Source: Streptomyces antibioticus | GTDB lineage: Bacteria; Actinomycetota; Actinomycetes; Streptomycetales; Streptomycetaceae | Reading direction: 5' to 3' | NCBI RefSeq assembly: GCF_001514065.1 | Contig: NZ_KQ948433.1 | Coordinates: forward strand, 1 to 64,000 | DNA: 64,000 nucleotides | Part shown: piece after piece, positions 1 to 64,000 of the stretch | Layout: each line of letters starts with the position of its first letter | Position numbering within the stretch: position 1 is the stretch's first letter | Notes under the pieces: generated by a model | Databases searched by the model: none | Seen by the model: the letters and a program-made list of their open reading frames with translations, nothing else | Told to the model about the DNA's origin: nothing | Translations under genes and position numbers: made by a program

Positions 1-303
1 CCCGAACCGAAGGCCGCCGCCGAGGAGGCAGCCACCGGGGCGAGCGGGGCGGCCGAGGAGCTGGTCGCGGGGATCTGGTCGGAGGTACTGGGCCGACCTG
101 AGCTGGACGTGCACGCCAACTTCTTCGCCCTGGGCGGGCATTCGCTGCTTGCCACCCGGATCGTCTCCCGACTGCGGACCGTCCTCTCCCCCGACATCCC
201 GCTCGCGCTGATCTTCGACCACCCCACCATCCGCACCATGGCGGAAGCCGTCGGACACCTGCTGCCCGCGTCGGGTACGGCCGACGGGAGGGCGTTCCGA
301 TGA
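1..303 (+). CDS. NRPS C-terminus (peptidyl carrier domain), 5' end outside the window
   Basis: The frame is open from base 1 and ends at a TGA at 301-303, so only the last 100 codons of a longer gene are present. It encodes an acidic Ala-rich linker followed by a phosphopantetheine-binding carrier domain. The core motif [13 protein letters not shown] holds the serine that would carry the 4'-phosphopantetheine arm. The protein stops about 30 residues after the carrier domain with no thioesterase, so the chain would have to pass to another protein. The next gene remnant overlaps by four bases (ATGA), meaning the two were once translationally coupled and the downstream partner was probably the next module. 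It could be the end of a stand-alone A-T protein or of a multimodular NRPS; the window does not say which. Confidence 0.9.
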   Translation, partial: PEPKAAAEEAATGASGAAEELVAGIWSEVLGRPELDVHANFFALGGHSLLATRIVSRLRTVLSPDIPLALIFDHPTIRTMAEAVGHLLPASGTADGRAFR

Positions 304-988
304 CGACAAGTTCGATCGTGCAAGGGCACCACCGTCCGGAACCCGTCGAGTCCAACATGGCGCAGGTCTGCGAACTGGCCGGGCCGCTCGACGTGGACGC
401 CCTGGCCGCCGCCCTGCGGCTGGTCGTGGAGCGGCACACCATCCTGCGCTCCCGAGTGGTGCAGGGCGCCGCCGACGGACCGCGGCTGCGGGTGGGGCCG
501 GCGTCGACGGTGCGGCTGCAGCGCACCGACCTGCGCTATCTGGCGGTCGGACCGGCGTACGAGGAGGCGTACCGACTGCGGGACGCGGACATCAGCGGCC
601 GGTTCGGTCCCGCCACCGACCCCTGGCTGCGCGTCCGGCTGACCGAACTCCCCGAACAGCGCTACCTGTTCACGGTGGTCGTGCACCACATCGCCGTTGA
701 CACGGCGTCTCCGCAGATCCTCTGGCAGGAACTCTCGAAGGCGTACGCCCAGTTCGCTGCGGGCGGCCGTCCGGGGCTGCCCGAGCTGCCGATCCAGTCA
801 AGGCTCCTGACGTCGACCCGGATGCCTGGCAGGCGCTGACCGGCGGCCGGGTCCGCACCGTCCCGGTGCCGGGCAACCACCACGACATGGTGCACCCTCC
901 GCACGTCGCCGAGCTGACCGCGCGGATCGCCGCGATCGTCGGCCCGCGCCAGGCCGCCGGCCGCCCCGCCGGTCTCCTGGACGCCTGA
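300..988 (+). pseudogene. Relic of a C-A-T-TE NRPS module with large internal deletion
   Basis: The open frame 300-839 encodes the N-terminal half of a condensation domain, with HHIAVDTAS near residue 126, and then shifts into nonsense. From about 800 to 988 a different frame (+2) encodes the tail of a type I thioesterase, including PDVDPDAW and [14 protein letters not shown], ending at TGA 986-988. Both pieces match the ends of the intact C-A-T-TE protein at 10692-14705, which has PDVDPGVW and [14 protein letters not shown]. The junction lies near 797-800, so about 3.3 kb encoding the rest of C, all of A and T and most of TE is gone. The N-terminus also lacks the stretch equivalent to the paralogue's residues 5-43 or so. 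The start overlaps the upstream NRPS stop (ATGA). The truncated product cannot be a working module. Confidence 0.88.
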
Positions 989-1028
989 CCCGGAACGAAC
1001 GGCCGACAAGGAACGAAGCCGGGCGGAC

Positions 1029-1053
1029 GCGGGGCCGGCCCGAACGGCCCCGC
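1029..1053 (+). terminator. Hairpin after the NRPS relic
   Basis: A perfect 9-bp GC-only stem (GCGGGGCCG at 1029-1037, CGGCCCCGC at 1045-1053) with a 7-base loop lies 40 bases after the stop of the thioesterase remnant. It probably ends transcription of the NRPS gene and separates it from the kinase operon. There is no U-tract, as is common in Streptomyces terminators. Confidence 0.55.
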
Positions 1054-1124
1054 TCCCCCGGCGCCCGCCGCCCGCGCGGCGGAACGCGTGACCTCCATTA
1101 CCCCGAACGTCCGAGGAGGCGTAG

Positions 1125-2132
1125 GTGAAGATCGGCGTGCAGAGCCAGGACGTGCTGTCCACACAGGACGCGCACGGCCAGGCACAGAGGGAGCTGGAGC
1201 CCCCGCAGCTGGAGCACGGCGTGCTCATGGGCACCGGCACCGCCCCCAGTCACCACGGTGAACTGCTACAGGGGGTGTTCGAGGACGACGGCAGGCTCCG
1301 CCGCGCTCTGGTGACGCTGCCCTGCCCGCTGTTCGCCAGCAATGCGACGGTGCGGCTGAGCCGTTGGGAGCCGGAGCTGACGGTCACCCCGTCATGGAAG
1401 ACCAAGGCCCTCGCCGCCGCCCGCACCACCCTGGAGATGCTCGGCATGGGCGCCTACGGAGGAGAGCTGGAGCTGCGAAGCGACGTCGCGGTCGGCCGTG
1501 GTCTCGGCTCGTCGACCAGCGACGTGACCTCGGCGATCCTGGCGGTGCTGGCCGCGGTCGGCCGCAACCTCGCGCCGGAGCGGATCGCCCGGATCGCGGT
1601 CGCCGCCGAGGCGGCGACCGACCCCCTGATCTATTTCGACCGGATGCTGCTGTTCGCGCACCGCGAGGGCGCGGTCGTCGAGGACTTCCAGCGGCCGGTG
1701 CCACCGCTGGCGGTGCTCGGCTTCTCCTCGACGGAGCGGGAGGTGGACACCCTGGCGCTGCCGCGGGCGCGGTACAACGCCTGGGAGATCGAGTGCTTCC
1801 GCGCGCTGCGCGGCCTCATGCGCCGCGCCGTGGCCCGGGGTGACCACCGGGAACTCGGCCGGATCTCCACCGCGAGCGCGCGGATCAACCAGCGGTTCCT
1901 GCCGGTGCCCCGCTTCGACCGTTTGCTGGAGATCGCCGAGGAGTCCGAGGCGCTGGGCGTACAGGTGGCCCACAGCGGTTCGGTCGCCGCCCTCCTCTTC
2001 GCACCCCAGGAGCCGGAACTGGAGCAGCGCACTGCGCTGGCCGCCCGTCGGCTCGCGGAACTGCGCATCACCGACCATTGGCGCTATTCAGTCGGGAGCG
2101 AGACTCATGTCCCGTACGCACACCAGTCGTAG
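1125..2132 (+). CDS. GHMP-family kinase, PduX-like L-threonine kinase
   Basis: GTG start with GAGGAGG at 1113-1119, five bases upstream. The 335-residue protein has the first GHMP motif in PduX-like form (GTAPSHHGELLQG, about residues 38-50) and the glycine-rich ATP loop GRGLGSSTSD at 124-133. PduX converts L-threonine to O-phospho-L-threonine in the cytosol. It heads an operon with a cysteine-synthase-like PLP enzyme and an argininosuccinate-lyase homologue. That grouping recalls, from memory, the genes assigned to 2,3-diaminobutyrate in uridyl-peptide antibiotic clusters (pacidamycin, napsamycin). The inference is that it activates the threonine hydroxyl so that the PLP enzyme can replace phosphate with a nitrogen nucleophile. 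The family is clear; the substrate rests on motif and context. It overlaps the next gene by 26 bases. Confidence 0.8.
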   Translation: MKIGVQSQDVLSTQDAHGQAQRELEPPQLEHGVLMGTGTAPSHHGELLQGVFEDDGRLRRALVTLPCPLFASNATVRLSRWEPELTVTPSWKTKALAAARTTLEMLGMGAYGGELELRSDVAVGRGLGSSTSDVTSAILAVLAAVGRNLAPERIARIAVAAEAATDPLIYFDRMLLFAHREGAVVEDFQRPVPPLAVLGFSSTEREVDTLALPRARYNAWEIECFRALRGLMRRAVARGDHRELGRISTASARINQRFLPVPRFDRLLEIAEESEALGVQVAHSGSVAALLFAPQEPELEQRTALAARRLAELRITDHWRYSVGSETHVPYAHQS

Positions 2133-3165
2133 AGCCTTCACGAGCGTGGTCGACGGCCACGTCCTGCCCAAAGTCATCCAGGTCGGACCCAACGTGTACG
2201 GGGCCGCATTCCATCTGATGAAGCTCCTGCCCGCCCAGTTCATCCTCACCAGTGCCATCGAGACCGGCGAGCTCGCCCAGGGCACGACGGTCGTGGAGAC
2301 CACGTCCGGCACCTTCGGGCTCGGGCTGGCGATGGTGTGCCGACTCAAGGGCATTCCGCTGGTCCTCGTCGGGGACCCGGCGATCGAACCAGCGCTGCGC
2401 CGCCGGCTGGAAGCGCTCGGCGCTCGGGTGAGCATCGTCTCGGGTCCCGAACTGCGCACCCGCGGGGTGCAGCAGGCCCGCCTGGACCGGGTGGCCCGCA
2501 TCCAGGCCCGGCTCGGCTCCTACTACACCCCCGGCCAGTACGACAATCCGCTGAACCCGGTGTCGTACGGCGCGGTCGCCGAACTCCTGCTGGAGAGCAT
2601 GGGCACGTTCGACGCGTTGGTTTGCCCGGTCGGTTCGGGCGGTTCGTCGTCCGGGATCGGCTCGTTCCTGCGGGCGCTGAACCCGCAGCTGAAGCTGATC
2701 GGCGTTGACACCCCTGGCAGCGTGCTGTTCGGCGCCCCCGCCGGGCCCCGGCAGCTGCGCGGCCTCGGCAACGGCCTGGTGCCGCCGGTCCTGGAGCACA
2801 CGCTGTTCGACGAGATCCACTGGCTGGACGCGGGCACCGCGTTCACTGCGACCCGGCGGCTGCACGCGGAGCACGCCCTGTACATGGGGCCGACCAGCGG
2901 CGCCGCGCACCACGTGGCGAGCTGGTACGCCGAACAGCACCCGGAACTGCGGGTGATGGCGCTCTTCCCTGACGAGGGCCACCGCTACACCAACACCGTG
3001 CACAACGACGGGTGGCTGCGCCGCAACGGCTTCCTGACCCCGCCGCCCTCGGCGCCGCGGACCCTGGACCATCCCGTCCAAGTCGCCGGCAGCTGGTCCC
3101 GGTACGCCTGGCAGCGGCGCACCCGCGACGAGATCGTCGCTCTCACGGAAGGAGCGACCGCATGA
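2107..3165 (+). CDS. Cysteine synthase-like fold-type II PLP enzyme (beta-replacement)
   Basis: The start is ATG 2107 (MSRTHTSRRA), preceded by GGGAGCGAG and overlapping the kinase end; an upstream in-frame extension has no coding character. The 352-residue protein shows the cysteine-synthase/SbnA layout. The substrate loop TTSGTFGLGLA lies near residues 65-75 and the phosphate-binding GSGGSSSGIG near 177-186. The usual Schiff-base motif around SxKDR is altered; Lys39 in AFHLMKLLPAQF is the best candidate for binding PLP. The family performs beta-elimination and replacement on activated serine or threonine. Coupled behind a threonine kinase, the likely substrate is O-phosphothreonine and the product a 3-N-substituted 2-aminobutyrate. 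It could instead be an SbnA-like diaminopropionate synthase. It overlaps the ATP-grasp start by four bases. Confidence 0.75.
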   Translation: MSRTHTSRRAFTSVVDGHVLPKVIQVGPNVYGAAFHLMKLLPAQFILTSAIETGELAQGTTVVETTSGTFGLGLAMVCRLKGIPLVLVGDPAIEPALRRRLEALGARVSIVSGPELRTRGVQQARLDRVARIQARLGSYYTPGQYDNPLNPVSYGAVAELLLESMGTFDALVCPVGSGGSSSGIGSFLRALNPQLKLIGVDTPGSVLFGAPAGPRQLRGLGNGLVPPVLEHTLFDEIHWLDAGTAFTATRRLHAEHALYMGPTSGAAHHVASWYAEQHPELRVMALFPDEGHRYTNTVHNDGWLRRNGFLTPPPSAPRTLDHPVQVAGSWSRYAWQRRTRDEIVALTEGATA

Positions 3166-4394
3166 CCCGGAACGTGTTCGTCCTCGTCGAGAGCAACACC
3201 ACCGGTACGGGCCGGCTGTTCCCCGCGGCGGCCCGCGCACTCGGCCTGCATCCGGTGCTGCTGGCCGCCGACCCGTCCCGGTACGCGTCGACCGGCGGCG
3301 CCGAGGTGGTCCGCACGGACACCGACAGCGTGCCGGAGGTGGTCGACGCCTGCCGCCGGCTGGCCGTCGGACGGCGCGTCGTGGGCGTTGCCACCAGCTC
3401 CGACTACTACGTCGAGACCGCCGCGGCGGCGGCCGTCGCGCTCGGTCTGCCGGCCAACTCCCCCGCCGACCTGGCCGCGGTCCGCGACAAGGGGACGCAG
3501 CGGGCCCGGCTCGCTACGGCCGGGGTGCGGGTGCCGCGGTTCACGGTGGCCGGCACGGTCGAGGAGGTCCTGGCCGCGGCGGCGCAGACCGGCTACCCGG
3601 TGGTCGTCAAGCCGGTCACCGGCAGCGGCAGCCTCGGCGTGCGGCTGTGCGCGGACCCGCAGCAGGCGGCCGGGCACGCCCACGCCCTGCTGTCCCGCAG
3701 GTCCGACGAGCGGGGCCGGCCGGTGCCGCGCCGGGTCACGGTCGAGGAGTTCGTGAGCGGCCCGGAGTACTCGGCCGAGGTCCTCGACGGCACCGTCGCC
3801 GGGATCACCGCCAAGCACCTCGGCGCACCGCCCCTGTTCGTCGAGACCGGGCACGACTTCCCCGCCGCCCTCGCTCCGGCCGCGCGGAAGGCGATCACCG
3901 AGATGGCCGAGGCGGCCGTACGGGCGCTCGGCATCGCCCTCGGCCCGGCCCACGTGGAGCTGCGTCTCGGCCCGGCCGGTCCTGTCCTGATCGAGGTCAA
4001 CCCGCGGCTGGCGGGCGGCTGGATCCCCCGGCTGGTACGTGAGGCGACCGGCGCCGACCTGATCCTCGGCACGGTCGCTGCGTTCGGCGGACTGCCGTCC
4101 CCGGTGACCGTGACCAAGGCCGGAGGCGCGGCGATCCGGTTCGTGGTCCCGGCCGGGAGCGGCCGCCTGCGCGGCATCGACGGGGTGGCACGGGCCTGCG
4201 CCGTTGCGGGTGTGGTCGACGTGGAGACCTACCGGGAGCCGGGCGCGGAGATCACCGTGGGCGGCGACTTCCGCGACCGGATCGGGCACGTGCTGGCCCG
4301 GGGTGCGACCGCCGCCGAGGCGGCCGCGGCCGCCGAGGAGGGCGTGGGTCGCATCACGCCGTCCATGACGGCCCGTCAGGAGGTGCGGGCATGA
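3162..4394 (+). CDS. ATP-grasp carboxylate-amine ligase
   Basis: ATG 3162 overlaps the preceding TGA (ATGA), with GGAAGGAG ten bases upstream. The 410-residue protein has an N-terminal Rossmann-like pre-ATP-grasp half and then the ATP-grasp core. YPVVVKPVTGSGSLG near residue 146 is the nucleotide loop, and LIEVNPRLAGGWI near 279 carries the metal-binding Glu and Asn. These enzymes make an acyl-phosphate from a carboxylate and couple it to an amine. Its place between the PLP enzyme and the lyase suggests it acts on the diamino-acid intermediate, or on aspartate, whose fumarate part the lyase then removes. It could instead form a peptide bond in the final product. The exact substrates cannot be read from sequence. 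Confidence 0.8.
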   Translation: MTRNVFVLVESNTTGTGRLFPAAARALGLHPVLLAADPSRYASTGGAEVVRTDTDSVPEVVDACRRLAVGRRVVGVATSSDYYVETAAAAAVALGLPANSPADLAAVRDKGTQRARLATAGVRVPRFTVAGTVEEVLAAAAQTGYPVVVKPVTGSGSLGVRLCADPQQAAGHAHALLSRRSDERGRPVPRRVTVEEFVSGPEYSAEVLDGTVAGITAKHLGAPPLFVETGHDFPAALAPAARKAITEMAEAAVRALGIALGPAHVELRLGPAGPVLIEVNPRLAGGWIPRLVREATGADLILGTVAAFGGLPSPVTVTKAGGAAIRFVVPAGSGRLRGIDGVARACAVAGVVDVETYREPGAEITVGGDFRDRIGHVLARGATAAEAAAAAEEGVGRITPSMTARQEVRA

Positions 4395-5900
4395 CGGACT
4401 CCGGCCGTCTGCGCAGCGCCGCGTCACCCGAGATCCGCCGCATGCTCCTGGAGCGACGGGACCCGCCGCGGCCCGCCTGGAAGACCGAGCTCGACCGGAT
4501 CACCCACGTCGACCTCGCCCACGTCGTGATGCTCGCCGAGCGCCGGATCGTCGGCGCCGAAAGAGCCTCCACCCTGCTCGCGGCCATCACCGCACTACGC
4601 GAGCAGGACTACCGGGCCCTGGAGACCGTGCCCACCCCGCGCGGCCTCTACCTTGCCTACGAGTCCCATCTGATCGAGACCCTCGGCGACGAGACGGGCG
4701 GCGTCCTGCAGACCGGCCGCTCCCGCAACGACCTCGGCGTCACCTGCCTCCAGTTGGCCCTGCGCGAACCGTACCGGCGACTGTCGGAGGAGCTGGCCGA
4801 GCTGGGCCGGGTGCTGCTGGAACGCGCCCACGAGCACCGCGAGGTGCTGATGCCCGCCTACACCCACTTCCAGGCGGCCGTGCCCGTCACCTACGGCCAC
4901 TACCTGCTCGGGCTGGCGCAAACCATCGAGCGGGACGCCCGGGCCCTGGCCCAGGCCGGCGAACTGCTGGAGCGGTGCCCGCTGGGCGCCGGGTCGATCG
5001 GCGGGACGACCGTGCCGATCGACTCGGGGCGCACGGCCGAACTCCTCGGTTTCGGCGAGGCGGTGCGCAACTCGGTGGATGCCATCGCCACCCGGGACAC
5101 CGCGCTGCGGCTGCTGTCGACGGCCGTGGTCCTCGGCGTCACCCTGGACCGGGCCGCCCTCGACCTGCTGATGTGGTCGAGCGCGGAATTCGGGCTGGTG
5201 ACGATCCCCGACGGACTGGTCGGGTCGAGTTCGATGATGCCGCAGAAGCGCAACGCGTTCGTCCTGGAGCACGTACAGGGCAGATCGGCCGCGGCCCTCG
5301 GCGGGCTGACAGCCGCGGTGAGCGCGATGCGGGGAACTCCGTTCACCAATTCCATCGCGGTCGGTACCGAGGCGATGACCCATGTGATGCCGGCGCTGGA
5401 CGCGACGATCGACGCGGTAAGAATCCTGCGGATGGCCTACGACGGGGCCCGGCCGGTCCCCCGGGCCATGGCGGAGCGGGCGACGGCGGGGCTGACCCAC
5501 GCGACCGCGACCGCGGAGTGGCTGGTGCGCCAGGGGGTGCCGTTCCGGCGAGCCCACCACCAGGTCGGGGAGGCCGCGCTCGCCGTCGTCGAGGGGCGGG
5601 CCCACTCGCTCGGCGCGGCCCTGGAGGCGAACGGCCACCTGCCGACCGGCGACTCCGCCGACCTGCGGCCGGAGAGCGTGTGGCGGGCGGCGGAGTTCGG
5701 CGGCGGCCCCGGCCCGGCCTCCTTCCGCCGCTGCCACGAACCGCTCACCCAGAGCTGGGACGACCACCGCGCCCGGTTGGCCGAGCAGACCGCCCGCTGG
5801 CGCGACGCCGACGAACGCCTGCGGGACGCCATGGCCCTGGTGCACGGCAGGACGCGGGATACCGCCGCGGCCGCCGGCCCCGATTCCGAGGAGGACATCC

Positions 5901-5914
<14 letters not shown>
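4391..5914 (+). CDS. Argininosuccinate lyase-family protein
   Basis: ATG 4391 overlaps the previous stop (ATGA). The 507 residues match the aspartase/fumarase superfamily, with TGRSRNDLGVT near residue 112, THFQAAVPVTYGHY near 158 and the signature GSSSMMPQKRN near 279-289. It is slightly longer than housekeeping ArgH (about 470) because of an extended acidic C-terminus. Members eliminate fumarate from an N-succinyl adduct. In this operon the likely role is releasing the free amine of a diamino acid after aspartate has donated nitrogen, rather than arginine synthesis: no argG or other arg genes are nearby. Its 3' end overlaps the aldolase gene by 14 bases, so the operon is tightly coupled. 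Confidence 0.85.
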
Positions 5915-6983
<1,069 letters not shown>

Positions 6984-7122
6984 CCCTTGCCAACCGGCCG
7001 CCCTCTGGCGACGGCCTGCGTCCACTGACCATGTCCACGCCTCCTCCGCACCACGGAAACCACCCCCACCACCGCTCCACCCCCTCCCTGAAACAGCTCC
7101 ACCACACGATCGGAGAACCGTC

Positions 7123-7320
7123 ATGCAGCAGCACTCCCAGCAGTGGCTCGTCGTCGTCAACGACGAGGAGCAGTACTCGGTCTGGGCCGCCGACCGGGAC
7201 ATCCCGCAGGGCTGGCGCGCGGTCGGCGTCAGCGGTCCGAAGGGGGACTGCCTCGACCACATCGAGCGCACCTGGACCGACATGCGCCCGCTGAGCCTGC
7301 GCTCCGCCACGGCCGCCTGA
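7123..7320 (+). CDS. MbtH-like protein
   Basis: A 65-residue protein with GGAGAA seven bases before the ATG. It has the MbtH signature: [22 protein letters not shown] and a C-terminal [11 protein letters not shown]. MbtH proteins bind the N-terminal part of NRPS adenylation domains and are often needed for their solubility and activity. This is one of two in the window; the other is at 15100-15306 on the opposite strand. Both could serve any of the NRPSs in trans. The 139 bases upstream show no gene. Confidence 0.95.
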
Positions 7321-7330
7321 CAAGGGACCC

Positions 7331-7366
7331 CGGGGGGCCGGCGGACCACAGTCCGCCGGCCCCCCG
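7331..7366 (+). terminator. Perfect 16-bp hairpin after mbtH
   Basis: CGGGGGGCCGGCGGAC at 7331-7346 is mirrored exactly at 7351-7366 around a CACA loop, 10 bases after the MbtH stop. A stem this strong should end or attenuate transcription, so the following methyltransferase may be expressed at a lower level or from its own promoter. Confidence 0.75.
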
Positions 7367-7415
7367 TCCCGCACTCGACCGCCAGGACAGGGCATACGCC
7401 CGGAAAGGACTTCAG

Positions 7416-8165
7416 ATGACCATGGCCCAGCCGCTCACACCCCGGACGGCCGACGCGTGGGGGCAGCTCCTGCTCGACTGCCACACCGCGGGGTTGCCGC
7501 AGGACGCCTATTTCGAGATCTGTGAACGCGACGACGGATACATCAGCGGCTACGACGCCGTGGGCTTCTTCTCGGGCCCCGACGCCTGGCCCGCGCTGGA
7601 CCGCTGGGCCTTCTCCCGGTTCCGGGGCCGGGTCCTGGACATCGGGGTCGGGGCCGGCCGGTTCGCGGTCCCCTTCCAGGACCGCGGCGGCGAGATCGTG
7701 GGCCTCGACGTGTCGGCCGACGCGCTCGACGTGTGCCGACGCCGCGGGCTGGCGGAGACGTTCCTCGGCACCGTCGACGACCTGCCGGACAGCGCCCGCT
7801 TCGACACCTTCCTGCTGCTGGGCCGCAATCTCGGCCTGCTGGAGAGCTCGGAGCGCGCCCCGCGGCTGCTCAGCACGCTGGCCCGGCTGGCGCGGCCCGG
7901 GGCCCGGATCGTCGGGACGGGGATGGACCCCTATCTGCTCGACGGGGCGCAGCACGCCGAGTACCTCGCGGCGAACCGGCGGCAGGGCCGCATGAGCGGC
8001 CAGATGCGGCTGCGGCTGCGCCATCGACTGCTGGCGACGGACTGGTTCGACTACCTGTTCACCTCGCTGCCGGAGCTCGAAGCGCTGGCCGAGGGCACCG
8101 GCTGGAAGCTGGCCGAGGTCGAACAACACGGCCCGGACTACGGTGTCGTCCTCACACTGGCCTGA
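7416..8165 (+). CDS. Class I SAM-dependent methyltransferase
   Basis: ATG 7416 has GGAAAGGA seven bases upstream. The 249-residue protein has the SAM loop VLDIGVGAGRF near residues 72-82, the acidic strand end GLDVSADAL near 95, and a C-terminal ATDWFDYLF motif. It belongs to a small actinobacterial methyltransferase group, and the methyl acceptor is unknown. A decayed paralogue lies at 42081-42662, with DAFGQLLTQCWNAG aligning to this protein's DAWGQLLLDCHTAG. It follows the kinase/lyase operon and MbtH but is separated by a strong hairpin. Its 3' end overlaps the convergent regulator gene by 14 bases. Confidence 0.85.
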   Translation: MTMAQPLTPRTADAWGQLLLDCHTAGLPQDAYFEICERDDGYISGYDAVGFFSGPDAWPALDRWAFSRFRGRVLDIGVGAGRFAVPFQDRGGEIVGLDVSADALDVCRRRGLAETFLGTVDDLPDSARFDTFLLLGRNLGLLESSERAPRLLSTLARLARPGARIVGTGMDPYLLDGAQHAEYLAANRRQGRMSGQMRLRLRHRLLATDWFDYLFTSLPELEALAEGTGWKLAEVEQHGPDYGVVLTLA

Positions 8166-9540
8166 AGCCGTGCCGACCAGTGGCCGCGGACCGTGACCCG
8201 CCGGCGGCACCCGGCGGGTCACGGTCCGCGGCCACTGGTCGGCTCTCGCGCACCGCCACCTTGCGAACGCGGTCCTCCGGCCCGGTGCGGTACATCACCG
8301 TCGTGCCCCAGCGCCGGGGTTCGCGGCGCACGTCAGCGTACAGATGGCGTACGTGGTTGAGCACCGAGAAGCGCGGTTCGTCACCGCCGAGGCCTTCTGG
8401 CCGTACCAGACCGTAGGTCACCAGCGTGAAGACGATGACGGCGACATCGGCGCCGGAGGCCCCGACGGCCGTCGCCGCCTCGGCCACCGACCAGCTGCGG
8501 TGGTCACGGGCGACGGCGGCGATGAAGGACGCCCCCGCCGGGCTGAGCCGGCCCAGAGTGCGGCGCAGCCGGACCATCAGGTCGCGTGAGGAATCGGCGG
8601 TCATGGGCGGCGCGGTCAGGCCGAACGGGCTGCGTTCCACCTCGGCCAGCAGCTCCGGCAGGGCGCGGACAAGGGTCCAGCGGCCGGCGAACTCCAGCGC
8701 CCGGGGCAGTCCGTCGAGGCGCCGGCAGAGTTCGGCGACGACCGCGGCGTCGGTGTCGTCCAGCCGGAACAGCGGGTTGCCGGCGCGGATGTGCACGCAC
8801 AGCAGCCGTACGGACGGCACCTGGGCCAGTTGCTCCGGGTCCGACTCGGCGCCGGGGGCGGGCACCGGCAGCGGTGCGAGGCGCAGGATCTGCTCACCGG
8901 GCACGCCGCACGGCGCGCAGGCGGTGACCAGGATGCGCAGCCGCGGATGGGCGCGTATCAGCGCGACGAGCCGGTCGGCGCCGTCTGCGGTTTCGACGTC
9001 GTCCAGCACCAGGACGGTCGTCTCCTCCGGTGCGCGGCCGGAGAGTTCACCGACGGGTATCTCCTCGCCGCGGCCCCTCCAGAGCACCCGGGTGCCGTCG
9101 GCTGCGATCCGTCGCACGGCCTCGGCGGCCAGGTGCGACTTCCCCACCCCTCCTATGCCGACGACCGACACCAGCCTCCCGTTCGGCTGCGTCAACAGGG
9201 CGGTGAGGCCGGCGACTTCGGTGTCCCTGCCGATCAGCGGGCTCCGGACGAGCCACGGTGTGGGGCCGCAACCTCCTTCCCCGGAATGGTCCGCGGTGCC
9301 GGGCCGGCGCCGGGCCGCCTCCAGGAGCGTCTCGCGCTGGGCGGAGCCGAGCCGCAGCCCGTCCGCGAGCAGCCGGATCGTGTCCAGCCGGGGGGACAGG
9401 ACCTTGCCCTGCTCCAGGTTGCGTATGGCACGCACGCTCACGGTGGTGAGGTCCGCGAGGTGCCGCTGGGTGAGTCCGGCGCGCCGACGGTGGTCTCTCA
9501 GCAGAACGCCGAGGTCCTGCCGGTTTCGGATGTCGTTCAT
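8152..9540 (-). CDS. XRE-type HTH / NB-ARC STAND transcriptional regulator
   Basis: A 462-residue protein with an N-terminal XRE helix-turn-helix (residues about 8-65, LTQRHLADLTTVSVRAIRNLE) and a STAND ATPase. The P-loop GIGGVGKS lies at 128-135 and a Walker B-like VLVLDDVE follows. There is no TPR array, so it is shorter than typical AfsR-like proteins. XRE-NB-ARC proteins are signal-gated DNA-binding regulators, often in antibiotic clusters. About 210 bases upstream, in the same direction, is a small membrane peptide gene that may share its transcript. The C-terminal segment is encoded by a 33-bp terminator hairpin and looks non-functional. The start ATG 9540 has only a weak GGAG. Confidence 0.85.
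   Translation of the reverse strand: MNDIRNRQDLGVLLRDHRRRAGLTQRHLADLTTVSVRAIRNLEQGKVLSPRLDTIRLLADGLRLGSAQRETLLEAARRRPGTADHSGEGGCGPTPWLVRSPLIGRDTEVAGLTALLTQPNGRLVSVVGIGGVGKSHLAAEAVRRIAADGTRVLWRGRGEEIPVGELSGRAPEETTVLVLDDVETADGADRLVALIRAHPRLRILVTACAPCGVPGEQILRLAPLPVPAPGAESDPEQLAQVPSVRLLCVHIRAGNPLFRLDDTDAAVVAELCRRLDGLPRALEFAGRWTLVRALPELLAEVERSPFGLTAPPMTADSSRDLMVRLRRTLGRLSPAGASFIAAVARDHRSWSVAEAATAVGASGADVAVIVFTLVTYGLVRPEGLGGDEPRFSVLNHVRHLYADVRREPRRWGTTVMYRTGPEDRVRKVAVRESRPVAADRDPPGAAGGSRSAATGRHGFRPV
8172..8243. terminator. Perfect 33-bp inverted repeat between convergent genes
   Basis: Bases 8172-8204 are repeated exactly in inverse orientation at 8211-8243, around the 6-base loop CGGCAC. The arm begins GCCGACCAGTGGCCGCGGAC. 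It lies just past the methyltransferase stop and inside the 3' end of the opposing regulator gene, so it can act as a bidirectional terminator. The opposing gene has no stop until 8152, so its mRNA reads through the whole element and encodes its last 20-odd residues from it. Confidence 0.85.
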
Positions 9541-9751
9541 GGCTTGCTCCGGTGGGCTGTTCCGAGGTGCTGGCGGAACCGGTGGGCGGGACGCCTGCGA
9601 GTGGGGCCGCCCGCTGCCGCTCCGCAGTGCTGTCGCGGGACATCGCCGGTGGCTGCACAGTGCCCGCCGAACGCCGACGCGGCGGGGGCCAGACGCCTGC
9701 GGCGGCCTCCCGGTCCTGCCGCGTCGGAGCCCGGTCCCCGCCGGCGCGTCG

Positions 9752-9925
9752 TCAGCTCCAGGGGTGGGTGTCGTCCGTGGAGGAGCCGTCGTCGGCCGGT
9801 ACGCCCGCCGTCCGCTGCGGGTGCGCCGCGGTCTCGGCCGCCACCGCGCCCAGGAGAGCGGCGACCGCGGTGATGACGACGGCGGCCCTCATGGCCTTCA
9901 CGACCTCTGCGCGGTTGCTGTTCAT
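9752..9925 (-). CDS. Small single-helix membrane or secreted peptide, DDTHPWS tail
   Basis: A 57-codon gene with an excellent ribosome site (GGAAGGAAG five bases before ATG 9925). The product starts MNSNRAEVVKAMR, has one hydrophobic stretch (AAVVITAVAALLGAVAA, residues about 14-30) and an extracellular-looking hydrophilic tail ending DDTHPWS. It is homologous to the 64-residue peptide at 42674-42868 (tail NDTTDPWT), and the two share an upstream element. No function is recognised. The basic N-terminus, single helix and short conserved C-terminus suit a membrane-anchored or exported signal peptide. The regulator downstream at 9540 is a possible partner. This is inference from layout only. Confidence 0.7.
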   Translation of the reverse strand: MNSNRAEVVKAMRAAVVITAVAALLGAVAAETAAHPQRTAGVPADDGSSTDDTHPWS

Positions 9926-9961
9926 GGTGGCTTCCTTCCGTTCCCTCGGCTCTCTGCCGGA

Positions 9962-10029
9962 CCACTGGAAGGAAAGCTAATAGTCACGGCAATCACGTCA
10001 CTTTGACGCTGCTATCCCCCACGGATAGC
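9962..10029 (-). promoter_or_regulatory. Promoter/operator of the small peptide gene, shared with the 42.9-kb locus
   Basis: Read on the minus strand, this contains the inverted repeat GCTATCC-N5-GGATAGC (10011-10029), then GCGTCAAAG, then about 18 bases to a TATTAG -10-like box, then TTCCTTCCAG. The same elements in the same order and spacing precede the homologous peptide at 42.9 kb (CTATC-N7-GATAG, GCGTCAAAG, TCCTAA, TTCCCTTCCAG). The distance to the start codon is also nearly equal (about 87 and 84 bases). The conservation outside coding sequence suggests a common activator or repressor. Confidence 0.65.
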
Positions 10030-10099
10030 CGGCCGTGGCGTGCGCGGCGTCCCCGGTGGCGGGACGGTCCGCCAGACACCGCTGGTCACAGCAGAACAG

Positions 10100-10147
10100 C
10101 CGCAGTGGCTGTGACTGACGCTTCGTCGTCAGTCACAGCCACTGCGG
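10100..10147 (-). terminator. Perfect 21-bp hairpin after panD
   Basis: Bases 10100-10120 (beginning CCGCAGTGGCTGTGACTGAC) are repeated inversely at 10127-10147 around a 6-base CTTCGT loop. It sits 28 bases after the end of panD on the minus strand and should terminate the NRPS-panD transcript before the peptide promoter. Confidence 0.8.
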
Positions 10148-10175
10148 TACGCCTTTCCTGGGCGTCGTCCGCCGC

Positions 10176-10595
10176 TCAGGCTCTTACGGCCTGGGGGCTC
10201 CGCTGCTGGTCCGAACCCGGCACCGGCTCGGAAGGGTCGGTGCCGAGCGCCTTGACCCGATTTCGCGCATCGACATGGACCACTCGCGGCTGGAACGTCC
10301 GGGCGTCGGCGTCTGCCAACTGCGCGTAGCTGAGCAGGATCACAAGGTCGCCCGGGTGGACGAGATGGGCTGCCGCCCCGTTGATCCCGATGACTCCGGA
10401 CCCGCGTTCGCCTTCGATGACATATGTCTCCAGGCGGGCACCGTTGGTGATGTCGACGATGTGCACCTGTTCACCGGGCAGCAGGTCGGCCGCGTCCAGC
10501 AGGTCGGCGTCGATGGTCACCGATCCGACGTAGTGGAGATCGGCCTGGGTCACCGTGGCCCTGTGGATCTTGGACTTGAACATGGTGCGCATCAT
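10176..10595 (-). CDS. panD: Aspartate 1-decarboxylase
   Basis: A 139-residue pyruvoyl enzyme starting MMRTMFKSK, with AAGGGAG six bases before the ATG. The self-cleavage site is the Gly-Ser in YVGSVTID; the new N-terminal Ser becomes the pyruvoyl group. The conserved [17 protein letters not shown] block follows. PanD makes beta-alanine from L-aspartate, normally for coenzyme A, in the cytosol. A copy directly behind an NRPS, in the same transcription unit and without panB or panC, suggests a dedicated beta-alanine supply for the peptide, or extra pantetheine for carrier domains. The C-terminal 25 residues are a poorly conserved tail. Confidence 0.95.
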
Positions 10596-10691
10596 TCAGT
10601 GCTCCCTTGATCTGGAAAGGATGTAACGGGCGATGGCAGATGCGGGGCCGCATGCGACGGTGGAGGGCGACACGACGGCTCGCGCGCAGTC

Positions 10692-13600
10692 CTAGTGGTC
10701 GGTCGCCGGCTCCCCGGCTTTGGCCCTCTCATGGATTGCCTCAGTGATCTTCGCGACAAGGGCCGCGAGTTCACCGGCGTGGGGCGGATGGACCATGTCG
10801 TGGTGGTTGCCCGGCACCGGCACCTGATGTATCTCACCGTGAGTGAACGTTTTCCATACGCCGGGGTCCACGTCCGGGCTGTTCAGCGTCGGATGGCTCT
10901 CGGAAACGGTCATGAGGTAGATGTCCGCGGTGACCACCGCTTCGGGGCGGTAGCGGCCGGAGGCAGCGATGTTCGCCCGCGCCACAGCCACCATGCGGCG
11001 GACCGCTGTGGACTCCACCCGCTCAGGCAGTTTGCCCACCCGGTGGGACTGCCGGACCAGCGCTGCGATGAGTTCGTCGTCGTCGAGTGATTCCACCTCG
11101 TCGGTCGGCAGGCCCACTTCGGTACCGAGCCGAGACAGGACATCCTCGTCGTCGTCCGGTCCTGACCTGCCCGGTGTCGGAGCGTCCAGCAGTATCAGCG
11201 CGTCGACCGGGCGGCCGGCCCGCTCCGACTGCGCCGCCATCTCCAACGCGACGAGGCCACCGAAGGACCAGCCTGCCAGTACCCGGGGCCCCAGGGGCTG
11301 GACCTTCTCGATCTCGGCCAGGTACCGCCGAGCCATCTCCTCGACCGTGGCCAGGGGATTCTCATCGGTGTTGTAGCCGACGGCCTCGACACCGTAGACG
11401 GTCAGCTTCCCTTCCAGCTCCCGGCCCAGGTGGATGTAGGAGCTGACGCCGCCGCCGCCCGGGTGGACCAGGAACAGTGGGCTGCCGGATTCCGCCGGCC
11501 CGGCGGCCAGTGGGACGAGCAGCTCGTCCGCGACAGCCGACACGTGCGGCAGCGCCGCGCACAGTCCCTCGATGGTCGGTGTGCGGAAGAACGTGCTGAG
11601 CGGCACGCTCACGCCCAGCTCCCGCCGTACGGCCTCGACCAGCTCGAACGCGTTCAGGGAGTTGCCACCGGCAGCGAAGAAGTCGTCGTGCACACCGACG
11701 GGCGAACGACCCAGGACCCGTTCACAGATCGAGGTCACCCGAAGCTCGAGGGCGTCCCTGGGAGCAACGGATTCCGTACTGCCCGACCGGTCGGGCTCGG
11801 GAAGTCGCTTGCGGTCCACCTTGCCGTTCGAGGACAGCGGCATCTCATCCACCGTGACGAGGTCGGCCGGCACCATGTACTGGGGCAGGCGGTCCCGCAT
11901 GAAGCGTCGCAGACCGGCCTCGTCGGGCTGATCACGCCAGGAGACATAGCCGGCCATCCGTGTTCCCAAGCCGTCGCCCACCGTCGTCACCGCTGCGCGG
12001 GCCACGGCGGGGTATCGCTGAAGCACCGCCTCGATCTCGCCCAACTCGATGCGGTAGCCCCGGATTTTGACCTGGGTGTCCTCTCGGCCCACGAACTCGA
12101 GCGTTCCGTCCGAGCGCCACCGTGCCAGATCACCCGTCCGGTAGAGGCGCTCCCCGGTACCGAACGGATCCGGGACGAACCGCTCGGCGGTGAGACCGGG
12201 TCGGCCCGCGTAACCGCGAGCGACACCAGCGCCACCGATGAGCAGTTCACCGACCGCGCCCATCGGCATGAGTCTCAACTCGTTGTCGGCCACGTACATC
12301 CGGGTGTTGGCGATCGGTCGGCCGATGGGGACCGGATCTGTCCCCGCCTGCGGGACGACGTGGTGGAGTGACGCGTAGGCAGTGGTCTCCGTAGGGCCGT
12401 AGAAGTTCCACAGCCGGGAGACTCGTGGCGCCAGCGCGGCGGCGAGCTCCGTGGACATGGCCTCCCCACCGGACACGGCCTGCAGCTTGCCCCCCGCCCA
12501 ACCGCTCACCAGGAGCAGATGCCACGTGGCGGGCGTCGCCCCCAGCACGGTCACCGCCGACGTGGCCAGCACCCGCGCGAGGCCTGCCCCGTCCGATGCC
12601 GTCTCCTGATCGACGACCACGACGCGCGCACCGCACATGAGCGGCACGAACAACTCCAGCACGCAGATGTCGAAGGCGATCGTGGTGATCGAGCAGAACA
12701 CGTCCTGGTCGGACGTCTCGAGTCTGCGAGCGGTGTCCAGGACGAAGTTGACCAGTCCGCGGTGGGTGACCATGACGCCCTTGGGACGTCCGGTCGTGCC
12801 CGATGTGTAGATGTGGTAGGCGACGTCGTCCATCGCGAGCGGTGCCGCCAGCGGCAGCTCATGTGTCGCGTCGGCGGGCAGCGCCTGGCCGACCTCGATG
12901 ACGCGGACGTTCGCGCCGAGCCCGAGCGAATCGACGTGTGCGGGCCGACCCACGACAAGCTCGGCTCCGCTGTCGGCCAGCATGAAGTCGAGTCTGTCCC
13001 GCGGATAGGTCGGCTCCAGAGGCAGGTAGGCCGCACCGGCCTTGTGGACCGCGAGCAGGGCCACCACCATGTCCGGCGACCGCTCGACCAGCACCGCGAC
13101 CGGCGCTCGCTGACCGGCTCCCGCGGCGCGCAGCGTGACCGCCAGCGCGGAGGACCGCTCGGCCAGCTGGGCGTAGGTCAACTCCTGTCCGTCAAGACCG
13201 CGCAAGGCGATCGCGTGGGGCGTACGCACGGCCTGCTCGTCGATGAGATCGTGGACGAAGCGCGTCGGCTCATGCCGCGTCGAGTTGTTCTGCTCTGCGA
13301 GCAGCAGTCGCTTCTCTTCGGGAGTGAGTACGTCGAGATCCCCGACCCGGGTCTCCGGCCGGCGCACCACCTCGGCGAGCAGCTGTTGGTACTGCTCGGC
13401 GAATCTTGCGATGGTCTGCGCTTCGAAGAGCTCCGTCGCGTAGCAGATCAGGACCTCCATGTGCCGGCCCCGCGTCACCACCGTGACTTCCAAGTCGAAG
13501 CGTGCTTGGTCCGTCCGGCTTTGCAGTGGACGGACCGTCACCTGCGGGAGGGTCAGCCAGGAGCTCTGTTCCTCGACTTGGTTGAACATCAGCTGGAACA

Positions 13601-14705
13601 GCGGGTTGCGGCTCAGGTCACGCTCCGGCCGAAGCTCGTCGACGAGCATGTCGAACGGCACCGCCTGGTGTTCGTAAGCGTCCAGCGCCGTCGCCCGGAC
13701 CCGGGAGAGGAGCTCCGCGAACGTCGGGTTTCCGTCGATGTCGGTGCGCAGCGCCACTGTGTTGACGAAGAACCCGATCAACGGTTCCGTCTCGGGGAGC
13801 GTCCGTCCGGACATCGGCACCCCGACCGTCACGTCGCTGCTGCCGGTGTGCCGGGACACCAGGGCGGTGAAGGCCGCGAACAACACCATGAACGGCGTCA
13901 CATGGTGCTTTTGTGAGAGTTCCCGCACACCGTCGGCGACCGCGGGATCGATGGTGTGGGAGAGCCGCTCCCCCTGACCGCCACGGACCGCGGGCCGTGG
14001 GTGGTCGGTGCGCAGTTCGGTTTCGCCGGCTCCGGCAAGCCTTCGTCGCCAGTGCTCCACCTCTCCCGTCATCTCAGCGGAGTCGAGCTGCTGGGAGATC
14101 AGGTGGGCGTAGTCACTGAACTGCATCGGCAACGGCGTTAGCGCTGGGCGGCTTTCGTCGAGGAACGCGGCATAGGCCTGCGAAAGTTCCGACCAGAGGA
14201 TCTTCATCGAGGCGGCATCCACGGCGATGTGGTGCACGACCACTGTGAACAGGTATCGGTGGGTCGGCAGTTGCGTCAGACGTGCGCGCATCCAGGGACC
14301 GTTGGCCAGATCGAAAGGCCGCTTGACGTCCAAGTCGCTCAGCCGATGGGCCTCTTCGTACGCCGGGCCTGGGGCCATGTCCCGAAGATCGGTCTGCAGG
14401 AGGTGGATCGTCGAGACCGGTTCGGCACGCAGCAACGGCCCTTCGGCCGCGTCCTCCACCACCCGGGAGCGCAGGATACTGTGCCGCTCCACGACCAGCT
14501 CGAACGCCGCCTGGAACGCCGCGGTGTCGAGCGGGCCGCACAGCTCGAACGTCTGCGTCATGTTGTACTCGACCAGCTCGGGGCGAAGGTGTCCGAGCAG
14601 CCAGACGCGTCGCTGGACCGCAGACAGCGGCGCGTCCGCGACGGTGGACGCCTCGTTCAGCTGTACCGCGTCCAGATCTCTTTCCTCAGGCGGGCTCGTC
14701 GTCAT
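10692..14705 (-). CDS. Single-module NRPS, C-A-T-TE
   Basis: A 1337-residue protein with GAAAGGAC eight bases before the ATG. Domains: condensation about 26-455 (HHIAVDA at 158-164, with the usual final Gly replaced by Ala); adenylation about 475-970 ([11 protein letters not shown] near 631); carrier about 975-1045 (AGGNSL, Ser near 1015); thioesterase about 1060-1330 (GWSFGG, Ser near 1146; [14 protein letters not shown] near the end). Specificity residues by eye are D-I-L-G-V-G-F-A-Y, which I do not recognise; the leading Asp fits an alpha-amino acid. It would accept a peptide in trans, add one residue and release the chain. A paralogous module was deleted at 300-988. panD lies 96 bases downstream and is probably co-transcribed. 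Confidence 0.95.
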
Positions 14706-15099
14706 CGGGGTGTCCTTTCAGCTGCGATACCAGATGCCAGCGGGAGATCTGTGAGCGTTTCGGCCATGGCAGGGGTGGTGGAGAGGGCGACGATGAGGTC
14801 ATCAGTGACGCGGGGAGGGGGTCAGGACCGAGCGGTGCCGGGCAAGAAGCTGGGTTGCCTGGACGCCCCTGTCAGCCGCGGACGCGTGCGGGACGTGGGG
14901 CAGGACTCCGGTGTCGAGTGCGGGCGATCATCATCCGGTGGACCCAGGCTAAGCGGGTTCGTCTCCCGGAATCGGCACTCCGGGAGGCACTTCGGTCGGC
15001 ATCATCAGCCTCCCGGTGGTGAGGGGCCCTCCTGACCGGCGCTCGCCCGCCGCGCTTCGTCCGCAGAAGGCGCTGCCGTCACGCCGCTTCGGCGCCGCC
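14706..15099. other. Intergenic region between mbtH and the C-A-T-TE NRPS
   Basis: No convincing gene in these 394 bases. An 8-bp inverted repeat (CTCCCGGA at 14963-14970, TCCGGGAG at 14979-14986, 8-base loop) could end the large minus-strand transcript after MbtH. The remaining 250 bases before the NRPS start probably hold its own promoter, but I see no clear -35/-10 pair. Confidence 0.45.
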
Positions 15100-15306
15100 T
15101 CACGCGGTCCTTGCGATCAGGCTCTTGGGGCGCAGGTCGGTCCAGTTCGCCTCCACCCAGTCCAGGCACTCCTGCCTGCTGGTCGCGGGCAGTGCCACGG
15201 TCCAGCCGGCGGGGACGTCGGCGAAGACGGGCCAGAGGGAGTGCTGCCCCTCGTCGTTGACGAGTACGAGGAACGTGGCGTCGGCGTCGTCGAAGGGGTT
15301 GCTCAT
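15100..15306 (-). CDS. MbtH-like protein (second copy)
   Basis: Start taken at ATG 15306 (MSNPFDDADATF), which has GGAG seven bases upstream; an ATG 24 bases further out lacks a site. The 68 residues include FLVLVNDEGQHSLWP, DVPAGWTV and ANWTDLRPKSL, the MbtH signature. It is the last gene of the large minus-strand run that starts at 37390 and is a likely partner of the nine-domain NRPS. It differs clearly from the copy at 7123-7320, so it is not a recent duplicate. Confidence 0.95.
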   Translation of the reverse strand: MSNPFDDADATFLVLVNDEGQHSLWPVFADVPAGWTVALPATSRQECLDWVEANWTDLRPKSLIARTA

Positions 15307-15459
15307 GACAGGTCTCCGTATTCCGTGCATGGGGGGGTCGGGTGCGCCGCCGGGGTGGTCCGGTGGTCGTCGGTCAGGTCTCGTCGCAGGCCGCCGGCCG
15401 TGCGGGAGGCTCAGGGGGTGAGCGCTTCGAGGACGGTGCGGAGGCCGCGAAGCTCCTCG

Positions 15460-16407
15460 TCATGTCGTTTCTCGCTCCGGGGCGGAAGCGGCCGTCAGCC
15501 GGCCGTAGTCGGATCGTCCGCGGGCCAGTGCCCGCAGCAGACCGGCGTGGAATTCCAGATAGGACCGCTGCTGGATGGGATGCGGTTCGGGCAGCGCCAG
15601 GTGGAGCCGGTGGAGATGGACCGACGCGACCGCCGGGTAGCGATGGTGCTCCGCGTGGTAGTTCGCGTTCCAGATGAAGAACCGCAAGAAGCGGTTGGTC
15701 CGCACGGTCCTGGTGTTCCTCGCGACCTCGGGCACCCCCCACAGTCCGTAGTGCTCGGGCAGGCTCAGCAGGAACATCGCGGGGAACGAGAACACCAGCG
15801 GCAGCCAGTAGGCCACGACCATGGCATGGGGCGCGTGGACGGTGAGACCGGCCGTGAGCACGATCCACACGCTGAGCCCGGCATTGTCCTGGGCTGCCTC
15901 ACGGCGGCGTTCGGCTGTGCTGACGCCGGCGGGGAAACGCCTCTGCCAGCCGCGCAGGATGCCGCGCACCGTACCGGGCCAGAACGGAACGCCGGACAGC
16001 GAGTGCAGATAGGCACGCACGGTGAGGAAGATCTCGGGTGGTTCCGTGTCCCCCTCCACGCCGGTGAACCGGTGATGGATGAGGTGCTGGTGCCGGTAGC
16101 TCGTGAAGTTCAGGAGGATGGGCGTGCTCCACAGCGCCCCTGCGATCCGGTTGCCCCGGCGCGACCTCAGATGGGCGCGGTGCACGCAGTCGTGCGCGGC
16201 GTTGATGAAACCGCCGAGGACGAAGCCCAGGAAGGCCGAGCAGACGAAAGCCCCCCATCCGACGGCCGGTTGGAGCGCCAGGACCGTCACGCCCGCGTAG
16301 GTGGAGAGCACGACGACGGCACGGACGGTGACACGGAGCGGGTCGGCCTTGGACAGGCGGGTCAGTACGGCCCGGTCCAGCCCGCCCCGGTGCGACTTCC
16401 GGGTCAT
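15460..16407 (-). CDS. Membrane fatty-acid desaturase/hydroxylase-type di-iron enzyme
   Basis: ATG 16407 overlaps the ATP-grasp stop by four bases, so it is translationally coupled. The 315-residue protein has the three histidine boxes of membrane di-iron desaturases: HDCVH, HQHLIHH and HAEHH. Hydrophobic segments lie between them (e.g. VTVLALQPAVGWGAFVCSAF and LPLVFSFPAMFLL). Such enzymes desaturate or hydroxylate acyl chains at the inner face of the membrane. No acyl-CoA ligase or starter C domain is obvious nearby, so the substrate may be an amino-acid side chain or the peptide itself. Hydroxylation, desaturation or epoxidation cannot be distinguished from sequence. Confidence 0.85.
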   Translation of the reverse strand: MTRKSHRGGLDRAVLTRLSKADPLRVTVRAVVVLSTYAGVTVLALQPAVGWGAFVCSAFLGFVLGGFINAAHDCVHRAHLRSRRGNRIAGALWSTPILLNFTSYRHQHLIHHRFTGVEGDTEPPEIFLTVRAYLHSLSGVPFWPGTVRGILRGWQRRFPAGVSTAERRREAAQDNAGLSVWIVLTAGLTVHAPHAMVVAYWLPLVFSFPAMFLLSLPEHYGLWGVPEVARNTRTVRTNRFLRFFIWNANYHAEHHRYPAVASVHLHRLHLALPEPHPIQQRSYLEFHAGLLRALARGRSDYGRLTAASAPERETT

Positions 16408-17687
16408 CGCGATGTCTCCCCGAGTGCGCAACGGAAGCCCGCTTCGATGTCCCTGGCCCGCGCTCTGGAACCGGCGAGGACCACGCACTCGGTGGGTTCG
16501 GTGAGGCTGGGGTCATGGCCGATGACCACCAGGCCTTCCCCGCGCCCGGGGTCGAAATGGCGGCCGGTGCGGTCCAGTACGGCGAGCATCTCGGTGAATC
16601 CGGCCGGTGCCACGTCCCGTACGCCGGCGACGACATGGTCGGTGGCGTACTCGGGGCCCAGCAGCCGGTGTCCGAGGGTGTGCAGGGTCAGGCTGCCGCC
16701 CCAGCGGGCGTTCACCTCGTTGAAGAGCAGTTCGCCGTTCTCGGTGAGGATGGCGTCCACGTTGATGTGTCCCCGGTACCCGGTACGGGCCGACAGTTCG
16801 ACGATGCGGGCGGACAGCGCCGCGGCCCGGGCCAGTGTGCTCGGCGGCAGGTCCGCGGGCAGGTCGAGCCCGGCCCAGACCAGCTCCCGCGCGTCGGGAT
16901 CATGGTGCGGGCGACGGCGGATGGTGCCGCTGTTGAGGAGCTCCGCCCGGCCATCCTCGCCGATGACGTACTCCAGGAAGATGCTGCACACCGCGGGGTG
17001 GTACGTCTCGACGACCATCGCGGGGTTGTCGGCGTCGAAGAGTTCGCGCCACAGCCCCTCCGCGAGGGTGGTGATGCTGCCGTTCAGTACGCGGGTGTCG
17101 CGATTGCCGGGCAGCGGGGCGCTGCCGTCCGTCGTGAGCGCGATGTTTCCCCGGCCCCCGCTGTCGTCGTCACGTTTGACCACGACGATGCCCGTACGGG
17201 GAAGGTGCCGTTCGACGGCCGCGGCGAGCGCTCCGGGTCCCGTCACCACGGATCCTTCGGGCACCGGCAGTCCCGCGCCCACGGCGAGCCGGCGGAAGTG
17301 GGTCTTGCGGTTCAGCAGGACAGGCCCGTCCTGGGCGGCGAACCGGTCGGCGGCGGTCTGGGCGAGGCCGAGCCTGCTGCCGAGTTCGGCCACGCCGGGG
17401 GTGAAGATCGCGGGCATCAGTTCCCACGACCGCGGATCGGCGACCTGCGGACGCAGTCGGTCGATGAGCTTCTTGGACGTCAGCACCTCGTCGGTGACGA
17501 TGTCGTCCGCCACCACGGTGCGCAGGTCCTCCCGGCGCATACCGAGCACGCGGCAGACGTAGGCGCCGAAGACCTCGTCGATGGGGATGGGACTCACCAC
17601 GACGTCGCCCGGCTGTGCCAGCCACAGCTGGCGGTACACCGATCTCGTGGTGTCGGCGCCGATGTTCAGCACGATCAGTTTCGGCAT
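16404..17687 (-). CDS. PreATP-grasp / ATP-grasp peptide ligase, PGM1-like
   Basis: A 427-residue protein. The N-terminal part (MPKLIVLNIGAD and SVYRQLWLAQPGDVVVSP) resembles the preATP-grasp domain of PGM1, the pheganomycin peptide ligase. The ATP-grasp core follows, with GIVVVKRDDDSGGRGN near residue 166 and LLFNEVNARWGGSLTLH near 322. PGM1 joins a nonproteinogenic amino acid to the N-terminus of a peptide through an acyl-phosphate. Within this operon it may attach a separately made residue to the NRPS product, or make a dipeptide precursor. It lies 13 bases after the tyrosine-hydroxylase-like gene and overlaps the desaturase. Confidence 0.78.
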   Translation of the reverse strand: MPKLIVLNIGADTTRSVYRQLWLAQPGDVVVSPIPIDEVFGAYVCRVLGMRREDLRTVVADDIVTDEVLTSKKLIDRLRPQVADPRSWELMPAIFTPGVAELGSRLGLAQTAADRFAAQDGPVLLNRKTHFRRLAVGAGLPVPEGSVVTGPGALAAAVERHLPRTGIVVVKRDDDSGGRGNIALTTDGSAPLPGNRDTRVLNGSITTLAEGLWRELFDADNPAMVVETYHPAVCSIFLEYVIGEDGRAELLNSGTIRRRPHHDPDARELVWAGLDLPADLPPSTLARAAALSARIVELSARTGYRGHINVDAILTENGELLFNEVNARWGGSLTLHTLGHRLLGPEYATDHVVAGVRDVAPAGFTEMLAVLDRTGRHFDPGRGEGLVVIGHDPSLTEPTECVVLAGSRARARDIEAGFRCALGETSR

Positions 17688-17700
17688 TTCCTCTCCTCTC

Positions 17701-18636
17701 TCACGGCCTGATGAGCCCCGTCGCCAGGCCGGCGGCGCCGAGAACGATGTCGATCAGTTCCTGGTCGCCGGTCAGTTCCGCCCAGGCGGCGGGGTCGGCC
17801 GGGGTGGACGACTCGTACGCGGCGGCTGCGGGGTACAGGCCGTTGGAGGCGATATCGATGGCCACGGCCTTGCACCGGCGCAGCAGTTGGCTGAGCACCT
17901 CGTGGGCGGAGACGGGTGCACGCGAGGTGAGGAAGTAGTGGTCGAACAGCGCCGACCAGACTCTCGGCTGATGAGCCGCCGGGTTGTCGACGAGGTGTTG
18001 CAGCAGCGAACGGCCGTTGGTGACCAGCTTGGCGGCCACGTCCAGGTGGATGCGGTGGCACAGCTCGATCTCGCTGGTCAGGGCGGCGCGCTCGGCCGTG
18101 GTCACCGGTGGGACCCGCCGACCACGGAAGAGGCTGCGCACCGCGGGAAAGTCCGCCGACCAGGTGCCACTGAAGGTGCTGTGGATCCGGTACATGCTGG
18201 GCCGGATGGTCGCGTTGTAGATGGCCTGCGTGCTCGATCCCGTGTAGATCAGCATGGCGCTGTAGGCGCGCACGTACCGGGGGATGACGCGGGACAGCTC
18301 CGCCTGGTCGGCCGCCGGTGATCCGAGCCGGTCCAGGGCCGCCGCGAGCAGGCGCCACAGCAGGGATGAGATGTGGTGGCCGGTGATCCAGCGGAACCAG
18401 AACAACCTCTCCAGCTCGTCCTCGCCGGCTGGTGCGACGCCCAGGTCACCGGCCGCCGCGAGGTCCCGCAGGGCGGAGCAGGCGGCCCGGAGGTCGTCTG
18501 CGGGCGGCTCCTCGGGCAGCCAGGCCACGCCGGGCGGGGGCAGTGTCAGCGGCTCCAGGGCGTAGGGGTAGTCCCCGAAGTCCCACATGCCGGATGTTCC
18601 GGGCAGGGACAGGGCGAGGGCCGCGGTGGTGTTCAT
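17701..18636 (-). CDS. Putative heme-dependent L-tyrosine 3-hydroxylase (LmbB2/Orf13-like)
   Basis: A 311-residue soluble protein, start overlapping the VOC gene stop (ATGA). It begins with a WDFGDYPYALEPL block followed by Pro-rich sequence and has FWFRWITGHHISSLLW near residues 80-95. Length and appearance fit the histidine-ligated heme tyrosine hydroxylases of lincomycin (LmbB2) and anthramycin clusters, as I remember them; I cannot align them here. The strongest support is position: it is coupled to a VOC dioxygenase resembling LmbB1, which cleaves L-DOPA, the product of such hydroxylases. The proposed reaction is L-tyrosine to L-DOPA with peroxide or oxygen. If wrong, it is an unknown all-alpha protein conserved in peptide clusters. 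Confidence 0.55.
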   Translation of the reverse strand: MNTTAALALSLPGTSGMWDFGDYPYALEPLTLPPPGVAWLPEEPPADDLRAACSALRDLAAAGDLGVAPAGEDELERLFWFRWITGHHISSLLWRLLAAALDRLGSPAADQAELSRVIPRYVRAYSAMLIYTGSSTQAIYNATIRPSMYRIHSTFSGTWSADFPAVRSLFRGRRVPPVTTAERAALTSEIELCHRIHLDVAAKLVTNGRSLLQHLVDNPAAHQPRVWSALFDHYFLTSRAPVSAHEVLSQLLRRCKAVAIDIASNGLYPAAAAYESSTPADPAAWAELTGDQELIDIVLGAAGLATGLIRP

Positions 18637-19094
18637 GTGTCACCGCCCGGCAGCCAGGTGAACTCGAACTCCAGGCCGTTCACGTCGAAGCAGTAGAAGC
18701 TCTGGATTCCCTCGTCGTCCACGACGATGTCGGTGGGCTGGTCAGAACGTAGATACCGGTGTCGGCGGGACGCGTACAGCGTGATCCACTTCTCCCGCCA
18801 GGCGGTGAGCGCCTGGGGCGTGTCCACCGTCATGCACACATGCTGGAACCGGATGCTCTTTTCGCTTCCCGGATCGCCCGGACGCTCGAAGAGGTGGAAG
18901 CGGAAGTCGCCGAGGACCAGTTCGGTCAGCCGGGTCACACCTGGCAACCGGCTGGTGGTCAGCGCGGAGAACCTGTCCGTCGTCCAGGTCGGTTCGGCAC
19001 CGAAGAAGTCCTGGTACCAGGCGGTCGAGTTCGCCAGGTCGGGTGTCTGCACACCTATGTGGTGCACTGCCGGGGTGATGGTGTTCGCGCTCAT
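18633..19094 (-). CDS. VOC-family extradiol dioxygenase (LmbB1-like)
   Basis: A 153-residue vicinal oxygen chelate protein with two beta-alpha-beta modules ([22 protein letters not shown], then [20 protein letters not shown]) and the C-terminal Glu-bearing NGLEFEFTW. His12, the histidine of FQHVC and this glutamate are the probable metal ligands. Size and the [15 protein letters not shown] stretch suit LmbB1-type L-DOPA 2,3-dioxygenases, which open the catechol ring and give a pyrroline en route to 4-alkylprolines. It is coupled to the large NRPS upstream (ATGA) and to the tyrosine-hydroxylase-like gene downstream. A glyoxalase or bleomycin-resistance role is possible but less likely in this context. 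Confidence 0.68.
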
Positions 19095-22000
19095 GCGCTG
19101 CTGTCTCCGGGGTAGAGGGGGGTGCCGGCGGTCTCGTGCGCCGTCAGGCCGTCGAGTACGGGGCCGATGACATCGACGGCCGCCGGCAGGGTCATCTCGC
19201 CGTGGGCGCAGTCGACCGGATGGACGACGACGTCACCGGTCACGTACGGGCCCCACCGCTGGGGTGTGTAGGGGGTGTCGCCGGGTTTGTCGGCGGCGGC
19301 CCTGAACAGCACCAGGTCACCGCGGAACACGCCGAGTGCGGTGCGGTCGAACAACGCGCTCATGTCGGTGAACACCCGCGCCAGCACCGCGACGTCGAGA
19401 TCGGCGTGACCGGTGACCGTGCCGTCGGCACTGATCTGCTGTCCGAGCGAGGCGGCGAGGGCGGCCCGTACGTCCGTCTCCTCATCGGGGTCGGCGTCGT
19501 CGTCCGTGGGATAGCTGTCCAGCAGGGCGAGGAGGGCCACCTCTTCGCCCTCGTTCTGCAACCGCACCGCCAGCAGGTGGGCGATCAGGCCGCCGACCGA
19601 CCAGCCCAAGAGACGGTACGGGCCGTGCGGTTGCACCGACCGCAGCCGGGCGAGGTAGTCCGCCACGAGGTCCGCCGGCGAGGCGGGACAGTGGCCGGGG
19701 TCGCCCAGCCCGGGCGCCTGCAAGGCGTGGACCGCCTGGTCATGCCGGAGGTGACGCAGCAGACCTGAGTACACCCACCCCAGTCCCGCCGCCGGATGCA
19801 CACAGAACAGCGGCGCGCCCCGGCCCTGTCTGAGCGGCAGCAGGGGGGCCATGGGGTCGGTGCCGTCCGCTTCACCCGTGGCGAGAAGGCGGGCGAGCCC
19901 GGCCGGGCTGGGACTGCGGAACAGGTCGCTGACCTTGAGCCGTGCGCCCAGCACCGAGTCGATCCGGTTGATCAGTCTGAGCACCAGCAGCGAATGTCCG
20001 CCGAGGTCGAAGAAGGAGTCGTCGACCCCCACCCGGCCAGTGCCGAGCACTTCGGCGAACAGGTCGCACATCACCTGCTCGAACCGGTCGCGTGGCTCCC
20101 GTCCCCGGGTGCCGGGGCGGGCGGGCTCGGGCAGCGCACCGCGGTCGAGTTTGCCGTTGGCCGTCGTGGGCAGTGCGGCCAGCACGGTCACGGTGGCCGG
20201 CACCATGTGCGCGGGCAGGACGTCGGTGAGCCGTGCCCGCAGTAGGGCCGGGTCAGGTGTCGCGCCCGGCTCGGGGACGACGTATCCGGCCAGTGTCGCG
20301 TCGCCGGTGCCGGTGCCGGTGCGGCGGACGGCCGCCGCGGCCAGCCGGACGCCCGGCTGCTCGGTCAGGACGTGCTCGATCTCGCCCAGCTCGATGCGAT
20401 GTCCGCGCAGCTTGACCTGGTCGTCGTCGCGGCCCTCGAAGCGGAGGTTGCCGTCGGGGCTCTGCCTGACCAGGTCGCCGGTGCGGTACATGCGGGCGCC
20501 GGGTGGGCCGAAGGGGTCGGCGACGAAGCGTGCCGCGGTCAGTGCCGCCTGCCCCGCGTACCCCTGGGCGATGCCCTCACCCGACAGGTACAGCTCGCCG
20601 GTGGAACCCGGCGGTACCGGACTGAGGTGGCGGTCCAGGATGTAGGCGGCGCTGTTGGCCAGCGGCCTGCCGATGGGCGGGGTGACGGCGTCCTGGGCGC
20701 CGAGGACGTGCCGTGTGGACCAGATCGTGGCTTCCGTGGGTCCGTAGAGATTGGTGACCGAGCGCGCGTGAGCGAGCAGGTCCGCGGCGAGCCGGGGAGG
20801 CAGCGGCTCACCCCCGACCAGCACGTCCACCCCCGACAGCGGTCTCCAGTCGGTGTCGAGGACCGCGCGCCACAGCGTGGGCGTCGCCTGCACGAGCGTG
20901 GGCCGATGCTCCTCGACGGACGCGAGGAGTGCGGCCGGATCACGGTTCACGCCGTCTTCGGACAGGATCACCGACGCGCCGTTGACCAGAGGCAGGAACA
21001 GCTCCAGAGCGGCGATGTCGAAGCCGACCGTGGTGGTGGCGAGCAGCCGGGCGTACGCGCGCACCGGCAGGCTCTCCAGCAGACCGGCGAGGTTCCGATG
21101 CGTCACCTCCACGCCCTTGGGCCGGCCGGTGGACCCGGACGTGTAGATCACGTAGGCCACGTGGTCCGGGTCGGCCGTGACCGGCAGCGCGGACCCGTCG
21201 AGGTGCCGGGCGTCCACCTCCTCGTCCAGGACCAGGCGGGGCGAGGCGTCGGCGATCATGTAAGCGATGCGCTCCTCCGGAAAGCCGGGATCCAGGGGAA
21301 GGTAGGCCGCGCCGATCCGGAGCACCGCGAGCAGGGTTGCCACCAGTTCCGGGGTCCGGCGCAGCCGCACGGCGACGCGGTCCCCGGGCCGCACGCCCTC
21401 GGCGACGAGGTGGCGCGCCAGCTGGTTGACGCGTCGGTCGAGCTGGGCGTAGGTGAGCGTGCTGCGGCCCTGCGTGAGGGCGGGCGCGCCGGGGGTGAGG
21501 GCCGCCTGGGCCGCGAACAGGACGGGCAGCGTCGGTGTGCAACCGGCTCGGACGTCGTGCGCGAGCGCGGCGCTCCGCTCGGAGGCGCTGAGCACATCGA
21601 GACGTGACAGGGGCGACGCGGGGTCGGTGAGCACTGCGCCGAGCACGCGCTGGAGCCGGGCGGTGAGGGCGGTCACCGTGTCCGCGTCGAAGAGTTCCGC
21701 GCTGTACTCCGTGGTCACGGCGATGCCCCGGGGTTCGCCCGCGGGACCGAACTCCTCCCGGAAGTCGAACGAGAGATCGAACTTGGAGACTTCCAGGGGC
21801 GCGGGCTCGGGGGTGCTCTGCACTCCGGGCAGGGACAGGTAGGTGTCCGCCAGGTTGCTGTTGAAGGCCAGCAAGACCTGGAACAGGGGGTGCCGGCTGG
21901 TGGTACGCGTGGGGTTGACGACCTCCACGACCTGTTCGAAGGGGATGTCCTGGTGCTCGAAGGCGGCCAGGGACGTCTCGCGCACCCGGTGCAGCACGTC

Positions 22001-25000
22001 GGTGAAGGTGGGGTCGCCCGCCAGATCGGCCCGCAGGACAAGGGTGTTGACGAAGAACCCGACCAGGTCCTCCAGCTTCTCGTCGCTTCGTCCCGCCACC
22101 GGGGTGCCGATGGGGATGTCGGTACTCCCCGTGATCTTGCCGAGGAGCACGGCGAGCGCGGTCTGGCAGACCATGAACATGGTGGTGCCGGTGGTCCCGG
22201 CCAGGTCGGCCAGGCCCGCGTGCACCTCCGGCTCGATGCGGAACTCCACGAGACCGCCCCGGTAGGAGGCCGTGGCCGGGCGCGGGCGGTCCACCGGCAG
22301 GCCGATCTCGTCGGGCAGTCCCGCCAACTGCCGTGCCCAGTACTGTGCCTGCTTCTCCGCGGTGTCGAACTGCTCGCGCTGCCACAGGGCGTAGTCGGCG
22401 TACTGCACGGGCAGGTCCGGCCAGCCGGGCGCCCGGCCCGCCAACCGTTCGGTGTAGGCGGTCGCCAGGTCGCGGGCGAGCGGTGCCATGGACCAGCCGT
22501 CGCTGGCGATGTGATGCACCAGCACGAGCAGGACGTGTTCCTGCTCGCCGATCCGGAACAGCCAAGCCCGCAGCGGGATGTCGTCGGCGAGACGGAAGGT
22601 GTGCCGCATGGCCGCCCCCAGTTCCCCGGCAAGTTCGTCCGCCGTGGTGTCAGTGACGAGCAGTTCGGGGCGGACGTCGCTCAGCACCCGCTGGACGGGT
22701 TCACCGTCGACCGTGGGGTAGACCGTGCGCAGGCTCTCGTGCCGGGCCACCACGTCGGCCAGCGCCTCGTGCAGCGCCCGGGCGTCCACGCGTCCCCGCA
22801 GCCGGGAGACCAGCGGGTTGTTGTACGTGGGGCTCGGCCCCTCCAACTGGTCCATGAACCAAAGGCGTTGCTGCGCGAACGACATGGGGGTCCGCGGCGG
22901 CCGCTCGCGTGCGGTGAGGGCGCTGCCGGTGCGCTGCGCGCTGCGCACGAGCCGGGCGAGCCCGGCCGGCGTGCGCTCGTCGAACAGGGCGCGGATCGGC
23001 AGGTCGGCGCCGAGCCGGGCGCGGACCCGGCTGATCACCTTGGTGGCGGTGAGCGAGTGCCCGCCGAGCGCGAAGAAGTCGTCGTCCGCCGCGAGGCGCT
23101 GCACGCCGAGGACGTCCTTGAAGATGTCGCACACCTGCTGTTCCACCCGGTCGGCGGGGGCCCGGCCGGACGCCGCGGGGGCAGGCAGCGGCAGCGCCTT
23201 GCGCTCGAGCTTGCCGTTGGGGTTCAACGGCATGTGATCCAGCACCATGAACGCCGACGGCACCATGTACTCGGGCAGCGAGGCCGCGACGAACCGGCGC
23301 AGCTCGTCCGTCGACGGGGCCGTCGCGACCGGCACCACATAGGCGACGAGCCGCTTGACCGCGTTCTCCTCGACGGCGAGCACCGCCACCTGGGCGAGGT
23401 CGGTGCGCCGCCGCAGCACGGCCTCGATCTCCGTCAGTTCGACCCGGAACCCGCGGACCTTCACCTGGTGGTCGACGCGGCCCACGAACAGCAGGTCGCC
23501 CTCGGGCTTCCACCGCACCAGGTCGCCCGACCGGTACATGCGGCTGCCCGGGGGGCCGAAGGGGTTGGCCACGAACCGGGACGCGCTGATGCCCGGACGG
23601 TTGAGATAGCCGCGCGCCAACTGGGCCCCGGCGATGTACAGTTCGCCGACGGTTCCGGGTGGTACGGGGGACAGCCACGGGTCCAGTACGTAGACCTGGG
23701 TGTTGCCGATGGGTTTTCCGATCGGCGGTTCGCCGGGCCACTCCTCGACCCGGTCAGGGAGCCGGTGGCCGGTGGCCATGTGGGTCTCGGTGGGTCCGTA
23801 CCCGTTGTCCAGCCGCAGCCGCGGGCTGCGCCGGAAGAACTCGCGGACGGCGTGCGAGAGGACGAGCGACTCCCCGCCCTGTCCGGCGTGCCGCAGTGCG
23901 GGCAGCGCCGTGCCCGTGGCGAGCGCGGCCTCGCACACCGCTGCCAGCACGAGGTTCGGCACGATGGTCAGATCGCTGATCTCGTGGTCGCGCAGCCACG
24001 CCACGAGGCGCTCGGGGTCCTTGCGGACCTCTTCCTCCGGTACGACGACCGTGCCGCCGCCGGTCGTGGCGATGAGGATCTCCATGGCGGAGACGTCGAA
24101 GCTGATGGCCGAGTACTGGGCGATGCGCCGCGGCGGCTCCATGCCCCGCCACCAGACCACGAGGTTGACCAGCGCGCCGCCGGGCATGACGACGGCCTTG
24201 GGTACCCCGGTGGAACCGGAGGTGTAGATCACATAACAGGGGTGCTCGGGGTGCAGGGGACGCAGCCGGTCGGCGTCGGTGAGGTCGCCGTCCGGCAGGT
24301 GGCCGACGTCCGGCAGCTCCGACAGCGTCAATCGGGGCTGGGCATCCTGTTCCATGAACGCGATGCGTTCCGGTGGATACTCGGCGTCGATGGGCAGGTA
24401 GGCCGCGCCGGCCTTGAGGACAGCCCACAGGGCCACGGTCTGGTCGAGCGAGCGCGGCAGCCGCAGCGCGACCAGTGTCTCGGGGCCGACTCCCTCGCGG
24501 ACCAGATGACGGGCCAGCTGGTTGGCACGGGCGTTGAGTTGGGCGTAGGTCAGCAGCCGACCGGACATCTCCAGCGCGGGCGCGTGCGGTGTGCGGGCCA
24601 CCTGTGCTTCGAAGAGTGCGGGCAGGGTGGTCGGCGGCACGTCGAGCGCGGAGTCGTTCCAGTGGACGAGGATCTGCTCGCGCTCCCGCGGGGACAACAC
24701 GTCGATCGCGTGACACGGCGTGGCGGGGTCGGCGGCGACGGCGTGCAGCACGCGCAGCAGCCGCTCGGTCGTGGTCCGGATCGTGGACTCGTCGAAGAGG
24801 TGGGTGTTGTACTCGACCTGTCCGTCGATGCCGAGGGGGGTTCCTGTTGCGGAGTGCCGGGCGTCGAAGTTGACGTTGAGGTCGAACCGGGCCACTCCGG
24901 TGGACAGTTCCTGGCCGCTCGCCTCCAGACCATCGAATGCGAACGCCGTACCCAGGGCGTTGTCGGTGAGGCACACCTGGAAGAGCGGATTACGGGCGGG

Positions 25001-27724
25001 TGACCGATCGGGATTGACCGTCTCGACCACCTGGTCGAAGGGGACGTCCTGGTGGGCGAGGGCGGCCAGGTTCGCGGTGCGGACCCGTCGCAGCACGTCG
25101 GCGAAGGTCGGAGTGCCCGACAGATCGGTGCGCAGCACCAGCGTGTTGGTGAAGAAGCCGACGAGGTCGTCCAGTGCCTCGTCCGGGCGGCCGGAAACCG
25201 GAGTGCCGATCGGGATGTCGGTGCCGCCGCTGAGTTTGCCGAGCAGGACCGCGAGCGCCGCCTGCCAGACCATGAAGGGCGTGGTTCCGCTGCTGCGGGC
25301 CAGTGCGGTCAGGCTCTCGTGCAGCGGCGCCGGCACGTGGAAGTCCACGACGGCGCCCTGAAGGCCGGTGCCGGACGACCGGGGACGGTCGAAGGGCAAC
25401 CCGATCTCGTCCGGCAGGCCCGCCAGTTCGCCGGCCCAGAAGTCCGCCTGCTGGGCGAGGTCGGCTGTCCGCTCGTGGTGCCAGAGCGCGTAGTCGGCGT
25501 ACTGGACGGGCAGTTCGGACCAGGCGGGTGCCGTGCCCGCGCGCCGTGCGCGGTAGGCGGTCGACAGGTCGCGCGCCAGGGGTTCCAGTGAGGCGCCGTC
25601 ACCGGCGATGTGGTGGAGCAGGACGAGCAGGACGTGGTCGTCGGGGCCCAGGCGGAACAGCCGGCCGCGGATCGGTATGTCGCGCGTGAGGTCGAAGGCG
25701 TGGCGGGTCTCCTCGGCCAGTTCCCCGTCGCCGTCGACGAGGACCAGTTCCGGTCGTGTGCGGTGGGCCGGAAGCACCTGCTGCACGGGTTCGCCGTCGA
25801 TCTCCGGGAAGACGGTGCGCAAGGTTTCGTGCCGGGCCACGACGTCGGTGAGTGCCGCGGCCAGGGCGGCGGTGTCCAGTGGTCCGCGCAGCCGGGTGAC
25901 GATCGGGATGTTGTAGGTGGGGCTCGGTCCTTCCAGACGGTGGAGGAACCACAGGCGTCGCTGCGCGGGCGACAGCGGTACTCGGTAGGGGCGTGCGCGG
26001 GCGGTGACGGGGGCGTGCGTGCCGTGCAGGCCGTCGAGTACGGCGGTGACCGCGCGCGGGGTGGGGTTGTCGAACAGGTCACGGACCGTCAGACGCTTGC
26101 CGAGCTCCCGCTGCAACCGGCCGGCCAGCCTCATCATGGTCAGCGAGTGGGCGCCGAAATCAGCGGCCGAGTCCTCGGGCCCGAAGCCGGCCACGCCGAG
26201 GACCTCGGCGAAGACCGCGCACACGGCGGCCTCCGTCTCGTTCCGCGCGGCCAGTCCGCTGCCGGTCAAGGCGGGTACGGGCAGCGCGGCGCGGTCGAGC
26301 TTGCCGTTGGGGGTCAGGGGCAGGGCGGCCAGTCCGGTCACGACCGAGGGCACCAGGTGCTCCGCCAGCCTTTCGCGGGCGAACGCTCGCACCGCCGCGG
26401 CGTCGACCGGGCCGCCGTCGGCAACCACATGGGCCACCAGGCGGGTGTCGCCGGCGAAGTCCGCCACCGTGACCACGGCCTGGGCCACCCCCGGACAGCG
26501 GCGCAGCACGGCCTCGACCTCGCCCGGCTCGATCCGGAACCCCCGGACCTTGACCTGGTCGTCGGCCCTTCCCACGTAGTGCAGGCGTCCGTCGTCGTCG
26601 CGGCGGGCCAGGTCTCCGGTGCGGTACAGACGGCCGGGACCGAAGGGGTTGGCGACGAAACGCTCGGCGGTCAGCCCGGGCTTGCCGTGGTAGCCCCGGG
26701 CCAGACCCTCCCCCGCGAGGTACAGCTCACCGGTCTGCCCGTCCGGCACCGGGCGCAACGCCGGGTCGAGGAGGTGAGCCGCGGTGCCGGTCACCGGTCG
26801 GCCGATCGACAGCTCGCTACCGGGATCGGTGCGGGCCCACAGGGCATCCACGGTGGACTCGGTGGGGCCGTACAGGTTGTAGCCCGTGACGCCGGGGGTG
26901 TCCCTCAGCTCATGCCACAGGGACTCGCTCATGGGCTCCCCTCCGACCACGATCACGCGTGGTCGGAGGGCCGGGTCGCGCAGTACGCCGGCCTCGCACA
27001 GGTGGGTGAGCAGCGACGGCGTGAGATCGAGCAGGTCCAGGTGCCGCTGGGTGACGTACGCGGTGAGCTGCGCCGGGTCCTTGCGTATCTCGTCGGGCAG
27101 CAGGTGCAGTTCGTGCCCGGCGATCATCCACAGCATCGGGTCCCAGGCGGCGTCGAAGGTCAGGGGGGAGACCAGGGCCACCCGGAGCCGGTCACCGCCG
27201 GCGGTGATGTCGGCGTACTGGTGGTGGAAGTGGTGGTGCCAGAGCGCCGCCAGGCTGCGGTGGGTCACGACGACGGCCTTCGGGGTGCCGGTCGATCCCG
27301 AGGTGTGGACGGCGTAAGCCGCGTGGGCCTGCCGCAGCGGCAGTCTCCGCTCGGTGTCCACCACGTTGGCCGGCGAGTGGTCGGCGGTGTCCACGGGAGC
27401 GTCCAGCACCAGCGCGGGACGCACATCCGCGAGCAGTGCGGCGATCCGTTCGGCGGGCTGGCCCGGGTCGACGGGCAGGTACACCGCGCCCGCCTTGAGC
27501 ACGGCGATCATGGCGACCACCGCTTCCACCGACCTCGGCAGCACGACGGCGACCAGGTCCTCCGGTCCCGAGCCGCCCAGGATCAGACGGCGTGCCAGCC
27601 GGTTGGCGCGGGCGTTGAGTTCGGCGTAGGAGACCGTGTCCTCGCCGCACACCACGGCGGTGGCCGTGGGGGTCCGCGCCGTCTGCGCTTCGAACAGCTC
27701 GTGGACGTATGCGCCCTGTTCCAT
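19091..27724 (-). CDS. Trimodular NRPS, A-T-C-A-T-C-A-T-TE
   Basis: A 2877-residue assembly line; start ATG 27724 follows GGGGGAC. Module 1: A about 5-480, T (FGAHSL) near 526. Module 2: C about 580-1020 (HHIAGDG near 702), A about 1033-1510, T (LGGHSL) near 1554. Module 3: C about 1611-2050 (HHIASDG near 1736), A about 2065-2540, T (LGGHSL) near 2575, TE about 2630-2870 (GWSVGG, Ser near 2708). Pocket residues by eye: A1 D-A-D-D-V-G-L-V-D (several acids, suggesting a basic or diamino side chain), A2 D-V-M-T-G-G-G-M-A (unrecognised), A3 D-I-L-Q-L-G-L-I-W, the standard glycine code. With no N-terminal C domain it can start a chain, giving a tripeptide ending in Gly. No epimerisation or methylation domain is seen. 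Confidence 0.97.
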
Positions 27725-27736
27725 GTCCCCCGCCGC

Positions 27737-28744
27737 TCAGATCCGGTCGAGTTCGAAGATCACTTCGTTGGCCACCATGTCGATGCGATGCGTGTGCCGC
27801 AGCCGCCAGCCGGCGGGCTCGAACACCGACTCCCAGTCCCGCGCGGTCGGCAGGAAGTCCCCCATCAGGTCGTGGCCTACCTCGAAGCCGAGGGTGAACA
27901 CCCGCAGCTCGGTGTCCGGCACGTCGACCGACCTGGTGGCGTCACCGATGAGGAAGCGCCGTACGTTCGGGAAGACCTCGCGCAGCCTGGCCAGCGCGCG
28001 GACCGCCTGCTCGCGCGGCCAGAAGTCGTGCCCGGCCATGAAGCACGTCAGCACGTCCACCTCGGCGTACTCGGGACGCGGTGCCAGTTCCAGCATGTCC
28101 CCGACCGTGAAGGTCAGTCGGTCGGCCAGCCCGGCCGCGGCGGCATCCTGGGCGGCGACGGCCAGGGACTCCGCGGCGATGTCCACTCCGATGCCCCTGG
28201 CCGCGGGGTACCGGCGCAGGATCTGGACGAGCCGCTCGCCGCTGCCGCACCCCAGGTCCGCCACCGCCCGGACATCGAAGTCGAGTCCGTCCATGGCCCG
28301 CCAGAACCAGGGGTCGTAGCAGAAGGTGCTGATGTCCTTGCACGCGCGTGCGATCGCTGCCGGGTCACGGCGGTAGAAGTCGCCGACCCGGTTCTCCTCA
28401 CGCAGCACTGACGGCATCTGGCGGAACAGCTCCGCGCTGCCGCGCACGAGCCAGTGGAAGAGCGAGGCGGTCTGCCGCAGCTCCTGGAAGCTGTCCGTGG
28501 GAGTGATCTTCGTGCCGTCGCGGTGCACCACGCCCGCCGATGACAGGGCACGGAACATGGCGAGCGTCGCGGGCGGGTTCAGGCCGTTGCTGAGCGCGTA
28601 GTCGTCGGAGTCCAGCACACCGGCGGCCTCCAGCTCGTCCAGCGCGCCGATCTCCCACGCGGCGGCTATCGCCCACGAGGCGACGGCGGAGTTGTAGATC
28701 CGGGCGGCCGTGGTCCAGCCGGCGGCATCCATGGAAGTGGTCAC
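27737..28744 (-). CDS. SAM-dependent methyltransferase, plant-O-MT/MppJ-like fold
   Basis: Start chosen at GTG 28744, which overlaps the MFS stop (GTGA); the next ATG is five codons in. The 335-residue protein has a helical N-terminal dimerisation domain (SAVASWAIAAAWEIGALDELE) and a C-terminal Rossmann domain with ADLGCGSGERLVQILRR near 185-200 and GVDIAAESLAVA near 210. This two-domain layout is seen in O-methyltransferases and in C-methyltransferases such as MppJ, which methylate keto acids. It precedes the trimodular NRPS by 12 bases. It could provide the C-methylation of a 4-alkylproline-type route (LmbW role) or beta-methylation of another residue. Confidence 0.8.
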   Translation of the reverse strand: MTTSMDAAGWTTAARIYNSAVASWAIAAAWEIGALDELEAAGVLDSDDYALSNGLNPPATLAMFRALSSAGVVHRDGTKITPTDSFQELRQTASLFHWLVRGSAELFRQMPSVLREENRVGDFYRRDPAAIARACKDISTFCYDPWFWRAMDGLDFDVRAVADLGCGSGERLVQILRRYPAARGIGVDIAAESLAVAAQDAAAAGLADRLTFTVGDMLELAPRPEYAEVDVLTCFMAGHDFWPREQAVRALARLREVFPNVRRFLIGDATRSVDVPDTELRVFTLGFEVGHDLMGDFLPTARDWESVFEPAGWRLRHTHRIDMVANEVIFELDRI

Positions 28745-29970
28745 TTGTCCACCTTCTGTAGTTGGGGGGAGGGGTGGGGCGCCGCGTCCGGACCGGCCGG
28801 GCGCGGCGCCAGCACCGCCGCGAAGCAGGCGAACAGCAGCCCTCCGAGGCCTGCCGTCACAAAGCCCCACACCGGTGTGGTGCGGTCGAGCACGAAACCG
28901 ACGACGGGGAAGCCCAGCGAGGCACCGAGGCGGGTGGCCGCCTCCTCCAGGCCCATCGCGGCGCCCCGCACTCGCGGTGGCGCGAGCCGGACGACGTTCT
29001 CGACGGAGGCGGCCAGGGCCGGAGAGCACGTCAGTTGCATGGGCACCAGGGCCAGGCTCACCCACCACCAGGACCGGTCGGCGAACCCGGCCGGGGCGAC
29101 CAGCACGGCGAGCAGGACCACCAGGGTCAGCTGCGACAGGGGGCGTCTGGCCGCGCCGTAGGCGAGCCCGCCGATCGCGGAAGCCACCGCCATGATCCCG
29201 ATGACGACACCGGTCCACTGTGTCTCTCCCCGGGCCTGGAGCAGCGCGACCAGAGCGAGTTCGGTGCCCGCGAGGACGAACAGCGCGCCGCTGGTGATGA
29301 CGAGGGTGGCCACCAGCGGACGGGTCAGCCACCGGGCCCCGGGGTGTTCCGCCGACGACCGCGCCGCCGCCTGGTCGGCAGCGCTGAGCAACGGCGGGTT
29401 GCGCACGAAGAACACCGTGCTGGTGAGGGCGCTGATCACGGCGACCGCGAGGAGCGCGACGGTGGCGGAGTAGTGGGTGACGATCTGCACGGCCACGGCG
29501 GGCCCCAGCACGAAGGAGGCTTCCAGCAGCACGGTGTCCAGGGAGAGCACGGCCCGCCGGTGTGCTTCGGGCACCAGCGCAGTGAGTACCTGCCGGGAAA
29601 CCGACGTCAGCGGTACCGACAGTGCGCCGGCGGGCAGAGCGACGGCCAGCAGCGCGTCGTAGGACAGGCTCGGTGCGCTCGACCAGTAGGCCGCCGAGCA
29701 CACGCCCGCGACCGCGACGACCGGGCGCAGGCCGAACCGGTCGAGGGCCCTGCCCACGAGCGGGGAGCCCGCCATGCTGCCCACCGTGGTGGCGGTGCCC
29801 ACCAGCCCGGCGGACGCGTAGCCCCGGTCGAGGTCCGTGACCACGTGCAGGGTGAGGACCAGTCCGGCGGACGCCGAGGGCAGGCGGGCCAGGAACATGA
29901 ACAGCGTGAGCGGCACCACGCCTGGTTGCCGCAGCAGTGCGCGGTAGGAGCAGCGCCGGGTGTGTGTCAT
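28741..29970 (-). CDS. MFS transporter, probable product exporter
   Basis: A 409-residue protein with about twelve hydrophobic helices and the major-facilitator loop GRALDRFGLRP after helix 2. A long cytosolic loop near the middle (SAADQAAARSSAEHPGARW) divides the two halves. Proton-driven drug exporters of this kind in antibiotic clusters usually carry the product out and give self-resistance. It sits between an N-monooxygenase gene (18 bases) and a methyltransferase gene (4-base overlap), so it is co-expressed with biosynthesis. Confidence 0.88.
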   Translation of the reverse strand: MTHTRRCSYRALLRQPGVVPLTLFMFLARLPSASAGLVLTLHVVTDLDRGYASAGLVGTATTVGSMAGSPLVGRALDRFGLRPVVAVAGVCSAAYWSSAPSLSYDALLAVALPAGALSVPLTSVSRQVLTALVPEAHRRAVLSLDTVLLEASFVLGPAVAVQIVTHYSATVALLAVAVISALTSTVFFVRNPPLLSAADQAAARSSAEHPGARWLTRPLVATLVITSGALFVLAGTELALVALLQARGETQWTGVVIGIMAVASAIGGLAYGAARRPLSQLTLVVLLAVLVAPAGFADRSWWWVSLALVPMQLTCSPALAASVENVVRLAPPRVRGAAMGLEEAATRLGASLGFPVVGFVLDRTTPVWGFVTAGLGGLLFACFAAVLAPRPAGPDAAPHPSPQLQKVDK

Positions 29971-29988
29971 CGTGGCTCGGTTTTCCTG

Positions 29989-31251
29989 TCAGCGCAGCGA
30001 GAGGGTGATGTCCTCGGCTTTGAGCGCGTAGTGCTCACGGCCGAGGAGGCTGTTGAGGATCACGGCGCTGCGCCACGCGGCCAGCCCGAGGTTGGGATCG
30101 GCGACACCGTGTGAGCGCTGGGCGGCGTTCTGGACGTAGATGCGGTTCTCGTCCGGCCCGTCCCACCGGAGCCGGTAGTCCCGGTCGACCTCGTAGCCGT
30201 CCCCGCGGATCGGCAACCGCTTACGCAGGGGGGCGAGGAAGTCGGGTATCGCCGGGCGGAAGCCGGTGGCCAGGACGACCAGATCGGCCTCGTACTCCCG
30301 GTGTTCGCCGGTCACGGTGTCCTGGACGGTCGCGTGACAGCCGTGCCGGCCCCCGCGCAGTCCCGTCAGGCGTGACCCGGCCAGCACGGTGTGGGTGAAC
30401 GGGGTGTCGCTGAGATAGTCCAGCTCGTACAGCTTCCGGTAGGTCCGGGTGAGCAGTTCCCCGGTGATGCCGCAGGTCGCATCCGACTGACGTCCCAGCA
30501 GTGCCGTGCGGTGTTCGGCACCGAGCCGCTGGAAGTACTCGGCGAAACGCGGGTTGAACCACTCGTTGGAGAAGGCCGAGTCGTCCAGGGGCCGCAGTCC
30601 GCCCCCTCCCGTCGCCCAGATGAGTCGTCGCGGTGGTCCCGCTGCCTGGGACAGCAGGTCCAGTGCTATCTCCCCCGCACTCTGTCCGCCGCCGACGAGC
30701 AGCACGGTGCGTCCGGTCGCCGGCAGGCCTCGGGTGAGGTGCTCGGCGGCGTGCCACACCCGCGGGCTGTCGATGGTCCGCGCGCAGTCCGGCAGGTACG
30801 GTGCCTGACCGACGCCGAGCACCACGCTGCGGGACCGGCGCACCCCGCGGCTGGTGCGGGCCACGAAGAGCGAGCCGTCGTGGTCCAGTTCGTGCACCGT
30901 CTCCCCGAGCCGGACGCCCACCTTCTCGGCCACCCAGCCGAAGTACTGGCCGAACTCCCGGCGGCTGACGTATTCGGCGCCCGCGATGAGGTGGCGGTAG
31001 AGCCTGCCGTGCTCGTGCAGGAAGTTGACGAAGCTGAAGCGGCTTCTGGGGTCCACCAGGCTGACCAGGTCTTTGACCCCGCTCACCTGGAGCCGTGACG
31101 TGCTCCACATCAGGCCGGGATGCCAGGACACCGAATCCCGGGCCTCCACTGCGGTGAGGCGGACGCCGGCGATCGGCGCCGCCAGAGCGGCGAGACTCAG
31201 GTTCGACGGCCCGGCGCCGACGGCGAGGATCTCGGTGTCGTCGTATGCCAT
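29989..31251 (-). CDS. N-hydroxylating flavin monooxygenase (ornithine/lysine N-oxygenase family)
   Basis: A 420-residue protein with the SidA/PvdA/IucD layout: FAD motif GAGPSNLSLAAL near residues 8-19, LMWSTSRLQVSG near 47, the NADPH motif GGGQSAGEIAL near 191, and the C-terminal DLVVLATGF. The family adds oxygen to a terminal side-chain amine of ornithine, lysine or diamines using FAD and NADPH. There are no siderophore genes nearby, so it likely N-hydroxylates a building block. A diamino acid from the 1-8 kb operon is an attractive candidate, and N-N or nitro chemistry downstream is also possible. GAGGGAAG lies just before ATG 31251. Confidence 0.88.
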   Translation of the reverse strand: MAYDDTEILAVGAGPSNLSLAALAAPIAGVRLTAVEARDSVSWHPGLMWSTSRLQVSGVKDLVSLVDPRSRFSFVNFLHEHGRLYRHLIAGAEYVSRREFGQYFGWVAEKVGVRLGETVHELDHDGSLFVARTSRGVRRSRSVVLGVGQAPYLPDCARTIDSPRVWHAAEHLTRGLPATGRTVLLVGGGQSAGEIALDLLSQAAGPPRRLIWATGGGGLRPLDDSAFSNEWFNPRFAEYFQRLGAEHRTALLGRQSDATCGITGELLTRTYRKLYELDYLSDTPFTHTVLAGSRLTGLRGGRHGCHATVQDTVTGEHREYEADLVVLATGFRPAIPDFLAPLRKRLPIRGDGYEVDRDYRLRWDGPDENRIYVQNAAQRSHGVADPNLGLAAWRSAVILNSLLGREHYALKAEDITLSLR

Positions 31252-31267
31252 CGCTTCCCTCGTGTCT

Positions 31268-32266
31268 TCAGTGACGGATGACCTGGACGGTGACGTCGAC
31301 GGGTTGCGACGTGCGGAGAAAGGCCGCCACGGGCGAGCTGCCGAAGGCCGACGCCACGACGGCGTCGATGTCCGGGTGCGCGGACAGCGCTTCCGGCACC
31401 GAGACCGTGACGCGCACGTCCTGGAGGTGCACCACCACGGACGCGTCGGTCTGCAACAGGCCCCGGACGTCCTCCTTGGCCTGCGTGTGCACGTGCCAGG
31501 GAAGACGTTGCCCGGTCGCCTCCTCGCCGAGGCGGGCGGCCTGCACGGCCAGGTCGGCCGCCAGGCCCATCAGCAGGTGTTCCTGCGGGTTGGGCCCCCA
31601 GTCCACACCGGTGAGCTGCTTGGGCGAGTCGACGCGGACGGGCAGGGCGCCACCGGGTGCGAGGGGCCGTGACTCGAACTGTGTGCCGCTGATCCAGCGC
31701 ACCCGGCAGCTGGAGGGCTCCGCGTCCGGCGCCTGGGGAGCGCGGTGCGCGACCGCCCGGCCGGGGCCCTGCCCGGTCGCGCACGAGCGGCGCAGATCGA
31801 CGGTGAGCGGCTGGGTCATCGACGTGAAGTTCGGACTGAAGTCGCACACCTGGTCCACGAGTTCGCGTATCGCCGGCTCCTCCAGCGCGCCGGCCACGTC
31901 GAAGTGGCAGCGCACGGCGGCACCGGCTCCGGCGTGCTCGATCAGCATCTCCACCGAGTCGAAGACCGAGCCCTTGGCGCTGCCACCGCCCACCAGCGCG
32001 GTCAGCGCGCAGGACGCGACCCCGGTCAGGGCGAGGTCCATGGGGGTGGGTTCCGAGCCGGGGGCGCCGGCGCCATCACGCAGGTCCATGGCGAACGCGC
32101 GGGCGGACTTCACCGAGCCGAGCAGCGCGGGGCCGACCCTGGCGGTCAGCCCTCTGCGGGGTGACTGGAGCGCGCTCGCCGAGTAGACGTAGTCGGCTTC
32201 GCGGGGGTCCTGCCGGATCTCGTGCACGACCTCGCTGAAACCGGCCGTGTTGAAGCTGTTCCTCAT
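31268..32266 (-). CDS. Tandem (double) OsmC-like protein
   Basis: A 332-residue protein containing two OsmC/Ohr-like units. The first, about residues 25-165, has EPTPMDLALTGVASCALTALV with one redox-type cysteine. The second, about 185-330, has GPNPQEHLLMGLAADLAVQAARLG, where the helix position of that cysteine is Asp/Leu. OsmC family members are usually single units of about 140 residues acting as dimeric thiol peroxidases. Here two units are fused and one has lost its catalytic cysteine, so this is probably a pseudo-homodimer with a specialised role, perhaps handling a reactive intermediate. Start overlaps the cystathionine synthase stop by four bases. Confidence 0.7.
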   Translation of the reverse strand: MRNSFNTAGFSEVVHEIRQDPREADYVYSASALQSPRRGLTARVGPALLGSVKSARAFAMDLRDGAGAPGSEPTPMDLALTGVASCALTALVGGGSAKGSVFDSVEMLIEHAGAGAAVRCHFDVAGALEEPAIRELVDQVCDFSPNFTSMTQPLTVDLRRSCATGQGPGRAVAHRAPQAPDAEPSSCRVRWISGTQFESRPLAPGGALPVRVDSPKQLTGVDWGPNPQEHLLMGLAADLAVQAARLGEEATGQRLPWHVHTQAKEDVRGLLQTDASVVVHLQDVRVTVSVPEALSAHPDIDAVVASAFGSSPVAAFLRTSQPVDVTVQVIRH

Positions 32267-33588
32267 CGCGGTCCCCCGCCGTCCAGCGCGTCGAGCGCGT
32301 CCTCAAGGTCCCGGACGAGGTCGTGGATGTTCTCGATGCCGGCCGAATAGCGGACCAGCCCGGGCCGGATGCCGATCAGGGCGCACTGCCGGGCGGTGAG
32401 CGAACTGTGCGAGGTGTTGCCGGGCATGCTCACCAGTGACTCGACCCCGCCCAGGCTCGTGGCCACGTAGGGCACCTTCAGGTTTCTCATGAAGGCGAGT
32501 GCGGCGTCGTCGCCGCCGCGCACCTCGAAGCTGACCATCCCGCCGAATCCCGCGTAACTGTCGCGCTCCAGGCCCGCGTACTGGGCGCCACCCAGTTCCG
32601 GGTGATGAACCTGGGCGATCTGTCGGTGCGCGGCGAGGTACTTGGCGATCTCGCGGGCGTTCTCGTTCTGCCGCTGTACCCGCAGCGCCAGCGTCTTCAG
32701 GCCTCGTTCGAGCAGGAAGCAGCCCAGGGGTTCCAGCGTGCCGCCGAACCGCAGGGCCTGTGCCCAGATGCGGTCGAGGAACTTGCGTTTGCCGACCACC
32801 GCGCCGGCGGTCAGGTCGCTGTGCCCGCTCAGGTACTTGGTGGCGCTGTGCACGACGACGTCCGCACCGAGTTTCAGCGGCTGCATGTTCAGAGGGGTGA
32901 GGAAGGTGTTGTCCACCACCAGCAGCGCTTTGTGCTCGCGGGCGAGTTCCGCTATCTCCCGGATGGGCGGCGCCTTGAGCAGCGGATTGGTCAGCGTCTC
33001 GAACAGCAGCAGCTGGGTCTCGGGACGCATGGCGGCCCGGATGGCATCCAGATCGGTCGGGTCGACGAAGGTCACCTCGCGTCCGGCCGAGGGCATGTCC
33101 TCGTGGAGGAGGTTGTAGGTGCCGCCGTAGACGTCGTAGGCGGAGATGATGTGGCTGCCCGCGTTGGTGAGGGCGTAGACGGTGCTGGCAATCGCGCTCA
33201 TCCCCGACGAGGTCACCAGGGCGCTGGTACCGCCTTCGAGAGCCGCGATCTTCTCCTGGACGGCCCACTGCGAGGGGTTGCCGTAACGGGTGTAGATCGG
33301 AACGTCGCGCATGGCGCCGTCGGAGAACGCCGCATAGCTGGCGTCGTCCAGCAGGAAGGTGCTGGTCTGGAAGATCGGCGTGCCGACGCTTCCGGTCAGC
33401 GGATCCTCGTAGGTGCCCGCGTGCACCGCCAGGGTCTCCGGCGAGACGGAGCGGGCCAGGACGCGGTTGTGCTCGGTGACGGGGCCGGCGAACCGGCTGC
33501 GGGTGAGGTCGTTGAACCAGCCCGCCCGGGTGGTCCTGCCTTCCTCGAAGCCGATGGCGGTACGGCGCTGTTTGTCAGCCACGCGCAT
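32263..33588 (-). CDS. Cystathionine gamma-synthase/gamma-lyase family PLP enzyme
   Basis: A 441-residue fold-type I PLP enzyme. The N-terminal 45 residues are an extension beyond the usual LAVHAGTYEDPLTGSV start. Landmarks are YTRYGNPSQWAVQEKIAALEGG near 97, VVDNTFLTP near 222, and the Schiff-base lysine in HSATKYLSGHSDL near 245. The family catalyses gamma-replacement, gamma-elimination or beta-elimination on homoserine esters, cystathionine or methionine. There are no methionine genes nearby, so it is probably a biosynthetic enzyme making or cleaving a side chain, for example through a vinylglycine quinonoid. It overlaps the upstream methyltransferase by 14 bases. Confidence 0.85.
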   Translation of the reverse strand: MRVADKQRRTAIGFEEGRTTRAGWFNDLTRSRFAGPVTEHNRVLARSVSPETLAVHAGTYEDPLTGSVGTPIFQTSTFLLDDASYAAFSDGAMRDVPIYTRYGNPSQWAVQEKIAALEGGTSALVTSSGMSAIASTVYALTNAGSHIISAYDVYGGTYNLLHEDMPSAGREVTFVDPTDLDAIRAAMRPETQLLLFETLTNPLLKAPPIREIAELAREHKALLVVDNTFLTPLNMQPLKLGADVVVHSATKYLSGHSDLTAGAVVGKRKFLDRIWAQALRFGGTLEPLGCFLLERGLKTLALRVQRQNENAREIAKYLAAHRQIAQVHHPELGGAQYAGLERDSYAGFGGMVSFEVRGGDDAALAFMRNLKVPYVATSLGGVESLVSMPGNTSHSSLTARQCALIGIRPGLVRYSAGIENIHDLVRDLEDALDALDGGGPR

Positions 33589-34672
33589 TCCCTTGTGAGG
33601 GGCGGTGCGCCGGGCGCTGCCGCGGGATCAGGTCGTAGAAGCACAAGCGGGGACCGGCGTCGGGACGGCGGTAGATCCGTCGGCAGGTCAGCTCGCTGCG
33701 GGCGATGACGCCCAGCCACGACGCCCGGTCCCGGGGCATGCCCTGGTCGGTCATGGCGTGGATGAGGAAGAAGTCGTCGTCGTTGTCCTGGGCGTCGCCG
33801 CGGATCTCCGGCTCTCCGACGAGCAGGATCTTCAGATCCGGCAGGGCTCGTCCGTAGGCGGTGAGCATGTCCGCCACGGCCTGTTCGCCGTCCCGGAACA
33901 GTTCGTGCAGGGCGGAGACGATGGACATGCCGTCCGCGGAGCGGGCCGGCTCCGGCCAGGTCTGCGGAGCGAAGGCGTCCGCGACGACGAAGGTGACCCT
34001 GTCGGCCACGCCTTCGCGGGCGGCTAGGGCGCGCGCCTCGTCGATGGCGTCCGCGTCGATGTCCAGTCCCACCCCGGTGAGGTGGGGATCGCGCAGACAG
34101 GCGTCGACCAGTGAGCTGCCGCCGCCGCATCCGACGTCCAGCAGTCTTTGGACGCCTCGCTCGCGCATCGCCCGGACGAGCACGGGTGTGTGGAAGGCGG
34201 AGAAGAGCGTCGCGCAGTGCCGGCCCAGGGGGCCGCCGCGGCGTTGCACGTCCGCGCCGTAGGTGATGCGGCCGGCGACGAGGTCGTTCGTCCGGCTCAG
34301 CACCGGACCGTAGGCGTCGAGGTAGATGCCCAGGCGAGCCAGGGAGACGTCGGAGGTGAGCAGTTCGCCCTTGCGGGAGAGGAAGTATCCGCCGCCGCGC
34401 CGGTCGAGGACGCCGCGCATGGTCAGGTAGTCGAGCAGGTGCGTGCCGAGGTGCTCCACCGTGCCGTCCAGCAGGCCCTCCTCGGGACGGTGCTTGCCGT
34501 GGCGCAGGCTGGCGAGGATGCCGCTGTCGTCGAGGGCGAGCAGCGCGTGGCACAGGTTCATCGCGCTGATCAGGTCGGGCATGCCGCCCAGCCGAAACTC
34601 CTGCCATACGGCTGTCTGTTCGTCGTCGTACAGCTCTATGACGTCGGGGGTCACTTCATGGGCTCCAGTCAT
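33575..34672 (-). CDS. SAM-dependent methyltransferase (LmbW-type C-methyltransferase candidate)
   Basis: ATG 34672 overlaps the GGT stop (ATGA). The 365-residue protein has an N-terminal winged-helix-like domain (DYLTMRGVLDRRGGGYFLSRKGELL) and a Rossmann domain with LLDVGCGGGSSLVDACL near 171-187 and GVGLDIDADAID near 196. Its place between a gamma-glutamyltransferase-like gene and PLP/OsmC genes, with an F420-type oxidoreductase two genes upstream, makes it a candidate for the C-methyltransferase that extends 4-alkylproline side chains. The methyltransferase at 27737 is the alternative. Confidence 0.78.
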   Translation of the reverse strand: MTGAHEVTPDVIELYDDEQTAVWQEFRLGGMPDLISAMNLCHALLALDDSGILASLRHGKHRPEEGLLDGTVEHLGTHLLDYLTMRGVLDRRGGGYFLSRKGELLTSDVSLARLGIYLDAYGPVLSRTNDLVAGRITYGADVQRRGGPLGRHCATLFSAFHTPVLVRAMRERGVQRLLDVGCGGGSSLVDACLRDPHLTGVGLDIDADAIDEARALAAREGVADRVTFVVADAFAPQTWPEPARSADGMSIVSALHELFRDGEQAVADMLTAYGRALPDLKILLVGEPEIRGDAQDNDDDFFLIHAMTDQGMPRDRASWLGVIARSELTCRRIYRRPDAGPRLCFYDLIPRQRPAHRPSQGNARG

Positions 34673-36480
34673 CGAACGATCCCGTACGCCTGCCGGCCAC
34701 GCTGGCTGGCAGCCGCGAACACACCGCCGTCGTCGTCCAGTCCGGTGGCGCACACCCTGCCGAGCGTCATGGCCGGGGCCAGCTCGACCTGGTGGCCGCG
34801 CCGGGCCAGCTCCGTCACGGTCTCCGGGGCGATCCCCTCCTCGATCGTCACCGCCCGGGGTCGCATCTGCCGTGGGGTGAAGGACGTCGGCAGGTGGTCG
34901 GTGTGGAAGGTCAGTGCTTCGGCCGCCTCCTGCGGGGACATGCCGAAGTCGACCTGGTTGACGAGGAAGTTGAGGGTCCACTGGTCCTGCCGGTCCCCGC
35001 CGGGCGTGCCGAAGGCCATGTGCGGCCGGCCGTCGTCGCGCCGCACGATGGTGGGGCTGAGCGTGGTCCTGGGGCGCTTGCCGGGGGCGAGGCTGTTGTT
35101 GTGGCCGTCGAGCAGCCAGGCCATCTGGCCGCGGGTGCCCAGGGGGAACCCGAGGCCGGGAACGACCGGGGAGCTCTTCAGCCAGCCGCCGCTCGGAGTG
35201 GCGACCACCATGTTGCCCTGCTGGTCGCTGGCGGTGACACAGGTGGTGTCGCTGCGTCCCAGGGTGCGCTGGAGCACCACGGGCAGGCTGTTGCCGAGCT
35301 GCTCACGCCAGTCCGGGTCTGCCGACGGCAGGGGGTGCTCCGGCAGTGGGGGTATCCACGGCTGTCGGCCGCCAGGTGAGCCGGGGCGCAGTTCCGCGCT
35401 GGCGGCCGGTCCGATCAGTGCGCGGCGGAGGTCGCTGTAGGCCGGGTCCAGCAGGTCGTCCAGGGGGACGTCCGCCAGGTCGGGGTCGCCGTACCACGCC
35501 TCGCGATCGGCGAACGCCAGTTTCGCCGACTCCACGACGGTGTGCAGATGGTCCGCCGTGCCGAATCCCATGGCCTTGAGGTCGAAGCCCGACAGCAGGG
35601 CGAGCTGCTGCAGGAACACCGGTCCTTGCGACCAGGGTCCGGGCTTGTGGACCTGGTATCCCCGGTACTCCAGGGAGGCCGGGGCTTCCACGGTGGCCTG
35701 CCAGGCCGCGAGGTCCTCTCCCGTGAGCAGGCCCCGGTGGTGTTCCCCGGTGGCGTCGAGCACGGCGGTACCGGACAGGAACGTGTCGATGGCCTCGGCG
35801 ACGAACCCCTGGTAGAAGGCGTGGATCGCGGCGTCCACCTGGGCTTCGCGGCTCGCGCTTGCGGAGTCGGCCTCGGCCACCAGGCGCCGGAAGGTCTGTG
35901 CAAGGGCGGGGTTGCGGAACCGCCGGCCGGCGGTCGGGGCACGGCCGTCGACGAGATAGGTGGCCCCGGATTCGGTCCAGTGGTCCCGGAAGAGGGGTGC
36001 GACCGCGTCGATGAGGGCGGCTGCCCGGGCCGGCAGCGGGAAGCCCTGCTCCGCATAGCCGATGGCCGGCGCCAGTACGTCGGCCACGCGCAGTCTGCCT
36101 CGGTCCCGCAGCAGCCGCATCCAGGCGCCGAAGGCACCTGGTACCACGGCGGGCAGCAGACCGGAGCCGGGAATGGCGTCCAGACCGAGGCCGCGGAAGT
36201 GGTCGATGTGGGCGGAGGCGGGCATGGGGCCCTGGCCGCAGATCACCTCCACGGAGTCGGAGGAGGCGTCGTAGACGACGATCGGGACGTCACCGCCCGG
36301 TCCGTTGAAGTGCGGTTCGACGACCTGGATGACGAAGGCCGCGGCGGTGGCGGCGTCGAAGGCGTTGCCGCCGCGCTGGAACATCTCCATCCCGGCGGCG
36401 GACGCCAGCCAGTGGGTGGAGGAGACGGCGCCGAAGGTGCCGTGCAGTTCAGGTCGATGCAACACGGGGGTGTCCTTCAC
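34669..36480 (-). CDS. Gamma-glutamyltransferase-family protein (LmbA-like)
   Basis: Start taken at GTG 36480 (MKDTPVLHRPELHGTFG), which puts the conserved block at the usual distance; an upstream TTG extension is Pro/Ser-rich. About 603 residues match GGT: GGNAFDAATAAAFVIQVVEPHFNGPGG in the large subunit and the autoprocessing threonine in RSDTTCVTASD near residue 412. Typical GGTs have TTH there; this has TTC. There is no signal peptide, so it is cytosolic, unlike housekeeping GGT. LmbA-type homologues in 4-alkylproline pathways cleave a C-C bond rather than a glutamyl bond, and the F420 reductase and dioxygenase in this cluster favour that role. It overlaps the LLM gene by 32 bases. Confidence 0.82.
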   Translation of the reverse strand: MKDTPVLHRPELHGTFGAVSSTHWLASAAGMEMFQRGGNAFDAATAAAFVIQVVEPHFNGPGGDVPIVVYDASSDSVEVICGQGPMPASAHIDHFRGLGLDAIPGSGLLPAVVPGAFGAWMRLLRDRGRLRVADVLAPAIGYAEQGFPLPARAAALIDAVAPLFRDHWTESGATYLVDGRAPTAGRRFRNPALAQTFRRLVAEADSASASREAQVDAAIHAFYQGFVAEAIDTFLSGTAVLDATGEHHRGLLTGEDLAAWQATVEAPASLEYRGYQVHKPGPWSQGPVFLQQLALLSGFDLKAMGFGTADHLHTVVESAKLAFADREAWYGDPDLADVPLDDLLDPAYSDLRRALIGPAASAELRPGSPGGRQPWIPPLPEHPLPSADPDWREQLGNSLPVVLQRTLGRSDTTCVTASDQQGNMVVATPSGGWLKSSPVVPGLGFPLGTRGQMAWLLDGHNNSLAPGKRPRTTLSPTIVRRDDGRPHMAFGTPGGDRQDQWTLNFLVNQVDFGMSPQEAAEALTFHTDHLPTSFTPRQMRPRAVTIEEGIAPETVTELARRGHQVELAPAMTLGRVCATGLDDDGGVFAAASQRGRQAYGIVR

Positions 36481-37390
36481 GAGACGAGGGGCCGGGGCGG
36501 GCTGGGGAGTTCGGGGAGAGGACCGAGGCAGCGATGTCCTCAAGGACGTCGGGGTCTCCCTCGTAGGGGAAGTCGGGCCGGGGCCAGTGCACGACCACGT
36601 CCGTGATGCCGATCGCGTCGAAGACTCCGCAGGCGTCGCGGTAGGTCTCCGCGGACTCCAGCACCCCGTCGATCATCGCGCCGGTTACGACGAGTCTGCG
36701 GACGGTGGCGGGGTCGCGGCCGAGGGCGGCGCACTCCCGTTCCAGCAGGTCGGACTGTTCGCGGAGCACCGGCAGGGCCTTGTCGTAGCGCACGGGTTCG
36801 CCGTGGCCGGGCCATGCGATGGTCACCCAGATGTCCGCATGCCGGGCGGCCAGCCGGATGCCCCTGGGACCGGTCGCGGCCACGGCGAGCGGTACGCGGG
36901 GCCGCTGCACGCATCCCGGGTGCACATGTGCCTCGCTGGTGACGAAGTACTCACCCGCGTAGCTGGTCACCGGGTCACGCAGCAGCCGGTCGGTGAGAGT
37001 GACGAACTCCGCGAAGCGATCCGCGCGGGCGGCGGGTGACAGCGGCTGCACACCCAGCAGTTGGTCGTCGAAGCCGCCCGCGCCGGCCCCGATGCCGCAG
37101 AGGAACCGTCCGTCGGACAGGTCGTCCAACGTCATGACTTCCTTGGCGAAGCTCACCGGATGCCGGATGCCGGGGCTGGCGACCATCGTGCCGATCTGCA
37201 GCCGGGTGGTCGCGAGGGCGGCCGCGGTGAGCGTCGGCATCGTGGCGAACCACGGTTTGTCGCGGAACCAGCGCCAGTTGAGATGGTCGTAGGTCCAGGC
37301 GTGGTCGAAGCCGAGCTGCTCGGCCTTGACCCACTTCTCACGACTAATCGACCAACGCTGTTCCGGCAGGATCATGACGCCGTGGCGCAT
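36449..37390 (-). CDS. LLM-class (F420-dependent type) oxidoreductase
   Basis: Start taken at ATG 37390 (MRHGVMILPEQRW), with GAGGGGAG ten bases upstream. The 313-residue luciferase-like TIM-barrel protein has typical blocks: AEQLGFDHAWTYDHL near 23, LATTRLQIGTMVASPGIRHP near 59, and GRFLCGIGAGAGG near 94. Members use F420 or FMN. In 4-alkylproline biosynthesis the LmbY-type F420 enzyme reduces the conjugated pyrroline at the end of the pathway, which fits the other genes here. It is the first gene of the 22-kb coupled minus-strand run, so its promoter should drive most of the cluster. The C-terminal Pro/Ser tail is not conserved-looking. Confidence 0.85.
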   Translation of the reverse strand: MRHGVMILPEQRWSISREKWVKAEQLGFDHAWTYDHLNWRWFRDKPWFATMPTLTAAALATTRLQIGTMVASPGIRHPVSFAKEVMTLDDLSDGRFLCGIGAGAGGFDDQLLGVQPLSPAARADRFAEFVTLTDRLLRDPVTSYAGEYFVTSEAHVHPGCVQRPRVPLAVAATGPRGIRLAARHADIWVTIAWPGHGEPVRYDKALPVLREQSDLLERECAALGRDPATVRRLVVTGAMIDGVLESAETYRDACGVFDAIGITDVVVHWPRPDFPYEGDPDVLEDIAASVLSPNSPARPGPSSREGHPRVAST

Positions 37391-37573
37391 ACGACCAGCA
37401 CTCCCCTCGAGCGTCACCCATTCGGTATTTCCGTTTCGACGCTACGGCAGGGGGCGTTGACGCCATGTGAACGCGGTGTCGACGTGACAGTCACACATGC
37501 TTTTCCGCGACGCCCTAACATCCGGAAACCAGCACGCACCTCAGTGCTGTACTCGATCCTCGCAGGAGAGAAG
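37391..37573. promoter_or_regulatory. Divergent promoter region with two short palindromes
   Basis: This 183-base region separates the minus-strand cluster (first codon 37390) from the plus-strand oxygenase operon. It contains GGCGTTGACGCC (37453-37464) and GTGACAGTCAC (37484-37494), both perfect inverted repeats 19 bases apart. One overlaps a TTGACG -35-like hexamer. It is the natural place for control of both operons; no clear -10 box was seen. Confidence 0.5.
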
Positions 37574-38497
37574 ATGAGTTGTTCTCCTCGCGCTGCCGCA
37601 TTCGCGGAGATCAGCGCTCTGAAGGCTCGTTACACCGCAGATCGATCCCTGTTCATCAGAGGCGAGAAGATGGCGCAGATCCTCCTGAGCCTCGGCGCGT
37701 CGGAAGAGGACTTCACGGTTCTCCGCAAGGTGAGCGAGAATCTGGAATCGGATCCGACGCTGCCTTTCCGGAAGAGCCGCAACGGGCGGTTCTGCCTCGA
37801 TGCGGAGAACCACCGCGTCTACCGGACGGAACACCAGCCGTTCGTGCTCTCCAGCGACGAGGACTTCGTCCGTCACGACTCGGCCCAGCGACGCACGTTC
37901 GACGAGCTCGGTGAGGAGCTGGCGGACAACACCGCTCTGCGGGCGCTCCTGGTGTTCAAGTACCTCGTGATCAACGACGTGTCCACGGCGCCACGCCCGG
38001 ACCTGGACTACGACTGTTCTCGCTGGGTGTGCACGGTCTTCAACCTCCGCACGGTCACCAACAGCGAGCTGATCGGCGAACCGGCCCTGGAAGGTGTGCA
38101 CTGCGACGGGGTCGACCACACCATGACGACCTTCCTCGGCGGCGAGAACATGACCGCCGACAGTGCCATCACCTTCATTCACGACATGCGGGAGACGAAC
38201 GCGCGGCGCTGGCACGAGACGGACCCCGGGTACCTGCTGGACCGGCGGCAGCATCGGGATTTCCTGGACACGCTGCTGCTCGTCGATCACGAGCGCAAGC
38301 ACAGCCTGACGCCCGTACGCGCGGTGAATCCCGCCGAGCCGGCCACCAGGGACATGCTGATCTTCTTCACGCGCAAACCGGCCCTGGACGGGCACATTTC
38401 CCACCCCTACGACTCGCTCGCGGCGCACCGGACGCAGACCGCCTCGACCGCCCTTCCCCTCGAGATCACGGAGCCGCCCCGTGTCGTTGTCGGCTGA
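37574..38497 (+). CDS. 2-oxoglutarate/Fe(II) oxygenase, IDO-like family
   Basis: ATG 37574 has CAGGAGAG just upstream. The 307-residue protein resembles the 2OG-Fe dioxygenase family that includes Bacillus L-isoleucine dioxygenase. The HxD iron motif is in GVHCDGVDHTMTTFLGGENM near residue 176, and a distal basic/His segment DHERKHSLTPV lies near 238. Such enzymes hydroxylate free amino acids at beta or gamma carbons or close rings. It starts a tightly coupled trio (GFA-fold protein, PatB-like enzyme) reading away from the NRPS cluster. The likely role is hydroxylation or other C-H functionalisation of a building block. Confidence 0.75.
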   Translation: MSCSPRAAAFAEISALKARYTADRSLFIRGEKMAQILLSLGASEEDFTVLRKVSENLESDPTLPFRKSRNGRFCLDAENHRVYRTEHQPFVLSSDEDFVRHDSAQRRTFDELGEELADNTALRALLVFKYLVINDVSTAPRPDLDYDCSRWVCTVFNLRTVTNSELIGEPALEGVHCDGVDHTMTTFLGGENMTADSAITFIHDMRETNARRWHETDPGYLLDRRQHRDFLDTLLLVDHERKHSLTPVRAVNPAEPATRDMLIFFTRKPALDGHISHPYDSLAAHRTQTASTALPLEITEPPRVVVG

Positions 38498-38906
38498 GAG
38501 CGACGAACAGATCGAACGCGTCTGGTTCGAAGGTTCCTGCCATTGTGGAGGTGTACGGTTCTCCGCCGCGGCAAGCCGGAATCTCACCATCACCTTGTGC
38601 AACTGCGATATCTGCTACAAGGCCGGGCATCAGGAACTGATGATTCCCGAGGAACGCTTCAAACTGCATCAGGGAATGCAGTTCCTGAAGCCGTACAGAT
38701 TCGGCAACTGCATTGCCGACCACACCTTCTGCGCGGTGTGCGGAATCATGCCGTTCTACCGCCCGCGCTCGCACCCCACAGGGTTCTACAGCGTCAATGC
38801 CCGCTGTCTCGACCTCTCCGCGGCCCAGGACATCACTTATGTCGAGTTCGACGGAAAGAACTGGGAAGAGAGCATGGCTGCCGGTAAGCATGTCATCACC
38901 GAATGA
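38481..38906 (+). CDS. GFA/CENP-V-fold zinc protein
   Basis: A 141-residue protein overlapping the oxygenase gene by 17 bases. It has the cysteine set of the glutathione-dependent formaldehyde-activating (GFA) family: SCHCGGVRF (Cys20, Cys22), CNCDIC (Cys40, 42, 45) and FCAVCG in the C-terminal half. These bind two zinc ions. The family was named for glutathione-formaldehyde adducts, but most members are unassigned. Co-translation with an oxygenase and a PLP enzyme suggests it handles an aldehyde or imine, or forms a ring, in the same pathway. Confidence 0.82.
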   Translation: MSLSAESDEQIERVWFEGSCHCGGVRFSAAASRNLTITLCNCDICYKAGHQELMIPEERFKLHQGMQFLKPYRFGNCIADHTFCAVCGIMPFYRPRSHPTGFYSVNARCLDLSAAQDITYVEFDGKNWEESMAAGKHVITE

Positions 38907-40077
38907 ACGACGAGATTTCGCCCGGCAGAAGGTCGCTGCCAGGGCTCAGCGGCGCACCCCCGCGTTGAACTGGGAGCTGTCCGCCCCCGACGGCATCGGC
39001 TTGGAGGTCGCCGAACTCGACTTCGGCACCGCGCCGGGGGTCGTGCAGGCACTCCAGGCCGCCGTCGGCCGCGCAGAGCTGGGCTACCTCACCGCGGCTC
39101 GCACGGCTGAGCTGGCCGGGGCCTGCGCCGACTGGCAGGCAGCACAGCACGGTTGGCACGTCTCCCCGGCGGACGTACGGCCGCTGCCCGACGTGGTGCG
39201 CGCCCTCCATGTGGCCATCGAACACTTCTCCGCCCAGGACTCCCCCGTCATAGTGCCGGTGCCTGCCTACCCCGCGTTCCTCGCCGTCCCCAGGCTGCTG
39301 GGGCGGCAGGTCATCAAGGTGCGGTTCGCCTTGCGGGACGGACGCGCCGCACTCGACCTGGAGGAGCTCGACCGTGCGTTCACCCGTGGTGGGCGGCTGC
39401 TGGTGCTGTGCAACCCGCACAACCCGCTCGGCCGTGTCTTCACCAAGGACGAACTCGGCGCGATCACCGAGGTGGTCGCACTGCACGGGGGTCGTGTCTT
39501 CGCCGACGAGGTGTTCGGCCCCGTGGTCTTTCCCGGCCACACCCATGTGCCCTACGCCGCCACCTCTGCCGTAGCCGCCGGGCACACGCTCACGGCGGTC
39601 TCCGCTTCGAAGGCGTGGCAGCTCGCCGGCCTCAAGTGCGCGCAGGTCATCCTGGGCAACGACGAGGACCGGCACCACTGGGCCCGCCTGGGCAGACTGG
39701 CCACGGACGGAACGTCGACGCTCGGTGTTCTCGCCGCCACCGCCGCCTACCGGGGCGGGCTGACCTGGTTGACCTCGGTCCTCGGCCAGCTGGATCACAA
39801 CCGGCGGCTCCTCGGCGCACTACTCGATGAGCACCTTCCTCTCGTGCGGTACACCCCGCCCGAAGGGACGTTTCTGGCCTGGCTGGACTTCCGTGGTGCG
39901 GCCGCCGTACCGGCGACCGGGCTCGCGGCGTTCTTCACCGCGCACTCGGGAGTGACGGCACTGGACGGGGCGGACTGCGGCTCCGGTCAGGGTTTTCTCC
40001 GCATCAACCTGGGGACGTCCCCTGCCGTGCTGAGCAGAGCCGTCCAGCGCATGGCGCACACCCTTCGTTCCCGATGA
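38890..40077 (+). CDS. MalY/PatB-type class I/II PLP enzyme (C-S lyase or aminotransferase)
   Basis: Start ATG 38890 (MSSPNERRDFARQ) overlaps the GFA gene by 17 bases. The 395-residue protein has the class II layout: LEVAELDFGTAPGV near 30, PVPAYPAFLAVPRLL near 119, CNPHNPLGRVF near 173, ADEVFGPVVF near 204 and the PLP lysine in SASKAWQLAGLKCAQ near 238. PatB/MalY proteins are cystathionine beta-lyases or aminotransferases. With the 2OG oxygenase in front it may transaminate or eliminate a hydroxylated amino acid. Transamination cannot be separated from beta-elimination by sequence alone. Confidence 0.82.
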   Translation: MSSPNERRDFARQKVAARAQRRTPALNWELSAPDGIGLEVAELDFGTAPGVVQALQAAVGRAELGYLTAARTAELAGACADWQAAQHGWHVSPADVRPLPDVVRALHVAIEHFSAQDSPVIVPVPAYPAFLAVPRLLGRQVIKVRFALRDGRAALDLEELDRAFTRGGRLLVLCNPHNPLGRVFTKDELGAITEVVALHGGRVFADEVFGPVVFPGHTHVPYAATSAVAAGHTLTAVSASKAWQLAGLKCAQVILGNDEDRHHWARLGRLATDGTSTLGVLAATAAYRGGLTWLTSVLGQLDHNRRLLGALLDEHLPLVRYTPPEGTFLAWLDFRGAAAVPATGLAAFFTAHSGVTALDGADCGSGQGFLRINLGTSPAVLSRAVQRMAHTLRSR

Positions 40078-40130
40078 CTTCCCTGGGGCGGGCCGTTGAG
40101 GCGGCGCGGCCCGGCCCGGGGCGGCACGGG

Positions 40131-41945
40131 TCAGGAGGCCTCGCGGGTCGGCTCCTGTTCACTCAGATAACGGACGGCGAGCGGATCGACGGAGAACGTG
40201 CCGTCGTCCAGGTGGTACCGCGCCAGATGCATGGTGCACAGCGTGTCCAGCGACCGGTGCGCCACGGCTTCCGGGGTCGTGAGGAGCTGGGCGACCGTGG
40301 CACACGAAAAGCGCGGCCGGCCGCTCAGCGCCAGAACATGGAACGCCATGGCCGAGGCCGGGTCGAGGCGGCCGAACAGCCGGCGGTACCGCTCCGCGAG
40401 GGAAGGCGAGGGCAGGGCGGCAGTGGCGCGTTCCCGGGCGGCGAGGCTGGTGACGTCGGGTGACCCGTGAACGAAGGCGAGCGGGCGTCTGGCCAGCTGT
40501 CCGGCAGACTCCAGCAGCGCGAGCGGCCTTCCCGAGCACTGGTCGACAAGGCGGGCGCCCTCCTGACCCCCCTGACCGAGATGGCTGTGCCCGGTCAGGG
40601 TGTTGAGCAGGTAGAGGCCCTCGGCACGGGTGAGGCCGGGCAGAGTCAGGGCATGTCCCTGGGGCAGGCCGACCAGCTCCCGCCAGCTGGTGATCAAGGT
40701 GGCGGAGGCCGAGTTGACGGGCAGCAGCGGCAGAACCTGTGAGACGCCCAGGGCGTCGTCCAGGACCATCAGCACACGTCTGCCCTCCACGACTTTGCGC
40801 CACATGGCCACCAGCTCGGAAGGGGGGCGGCCAGAGGTGACCGGCACTCCGAGAGCGCGGAGAAAGCCCGCCAGCAGCTCGGAAAGGTCCGCCGGCCGGT
40901 CGTCGTCATCGACCAGCCGGGCGTAAAGCTGTCCGTCCGGGAAACGGGAGCTCAGCCGGTGCGCCGCCTGCACGGCGAACGCGGTCTTGCCCTGTCCTAC
41001 GGGGCCTGTCACGGAGACGACCGAGGGGCCCTGGTCATGGAGGAGCCACGAAGTGGCGGCCGTCATCTCCGCGTCCCGGCCCACAAACGTGTCGACGGGC
41101 GGCGGGAGCTGGGCGGGTACACGGAGATGACGGCCGCTCAGCGGGACGGTTGCGGTCGTGGCCGGGGGCTGGGCGGTTCCGAACGGGGCCAAGGGTGCGC
41201 CGAGGAGGATGCGCCTGTGCAGGTCCTGCAGCTCCGGGCCGGGATCCAGGCCGAGGTCGCGGTCGAGGGCCTTCCGGACCTTCTGGTACGCGGACAGCGC
41301 GTCGGCCCTGCGGCCCAGCGCGTACAAGGCATGCAGGGTCAGTGCCCAAGGCCTCTCTCGCAGTGGCTGTGCAGCGGTCAGGGGCCACAGTGCGGCCAGG
41401 GCCTCGGCATGCCGGCCCAACCCGATCTCCACGTCGGCCAGTTCCTCACGTGCGCTGAACCTCAGTTGGTCCAGGCGGCGACGTTCCTCGGTGATGAAGG
41501 GGCCGACGGTCCCCTCCGCCAGGGTGTTCCCCTGCCATCGCGCCAGTGCCTGTTCATACCGGAGGAACGACTCCTGCAGTTCTCCCGACGCCCGGGCCTG
41601 GCGGGCCGCGGCCAGGTCGCGCTCGAAGCCCTCGACGTCGATGTCGGCGTCACCCACGAGCAGGCGGTAGCCGCCGGCGGACCGGGACAGCACGACCGGG
41701 GTGTCCGAGACGCTTTCCAGCGCCCGACGGATCCGGTAGACGTACGTGCGCACCGTGCTCAGGGCCGCCTTGGGGGCCGCGTGGTCCCAGAGTGCCTCCA
41801 CCACCGTCTCGGACTTCACGTCCCCGTGCCGGTGGAGCAGCAGCAGGGCCAGCACCGAGCGCTGCTGCGGTGAACCCAGGTCGATCTGTTCGTCGCCGTT
41901 CCACGCGCGCACCGCGCCCAGCACGGCGAACCGGAGGGGGCTCAT
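40131..41945 (-). CDS. SARP-family activator with NB-ARC domain
   Basis: Start ATG 41945 (MSPLRFAVLG) has GAAAGG seven bases upstream. The 604 residues comprise an OmpR-type winged helix (1-95, SPQQRSVLALLLLHRHGDV), a bacterial transcriptional activation domain (about 100-245, RPWALTLHALYALGRRADALSAYQ) and a STAND NB-ARC domain with P-loop GPVGQGKTA near 311 and Walker B VLMVLDDA. The C-terminal winged-helix part is present but no TPR array. SARPs bind direct heptamer repeats near the -35 and activate biosynthetic operons. It is convergent with the aminotransferase gene (53 bases apart) and is the best candidate for cluster-specific activation. Confidence 0.92.
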   Translation of the reverse strand: MSPLRFAVLGAVRAWNGDEQIDLGSPQQRSVLALLLLHRHGDVKSETVVEALWDHAAPKAALSTVRTYVYRIRRALESVSDTPVVLSRSAGGYRLLVGDADIDVEGFERDLAAARQARASGELQESFLRYEQALARWQGNTLAEGTVGPFITEERRRLDQLRFSAREELADVEIGLGRHAEALAALWPLTAAQPLRERPWALTLHALYALGRRADALSAYQKVRKALDRDLGLDPGPELQDLHRRILLGAPLAPFGTAQPPATTATVPLSGRHLRVPAQLPPPVDTFVGRDAEMTAATSWLLHDQGPSVVSVTGPVGQGKTAFAVQAAHRLSSRFPDGQLYARLVDDDDRPADLSELLAGFLRALGVPVTSGRPPSELVAMWRKVVEGRRVLMVLDDALGVSQVLPLLPVNSASATLITSWRELVGLPQGHALTLPGLTRAEGLYLLNTLTGHSHLGQGGQEGARLVDQCSGRPLALLESAGQLARRPLAFVHGSPDVTSLAARERATAALPSPSLAERYRRLFGRLDPASAMAFHVLALSGRPRFSCATVAQLLTTPEAVAHRSLDTLCTMHLARYHLDDGTFSVDPLAVRYLSEQEPTREAS

Positions 41946-42080
41946 GTGTTGCCTTTCTCGATGCAGCCGGCACAGCCAGCCGGGCTGAGGGATCTCCGGG
42001 GGCCACACGCGTGCGGCGGGCCGTGCGTGCCCGAGGAAGGTGGGGGGTGATCCACGAGGCTCGGTGCGGACAGACGCCGT

Positions 42081-42662
42081 TCAAGGAAGGCGCAGCGTCG
42101 CGCAGTGGCCGAGGTCGTCGTGGAGGACGGGTCCGACGCCCCACGGGGTCGCCCGGACCAGCCGCCGGAGTTCCTCCTCGGAGAAGTACGGGCGGTCGAA
42201 CCATTCCGTGACGGTTCGGCGATACCGGACGCGCATGCGGATCCGCCGAGGAAGGCGCCCCTGTCGCAGATTCTCCTCCCGATGGTCCGGGTCGTGATCA
42301 CTTCGGTGGTAGGGGTGAACACTCCACGCCCGTTCTGACGACGCGAAGCCCCCGGTCCTCGGCCACCGCGACGACACGGGGCGAGGAGTCGATGCCCATG
42401 ACGTCGAGGGCCACCCGCAGCAACGGCAGTGCGTGTCGTCCAGCGCCACATCCGATGTCAAGGACCCGGCCCGTCGCCCGGGTTGCACCCCGGCGTTCCA
42501 GCACTGCGTCAACAACTGCCCGAAGGCGTCACCGACGACGGGTCGGGGGCGACTGACGGTTGCGGGCAAAGCGGTTGCCCACCCTTCTTTCTCGGTGGTT
42601 CGTCCGGGGGGAGGAGGAGAGGACAGCGGGTGCACGTACCCCATGCCCTGTGCCGCGCTCAC
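42081..42662 (-). pseudogene. Decayed class I methyltransferase
   Basis: Pieces of one methyltransferase lie in two frames. The 5' piece (42662 to about 42505) encodes GDAFGQLLTQCWNAG. Then another frame (42504-42298) encodes the SAM loop GRVLDIGCGAGRHALPLLR and GIDSSPRVVAVAEDRG, ending at a stop. The first frame resumes (about 42270-42081) with MRVRYRRTVTEWFDRPYF and PVLHDDLGHCATLRLP. Against the intact homologue at 7416-8165 about 40 codons before the SAM loop and about 70 after it are missing, with frameshifts. It starts 11 bases after the small peptide gene, so it was once its operon partner. Confidence 0.78.
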
Positions 42663-42673
42663 CGCGTAGGGGC

Positions 42674-42868
42674 TCAGGTCCAGGGGTCGGTGGTGTCGTT
42701 CGTGTGGTCCCGGCCTGCGCCGTCGCCTGCGCCGTCGGCTCGCAGGACGGCGGTGTGGCGGACCTGGGCGCCGGTGGTGTCGGCGACCACCGTTCCGAAG
42801 AGGGTGGTAAGGATCAAGCCGCCGAGGACTACGGAGGTGCGGACCGCCTGTGCCAACCTGGGGTTCAT
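42674..42868 (-). CDS. Small single-helix membrane or secreted peptide, NDTTDPWT tail
   Basis: A 64-residue product with AAGGGAAG seven bases before ATG 42868. It begins MNPRLAQAVRT, has one hydrophobic stretch (SVVLGGLILTTLFGTVVA, residues about 12-29) and a polar tail ending NDTTDPWT. It aligns along its length with the peptide at 9752-9925 (MNSNR start, helix, DDTHPWS end), and the two share an upstream element. It lies between a STAND regulator gene and a decayed methyltransferase, all on the minus strand. The function is unknown. The likely topology is N-terminus inside and tail outside; the conserved tail suggests something reads it. A signal or precursor peptide is the working idea. 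Confidence 0.72.
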   Translation of the reverse strand: MNPRLAQAVRTSVVLGGLILTTLFGTVVADTTGAQVRHTAVLRADGAGDGAGRDHTNDTTDPWT

Positions 42869-42901
42869 CAGCGCTTCCCTTCTTGGTAGGGCCCGTTCCG
42901 G

Positions 42902-42970
42902 GCGCCTGGAAGGGAAGTTAGGAGCGGCCGTAATCCCAACCCTTTGACGCCGCTATCCCTTGTCGATAGT
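42902..42970 (-). promoter_or_regulatory. Promoter/operator of the second small peptide gene
   Basis: On the minus strand: CTATC-N7-GATAG inverted repeat (42953-42969), then GCGTCAAAG, 18 bases, TCCTAA, and TTCCCTTCCAG. Order and spacing match the element at 9962-10029. The repeat also contains the stop codon of the STAND regulator gene (TAG at 42953-42955), so the operator is embedded in that gene's 3' end and the regulator might control the peptide from its own terminus. Confidence 0.65.
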
Positions 42971-45100
42971 CCCTGGGTGAGAAGGGCCGCCCGGCCAGGT
43001 GGGGAGCCCTGCGGCAGCATCCGCGCCACGGCGCGAGCGGGCGCGCGCGAGCTGGGTCATCTCCTCCTCCCACAGGTACCAGCAGACCCGCTCCACGCCG
43101 CGTTTGAGATAGCGGCGATAGGTGCTGAAGGAGACGGAGAGCTCGCGGGCCACCGCCTGCTGGGTGCTGCCGCCCTTGAGGTATGTCGACCAGACGGCGG
43201 CCCGCTGCCATTTCGCCCTGGGATCCTGGTCGATGGCCTCGACGGCCCGTTCGATCAGGGTGCGCAGGGTCTGCTTGGGGTCGCCGGAGCGCTGCACGAC
43301 GAACGCGGCGTGCAGGAGCGGATTGACGGCCAGGCGTTCACACTGGTGCCAGGAGCGCAGGGCGTCGTGCACCGCCTCGTCGAACGCGGTTCTGGAGATG
43401 GCCGCCGTACGGGGAGCACTCGCTCCGTCCGGCGTCGGGAAGCCGCGGAACATGCGGTCATCCAGCAGGTCCGCCCACTCGGGCACGCCCAGGGCCCGCC
43501 AGTCGTGTCCGAACAGAGCCGTCCGCCCCACGTCGAGGTTCGGCGCCGCCACCCGGTGGAAGTCGGCGGACTCGAGCAGCCGGCTCAGCCGAGGGTTGCC
43601 CCGCACCGCGAAGAAGGACCAGTCCAGTTGTTCCTGACCGAGCACTTCCCGGGTGACCCGGGCGAGCATCCTGGGGACGAGGGCACCCCCGTGGGACAGA
43701 GGCCGCGGCGCGAGCAGGAAGCGGACCAGGTTGGCCTGTCGTCCTGGCCGGAGGCCGGCCCCGGCCTCGACATGGTCGCGCACGGCACGCACCACCGGGT
43801 CGATCACGGTCTCCGCGGCATCCCATCGGCCGAAGCACAGCAGGGCCAGACATCCCACCGTCTCGCCGCTTCCGGCGGCCCGGTACAGACGGAAGCTCTC
43901 CGGCTGCCTGTGCAGCCAGAAGTCGACGACGTCGAGGCTGTCCGCGCCGAGCACCGCCCGGGCCAGGGCGCGGACCTCGCGGATGCCCTCGGCGTCGCAG
44001 GGCATCTCGCACAGGCTGTCGTGGTGTTCGCTCCAGTCGAATCCCAGTGCCCAACTACCGCGTGCCTGCATGTGGTTGAAGTGAGCTGCGGCGCGCAGGG
44101 ATTCCCGCTCGGGGCGGCTGCGGACGGTGTCCTGCACCTGAACCCGCAGCGCTTTGTGCATCGACCGATAGGAGTCGGGTGCGCGCCAGCGCAGATCGCG
44201 GTCCACGGCTTCGGCCACCGACGGCGCCAGACAGAGCCCGGCCGGTCCGGTGGACACGTACGGCAGGCGCCGCAACCAGTCGAACGCGTCGTACGCCTGG
44301 TCGGGCATGAACGCTCGCAACAGGTCCTCGGTCGCCCCCGGCAGGTGCGCGCAGATCTCCAGTGCTCTGCGGTGTTCGGCGGTGGGCGGTGGATCGATGA
44401 CGCGGCTCAGCAGCGCGTCGACCGTGCGGGGGGACGGAGTCCAGCTGCCGCCGCGCTGGTGGCCGTCGTCCTGCCCGAGCAGCCGGAGAGTGAGGGGATG
44501 CCCGTGGGCGAAGGCAAGACGGGCCCGCCGACCGGAGGCCTGTGCGGTCATACCGTCTGCCAGCATGAGCGCCGACTCCTGCCGGCTCAGGCCGCTCAAG
44601 GGCATGACGACGAGGTTGTCCTGCCACGCCGGATCCCCGCGCCAGCACGGGCTCGGCGGCTGACGCCCCGCCAGCACGACCAGCGTCCCCGGTGCCAGCG
44701 ATGGCAGGAACCGCTCCCTGAGCCACCCTTCCAGGCCGGCGAGGCGGTCCGCGCCGTCCACGAGAAGGACCGCGTGCCCAGGCCCAGGCGGAGTGGCAGC
44801 GGCAGCGAACACCTCCGGGCGGGGCTCCAGCAGGTCGGCGTCCACCTCGACGACGTCCCGGCCTCGGTGGGCGGCCTCCGCGGACATACGGCGGAGCAGG
44901 GCCGTCTTGCCGATTCCGCCAGGACCGTGCAGGGCGAGCACCGTCACATCGTCCGGACTCCGACTCAGCGTCTCGCGGAACTGCTCCATTTCGGACGCCC
45001 GGCCCACGAAGTGCCGTAAGAAGGCTGCTCGCCGTGGTGTGAGGACGGCGTCGGCAGTGGTGGAACGCTCCCCTTCCGCGACATCGGTGCGCGGGTTCAT
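42953..45100 (-). CDS. STAND ATPase regulator with C-terminal HTH; contains a TTA codon
   Basis: A 715-residue protein. An N-terminal NTPase has FVGRASEMEQF near 31, P-loop GPGGIGKTA at 59-67 and Walker B AVLLVDGADR. The middle is helical and without clear repeats. The C-terminus has a helix-turn-helix-like segment (TQQAVARELSVSFSTYRRYL, about residues 645-665). This resembles large ATP-gated regulators of Streptomyces clusters. Leu28 is encoded by TTA (45019-45017), so translation should depend on the bldA tRNA and be developmentally timed. It ends inside the promoter of the small peptide gene. The start codon lacks a good ribosome site, so the exact N-terminus is uncertain. Confidence 0.82.
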   Translation of the reverse strand: MNPRTDVAEGERSTTADAVLTPRRAAFLRHFVGRASEMEQFRETLSRSPDDVTVLALHGPGGIGKTALLRRMSAEAAHRGRDVVEVDADLLEPRPEVFAAAATPPGPGHAVLLVDGADRLAGLEGWLRERFLPSLAPGTLVVLAGRQPPSPCWRGDPAWQDNLVVMPLSGLSRQESALMLADGMTAQASGRRARLAFAHGHPLTLRLLGQDDGHQRGGSWTPSPRTVDALLSRVIDPPPTAEHRRALEICAHLPGATEDLLRAFMPDQAYDAFDWLRRLPYVSTGPAGLCLAPSVAEAVDRDLRWRAPDSYRSMHKALRVQVQDTVRSRPERESLRAAAHFNHMQARGSWALGFDWSEHHDSLCEMPCDAEGIREVRALARAVLGADSLDVVDFWLHRQPESFRLYRAAGSGETVGCLALLCFGRWDAAETVIDPVVRAVRDHVEAGAGLRPGRQANLVRFLLAPRPLSHGGALVPRMLARVTREVLGQEQLDWSFFAVRGNPRLSRLLESADFHRVAAPNLDVGRTALFGHDWRALGVPEWADLLDDRMFRGFPTPDGASAPRTAAISRTAFDEAVHDALRSWHQCERLAVNPLLHAAFVVQRSGDPKQTLRTLIERAVEAIDQDPRAKWQRAAVWSTYLKGGSTQQAVARELSVSFSTYRRYLKRGVERVCWYLWEEEMTQLARARSRRGADAAAGLPTWPGGPSHPGTIDKG

Positions 45101-45190
45101 CGGTGGATGAAAACCTCTGGTAGATGGGGTCCCGCTCGCATCAGCCGGCGAGAACGAGAGCTGTCGGAGGCTGGTCGGCCGCTCCGCGCC

Positions 45191-48100
45191 TCACACGTGG
45201 CCGACCCGGGCCGCGGGCGTCATCGCCAGCATCCTTTCGGCCCGTTGCCGTCTCTCTGCCAGCGCGGGCGCCGCCAGCGCTTCCACAGCAATCTCCAGAA
45301 GGGCGCGGGCGCGCACGGCGTCACCGCCTCGTAGCCACATTTCCGCCAGGTCCATCCTGACGGCTGCCGCGCCGGTCCGGTCGAGGATGTGGTCGCGGAC
45401 GGCAATGGACTTCTCGAAGCAGGACGCCGCCTCGGCGGACAGGCCCAGCCGCTCGTTCACCCGCCCGAGGTCGTGCAACAGGTAGCCCTCACCGATCACG
45501 TCCCCGTCCGTGACGACCATCTCCAATGCCCTGGTCAGGGCATCCCTGGCCTCGTGCGCCTGGCCTCGCCGCAGACACAGCTGGCCCATCCGCTGGAGCG
45601 TCCGGGCCTGGCCGCGTCCCAGCCCACGAGCGCGCTGGATGTCCAGGGCCACCTGCAGTTCGGCCTCGGCCCGCTCGAAGTCGCCCTGTCGGATCAGCAG
45701 CGGGGAGCGCGCGGTGAGCACCGTGCTGCGCACCCAGTCGTCGCCGAGGTCCCGCTCAGCCTGGTCGAACAGACGCAGCGCCGCCTCCTCGTCACCCGCG
45801 AGCCATTGCACGTTGCCCAGGTCCCTGCGGCACAGTCCGGCTTCGCGGGTCGCCGCCAGCTTCTCGAAGCTGTCCAGGGCGAAGGTCAGCGACTTTCGTG
45901 CCTCCTGGAGCTGCCAGCGGTTGATGTGGAGGGAACCGAGCGAGAACTGGACGGCTGCCTGGCCTCTGAGGTTGTTCGCACGGCGGACGGCGGCCAGCGC
46001 CTTGGCGTGGGTGCGGTCCCAGTCGTCGAGATAGCCGCGTGCCTCGTAGAACCAGGCGAGATTGACGGCGATCTCCCACGCGTACTCGTCCTCGCCCTGC
46101 TGGGCGAGGTCCTCCACCACCAGGCTCAGGCTCTCCCGCTCGCTCTCCAGCCACTCGGCGGATCTGGCCAGCAGGGCACGGGTCTGGTTCTCGGGCAGGT
46201 CCCAGCGCTCCGCCGAACCGGCGATGAGGAAGTAGTCGCCGAAGGCTCCATGGTGGGCCCGGGTGACCAGTGAGAGCCAGGCGCCGCCCATGCGCCGCAA
46301 CGCGGCGCGTCGTTCCGCCGCCTGGGACTCGGCGTGCAGCCGGTCGGAGGCGAACAACCGGATGATGTCGTGGAAGCCGTAGCGCAGTGCGCCGTCGGCC
46401 TCGACCCCGGCGACATCGAGCATCTGCACGTCGACCAGGGGCTCCAGGAGGTCGGACGGCTGGGGATGAGGGTCGTCGAGCAGGGCGCCGCCGATCCAGC
46501 CCGGGAAAGTGGACCCTTTGGGGAGGCTGAGCAGGCGCAACAGCCGTCGGTCGTTCTCCGCCAGTCCGTCGTACGTCAGGGAGAGGCTGGCGCGGACCGT
46601 CAGTTCTCCGTGGGCGAGTTCGTCCAGCCGGCGTTGTTCGTCGGCCAGGCGCTGCACCATCGAGGCCAGCGACCAGTGCGGACGGGCGGCCAGTCGCGCC
46701 GCCACGATCCGCAGGGCGAGCGGCAGCCCTCCCACCGAGCAGACCAGCGCCCGGGCCGCCTCCGGTTCCGCGGCCACGCGGTCCGCGCCGATGACCTTGC
46801 CGATGAGTTCCAGCGACTGCGGCTGTTGCAGAATGTCCAGCTGGACGCGGTGCGCTCCCGGCAGCGCCGTCAGCCGGGCCCTGCTGGTGACGAGGACACC
46901 GCAGGTCCGGCTTCCCGGCAACAGGGGCAGGATCTGCTCCTCGGCCGCCGCGTCGTCCAGGACCACCAGGATCCGGCGGTCGGCCAGCAGGCTGCGGTAC
47001 ATCTCCGCGCGCTCCTCCAGGGAGTCGGGGACGGCCGGGCCGGGTATGCCCAGGGCCCGCAGGAAACGCCCCAGCACCTCCTGTGGGCTGACCGGGTCCG
47101 TCCGGCCTCCGCGCAGTCGGCAGAAGAGCTGCCCGTCGGGAAAGTGGTCCTCCGACAGCCGGTGAGCGACTCTGGTGGCGAAGGTGCTCTTGCCCACTCC
47201 CGGGCGCCCCACCACGACAACGATGCCAGTGGCCCGTTGTGAGGAGGTCTGCGTGAGAACGTCCTCCGCCTCCGCGACGTGTTGCTGGTGGCCGACGAAG
47301 TCGGCGGTGTCGACCGGCAGTTGTCGCGGGACGACAGCGGGCGTGGCGACAGGGAGCCGTTCGAGCGCCTCCGCGTGCTCGCCGGGATGCTCGTCCGCGG
47401 CCTGGTGAGGAGCCAGAGTGACCGGCCCCTGGGGCAGCCGCAGGGCCGGGTCGTCGGTCAGGATCGCATGCTCCAGCCGACGCAGGTCCTTGCCGGGCTC
47501 CAGGCCCAGTTCCTCCTGGAGCAGCGCCCGTCCCCGCCGGTACACCTCCAGGGCCTCCGCCTGGCGACCGGACCGGTGCAGCGCCAGCATGAGTTGCCCG
47601 CGGAAACGCTCCCGCAGCGGATTGTCGTCGACCAGCCGTCCCATCTCGGCCGTGAGCTGATGGTGTCGGCCCATCGCGAGTTCCAGGTCGAGAAACGTCT
47701 CGGTCGCCGCCAGTCGTTCCTCGTCGATCCGCTGGGCGGCGCGGGCGAGTGCCTCACTGGGGACACCGTGCAGGCATGGTCCGTCCCACAGGCTGACGGC
47801 CGAGCGCAGCCGGTCGGCCGCCACGTCCTCCCTGCCCTCCGCGACCAGGGTGCGCGACTCGGCCACCAGGCTCCGGAAGATGCCCAGGTCCAGCGCCATG
47901 TCACCGATGCGGAGCAGATAACCTGGAGGCCTGGTCACAATGGCGGCTTCGACGTGCGCCGACGCCAAAGCCTTGCGGATGCGGGAGACGCAGATCTGCA
48001 CTTGCGTGCGCGCCGTTTCAGGGGGGTCCTCCCCCCATAACAGCCGAATGAGGTGATCACTGCTCAGCAGTCTGCCGTTCTCCAGCAGGAGCGCGGCGAG

Positions 48101-48226
48101 CACGACTTCCTGGCGCCCCGCGGTGATCGTCACGGCGCTCTGGTGGCTGAACACCTTGAGTTCGCCAAGGACCCAGAATGTGGCACCCATCTTCTGAAAA
48201 CGCGACTCGAGGTGCGATGTCGCCAC
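45191..48226 (-). CDS. AfsR/SARP-type large regulator with NB-ARC and TPRs; contains a TTA codon
   Basis: Start taken at GTG 48226 (MATSHLESRFQKMG), with GGGGGAGGGG just upstream; ATG 48190 is the alternative. The 1011 residues comprise an OmpR-type winged helix (about 15-105), a BTAD (about 110-255, RFRGQLMLALHRSGRQAEALEVY), an NB-ARC ATPase (P-loop GRPGVGKST near 337, Walker B ILVVLDDA) and C-terminal TPR-like helices from about 700 to the end. This is the AfsR architecture: a SARP gated by ATP binding and often by Ser/Thr phosphorylation. Leu63 is TTA (48040-48038), implying bldA control. It is the first gene of the minus-strand regulatory block. Confidence 0.92.
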   Translation of the reverse strand: MATSHLESRFQKMGATFWVLGELKVFSHQSAVTITAGRQEVVLAALLLENGRLLSSDHLIRLLWGEDPPETARTQVQICVSRIRKALASAHVEAAIVTRPPGYLLRIGDMALDLGIFRSLVAESRTLVAEGREDVAADRLRSAVSLWDGPCLHGVPSEALARAAQRIDEERLAATETFLDLELAMGRHHQLTAEMGRLVDDNPLRERFRGQLMLALHRSGRQAEALEVYRRGRALLQEELGLEPGKDLRRLEHAILTDDPALRLPQGPVTLAPHQAADEHPGEHAEALERLPVATPAVVPRQLPVDTADFVGHQQHVAEAEDVLTQTSSQRATGIVVVVGRPGVGKSTFATRVAHRLSEDHFPDGQLFCRLRGGRTDPVSPQEVLGRFLRALGIPGPAVPDSLEERAEMYRSLLADRRILVVLDDAAAEEQILPLLPGSRTCGVLVTSRARLTALPGAHRVQLDILQQPQSLELIGKVIGADRVAAEPEAARALVCSVGGLPLALRIVAARLAARPHWSLASMVQRLADEQRRLDELAHGELTVRASLSLTYDGLAENDRRLLRLLSLPKGSTFPGWIGGALLDDPHPQPSDLLEPLVDVQMLDVAGVEADGALRYGFHDIIRLFASDRLHAESQAAERRAALRRMGGAWLSLVTRAHHGAFGDYFLIAGSAERWDLPENQTRALLARSAEWLESERESLSLVVEDLAQQGEDEYAWEIAVNLAWFYEARGYLDDWDRTHAKALAAVRRANNLRGQAAVQFSLGSLHINRWQLQEARKSLTFALDSFEKLAATREAGLCRRDLGNVQWLAGDEEAALRLFDQAERDLGDDWVRSTVLTARSPLLIRQGDFERAEAELQVALDIQRARGLGRGQARTLQRMGQLCLRRGQAHEARDALTRALEMVVTDGDVIGEGYLLHDLGRVNERLGLSAEAASCFEKSIAVRDHILDRTGAAAVRMDLAEMWLRGGDAVRARALLEIAVEALAAPALAERRQRAERMLAMTPAARVGHV

Positions 48227-48574
48227 GACCCCTCCCCCAATCCCCACGCACGACACGACATATCTGCGCGTCCGTGGAAGTGTAAGACGCAAATGTGTCT
48301 CCTGGTTTGCCTGGACACCGGATGAACATCCCACTCGCGACGACCGCCGGGTCGCCCGTCCGCCTCAGTCTGTTCCGGGTTCGCGCCTGGAGCCCGAGGC
48401 TGAGCGCTCCGCTCCGGCGACGCCGGGTGAGCAGTAATGGAGCACAAGTTGACCACTGCGGCCCGCCGGGATACCGCGGGGATAGCGACGGGTTAACGGT
48501 CCGCCGAAAGATGACATGGCGAGAGTCAGCGTTTCTCCCCTCCCCTTCGGGCAGCATGAGGAGTCGGTCATCCA
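48227..48574. other. Divergent intergenic region upstream of the AfsR-type and SnoaL-like genes
   Basis: No gene is supported here. It must hold promoters for both neighbours. At 48481-48490 GATAGCGACG resembles the right half of the peptide-gene operator (GGATAGC-N-GCG), but the left arm is missing. No clear -10/-35 pair was found. Confidence 0.4.
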
Positions 48575-49015
48575 GTGATGGACGGTAATGAACTCAGGCC
48601 GATTCCGGCCAGTCCCGCCGTGACCGCAGCCGGCGTGAAGCACGTACTGCTCACGTATCACTACGAGGACGTCGGAGACTTCGACGGATATGCCTCCCTG
48701 CTCACCGAGGACGTGGCATACGACCTTCCCGGTGAGCCCCCCGTCCTCGGACGCACGGCCGTGGTGAGGGCCCATTCCGCCCGGGCAACCCTGCACCGGC
48801 GGCACGAACTGCTCACGGTGGTGGCGGAGGACGACACCATCGTCGTACTCGGACAGGTAGTGCGGTCCGACTCGGGCCCTTCCGAACGGTCGTGCGACAG
48901 GGTGGAGTTCGCGGACGTATTCACATTGTCCCCGCACAGCCTGGTCCGGGGGCGCCGCCGGTATTACTTCGCCCCGCCTCTGGACCCGACGCTGCTCCCT
49001 GCGGTTCACCGATAG
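48575..49015 (+). CDS. SnoaL/NTF2-like protein
   Basis: GTG 48575 (ATG 48578 follows immediately) with GAGGAG 11 bases upstream. The 146-residue protein has the NTF2-like pattern: HYEDVGDFDGYASLLTEDVAYDLPG, then FADVFTLSPHSLVRGRRRYY. These cone-shaped small proteins act as cyclases, isomerases or hydrolase-like enzymes, or simply bind ligands, and they are common in Streptomyces secondary metabolism. It is divergent from the AfsR-type regulator. The catalytic role cannot be read. Confidence 0.7.
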   Translation: MMDGNELRPIPASPAVTAAGVKHVLLTYHYEDVGDFDGYASLLTEDVAYDLPGEPPVLGRTAVVRAHSARATLHRRHELLTVVAEDDTIVVLGQVVRSDSGPSERSCDRVEFADVFTLSPHSLVRGRRRYYFAPPLDPTLLPAVHR

Positions 49016-49376
49016 GCGTCTTCGAGGTGTGTTGCGTCCGTCGGCCACAACTCGCTGCCACGGCCATCTCCTCGGACGCCGAGAGGTGGCGACCTCGGCA
49101 GAGACGGCAGCGGCGCGACCGCCTGGCCGGCACGGACTGGCTGGACGACGGGGAGTTCGCCGGTTACGGGCTGAGCCCGGAGCAGATCCAGAGCCTCCGT
49201 ACCTGAGCTGTCGCCTGGGCAACTGACCTCGACACCCGCCTGCACCCCGACCGGCCCGACGACGCGCAGCCATTCTTCAGCCGGTCTCTCGGCAAGCCGT
49301 CGAGGGCGTCGGGCTGTCAGCGAAGTGCTGGTCGGCCGCCGCGGTGCGGGGCACAGCCTCCGATACGGGCCGTGAG
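49016..49376 (+). other. Region with a possible gene fragment before the lipoprotein
   Basis: No complete gene is supported. From about 49060 to the TGA at 49204-49206 one frame encodes DWLDDGEFAGYGLSPEQIQS, preceded by an Arg-rich run, which looks like the genuine end of a protein, but no matching start or upstream part is found. It may be a remnant of a deleted gene. The rest up to 49376 shows nothing. Confidence 0.3.
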
Positions 49377-50531
49377 ATGGACAGGACAACCCTCGAGGCG
49401 GGTTGCGAGTCTTCTGATCGACCACGTTGTGGTCGGAGCCACGAGGAGACCATCATCAACGCCATTCGCAAGACCTTGACCGCCACCGCCGTCGTCGGTG
49501 CCGTCCTCGCGGGTTCCGCCGCCTGTGGAACGGTGGAGCAGCTGTCTGCCGGCAGGAAGCTCGACCGGGCCTTCGAGGAGCTCGGCAAGGAGAAGACCCT
49601 CTCCTTCGAGGTCGACCTGGACACCGACGCCGCGTCCCTGAAGGCGCTGGACGCCACGTCCGACCCCGAACCCGGTGAGGAGATCCCGGACGAGGTCGCC
49701 GAGCTGCTCAGCGAGGCGAAGATCACGGTGACCGTGCAGTCGAAGAAGCCGCTCGAAAAGTCCGGTGAGAAGGACCTCGTCGGTACGGCCATGAAGGTCA
49801 GCACTCCGGACGGCGACTTGTTCGAGTACCGGATGATCGGCAAATACACCTACATCCGTGCAGACATGGCCGCCATGGGCAAGACGGCGCCCATCCCCCT
49901 GCCGGACGCCGACGATCTGCCTCCGGAGGCCGGGGCGCTGAAGGACGTTCTCCAAGGCAAGTGGGTCAAGCTCAACACCGAGGAGATGGACAAGGCGGCC
50001 GCCGAGGGGCAGGACGCGGAGGGGGATACCGCGCCGTCCCTCGACTCCAAGACGCAGAAGAAGCTCATGAAGGCCCTGCGCAAGGTGATCGCGCGCGAGG
50101 TGGAGTTCAAGACCGCCGAGGGCGAGGGCGGGACCGAGCACGTCATTGCCACGGCTCCCTTCCGCACGTTGCTCACCGAGCTGCTCGGTGGGATCCGGCC
50201 CGCGGTGAAGGACCTGCCGCCGGGCATGGAGCTGCCGACGGCCAAGGACCTGAAGGACGCTCCCAACGCCAAGGTCACGGCGGACTTCACGCTCAAGAAC
50301 GGCGAGCTGGCCCAGGTCGACATCGACCTCGCCAAGCTGGCCGAGAACGCCAAGGTGAAGAAGCTGGGCCTGACACTGCGGTTGCGGGAGGGCACCCTGC
50401 CCAGCGCTCCGGCCGGTGCCACGACGCTCGACCTGCCCGACCTCATGAACGGCTTCCTCGGCGGGCCGGCGCTGAGCGATGCCGAGTTCGGCACGAGCGG
50501 TCTAGAGGACGTTCCGCAGGACCAGCTCTGA
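49377..50531 (+). CDS. Putative secreted lipoprotein; start codon uncertain
   Basis: The mature part is clear: signal peptide IRKTLTATAVVGAVLAGSAAC with a lipobox-type Cys, then a 345-residue acidic, Lys-rich extracellular domain of alternating beta segments (e.g. KYTYIRADMA, GKWVKLN). This resembles actinobacterial LppX/LprG-like or DUF lipoproteins. The start is odd. The best ribosome site, GAGGAG at 49443-49448, is followed not by ATG or GTG but by two ATC codons (49452, 49455) at the expected distance. The nearest in-frame ATG (49377) would place 30 unrelated residues before the signal peptide. So the start may be ATC, or the ancestral ATG was lost. A terminator follows. Confidence 0.7.
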   Translation: MDRTTLEAGCESSDRPRCGRSHEETIINAIRKTLTATAVVGAVLAGSAACGTVEQLSAGRKLDRAFEELGKEKTLSFEVDLDTDAASLKALDATSDPEPGEEIPDEVAELLSEAKITVTVQSKKPLEKSGEKDLVGTAMKVSTPDGDLFEYRMIGKYTYIRADMAAMGKTAPIPLPDADDLPPEAGALKDVLQGKWVKLNTEEMDKAAAEGQDAEGDTAPSLDSKTQKKLMKALRKVIAREVEFKTAEGEGGTEHVIATAPFRTLLTELLGGIRPAVKDLPPGMELPTAKDLKDAPNAKVTADFTLKNGELAQVDIDLAKLAENAKVKKLGLTLRLREGTLPSAPAGATTLDLPDLMNGFLGGPALSDAEFGTSGLEDVPQDQL

Positions 50532-50590
50532 TCCCACCGCGGCAGTTGGCGCCCGTACGAGAGCGCTGATACGTCCAGCAATCCATCGGG

Positions 50591-50631
50591 GTCAGGCAGC
50601 GGTCATCGCCATGAGACGACCGCTGCCTGAC
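50591..50631. terminator. Bidirectional hairpin between convergent genes
   Basis: GTCAGGCAGCGGTC (50591-50604) pairs perfectly with GACCGCTGCCTGAC (50618-50631); GGGG and CCCC extend the stem past a one-base bulge. It lies between the lipoprotein stop and the end of the opposing permease gene and can serve both. Confidence 0.8.
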
Positions 50632-50674
50632 GCCCCGGTGAGGCGGGCGGCGGTGACAGGCGTGCATTCATCAC

Positions 50675-53176
50675 TCACCCGACCTCACCGCCCACCGCCT
50701 CCGGTACCGGTACCGCGGCCGCCCGCACACCCGGGCCGAGCGCGGCGAGCACACCTACGACGGCCGCGGCGGCGAACAGGAACAGCAGGGCCGTCCAAGG
50801 CACCGAGAGCACTGCCCCGTGCTGCCCGGTCACCGCCGCCGCTCCCGCCGCCCCGCCCGCCGGGATGCCCAGACCGGCGCCCAGCGCCGACACCACGACC
50901 GACTCCACGCGGAGCACGGAACGCACCCCCGACCGGTCCAGGCCGACCGCCCGCAACAGGCCGATCTCCCGTCGGCGTTCGAAGACCGCCATGCCCATGG
51001 TGTTGGCCACACCCAGCGCCGCAATCGCGGCCGTGACACTCAGCATCGCGTACAGGACCGACCGGAGCTGGCCGAAGCCCTGTTCGGCGTTGCGTCCCGC
51101 GTCCGCCCTGTCCTCGACGACCAGCAGCGGATCGTGCAGGGTCCGGCGGATCTCCTCCTTCACCGCTGCCGTCCGGCCCGGCTCGGCCCGGACCAGCACC
51201 GAGGCGATCTCGCCCTTCCCCGCCACCACACTCTCGGGCAGGAGGGCCGGGCCGAGGGCGTCGGGGCCGTCGTAGACCGCGACGATCTTCAGCTCCAGGC
51301 CCTTGCCGACCGGGTCGCCCATGTCCGACAGACGCCTGCCGGTGACCCGTTCGCCCAGTCGCCAGCCGTGTTCGGCAGCGAGGGAGCGGGTGACCGCGAT
51401 GCCCTGGGACAGGTCGTCCAGCCGACCGGCGTGCACCGTGAGGTGGGCGAGGTGGTCGCGGGCCACGGCGTGCGGATCGACGGCGTTCGGCCATATCTCG
51501 GATCCGTCGCCCAGCCGGATCCCGGCCTCGCGCACCGAGCTGACCGCCGCGACGTCCGGCAGACGTGCCACCTGCGCCGCCGTGCGTGTGCCGATCTCCG
51601 CGAAGTCGACAGCGGTGATCCGCAGATCCGTCGGCATGTCGGCTCGCGCCTCCCGCCCTGCGGTGGCGCTCAGCGCTGCCAGCGCCACCGCGACCGCGCT
51701 CACGAGCGCCAGGCACACCGTGAGCGCTCCGGCCGTCGCTGCGGTACGCCGTGGATTGCGGCAGGTGTTGGCCAGGGCGAGGGTTCCCCGCGCGCCGAAG
51801 AGAATACGGGCCGGCCGACGCAGCACATGGGTCGCCCAGTGGGCCAATTGCGGGGTCAGCAGGATAAGTCCGGCCAGCAGGACGGGTGTGGCCAGGCACA
51901 GGACGCCGAGGTCTCCGTCCGCGACGGCCAGCAGCGCCGCACCAGCCGCCGTCAGGGTGGCTCCGGAGCGGTTACGGCGTCGCAGGGAGAGCGCCGGGAC
52001 CGGCGTGTCGGTGCGCAGCGCCGCGACCGGTGCGACGGCGGAAGCCCGCAGTGCGGGTACGAACGCGGCGGCGGCCGTGGACCCCACCCCCACGCACAGG
52101 GCCGTCAGCAGCACGGGCGGTGACAGTACGTCCGGTGCGGCCGTGGCCACGGTTCCGTCGACGGTCCCGAACAGGTGGGTGAGCAGTGCGGCCACGCCGA
52201 TGCCGAGCCCGTATCCGGCGACAGCCGCCGCGGCGCCGACGACGGCTGCCTCGGTGAGCACTGTGCCCAGCACCCGGCGGCGGCTCGCCCCGACCGCACG
52301 CAGGAGCGCGTGTTCCCGTGCACGGGCGGCGCTGAGCATGGTGAAGGTGTTGCTGACCAGGAAGGCGGAGACGAACAGCGCGATCCCGGCGAACAGCAGC
52401 AGGAGCGTGCCGAGTTTGCGCCGGTCGGGTGCGGCGGAGGCCTCCGCGTCCAACTGGGCGCGGGTCACGGCCTCCAGGCCGTGCGGCAGTTCTCGTGCCA
52501 CCCGCTCGGCGAGGGCGGGCGCGGAGGTACCTGGGGCGGCGGTGAGCGTCAGCGACGCGTACCGGCCGGGTGCGGGGGCGAACAGGGACCGTGCCGTGGG
52601 CTGGTCGAACCCGGTCAGCGTGCCGCCGGCGGCGATGGCGGGGTCGTACGCAGTGAATACCCCCGTCAGCCGCAGCCGGAGGATCTCGCCGGCTGCGACG
52701 ATCCGCACCCGGTCGCCGACCCGGTACCCCGAGCGCCGGGCCGACCACTGGTCCACGGCGACCTCCCCAGAGCTGCGAGGTGCACGTCCCTCGGTGATCG
52801 GGTAGCGCAGGTCGCTACCGTGGATGTCGGGTACGAAGTTGACTCCGGCGTCGGCCGAAGGCGCGCCCACCAGGGTGTCGTCGCGCGCGACCAGGAACGC
52901 CCGCCCACGCAGGGTGCCCCGGGCCGCCGTCACGCCGGGCAGCGAGGCGAGCCGGCGCAGCAGCGCCTCGCCGGGGAGGGTGTCCACTGCCGTCGGGCGT
53001 ACCTCCACCGACACATCGGGGCGCGAGGCCCGCTGGACCTGCGCGGCGGCCCGGGACAGCGACTGGGTGTACAGCAGCGAGCCGCTGACGCAGGCCACGC
53101 CGATCAGCACGGCCAGAGCGGGCAGGGCGAACCTGCGCCGGTCGCGGAGCACGGAGCGTAGGACGGAACGGAACAT
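50675..53176 (-). CDS. FtsX-type ABC transporter permease (MacB/LolCE-like)
   Basis: Start ATG 53176 (MFRSVLRSVLRDRR) has GGAAGG five bases upstream. The 833-residue protein has two FtsX-like halves, each an N-terminal helix, a periplasmic MacB-PCD-like domain and a three- or four-helix bundle. Features include LPALAVLIGVACVSGSLLY, LLFAGIALFVSAFLVSNTFTML and MLSVTAAIAALGVANTMGM. Such permeases work with a separate ATPase, which is normally adjacent, to extrude lipoproteins or antibiotics or to sense peptides. No ATPase gene is next to it here. It is divergent from a two-component system, a pairing typical of antimicrobial-peptide detoxification modules. Confidence 0.9.
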   Translation of the reverse strand: MFRSVLRSVLRDRRRFALPALAVLIGVACVSGSLLYTQSLSRAAAQVQRASRPDVSVEVRPTAVDTLPGEALLRRLASLPGVTAARGTLRGRAFLVARDDTLVGAPSADAGVNFVPDIHGSDLRYPITEGRAPRSSGEVAVDQWSARRSGYRVGDRVRIVAAGEILRLRLTGVFTAYDPAIAAGGTLTGFDQPTARSLFAPAPGRYASLTLTAAPGTSAPALAERVARELPHGLEAVTRAQLDAEASAAPDRRKLGTLLLLFAGIALFVSAFLVSNTFTMLSAARAREHALLRAVGASRRRVLGTVLTEAAVVGAAAAVAGYGLGIGVAALLTHLFGTVDGTVATAAPDVLSPPVLLTALCVGVGSTAAAAFVPALRASAVAPVAALRTDTPVPALSLRRRNRSGATLTAAGAALLAVADGDLGVLCLATPVLLAGLILLTPQLAHWATHVLRRPARILFGARGTLALANTCRNPRRTAATAGALTVCLALVSAVAVALAALSATAGREARADMPTDLRITAVDFAEIGTRTAAQVARLPDVAAVSSVREAGIRLGDGSEIWPNAVDPHAVARDHLAHLTVHAGRLDDLSQGIAVTRSLAAEHGWRLGERVTGRRLSDMGDPVGKGLELKIVAVYDGPDALGPALLPESVVAGKGEIASVLVRAEPGRTAAVKEEIRRTLHDPLLVVEDRADAGRNAEQGFGQLRSVLYAMLSVTAAIAALGVANTMGMAVFERRREIGLLRAVGLDRSGVRSVLRVESVVVSALGAGLGIPAGGAAGAAAVTGQHGAVLSVPWTALLFLFAAAAVVGVLAALGPGVRAAAVPVPEAVGGEVG

Positions 53177-53343
53177 GAGACCTTCCAGCACGACGGACAG
53201 GCCGGGCAGGGACACTCCCGATCCTGGTCCGGGCACCGGGCCGGCCGGATCAACCAGATGACCGACCGCCCGGGCCCGTCACCCGCCTCCCTCGGCCGAA
53301 CGGTTGAGGCGCGGCAGGTGCCGGCCGCGTAGCCTCCGCAGAC

Positions 53344-54600
53344 ATGACCCAGTTCTTCGACGTCCCGGCGGGAGGCCGGCGGATCGCGGCCGTGTGTGCG
53401 GCGGTGGTGTTGCTGGCCGTGGTGGGCACGGAGGGCGCGGACACCGGATCCGTACCGGCAGCCGTCGCCTGGAGCCTGTCCGGGGGCCTGCTGCTGGCGG
53501 CGCTCACGGTACGCCCGGATCGGTTCGCCGGGGCGGCCGCCACCGGCGTCGCCACTTCCTGTCTGGTCACCGGGCTCTGCATCTGGGCGGACGCACGGTC
53601 CGAGGCGACGTTCGGTCTCGTCGAATCGGCGGCGCTGCTCCTGGTCTCGGTCCGCGCCACGCGCCGGTGCCGGCCGGTGAGGGCGGCGGCTCTGACCGGT
53701 GCGGCGCTGGTGGCACTGACCGTGATCCCGCTGCGGCTGCCGGCGTCCGAGTACACCCGGCTGCTGCCGTTCGTGGACCCATTCTTCTGGCTGGCGACCG
53801 CTCTCGCGTCGGCGCTGGGGTTGTACCTGCGGCTCCTCGATCGGTACCGGGCCCAACAGCACGCCGTGGGGCTGCAAGCGCAACGCCTGGACTACGCACG
53901 GGAGTTGCACGACTTCGTGGGGCACCACGTGACCGCGATCATCGCCCAGACCAAGGCCGTGCGCTACGCGACCGCGGCCGGCATGCCGCCGTCGGCCGAG
54001 GAACTCGACGGCATGCTGGCAGCCATCGAGGAGGCCGGCGCGCAGGCCATGCAGTCGATGCGGAGCATGGTCGCGGTGCTGCGCACTCCCCTGGACGACG
54101 GTCCGGATCGCGCAGTCGGCGGGCCGGGCACCTCGCTCGCCGAACTGCGCTGTCTCACAGACCAATTCGCGGCCACCGGCCCGGCCACGACCCTCACCCT
54201 CGACCCCCGTCTGGCCACCGGCACACTGCCGCCGGGCGTCGCCACCACCGTGCACCACATCGTCCGCGAGTCGCTGACGAACGTCCGCAAGCACGCGCGC
54301 CGCGCGAAGACGGTCACCGTCGACGTACGCCTGAACGGCGACACCGCCCGACCCGCCGTCCTGGTGTCGGTGACGGACGACTACCCGGACAGCCCCGCCG
54401 AAGCCGCCGACGCCAGGACATCGTCGCCACGCACCGGTTACGGACTGGTCGGCCTGGCCGAACGCGCCCAACTGGTCGGCGGCTCCTTCCACGCGGGAGC
54501 CGTGCCGGGTGTCGGCTGGACGGTCCAGGCCAGCATCCCGCTGCCCGGGCCGCTCCTCCCGTTCGAGGACCGTACGGAAACTGCCACCCTGGGGGCATGA
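53344..54600 (+). CDS. Sensor histidine kinase, NarL/DesK-type
   Basis: A 418-residue protein with about five N-terminal membrane helices (residues about 10-165), a DHp helix with the phospho-accepting His in RELHDFVGHHVTAI near 188, and an HATPase domain with VRESLTNVRKHARRA near 305 and GYGLVGLAERAQLVGG near 362. There is no large extracellular loop, so it is likely to be intramembrane-sensing. It is coupled to the response regulator by ATGA and is divergent from the FtsX permease, suggesting that it senses the permease's substrate or cell-envelope stress. Confidence 0.93.
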   Translation: MTQFFDVPAGGRRIAAVCAAVVLLAVVGTEGADTGSVPAAVAWSLSGGLLLAALTVRPDRFAGAAATGVATSCLVTGLCIWADARSEATFGLVESAALLLVSVRATRRCRPVRAAALTGAALVALTVIPLRLPASEYTRLLPFVDPFFWLATALASALGLYLRLLDRYRAQQHAVGLQAQRLDYARELHDFVGHHVTAIIAQTKAVRYATAAGMPPSAEELDGMLAAIEEAGAQAMQSMRSMVAVLRTPLDDGPDRAVGGPGTSLAELRCLTDQFAATGPATTLTLDPRLATGTLPPGVATTVHHIVRESLTNVRKHARRAKTVTVDVRLNGDTARPAVLVSVTDDYPDSPAEAADARTSSPRTGYGLVGLAERAQLVGGSFHAGAVPGVGWTVQASIPLPGPLLPFEDRTETATLGA

Positions 54601-55319
54601 CGATCAGCATCCTCATCGCCGACGATCAGCAGATGATCCGATCGGCCTACGGCATGATCCTCGGTGCCCAGCCCGACATGAAGATCGTCGCCTCGGTTGC
54701 CGACGGCGCCACAGCCGTGCGGGAGGCCCGGCGGCTGCGCCCGGATGTGTGCCTGCTCGACATCCGGATGCCCGGTCTCAACGGCCTGGAGGCGACCCGT
54801 CTGCTGGCGGGTCCGGAGGCCCCCCAACCACTGAAGGTGATCATCGCTACTACCTTCGACCTGGACGAATACGTGTACCGAGCGCTGCGCAACGGTGCCT
54901 GCGGTTTCCTCCTCAAGGATGGCTCCCCCGCCCTGCTCGTCGAGGCCGTGCGCGCTGTGGCCGCGGACAACGCCATGATCTCCCCGGCGGTCACCGTCCG
55001 GCTGTTGCGGCACATGACGGCCGCCGCCACCGACCGCGTCACCGGGCAGGGGGCCGTGACCGGACCGCGCGCGGCGACAGGCGTGCCCGAACTTCCCCTG
55101 ACGCCGCGCGAACTCGATGTCGTACGGCTTCTCGCCCGGGGCCGGACCAACGAGGAACTGGCCGCCGAACTGCACGTCAGCCTCTCCACCGTCAAGACAC
55201 ACCTCGGCAACGTGCAACGCAAGCTCGCCGCCCGCAACCGGGTCGAGATCGCCGCCTGGGCCTGGGAGAACGGCATCTGCGCGGCCGGGGACACCCACGG
55301 CAGCGGGACGCCGGGCTGA
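54597..55319 (+). CDS. NarL/LuxR-type response regulator
   Basis: ATG 54597 overlaps the kinase stop. The 240-residue protein has a receiver domain with Asp9, Asp10, phospho-acceptor Asp55 (CLLDIRMPG) and the conserved Lys in GFLLKDG, then a LuxR helix-turn-helix (LTPRELDVVRLLARGRTNEELA and STVKTHLGNVQRKL). The spacer between domains contains a Thr/Ala-rich insert, slightly longer than usual. It probably regulates the divergent permease gene. Confidence 0.95.
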   Translation: MTISILIADDQQMIRSAYGMILGAQPDMKIVASVADGATAVREARRLRPDVCLLDIRMPGLNGLEATRLLAGPEAPQPLKVIIATTFDLDEYVYRALRNGACGFLLKDGSPALLVEAVRAVAADNAMISPAVTVRLLRHMTAAATDRVTGQGAVTGPRAATGVPELPLTPRELDVVRLLARGRTNEELAAELHVSLSTVKTHLGNVQRKLAARNRVEIAAWAWENGICAAGDTHGSGTPG

Positions 55320-55372
55320 CCAAGGGCCGTCCGTGGCCGTCTGCACGAGGTGTGCCGCGTGCGCTGCGTTTT

Positions 55373-58153
55373 CTACCGGTCGAGAGCGATCAGGGCATCA
55401 CGCAGGGCGGTCCGGGAGGTGATGTTCAGTTTGGGGTAGATCTGGTAGAGGTGTGCGCCGATCGTTCGATGCGACAGGAAGAGGCGCTCCGCGATCTGTT
55501 TGTTGGTCAGCCCGCTCGCCGCCAGCTTGGCGATCTCGAACTCCTGGGCTGTCAGGGTTCCTTTGTCCCCGCTGCCTCTCGTGTCGACCGGGACTGCGAC
55601 GCCGCTCGCGCGCAGTTCGGACTTGGCGCGCACCACCCAGGGCGCCGCCCCCAGCTTCTCGAACGCCCTGCCCGCCAGGGTCAGTTGCTCGCGTGCATCC
55701 CTGGTCGCGCGTCGGCGCCGGAGGCGTTCGCCGTACAAGAGACGTACCCGCGCGACATCGAAGGGCCAGTCCTCGGGATCGACGAGCGACAGGGCCTGCT
55801 GGAACAGCTCGTGGGCTTCGTCGTTGGGTGACGTCAGCGCCTCACACGCGAGCACGAACATGTGCAGTCGCGGAGAGAGCCGTGCCATCGCGGACTCCCG
55901 CAGGGCCGTTGCATGGGTGGCGGCCTCGGCGGCCCGCCCAGATCTGAGCGCGGCCTCCACCAGGTCCAAGGCGCCGGCCATGGCATGGGGCAGATACGGG
56001 GCGAGGGGTGTGAGCGGGCTGACGGCTGTGGCCTGCCGGAACGCGGTCTGGAAATCCCCGCTGCCGAGCGCGGCCAGGCTCCGCGCGTGGAAGGCCAGCG
56101 CGCGGGCGCCATGGGCTCCGCGGGGGACGGCCCAGGCGATGATCTCCTCGCAGAGTGCCTCGCAGGCCTTCACGTCACCGCGCGCGCCGGCCACCAGCGC
56201 CTGCACGAACTGGAACTTGCAGGAGAAGAACGGGTAGCCGTACTCCTTGCACAGCGCGAGCCCTTCGCCGGTCAGGCGCATGGCCTCGTCCCAGCGGCCC
56301 TTGTAGTAGTCGTCCAGTCCGATGTGGATCAAGGCGGATAGGTGCCTGCGGACGGGTGCCGCGCCCGCGCGGGCCTGCTCGACCAGGCGTAGGGACGCCT
56401 CCCGCACATCCGCCAGCCGGTCCGGGTAGACGGCGCAGGTGCTGACCCGTACGACGTGGGTCGCGTCGCCCAGTTCGGCGAGCTGCTCGTCGAGAATGTC
56501 CAGCCCCCGGTAGCCGGTGCGGGCCGGATCGGCGAAGGTCTGGGCGCAGGCCCACAGCAGATCGGGGGGCGCGGGCGTCATCCGGTCCAGGGCCCTGAAC
56601 AGCGGCGCCCACTTCTCCGGGTCACCGCTGTACCAGCACAGCGTGATCAGGGTGAACAGGGCTTCGACCAGGGCCTCGTCGGCGGCGTCGTAGTCGTGTC
56701 CGCCGGCCTCGATCGCGCCGACCAGCAGCCGGTGGGCCGTGTTGACGTCCCCGTCCTGGTTGATGAGCAGCAGAGCGGAGGCCGCCGCGGCGTGCAGGGA
56801 ACCCGCCCGGACGGCCGGATCGGCGCGGCGGGCGCCGACCAGCAGACGGGAGGCGTCCGCCAGGTCGCCGCCCGCGTCGGTGCCGATGTAGGCGGCCTCC
56901 GCCAGTCGGCGGCTTTCGTCGGCCGGTGAGACGCTGAGCCCCGCGGCACGGGTGAGGGCCGCCACCGCGCCCAGCGCGTCGCCCCGCCCCAGGCGCAACC
57001 GGGCTGCCTGCTCCAGCAGTTGGGCGACGGACTCGTCCCGCCCCGTCGTCGCTTCGCCGAGGTGGCCGGCCCTGCGTTCGGGCTGGTCGACGAGGACCGC
57101 AGCGAGCGCCTGGTGGGCCCTGCGGCGGTCGCCGGCACTGGCCTGGGCCACCACCGCGGAACCGATCAGGGGGTGCCGGAACGACATTCGCCGGGAGTCG
57201 GCGGAGAGCGCCACAAGCCGGTCGCGTTCCGCGGGCTCCAGGAGATCGGCGGCCTCGCGGCCGCCGGCCGCGGCCTCGATGACCGCGAGCTCACCGGTGC
57301 CTTCGAGCGCCGCAATCAACAGCAGTTCGCGGGTGGGGCCGGGCAGATCGGCCACCCGTGAGGTGAACAGGCTCTGGAGGCGTTCGCTGAGCGGCAGGAC
57401 CGAGGGCACCGCCGCCGGCGCCGTGCGCTGTTCGCGGTCGAGGGCGGTGGGCAGTTCCACCAGCGCGAGCGGATTGCCGTGTGCCTCCGCGACGATGCGC
57501 CGCCGTATCTCGTGGGACAGGCCGGGGTGTTCCTGGGCCAGGAGCGCGGCCGATGCCTCGGCGTCGAGCGGTTGGAGGTGGTGCTCGGTCAGCCCGCTCG
57601 CCTCGAAGAAGCTGTCGGAGGTGACGCGCGAGGCCGCGAGGAAGCCGACCCGGCTGCCGACGAGCCGTCGCGCGATGAAACCGAGGACGAAGGTGGTCGG
57701 CCGGTCCAGCCAGGGCAAGTCGTCGACGACGATCAGGAGCGGGGTGTCGAGAGCGACCCTGCGCAGCAACAGCAAGGCGGCGGTGGCGGTGAGCAGCCTT
57801 TCGGGAGCCGGCCCGCTGCCGATGCCCACGGCGACCTTGAGGGCGTTCCGGTGGCCGCTGTCCAGCAGATCGAACGATTCGATCAGCGGGAGGAGCAACT
57901 GGTTGAGGCCCGCGTAGCTGATGTCCGTCTCGAACTGCACCCCGCTCACCCGCAGGACGCGCACGCCGTCGGCCGCTGCCTGCGCCGCCACGGCGTCGAG
58001 GATCGCGGTCTTCCCGATACCCGCCTCCCCTGACAGCAACAGGGCCGCACCGTGGACGGAACCGCTGAAGTGGGATCGGACGAACTCCAGGTCCCCGTCC
58101 CGCCCGATCAACCGCCCGGACGCAGGACGCGACAATGCGGCGAGGTCGTTCAT
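55373..58153 (-). CDS. LAL-type LuxR family regulator (large ATP-binding)
   Basis: Start taken at ATG 58153 (MNDLAALSRPASGRLIGRD), with GGGGGA about 11 bases upstream; ATG 58255 would add 34 residues without a good ribosome site. The 926 residues comprise an AAA-type ATPase (P-loop SGEAGIGKTA at 41-50, Walker B LLIVVDDLPWLD), a long helical TPR-like region and a C-terminal LuxR helix-turn-helix (LTAQEFEIAKLAASGLTNKQI and SHRTIGAHLYQIYPKL). LALs activate polyketide and peptide clusters in response to ATP and ligands. Convergent with the response regulator (53 bases). Confidence 0.9.
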   Translation of the reverse strand: MNDLAALSRPASGRLIGRDGDLEFVRSHFSGSVHGAALLLSGEAGIGKTAILDAVAAQAAADGVRVLRVSGVQFETDISYAGLNQLLLPLIESFDLLDSGHRNALKVAVGIGSGPAPERLLTATAALLLLRRVALDTPLLIVVDDLPWLDRPTTFVLGFIARRLVGSRVGFLAASRVTSDSFFEASGLTEHHLQPLDAEASAALLAQEHPGLSHEIRRRIVAEAHGNPLALVELPTALDREQRTAPAAVPSVLPLSERLQSLFTSRVADLPGPTRELLLIAALEGTGELAVIEAAAGGREAADLLEPAERDRLVALSADSRRMSFRHPLIGSAVVAQASAGDRRRAHQALAAVLVDQPERRAGHLGEATTGRDESVAQLLEQAARLRLGRGDALGAVAALTRAAGLSVSPADESRRLAEAAYIGTDAGGDLADASRLLVGARRADPAVRAGSLHAAAASALLLINQDGDVNTAHRLLVGAIEAGGHDYDAADEALVEALFTLITLCWYSGDPEKWAPLFRALDRMTPAPPDLLWACAQTFADPARTGYRGLDILDEQLAELGDATHVVRVSTCAVYPDRLADVREASLRLVEQARAGAAPVRRHLSALIHIGLDDYYKGRWDEAMRLTGEGLALCKEYGYPFFSCKFQFVQALVAGARGDVKACEALCEEIIAWAVPRGAHGARALAFHARSLAALGSGDFQTAFRQATAVSPLTPLAPYLPHAMAGALDLVEAALRSGRAAEAATHATALRESAMARLSPRLHMFVLACEALTSPNDEAHELFQQALSLVDPEDWPFDVARVRLLYGERLRRRRATRDAREQLTLAGRAFEKLGAAPWVVRAKSELRASGVAVPVDTRGSGDKGTLTAQEFEIAKLAASGLTNKQIAERLFLSHRTIGAHLYQIYPKLNITSRTALRDALIALDR

Positions 58154-58532
58154 CGAGCTGGTGTCCCCCAGAGCCGCAGTGCCGAAAGCCGGGTGCCGCA
58201 AGCCGTTGTCCACCGTGTCAACGCTCGCTTCCGCACCGCATGTCAGGGTGTCCATCTCTCGACGTCACATGTGTCAGGATACTGCGCACCCCGCTCCGCT
58301 GGGTCAGGGCGGGGCCCAGCACCGTCGCCGAGGCGGTCTTCGCCGGATCCGGGTACGGGTCGACGGCGGCAGTGGCAGATCAGAACAATAGACACATCTT
58401 GCTCCGCGGGCTGGCGGCGGCCGAGTGGCCGGTCACACCTGTCACGTTGGGGCATCCCACACACCCACACCGGGCGCCTCACCGCGAGCAGTTGGCCGCA
58501 ACCTCAAGCAACCTCCTGCGGAGGAGAACGCA
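58154..58532. other. Divergent intergenic region upstream of the LAL regulator and the small peptide
   Basis: No gene is supported in these 379 bases apart from a possible N-terminal extension of the LAL gene to 58255. It should hold promoters for both directions. Directly before the peptide gene, CCTCC-TGC-GGAGG (58512-58524) forms a small hairpin over part of the ribosome site. Confidence 0.4.
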
Positions 58533-58709
58533 ATGATCTCGAAGATCCCGGCCCGGCGGAGTGAAGGGACGATGCGCAAGCTCTACAACCCGGCGGGCGG
58601 CTCTTCCTCGACGGCCCTGTCGAAGAAGGTCGTCACCTTCAGGGACTGCGGCCCCAATTACACCGGTGGCGATGCTTGTACGCCCTGGAACGTACCCGCG
58701 ACCTCCTGA
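58533..58709 (+). CDS. Putative precursor or secreted peptide, 58 residues with two cysteines
   Basis: ATG 58533 has GAGGAG six bases upstream, one of the best ribosome sites in the window. The product begins MISKIPARRSEGTMRKLYNP, continues through GGSSSTALSKKVVTF and ends with a Cys/Gly/Thr-rich segment RDCGPNYTGGDACTPWN plus VPATS. The leader-like basic N-terminal half and compact C-terminal half with two Cys resemble a RiPP precursor. No lanthipeptide synthetase, radical SAM, YcaO or lasso cyclase gene is within the window, and a GMC oxidoreductase is the nearest enzyme (convergent). It could also be a small zinc-binding or secreted protein. An alternative start is the internal ATG at 58572. 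Confidence 0.55.
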   Translation: MISKIPARRSEGTMRKLYNPAGGSSSTALSKKVVTFRDCGPNYTGGDACTPWNVPATS

Positions 58710-58927
58710 TCCGACCCACGGACGGCCCGAGCGCGCCGTGGCGGCAGAGCTGCGGGCATGCCGAAACTGCACGGGGTTTCGCCCCGGTGCGGCCCTGACC
58801 CGCGCCGGACGGGCCAGGCCCCAGCCTTGTCGGAGCGTGCCCCGCAGGGGGCACACCAGGGACCGGACGGAACCGAGACAAGTCGGCCGCGGGCAGCGAC
58901 CGTGTCCACCGGTGCCAGCAGGTCAGG

Positions 58928-60514
58928 TCAGCCGACGTCGCGGAGGAACGCGGCGGCGCGTTCCGCGATGGCGTACACGGTCGCGTTGGTGTTGTTCGAC
59001 GGGATCGAGGGGATGACGGAGCCGTCGGCGACGCGCAGCCCCGCCAGTCCTCGCACCCGCAATTCGGAGTCGACCACGGACATCTCGTCCTCGCCCAGCG
59101 CGCAGGTCCCCACCGGGTGGCAGTAGGACTGGAAGACCGTACGAGCGTAGCGGCCCAGCGCTTGCGTGTCTGCGGCGTCCGGTCCGGGGGCGATCTCCTC
59201 GACGCCCCAGGCCGCCAGGGCCGCGGACCCAGCGATCTCGCGTGCCGTCGCGATGCCGGACAACACGGCCCGCACATCGCGTTCGTCGGTGAAGTAGGCC
59301 GGGTCGATCACCGGTGCCGCGTACGGGTCGGCCGAGGAGATCCTCAGCGTGCCGCGGCTGAAGGGTCGCATGGGGGAAACGCCGATGGTGAAGCCGTTGT
59401 CCACCGGGGCCACCGGGTTGGGGGACGGGGCGTCGATGAAGATGAGCTGCAGGTCGGGGCCGTCCAGCTCCGGCCTGCTGCGCAGCAGGCCGATGATCTC
59501 GCCGTGGTTGTTCCGGGCGGGCGGCACGGTCCGGCGGGTGCGGTGGACGATGTTGATGCGCGGGTGGTCGTGGAGGTTGCGGCCCACGCCGGGCAGCGCG
59601 TGGAACACGTCCACCCCGGCCTGGCGGAGTTCCTGCTCGGGGCCGATCCCGGAGCGCAGCAGGAGGCTCGCGCTGCCGAGGGTGCCGGCGGTCAGGACGA
59701 CCTCGCGTGCGGCCCTGGCGGTGTGCACGCGCCCTTGGACGCCGTACTCCACGCCGACGCAGCGCTCGCCCTCGAAGAGCAGCCGGTGGGCGGTGGCGCC
59801 GGTGACCACATCCAGGTTGGGCCGGTCCAGCACCGGGGTGAGATAGGCGTCGGCCGCGCTCTGGCGCCGGCCGTCGACGATGTTGAGGTCGACCGGTGCG
59901 AAGCCCTCCTCCAGGCCGCCGCTGATGTCATGGGCCCGGCGCTGTCCGATCTCGACCGCGCCTTCGAGGCAGGCGGCCAGCACCTCGTTGGGCTCGGTCG
60001 TCGGGCCGACGACGAGAGGACCGGAGGTTCCGCGTCCGGGGGCTCCGCCGACGGCGGTCTCAGTGCGCTGGAAGTAGGGAAGGAGGTCGTCGTAGCCCCA
60101 GGCCTTGGCGCCGCGGTCGGCCCAGCTGCCGTAGCTGGTGCGGTGGCCGCGGGCGAAGACCATGGCGTTGATCGCGGAGGAGCCGCCGATGCCGCGGCCC
60201 CGGGGCAGCGGGATGCTGGGCCCTGGCCCGGCCGAGGGGTTGTCGCTGTGCTGCGGAACGGTCGTGTCGCCCCAGCTTGCCTCTGTCTTGACGAGGGTGG
60301 GCCAGGCGGGCGGGAATGCTACGGCCTCCGGCAGCTCCGAGGCCGCCGTTCCCGCTTCGAGGAGCAGGACGCGCAGCTCGGCGTCGTCGGTGAGCCGGGC
60401 CGCGAGGACGCAGCCGGCGGAGCCGCCGCCGACCAGGATGATGTCGTACGCGTGCTGCCGAGCATGTTCCGGATCAGCGGAGGGCATCGGACGAGGTGTG
60501 AGTGAGTCGGGCAT
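58928..60514 (-). CDS. GMC-family FAD oxidoreductase (choline dehydrogenase-like)
   Basis: A 528-residue protein with the N-terminal FAD motif VGGGSAGCVLAARL near 28, the GMC signature GRGIGGSSAINAMVFARG near 106 and the C-terminal active-site block SYCHPVGTCALGEDEMSVVD with its His, followed by IPSNNTNATVYAIAERAA. GMC enzymes oxidise alcohols to aldehydes or ketones with oxygen or another acceptor. It is the end gene of a minus-strand run with a metallo-hydrolase and an FMN reductase, though 59 bases and a palindrome separate it from the former. The substrate is unknown; the nearby putative precursor peptide is a speculative target. Confidence 0.92.
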   Translation of the reverse strand: MPDSLTPRPMPSADPEHARQHAYDIILVGGGSAGCVLAARLTDDAELRVLLLEAGTAASELPEAVAFPPAWPTLVKTEASWGDTTVPQHSDNPSAGPGPSIPLPRGRGIGGSSAINAMVFARGHRTSYGSWADRGAKAWGYDDLLPYFQRTETAVGGAPGRGTSGPLVVGPTTEPNEVLAACLEGAVEIGQRRAHDISGGLEEGFAPVDLNIVDGRRQSAADAYLTPVLDRPNLDVVTGATAHRLLFEGERCVGVEYGVQGRVHTARAAREVVLTAGTLGSASLLLRSGIGPEQELRQAGVDVFHALPGVGRNLHDHPRINIVHRTRRTVPPARNNHGEIIGLLRSRPELDGPDLQLIFIDAPSPNPVAPVDNGFTIGVSPMRPFSRGTLRISSADPYAAPVIDPAYFTDERDVRAVLSGIATAREIAGSAALAAWGVEEIAPGPDAADTQALGRYARTVFQSYCHPVGTCALGEDEMSVVDSELRVRGLAGLRVADGSVIPSIPSNNTNATVYAIAERAAAFLRDVG

Positions 60515-60525
60515 GCTGTGTGCTC

Positions 60526-60543
60526 CTAAGATACGTGTCTAAG
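60526..60543 (-). promoter_or_regulatory. Imperfect palindrome upstream of the GMC gene
   Basis: CTAAGATACGTGTCTAAG reads nearly the same on both strands (14 of 18 positions symmetric). It lies 12-29 bases before the GMC start codon, where a TetR-type repressor would block transcription. No TetR gene is in the window. Confidence 0.45.
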
Positions 60544-60573
60544 TTATGACCAAGGTATCAACGATCCTCACCT

Positions 60574-61458
60574 TCACACGTTTCTGGGGGGCGGCAGAAT
60601 CGCCGGGGCGGGCACCGGCGTCCAGTCGGTGCCGGTCATCCGCCCGAATGCCTGGTCGCCGAAGTGGAAAGCGAAGCCGATGGTTCGCGGTCGTGCCAGT
60701 TCTGCCGCGACGCGCTGCCGGGCGGCCGTAACCGCCTTGTGCTCCAGGTCGGGCCGGGAAGGCCATTCCGGGTGTGTCAGCTGGGCGGGTGTGTGGAACA
60801 CGTCCCCGAACACGACCACCCGCTCCTGTCCCGCGGAAATGACGTACGAGGTGTGACCCGGCGAATGGCCCGGCGTCATCAGCGCCCGGACACCCGGAAA
60901 GATCTCCTGGCCGTCGTCGAAGGGCGTATGAGCCGCTCCTATGCGCCTGAGGACGTCCGCAGCCGGGGCTCCCGGGACCTGTGTGCCGCACGCGTGCGGG
61001 GCCCATTCGGCGGCCGCGACGAGGTAGCGGGCCCGGGGGAAGGTCTTCTCCGGGGCGAACGCCCAGCCGGTGTGGTCGACGTGCAGGTGGGTGAACGCGA
61101 CTGCTTCGATGTCCCCGGGTGCGTGGCCGAGGGTGCGCAGCACCGAAAGGAGGCTGCCACTGTCGCTCGTTCCCACCATGTCGCCGGAGACCTGGATCGG
61201 TCCGCTGACCGGTCCCAGCCCGGCGTCGATGAGCAAGCGGCGGCCGGCCCGCTCGACCAGCAGGCCCCCTGCGGACATCGGGAGACGGCCCTGCTCGTCG
61301 AGCGCCTGCGGGTGGTCGTTCCAGAATCGAGGATCGAAGTCGGGGAAGAAGGCCGCCGGCAGCATCGCCATGGCGCCGTCGACGACATAGGTCAGCCGGA
61401 CGTCGTCCAGTTGGAGGGACCGGACGGCGGACTGCTGGTTGAGAGCACCGATCTCCAC
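60574..61458 (-). CDS. Metallo-beta-lactamase-fold hydrolase
   Basis: A 294-residue protein with the zinc motif HLHVDHTG near 124-131, a later GHSPGHTSYV near 200 and GDVFHTPAQL near 222, as in lactonase/glyoxalase II-like members. It may open a lactone or hydrolyse a thioester or ester. It lies 12 bases after the FMN reductase gene and likely shares its transcript. Confidence 0.88.
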   Translation of the reverse strand: MEIGALNQQSAVRSLQLDDVRLTYVVDGAMAMLPAAFFPDFDPRFWNDHPQALDEQGRLPMSAGGLLVERAGRRLLIDAGLGPVSGPIQVSGDMVGTSDSGSLLSVLRTLGHAPGDIEAVAFTHLHVDHTGWAFAPEKTFPRARYLVAAAEWAPHACGTQVPGAPAADVLRRIGAAHTPFDDGQEIFPGVRALMTPGHSPGHTSYVISAGQERVVVFGDVFHTPAQLTHPEWPSRPDLEHKAVTAARQRVAAELARPRTIGFAFHFGDQAFGRMTGTDWTPVPAPAILPPPRNV

Positions 61459-61470
61459 GTTGCGTTCCTT

Positions 61471-62034
61471 CTACCGGCGAGGCTGCGAGGCGAGTTGGGC
61501 GAGCGCGTCGAGCAGTTCGCAGAGCAGCTTCTGCGCCGGCGTGCCGTCCGGGAGGCGACCGTCGTCGTCGAACTGCTGGTGCGCCTGGAAGAGGAGGAAC
61601 TCGGGCTGCTGCACGACACGGGCGTTCATCTTGTGCAGGACCTGGCGCAGGGCCAGCTGCGCTCGGACGGTGCCGAAGGGGCCGGGAGAGGCCCCGATGA
61701 CGCCGACCGGCTTGAGCTGCAGCACGGGCCCACCGTCCTGGGACGGACGGGAGAGCCAGTCGAGGGCGTTCTTCAGCGCTCCCGGTATCGAGGCGTTGTA
61801 CTCGGGTGAGGCGATCAGGACCGCGTCAGCGTTCTGGACGCGGTGGCGCAGCTCGGCCACGGCGGGCGGCGTGGGGTGTTCCTCGTCCTCGTTGAAGTGG
61901 GGAAGGCGCCCGAGGCCGTCGAAGTGGTCGAAGCGATCGACCGCGCTGAGGCGTTCGGCCTCCCGCAGGAGGGCGGTGTTGAACGAGTCGCGGCGCAGGC
62001 TTCCGGACAGGGTGAGGATGTCGAGGCGAGTCAC
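61471..62034 (-). CDS. NAD(P)H-dependent FMN reductase
   Basis: Start taken at GTG 62034 (MTRLDILTLSGSLRRDSFN), with AAGGAAG five bases upstream; GTG 62049 is the alternative. The 187-residue flavodoxin-like protein has the flavin loop SGSLRRDSFNTAL near residues 10-22 and ASPEYNASIPGALKNALDWLSR near 76. It would reduce FMN, quinones or azo compounds and could supply reduced flavin to an oxygenase. It starts a small operon with the MBL-fold hydrolase and is divergent from the Lrp-type regulator. Confidence 0.88.
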   Translation of the reverse strand: MTRLDILTLSGSLRRDSFNTALLREAERLSAVDRFDHFDGLGRLPHFNEDEEHPTPPAVAELRHRVQNADAVLIASPEYNASIPGALKNALDWLSRPSQDGGPVLQLKPVGVIGASPGPFGTVRAQLALRQVLHKMNARVVQQPEFLLFQAHQQFDDDGRLPDGTPAQKLLCELLDALAQLASQPRR

Positions 62035-62132
62035 GGTGTCTTCCTTCACGGTTGCGGAGCAGCCGGGCGGAACGCCGTTCCCGGTCCGCCCGGTGATGCG
62101 ATGTGATTCATCCTCGATGGACTGACGGTATG

Positions 62133-62202
62133 ACGCCAGAATGGGTCAAGCAGAAGCCGTTACTACGCCAACGATCTTGATTAAAGTGGCGTTCATGCGC
62201 CA
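62133..62202 (+). promoter_or_regulatory. Three helically phased GCCA repeats upstream of the Lrp-type gene
   Basis: ACGCCA at 62133, ACGCCA at 62165 and GCGCCA at 62197 start exactly 32 bases apart, about three helical turns each, so they lie on one face of the DNA. The last overlaps the start codon and is part of TGGCG-TTCATG-CGCCA. Lrp/AsnC octamers wrap DNA with such phasing, so this is a likely autoregulatory site that could also control the divergent FMN reductase operon. Confidence 0.5.
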
Positions 62203-63184
62203 AAGTCTCGACGAGACGGATCGGCGGATCGCCGCCGCCCTCATCGCCTCACCGCGTGCCACGTGGCGGAGCATCGCCCACAGTCTGCGACTGTCCGAAC
62301 GCACCGTGGTGCGCCGGGCCGGTCCGCTCTTCGCCGACGGCACGCTGCGCGCCACCGCCGAACGCAACCCGATCCGCTTCCCCCACCTGGTGCCGATGGC
62401 ACTGCGCATCCGTTGCCGCCCCGACCGCATCAGGACGGTCGCCTCCGTCCTGGCCCATCGGGCCGACACCTTGTGGGTCGACATCCTCGGCGGCGGCGAC
62501 GAGATCAGCGCCCTCGTCCACCTGGAGGGCACGGAGGAACGCAACCGCCTGCTGCTCCAGGACCTGCCGGCCACCGCCGCGGTCCATGGCTGGACGTCTC
62601 ACACACTGCTGCGGATCTTCCCGGCCTCTCTCAACTGGGGTTCACGCCTGCTCGACGAAGAGGAGACGAAACGACTGGGGGTACGGCCGTTCCCGCTCAG
62701 TTCACGAGCACCGGCCGAACCCTCCAACGCCGACACGGCGCTGATCCAGGCGGTGACCGAGGATGCCCGCACGGACTACGCCACCCTCGCCCGGCGGACC
62801 GGCACCACCGCGCGCACCGCCCGTCGCCGGCTGGAGGCACTGGTCGAGGACGGGACGATCCGGCTGGTCACCGAGACCGACCTGGCTCTGCTCGGACTGA
62901 GCGTCAAGGCCCAACTGTGGCTGTCCGTCAAGCCGAGCGCCCTCCAGGCCGCCGGGGAACGCCTCAGCCGCGAGCCCGCCGTCCGCTTCACCGCGGCGAC
63001 CACCGGACCCGCCAATCTGCTGGTGATGGTGACCACCGCGGACTTGGACGCCCTCTACCGCTTCCTCACCGACAGCATCGGTGAGATGGAACAGGTCACC
63101 TCGATCGAGACCACTCCGGTTCTGGCGACGGCGAAACGCAGTGGCCTGATCCGGCCTGGTTTCACCCACCCGGCCCGATCCTGA
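62195..63184 (+). CDS. Lrp/AsnC-family regulator, tandem HTH-RAM form
   Basis: Start taken at ATG 62195 (MRQSLDETDRRIAAALI), where the HTH begins; ATG 62141 is in frame but adds 18 unrelated residues. About 329 residues hold two copies of the Lrp layout. HTH 1 is SIAHSLRLSERTVVRRAG, with a ligand-binding RAM domain after it. HTH 2 is TLARRTGTTARTARRRLEAL near 205, followed by a second RAM-like domain (VKAQLWLSVKPSALQAAGERL). Such double Lrp proteins mimic a dimer in one chain. No good ribosome site was seen. It probably senses an amino acid or related effector and controls the divergent reductase operon. Confidence 0.85.
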   Translation: MRQSLDETDRRIAAALIASPRATWRSIAHSLRLSERTVVRRAGPLFADGTLRATAERNPIRFPHLVPMALRIRCRPDRIRTVASVLAHRADTLWVDILGGGDEISALVHLEGTEERNRLLLQDLPATAAVHGWTSHTLLRIFPASLNWGSRLLDEEETKRLGVRPFPLSSRAPAEPSNADTALIQAVTEDARTDYATLARRTGTTARTARRRLEALVEDGTIRLVTETDLALLGLSVKAQLWLSVKPSALQAAGERLSREPAVRFTAATTGPANLLVMVTTADLDALYRFLTDSIGEMEQVTSIETTPVLATAKRSGLIRPGFTHPARS

Positions 63185-63254
63185 GAGACCCGGCCCCGCG
63201 ACCGGTTCAGCTGCGCTTCACCGCGAGAGTGCCGGGACGTGGAGGAATTGACGT

Positions 63255-63289
63255 GAGTGACGTCACTCGATGATCACTGAACAATGTTC
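63255..63289. promoter_or_regulatory. Two perfect palindromes upstream of the flavin oxidoreductase
   Basis: GAGTGACGTCACTC (63255-63268) and GAACAATGTTC (63279-63289) are both perfect inverted repeats, 10 bases apart, 24 to 58 bases before the oxidoreductase start. They look like operators for one or two dimeric repressors; no candidate repressor other than the Lrp-type gene is adjacent. Confidence 0.5.
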
Positions 63290-63312
63290 CTCCGCCCTTT
63301 CGTGGGTCTGAC

Positions 63313-64000
63313 GTGGATACCAAATCGAATGCCCTCGGCAGTCACGCGGTCGTCATCGGTGGCAGCGTCGCCGGGCTGCTGGCCGCACGGGCACTCAGCA
63401 CTTCGTTCGATCACGTCACCGTGGTGGAGCGGGACACCTTTCCCGCGCACACGGTGCCTCGCCGTGGTGTGCCGCAGGGACGTCAGGTCCACGCGCTTCT
63501 CACCCGTGGTGCCGTCGGCTTGGACAGTCTTTTCCCCGGCTTCATCGACGCCATGACCGCAGCCGGAATCCCGAGCGGGGACGGGCAGGCGGAATTCACC
63601 TGGTTCCTCGACGGCCACAGGATGGCGAAAGCCGAATCCGGCCTGCGTGGCTTCGGCGTGAGCAGGCCCCAGATCGAGGCAATGATCCGTGACCGGGTCC
63701 GAGCGCTGCCCAACGTCTCGCTCCGTGAAAGCACTCAGGCCGACGGTCTGCTCGTTGAGGAAGGCCGAGCAGCAGGGGTGCGGATACGGCCTGCCGGGGG
63801 AGCCGAGGAGACCCTGGCGGCGGAACTGGTCGTGGACGCGGCCGGACGCGGTTCCCGCGCCCACGCCTGGCTCCGCGACTTCGGCTGTCCGGTGCCCGAG
63901 CAGTCGGTCGTCAGGACGAACGTCGTCTACGTGACGCGCCGCTTCAAGCAAGAGCCCGGTCTGCTGGACGGGACACTCGGAACGACCGTGGTCCCCTATC
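63313..64000 (+). CDS. FAD-dependent oxidoreductase, 3' end outside the window
   Basis: GTG 63313 starts a frame open to the end of the window (229 codons seen). It has the dinucleotide motif VVIGGSVAGLLAARAL near residue 13, VVERDTFP after the second strand, and ELVVDAAGRGSRAHAWL near 172, a pattern of the p-hydroxybenzoate hydroxylase/geranylgeranyl-reductase-like flavoproteins. It would hydroxylate or reduce a small molecule with FAD and NAD(P)H. The ribosome site is weak, and the rest of the protein is needed to place it further. Confidence 0.85.
   Translation, partial: MDTKSNALGSHAVVIGGSVAGLLAARALSTSFDHVTVVERDTFPAHTVPRRGVPQGRQVHALLTRGAVGLDSLFPGFIDAMTAAGIPSGDGQAEFTWFLDGHRMAKAESGLRGFGVSRPQIEAMIRDRVRALPNVSLRESTQADGLLVEEGRAAGVRIRPAGGAEETLAAELVVDAAGRGSRAHAWLRDFGCPVPEQSVVRTNVVYVTRRFKQEPGLLDGTLGTTVVPY

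Follow-up and report, generated by a model that had tools for sequence, protein, structure and literature searches.

Two small genes in the window, the whole 64,000-nucleotide stretch of Streptomyces antibioticus DNA analyzed here, probably encode secreted, processed peptide autoinducers that are sensed by an AfsR-like STAND activator and control biosynthetic clusters. Sequence comparison establishes a peptide family with a tryptophan-containing tail, its adjacency to large SARP regulators, a shared SARP-type promoter, multi-copy precursors, and agreement between tail class and regulator clade.

In the available text of a 2024 structural paper, the NOD and TPR domains of AfsR inhibit the SARP domain, ATP relieves the inhibition, and inducer binding to the TPR sensor domain is called elusive (PMC10936776). 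A peptide encoded by a neighboring gene is a natural candidate inducer for an AfsR-like SARP. The Trp-tail family offers such a concrete candidate ligand next door, so that silent clusters might be activated with a short synthetic peptide. With less confidence, we lean toward the broader reading that Trp-tail peptides, sometimes in tandem, form an unreported class of actinobacterial ribosomal pheromones and are the missing inducers of AfsR-type STAND proteins, giving strain-specific control of antibiotic clusters. Such a class would carry peptide quorum sensing through intracellular TPR receptors beyond Bacillota into Actinomycetota. Actinobacterial signals are typically enzyme-made small molecules, according to the available part of PMC10075063.

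The sequence-only reading had called the system apparently undescribed, and we likewise found no description of it in open-access full text, a coverage that takes in neither bioRxiv nor most subscription journals. The available parts of papers on density-dependent saquayamycin (PMC11019849) and Streptomyces smORFs (PMC10654065), and of PMC4748050, PMC10075063, PMC10972967, and PMC12224297, contain no description of the Trp-tail family.

Peptide and regulator genes in the window

Two related small peptide genes with strong ribosome sites had been proposed, and the coordinates, open reading frames, and alignment bear this out; both lie on the minus strand (Table 1). The translations are MNSNRAEV...TDDTHPWS for P0001 and MNPRLAQA...NDTTDPWT for P0002, preceded by GGAAGGAAGCCACC-ATG and AGAAGGGAAGCGCTG-ATG, respectively. 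Their global alignment scores 56 versus 11.5 +/- 8.6 for segment-preserving shuffles, in which the hydrophobic half and the tail were kept apart (0 of 1000 reach 56), and the resemblance exceeds chance. A search of its own genome with P0001 retrieved nothing above noise other than P0001, and P0002 was missed. Pfam and NCBIfam gave no family above cut-off for the Trp-tail peptides tried.

Table 1. Peptide genes, promoters, and regulatory genes predicted in the window
Feature	Position	Strand	Size	Description
P0001, putative pre-propeptide	9752..9925	-	57 aa	signal-peptide-like N-terminus; tail TDDTHPWS
P0002, putative pre-propeptide	42674..42868	-	64 aa	tail NDTTDPWT
P0001 promoter	9974..10029	-		CTATC-N6-GGATAGC dyad; SARP-like repeats GGGATAGCA + GTGATTGCC 22 bp apart; 8 bp; -10 TAGCTT
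P0002 promoter	42915..42970	-		P0001-type layout; repeats GGGATAGCG + GGGATTACG 22 bp apart; 8 bp; -10 TAACTT
Large SARP	45191..48334	-	1047 aa	Trans_reg_C + BTAD + NB-ARC + TPR; proposed receptor/activator
STAND ATPase (STAND-HTH)	42953..45100	-	715 aa	weak HTH-like C-terminus; between SARP and P0002; same order in genome G428
XRE-NB-ARC protein	8152..9540	-	462 aa	follows P0001; second regulator, present in only some loci
Medium SARP	40131..42008	-	625 aa	BTAD + NB-ARC, no TPR match; downstream of P0002

The hydrophobic segment of the peptides often ends in an A-x-A-like site, as read from the sequence rather than by a predictor, and because of this ending it resembles a cleavable signal peptide. 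A Sec signal peptide appears more likely than a stable anchor for what the sequence-only reading called a membrane helix. An uncleaved helix might instead hold the tail as a membrane-tethered co-regulator that binds or sequesters the regulator, acting as an anti-activator or stress sensor; a hydrophobic helix with a short tail, paired with a regulator, would fit this. We consider it hardly likely, since the multi-copy tails described below are better explained by release and the usual Sec topology would put the tail outside.

Genome G428 encodes a relative of P0001, MNRTFAL...TDNTNPWS (L176:11387-11560). Against the G428 counterpart, pN/pS is 1.39 for P0001 and 0.83 for P0002, values by which the window-class peptides appear either to diverge fast or to be under weaker constraint. 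For twelve close pairs pN/pS runs from 0.18 to 1.06 (8 of 12 below 0.6; 0.55 pooled over ten), and because it is mostly low, translation of Trp-tail family members is likely.

The shared promoter, the large SARP at 45191-48334, and the signal-peptide-like nature of the hydrophobic segment go beyond the sequence-only reading, which placed each peptide beside an ATP-gated regulator. The placement holds, as the XRE-NB-ARC gene follows P0001 and the STAND-HTH gene precedes P0002; the HTH of the latter is only a weak, sub-cutoff match. In the large SARP the Trans_reg_C, BTAD, NB-ARC, and TPR_12 domains each score above their own cut-offs, which gives an AfsR-type architecture. By the NCBIfam equivalog SARPRegAfsRStmc it is not an AfsR orthologue (518 bits, cut-off 1430). 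Its TPR part was modeled with a pLDDT of 85.8. Eukaryotic TPR proteins top the structural matches, with MalT domain III at rank 34 and the RapF-peptide complex (4i9c) at rank 39 (TMt 0.60). The match of the model is generic and just compatible with a peptide receptor.

In the window the genes are divided, with P0001 and the XRE-NB-ARC gene on one side, P0002, the STAND-HTH gene, and the SARP on the other, and an NRPS gene and more in between. G428 (L176) carries one contiguous run of SARP (67% identity), STAND-HTH (57%), promoter box, peptide, XRE-NB-ARC (79%), methyltransferase (87%), and an aldolase-like gene (96%). From this gene order we read the window as a locus that was split and whose peptide gene was duplicated. 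Only in the window and G428 did we see the STAND-HTH gene beside a peptide; relatives at 27-34% identity occur in 7 plasmid records.

Other observations concern these surroundings. Between P0002 and the medium SARP, a fragment at 42346-42501 (minus strand) shares 44% identity with the methyltransferase at 7407-8165 over 52 aa and looks like a remnant. At 10176-10595 (minus strand), an aspartate decarboxylase gene (PF02261) adjoins the NRPS gene at 10692-14705, and a 64% relative lies near a SARP in L187. In G020 (L191), the XRE-NB-ARC gene (68-70%) has an in-frame TGA, and the surrounding 18 kb yielded no peptide and no related SARP, possibly a joint loss.

A promoter of SARP type

The two peptide genes share the promoter layout CTATC-N6-GGATAGC-N-GCGTCAAAG, followed by G-GATT-C and then the -10. 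In both promoters 22 bp separate the repeats, GGGATAGC and G[GT]GATT-C, and another 8 bp lie between the second repeat and the -10. In SARP boxes, according to the available text of PMC10936776, the direct repeats have a spacing of 11 or 22 bp, and the 3' repeat is followed after 8 bp by the -10. The window-class promoters show this geometry, and we predict SARP binding there.

Within the 10.1-Mb genome, CTATC-N5-GGGATAGC without mismatches occurs at 2 sites, the P0001 and P0002 promoters only. With up to 2 mismatches there are 41 matches versus 28 for the reversed control, and one of the 41 is the P0001 dyad on the opposite strand. A longer box, allowing up to 3 mismatches, also has 2 matches in the genome, both exact and both at these promoters. 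It was found once each in G428 and G462, each time ahead of a peptide gene. The same search gave no box in G235 or G499, where no peptide was detected near the SARP.

GNGATTNC-N9-TANCTT occurs twice in the window (0.04 expected). Single promoter parts with mismatches allowed are not enriched there, neither GCGTCAAAG at 1 mismatch (15 versus 12.3 expected) nor the dyad at 3 mismatches (20 versus 22.8), and the two-repeat pattern at 3 mismatches gives 2 further matches, which is chance level. A 3-mismatch box match in G267 has no NPWD-type peptide adjoining it, and the reversed-pattern control gave 4 matches. Pattern GTGATAGCGNGGNGATAG with 1 mismatch occurs in 61 of 295 genomes; most matches are one recurrent sequence, GTGATCGCGTGGAGATAG, and the tally was discarded. 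This sequence recurs in many Streptomyces genomes (L083-L112), no NPWD-type peptide adjoins it in the loci fetched, and we read it as a chance box match.

A regular expression for a repeat, 7-9 bp, and a -10, drawn up after viewing some of the promoters later scored, matches 27 of 48 rows, each time with a gap of 8 bp; 23 of 25 N-P-W-D-class genes are among them. P0001 is missing from these rows because the H in its tail was barred by the filter, and its spacing was taken from its sequence. N-P-W-D-class promoters have 8 bp to the -10, the last two repeats 23 bp apart by reading, and another repeat 11 bp upstream. Promoters of the NTPWT and DTPWP classes fail the window-type expression; GATAG-like repeats were seen there by eye.

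A large SARP near a small gene with a SARP-type box also recalls AfsR, which activates afsS through a 22-bp box overlapping the -35 (PMC10936776, available text). The small protein could accordingly be an output of the SARP, an effector that works within the cell or at its membrane instead of binding the regulator as a ligand. This is unlikely in our judgment. Most of the peptides have a signal-peptide-like N-terminus and their conserved part is a tail of 5-7 residues, present in 2-5 copies in several precursors, which suggests a processed product; moreover, tail class tracks regulator clade.

Occurrence beside AfsR-type regulators

Homologues beside regulators, which the sequence-only reading expected in other genomes, were found in many of them. 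The XRE-NB-ARC neighbor of P0001 has matches in 23 of 295 genus genomes, the window's included. Among the other fetched loci, a small ORF ending in NNPWD or TNPWD adjoins the XRE gene (within 1.5 kb) in 9 of 23. These nine have a promoter of the P0001/P0002 kind, and all (9/9) have a large SARP-NB-ARC-TPR gene homologous to that of the window on the far side of the peptide. The remaining 14 of 23, including the eleven best-scoring other genomes, have no PW-tail peptide within 1.5 kb, and the XRE-NB-ARC protein was rejected as a universal partner.

The large SARP as query, with at most two candidates scored per genome, matches in 59 of 295 genus genomes (1e-150) and 127 of 293 order genomes (1e-120); by our count 29 of the 295 genus genomes have matches of at least 44% identity. 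A search of genome contigs with the SARP gave 2 loci. A small ORF with the strict [DN]..PW tail lies within 1.5 kb in 38 of 44 SARP loci at least 44% identical to the window's, a set that includes the window's locus and some near copies. The same tail was found near 0 of 9 SARPs below 44%, in 1 of 44 reversed flanks, and at 1 of 42 other own-genome loci; the latter are a nonrandom set from other searches, in eight cases by a DNA pattern resembling D-T-x-P-W. Three of the six misses hold a variant or farther copy (P0002 of the window at 2.3 kb, DDPIGWG in L151, NTNPWS at 2.3 kb in L153/G428), no peptide was detected in L122 or L152, and L160 is short, probably because a contig end truncates it.

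The SARPs of G235 and G499 (L174, L175) are 66-67% identical to the window's and have neither box nor detected peptide; perhaps they are orphan receptors that hear the signals of others. A 63-aa N-P-W-D peptide searched against plasmids by tblastn gave nothing, and short peptides escape such searches. On plasmid L115, a peptide of another tail class is annotated as a hypothetical protein.

Peptide and SARP genes are convergent in 42 of 44 close pairs, about half of them 17-30 bp stop to stop; these 44 are loci with a peptide in the flank, including L113-L116 and L118 from named records. The two non-convergent cases (L113, L151) are one contig seen twice. In the window and G428 the peptide and SARP genes are co-directional. 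Flanks of mostly 1.5 kb contain an XRE-NB-ARC gene in 24 of 25 N-P-W-D loci, 0 of 10 NTPWT loci, 0 of 4 DTPWP loci, and, in the DTPWG class, only L114, so the XRE-NB-ARC protein appears to be accessory. Judged by gene neighborhood, the steadiest partner of the peptide is the AfsR-type SARP-NB-ARC-TPR protein rather than the XRE-NB-ARC or STAND-HTH protein. The core of the earlier claim, that the tail is released and read by a neighboring regulator, has good comparative support, and the regulator it would be read by changes.

Several precursors carry the tail in tandem: 5x DDTPWGPT in L114 (Saccharothrix), 4x NDPWD in L123, 4x DDPWT in L215, 3x DTPWP in each of L137, L139, L140, and L165, and 2x DDTHW, SNPWD, and SDPWG in L208, L198, and L202, respectively. 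Copies differ by synonymous codons in five of the six precursors examined (L114, L123, L137, L140, and L165, not L139). Of the sequence evidence, the recurrence of tandem units across several clades speaks most strongly for the short unit, rather than the entire protein, as the product. L114 (5293-10673) has the SARP, five-copy peptide, and XRE-NB-ARC genes closely packed and makes a compact test case.

A tail that recurs in this way, with Trp in the C-terminal region, would also suit the core of a RiPP whose cluster includes the SARP, and NB-ARC/TPR proteins occur in the FxSxx-COOH and HaaA cyclophane systems (NCBIfam descriptions). The window SARP scores below the cut-offs of those models (251 of 1125 bits for HaaA, 70.8 of 300 bits for FxSxx). 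The annotated stretches L115, L116, and L118 have no modifying enzyme in common, by the annotations of these three only; their neighbors differ (an ABC transporter and lantibiotic dehydratase; deazapurine genes; NRPS/PKS genes). We regard a RiPP precursor as very unlikely.

On a SARP tree of 63 rows, of which 47 carry class labels set by us, the five tail classes require 5 changes, against a minimum of 4 and an average of 19.6 after shuffling; none of 200 shuffles came as low. Near copies favor clustering in such a tree. On this measure the tail classes track the regulator tree. For the DTPWG class by itself the clustering is not clear (24 of 500 shuffles as low). A clear signal peptide is absent from the peptides of L116 (7900-8037), L118, L134, L159, and L208; for the PW-tail ORFs of L116, L134, and L159 the reason may be decay, an error in sequencing, or export by another route. 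An in-frame stop is present in the SARP matches of L134 and L159, but also in those of L123 and L127, which have intact-looking peptides.

Near more distant SARPs we found D-[DN]-T-x-W-like tails: DNTVWE (L182), GNTVWE (L185), EDTHW and DDTHW (L181, L183), DDTHWGG (L187), DNTSWE 4.4 kb away (L190), and NNPWG upstream of the SARP (L193). A short DDTIWG ORF in L179, L180, L188, and L119 is doubtful, and near the SARPs of L184, L186, L189, L117, and L120 no D-[DN]-T-x-W tail was found. A looser tail with a hydrophobic stretch occurs in 7 of 1685 ORFs in distant-SARP loci versus 1 of 903 in own-genome loci.

At class level, 69 of 296 genomes match the SARP at 1e-100. In 28 new class loci (L198-L225), the tail expression matches in 3 of 28 3' flanks (L200, L208, L215) and in none of the 28 5' flanks. 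A broader survey, made after the fact and covering small hydrophobic ORFs preceded by a ribosome site, added six loci. It gave eight convergent ORFs, 7 of 8 with Trp near the end (PW in L198, L202, L205, L210, and L215, ETWE in L203, GNW in L204, none in L225). Overall, 9 of the 28 loci have a candidate peptide of any kind and 19 have none. The Trp tail thus appears to become rarer with distance from Streptomyces, and, as far as these searches reach, the precursor family spans several actinobacterial families beside AfsR-like activators.

Proposed mechanism and known systems

We infer the secretion, cleavage site, import, binding, autoinduction, and target cluster of the autoinducer reading, which would run as follows. 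The N-terminus of P0001 or P0002 would direct export and then be cut off, and a protease would free a short C-terminal unit around [D/N]-[T/N]-x-P-W. The released peptide would be re-imported, with an oligopeptide permease as the obvious candidate importer, and would bind the TPR sensor of the large SARP and lift NB-ARC autoinhibition. The activated SARP would then bind the repeats ahead of the peptide genes, closing a positive loop, and presumably turn on the biosynthetic cluster between and around P0001 and P0002. The XRE-NB-ARC and STAND-HTH proteins may be accessory regulators in some loci.

The RRNPP systems (Rap/Phr, PlcR/PapR, NprR/NprX, Rgg/SHP) have an exported propeptide encoded next door, a short C-terminal unit, and a cytoplasmic TPR regulator; a similar arrangement, with a positive loop, is proposed here. 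As in those systems, the propeptide gene adjoins the candidate receptor gene, with the STAND-HTH gene intervening between P0002 and the SARP in the window. Most of the peptides have signal-like N-termini and the tails are conserved or repeated, as judged by sequence rather than a predictor. In contrast to the RRNPP-type receptor, which is without a STAND domain, the candidate receptor here is a Trans_reg_C-BTAD-NB-ARC-TPR STAND activator, and the present loci differ further in their actinobacterial hosts, conserved Trp tail, and multi-copy precursors.

In the FxSxx-COOH and HaaA cyclophane systems, too, an NB-ARC/TPR protein is found near a small peptide whose C-terminus is conserved. Those are RiPP systems; the window SARP falls far below the model cut-offs, and the annotated stretches L115, L116, and L118 share no modifying enzyme.

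The AfsR-AfsS pair of Streptomyces coelicolor also includes a small gene, afsS. Like the present regulator, AfsR is a large SARP with NOD and TPR, and its target afsS has a SARP box, with a repeat spacing of 11 or 22 bp and 8 bp to the -10; AfsS differs in being described as a master regulator, not a secreted signal (PMC10936776, available text). NosP of Streptomyces actuosus is a SARP reported to be responsive to peptidyl ligands from a precursor peptide, as cited in PMC10972967. In that case, as a difference from the present loci, the source of the ligand is the RiPP precursor itself, that of nosiheptide.
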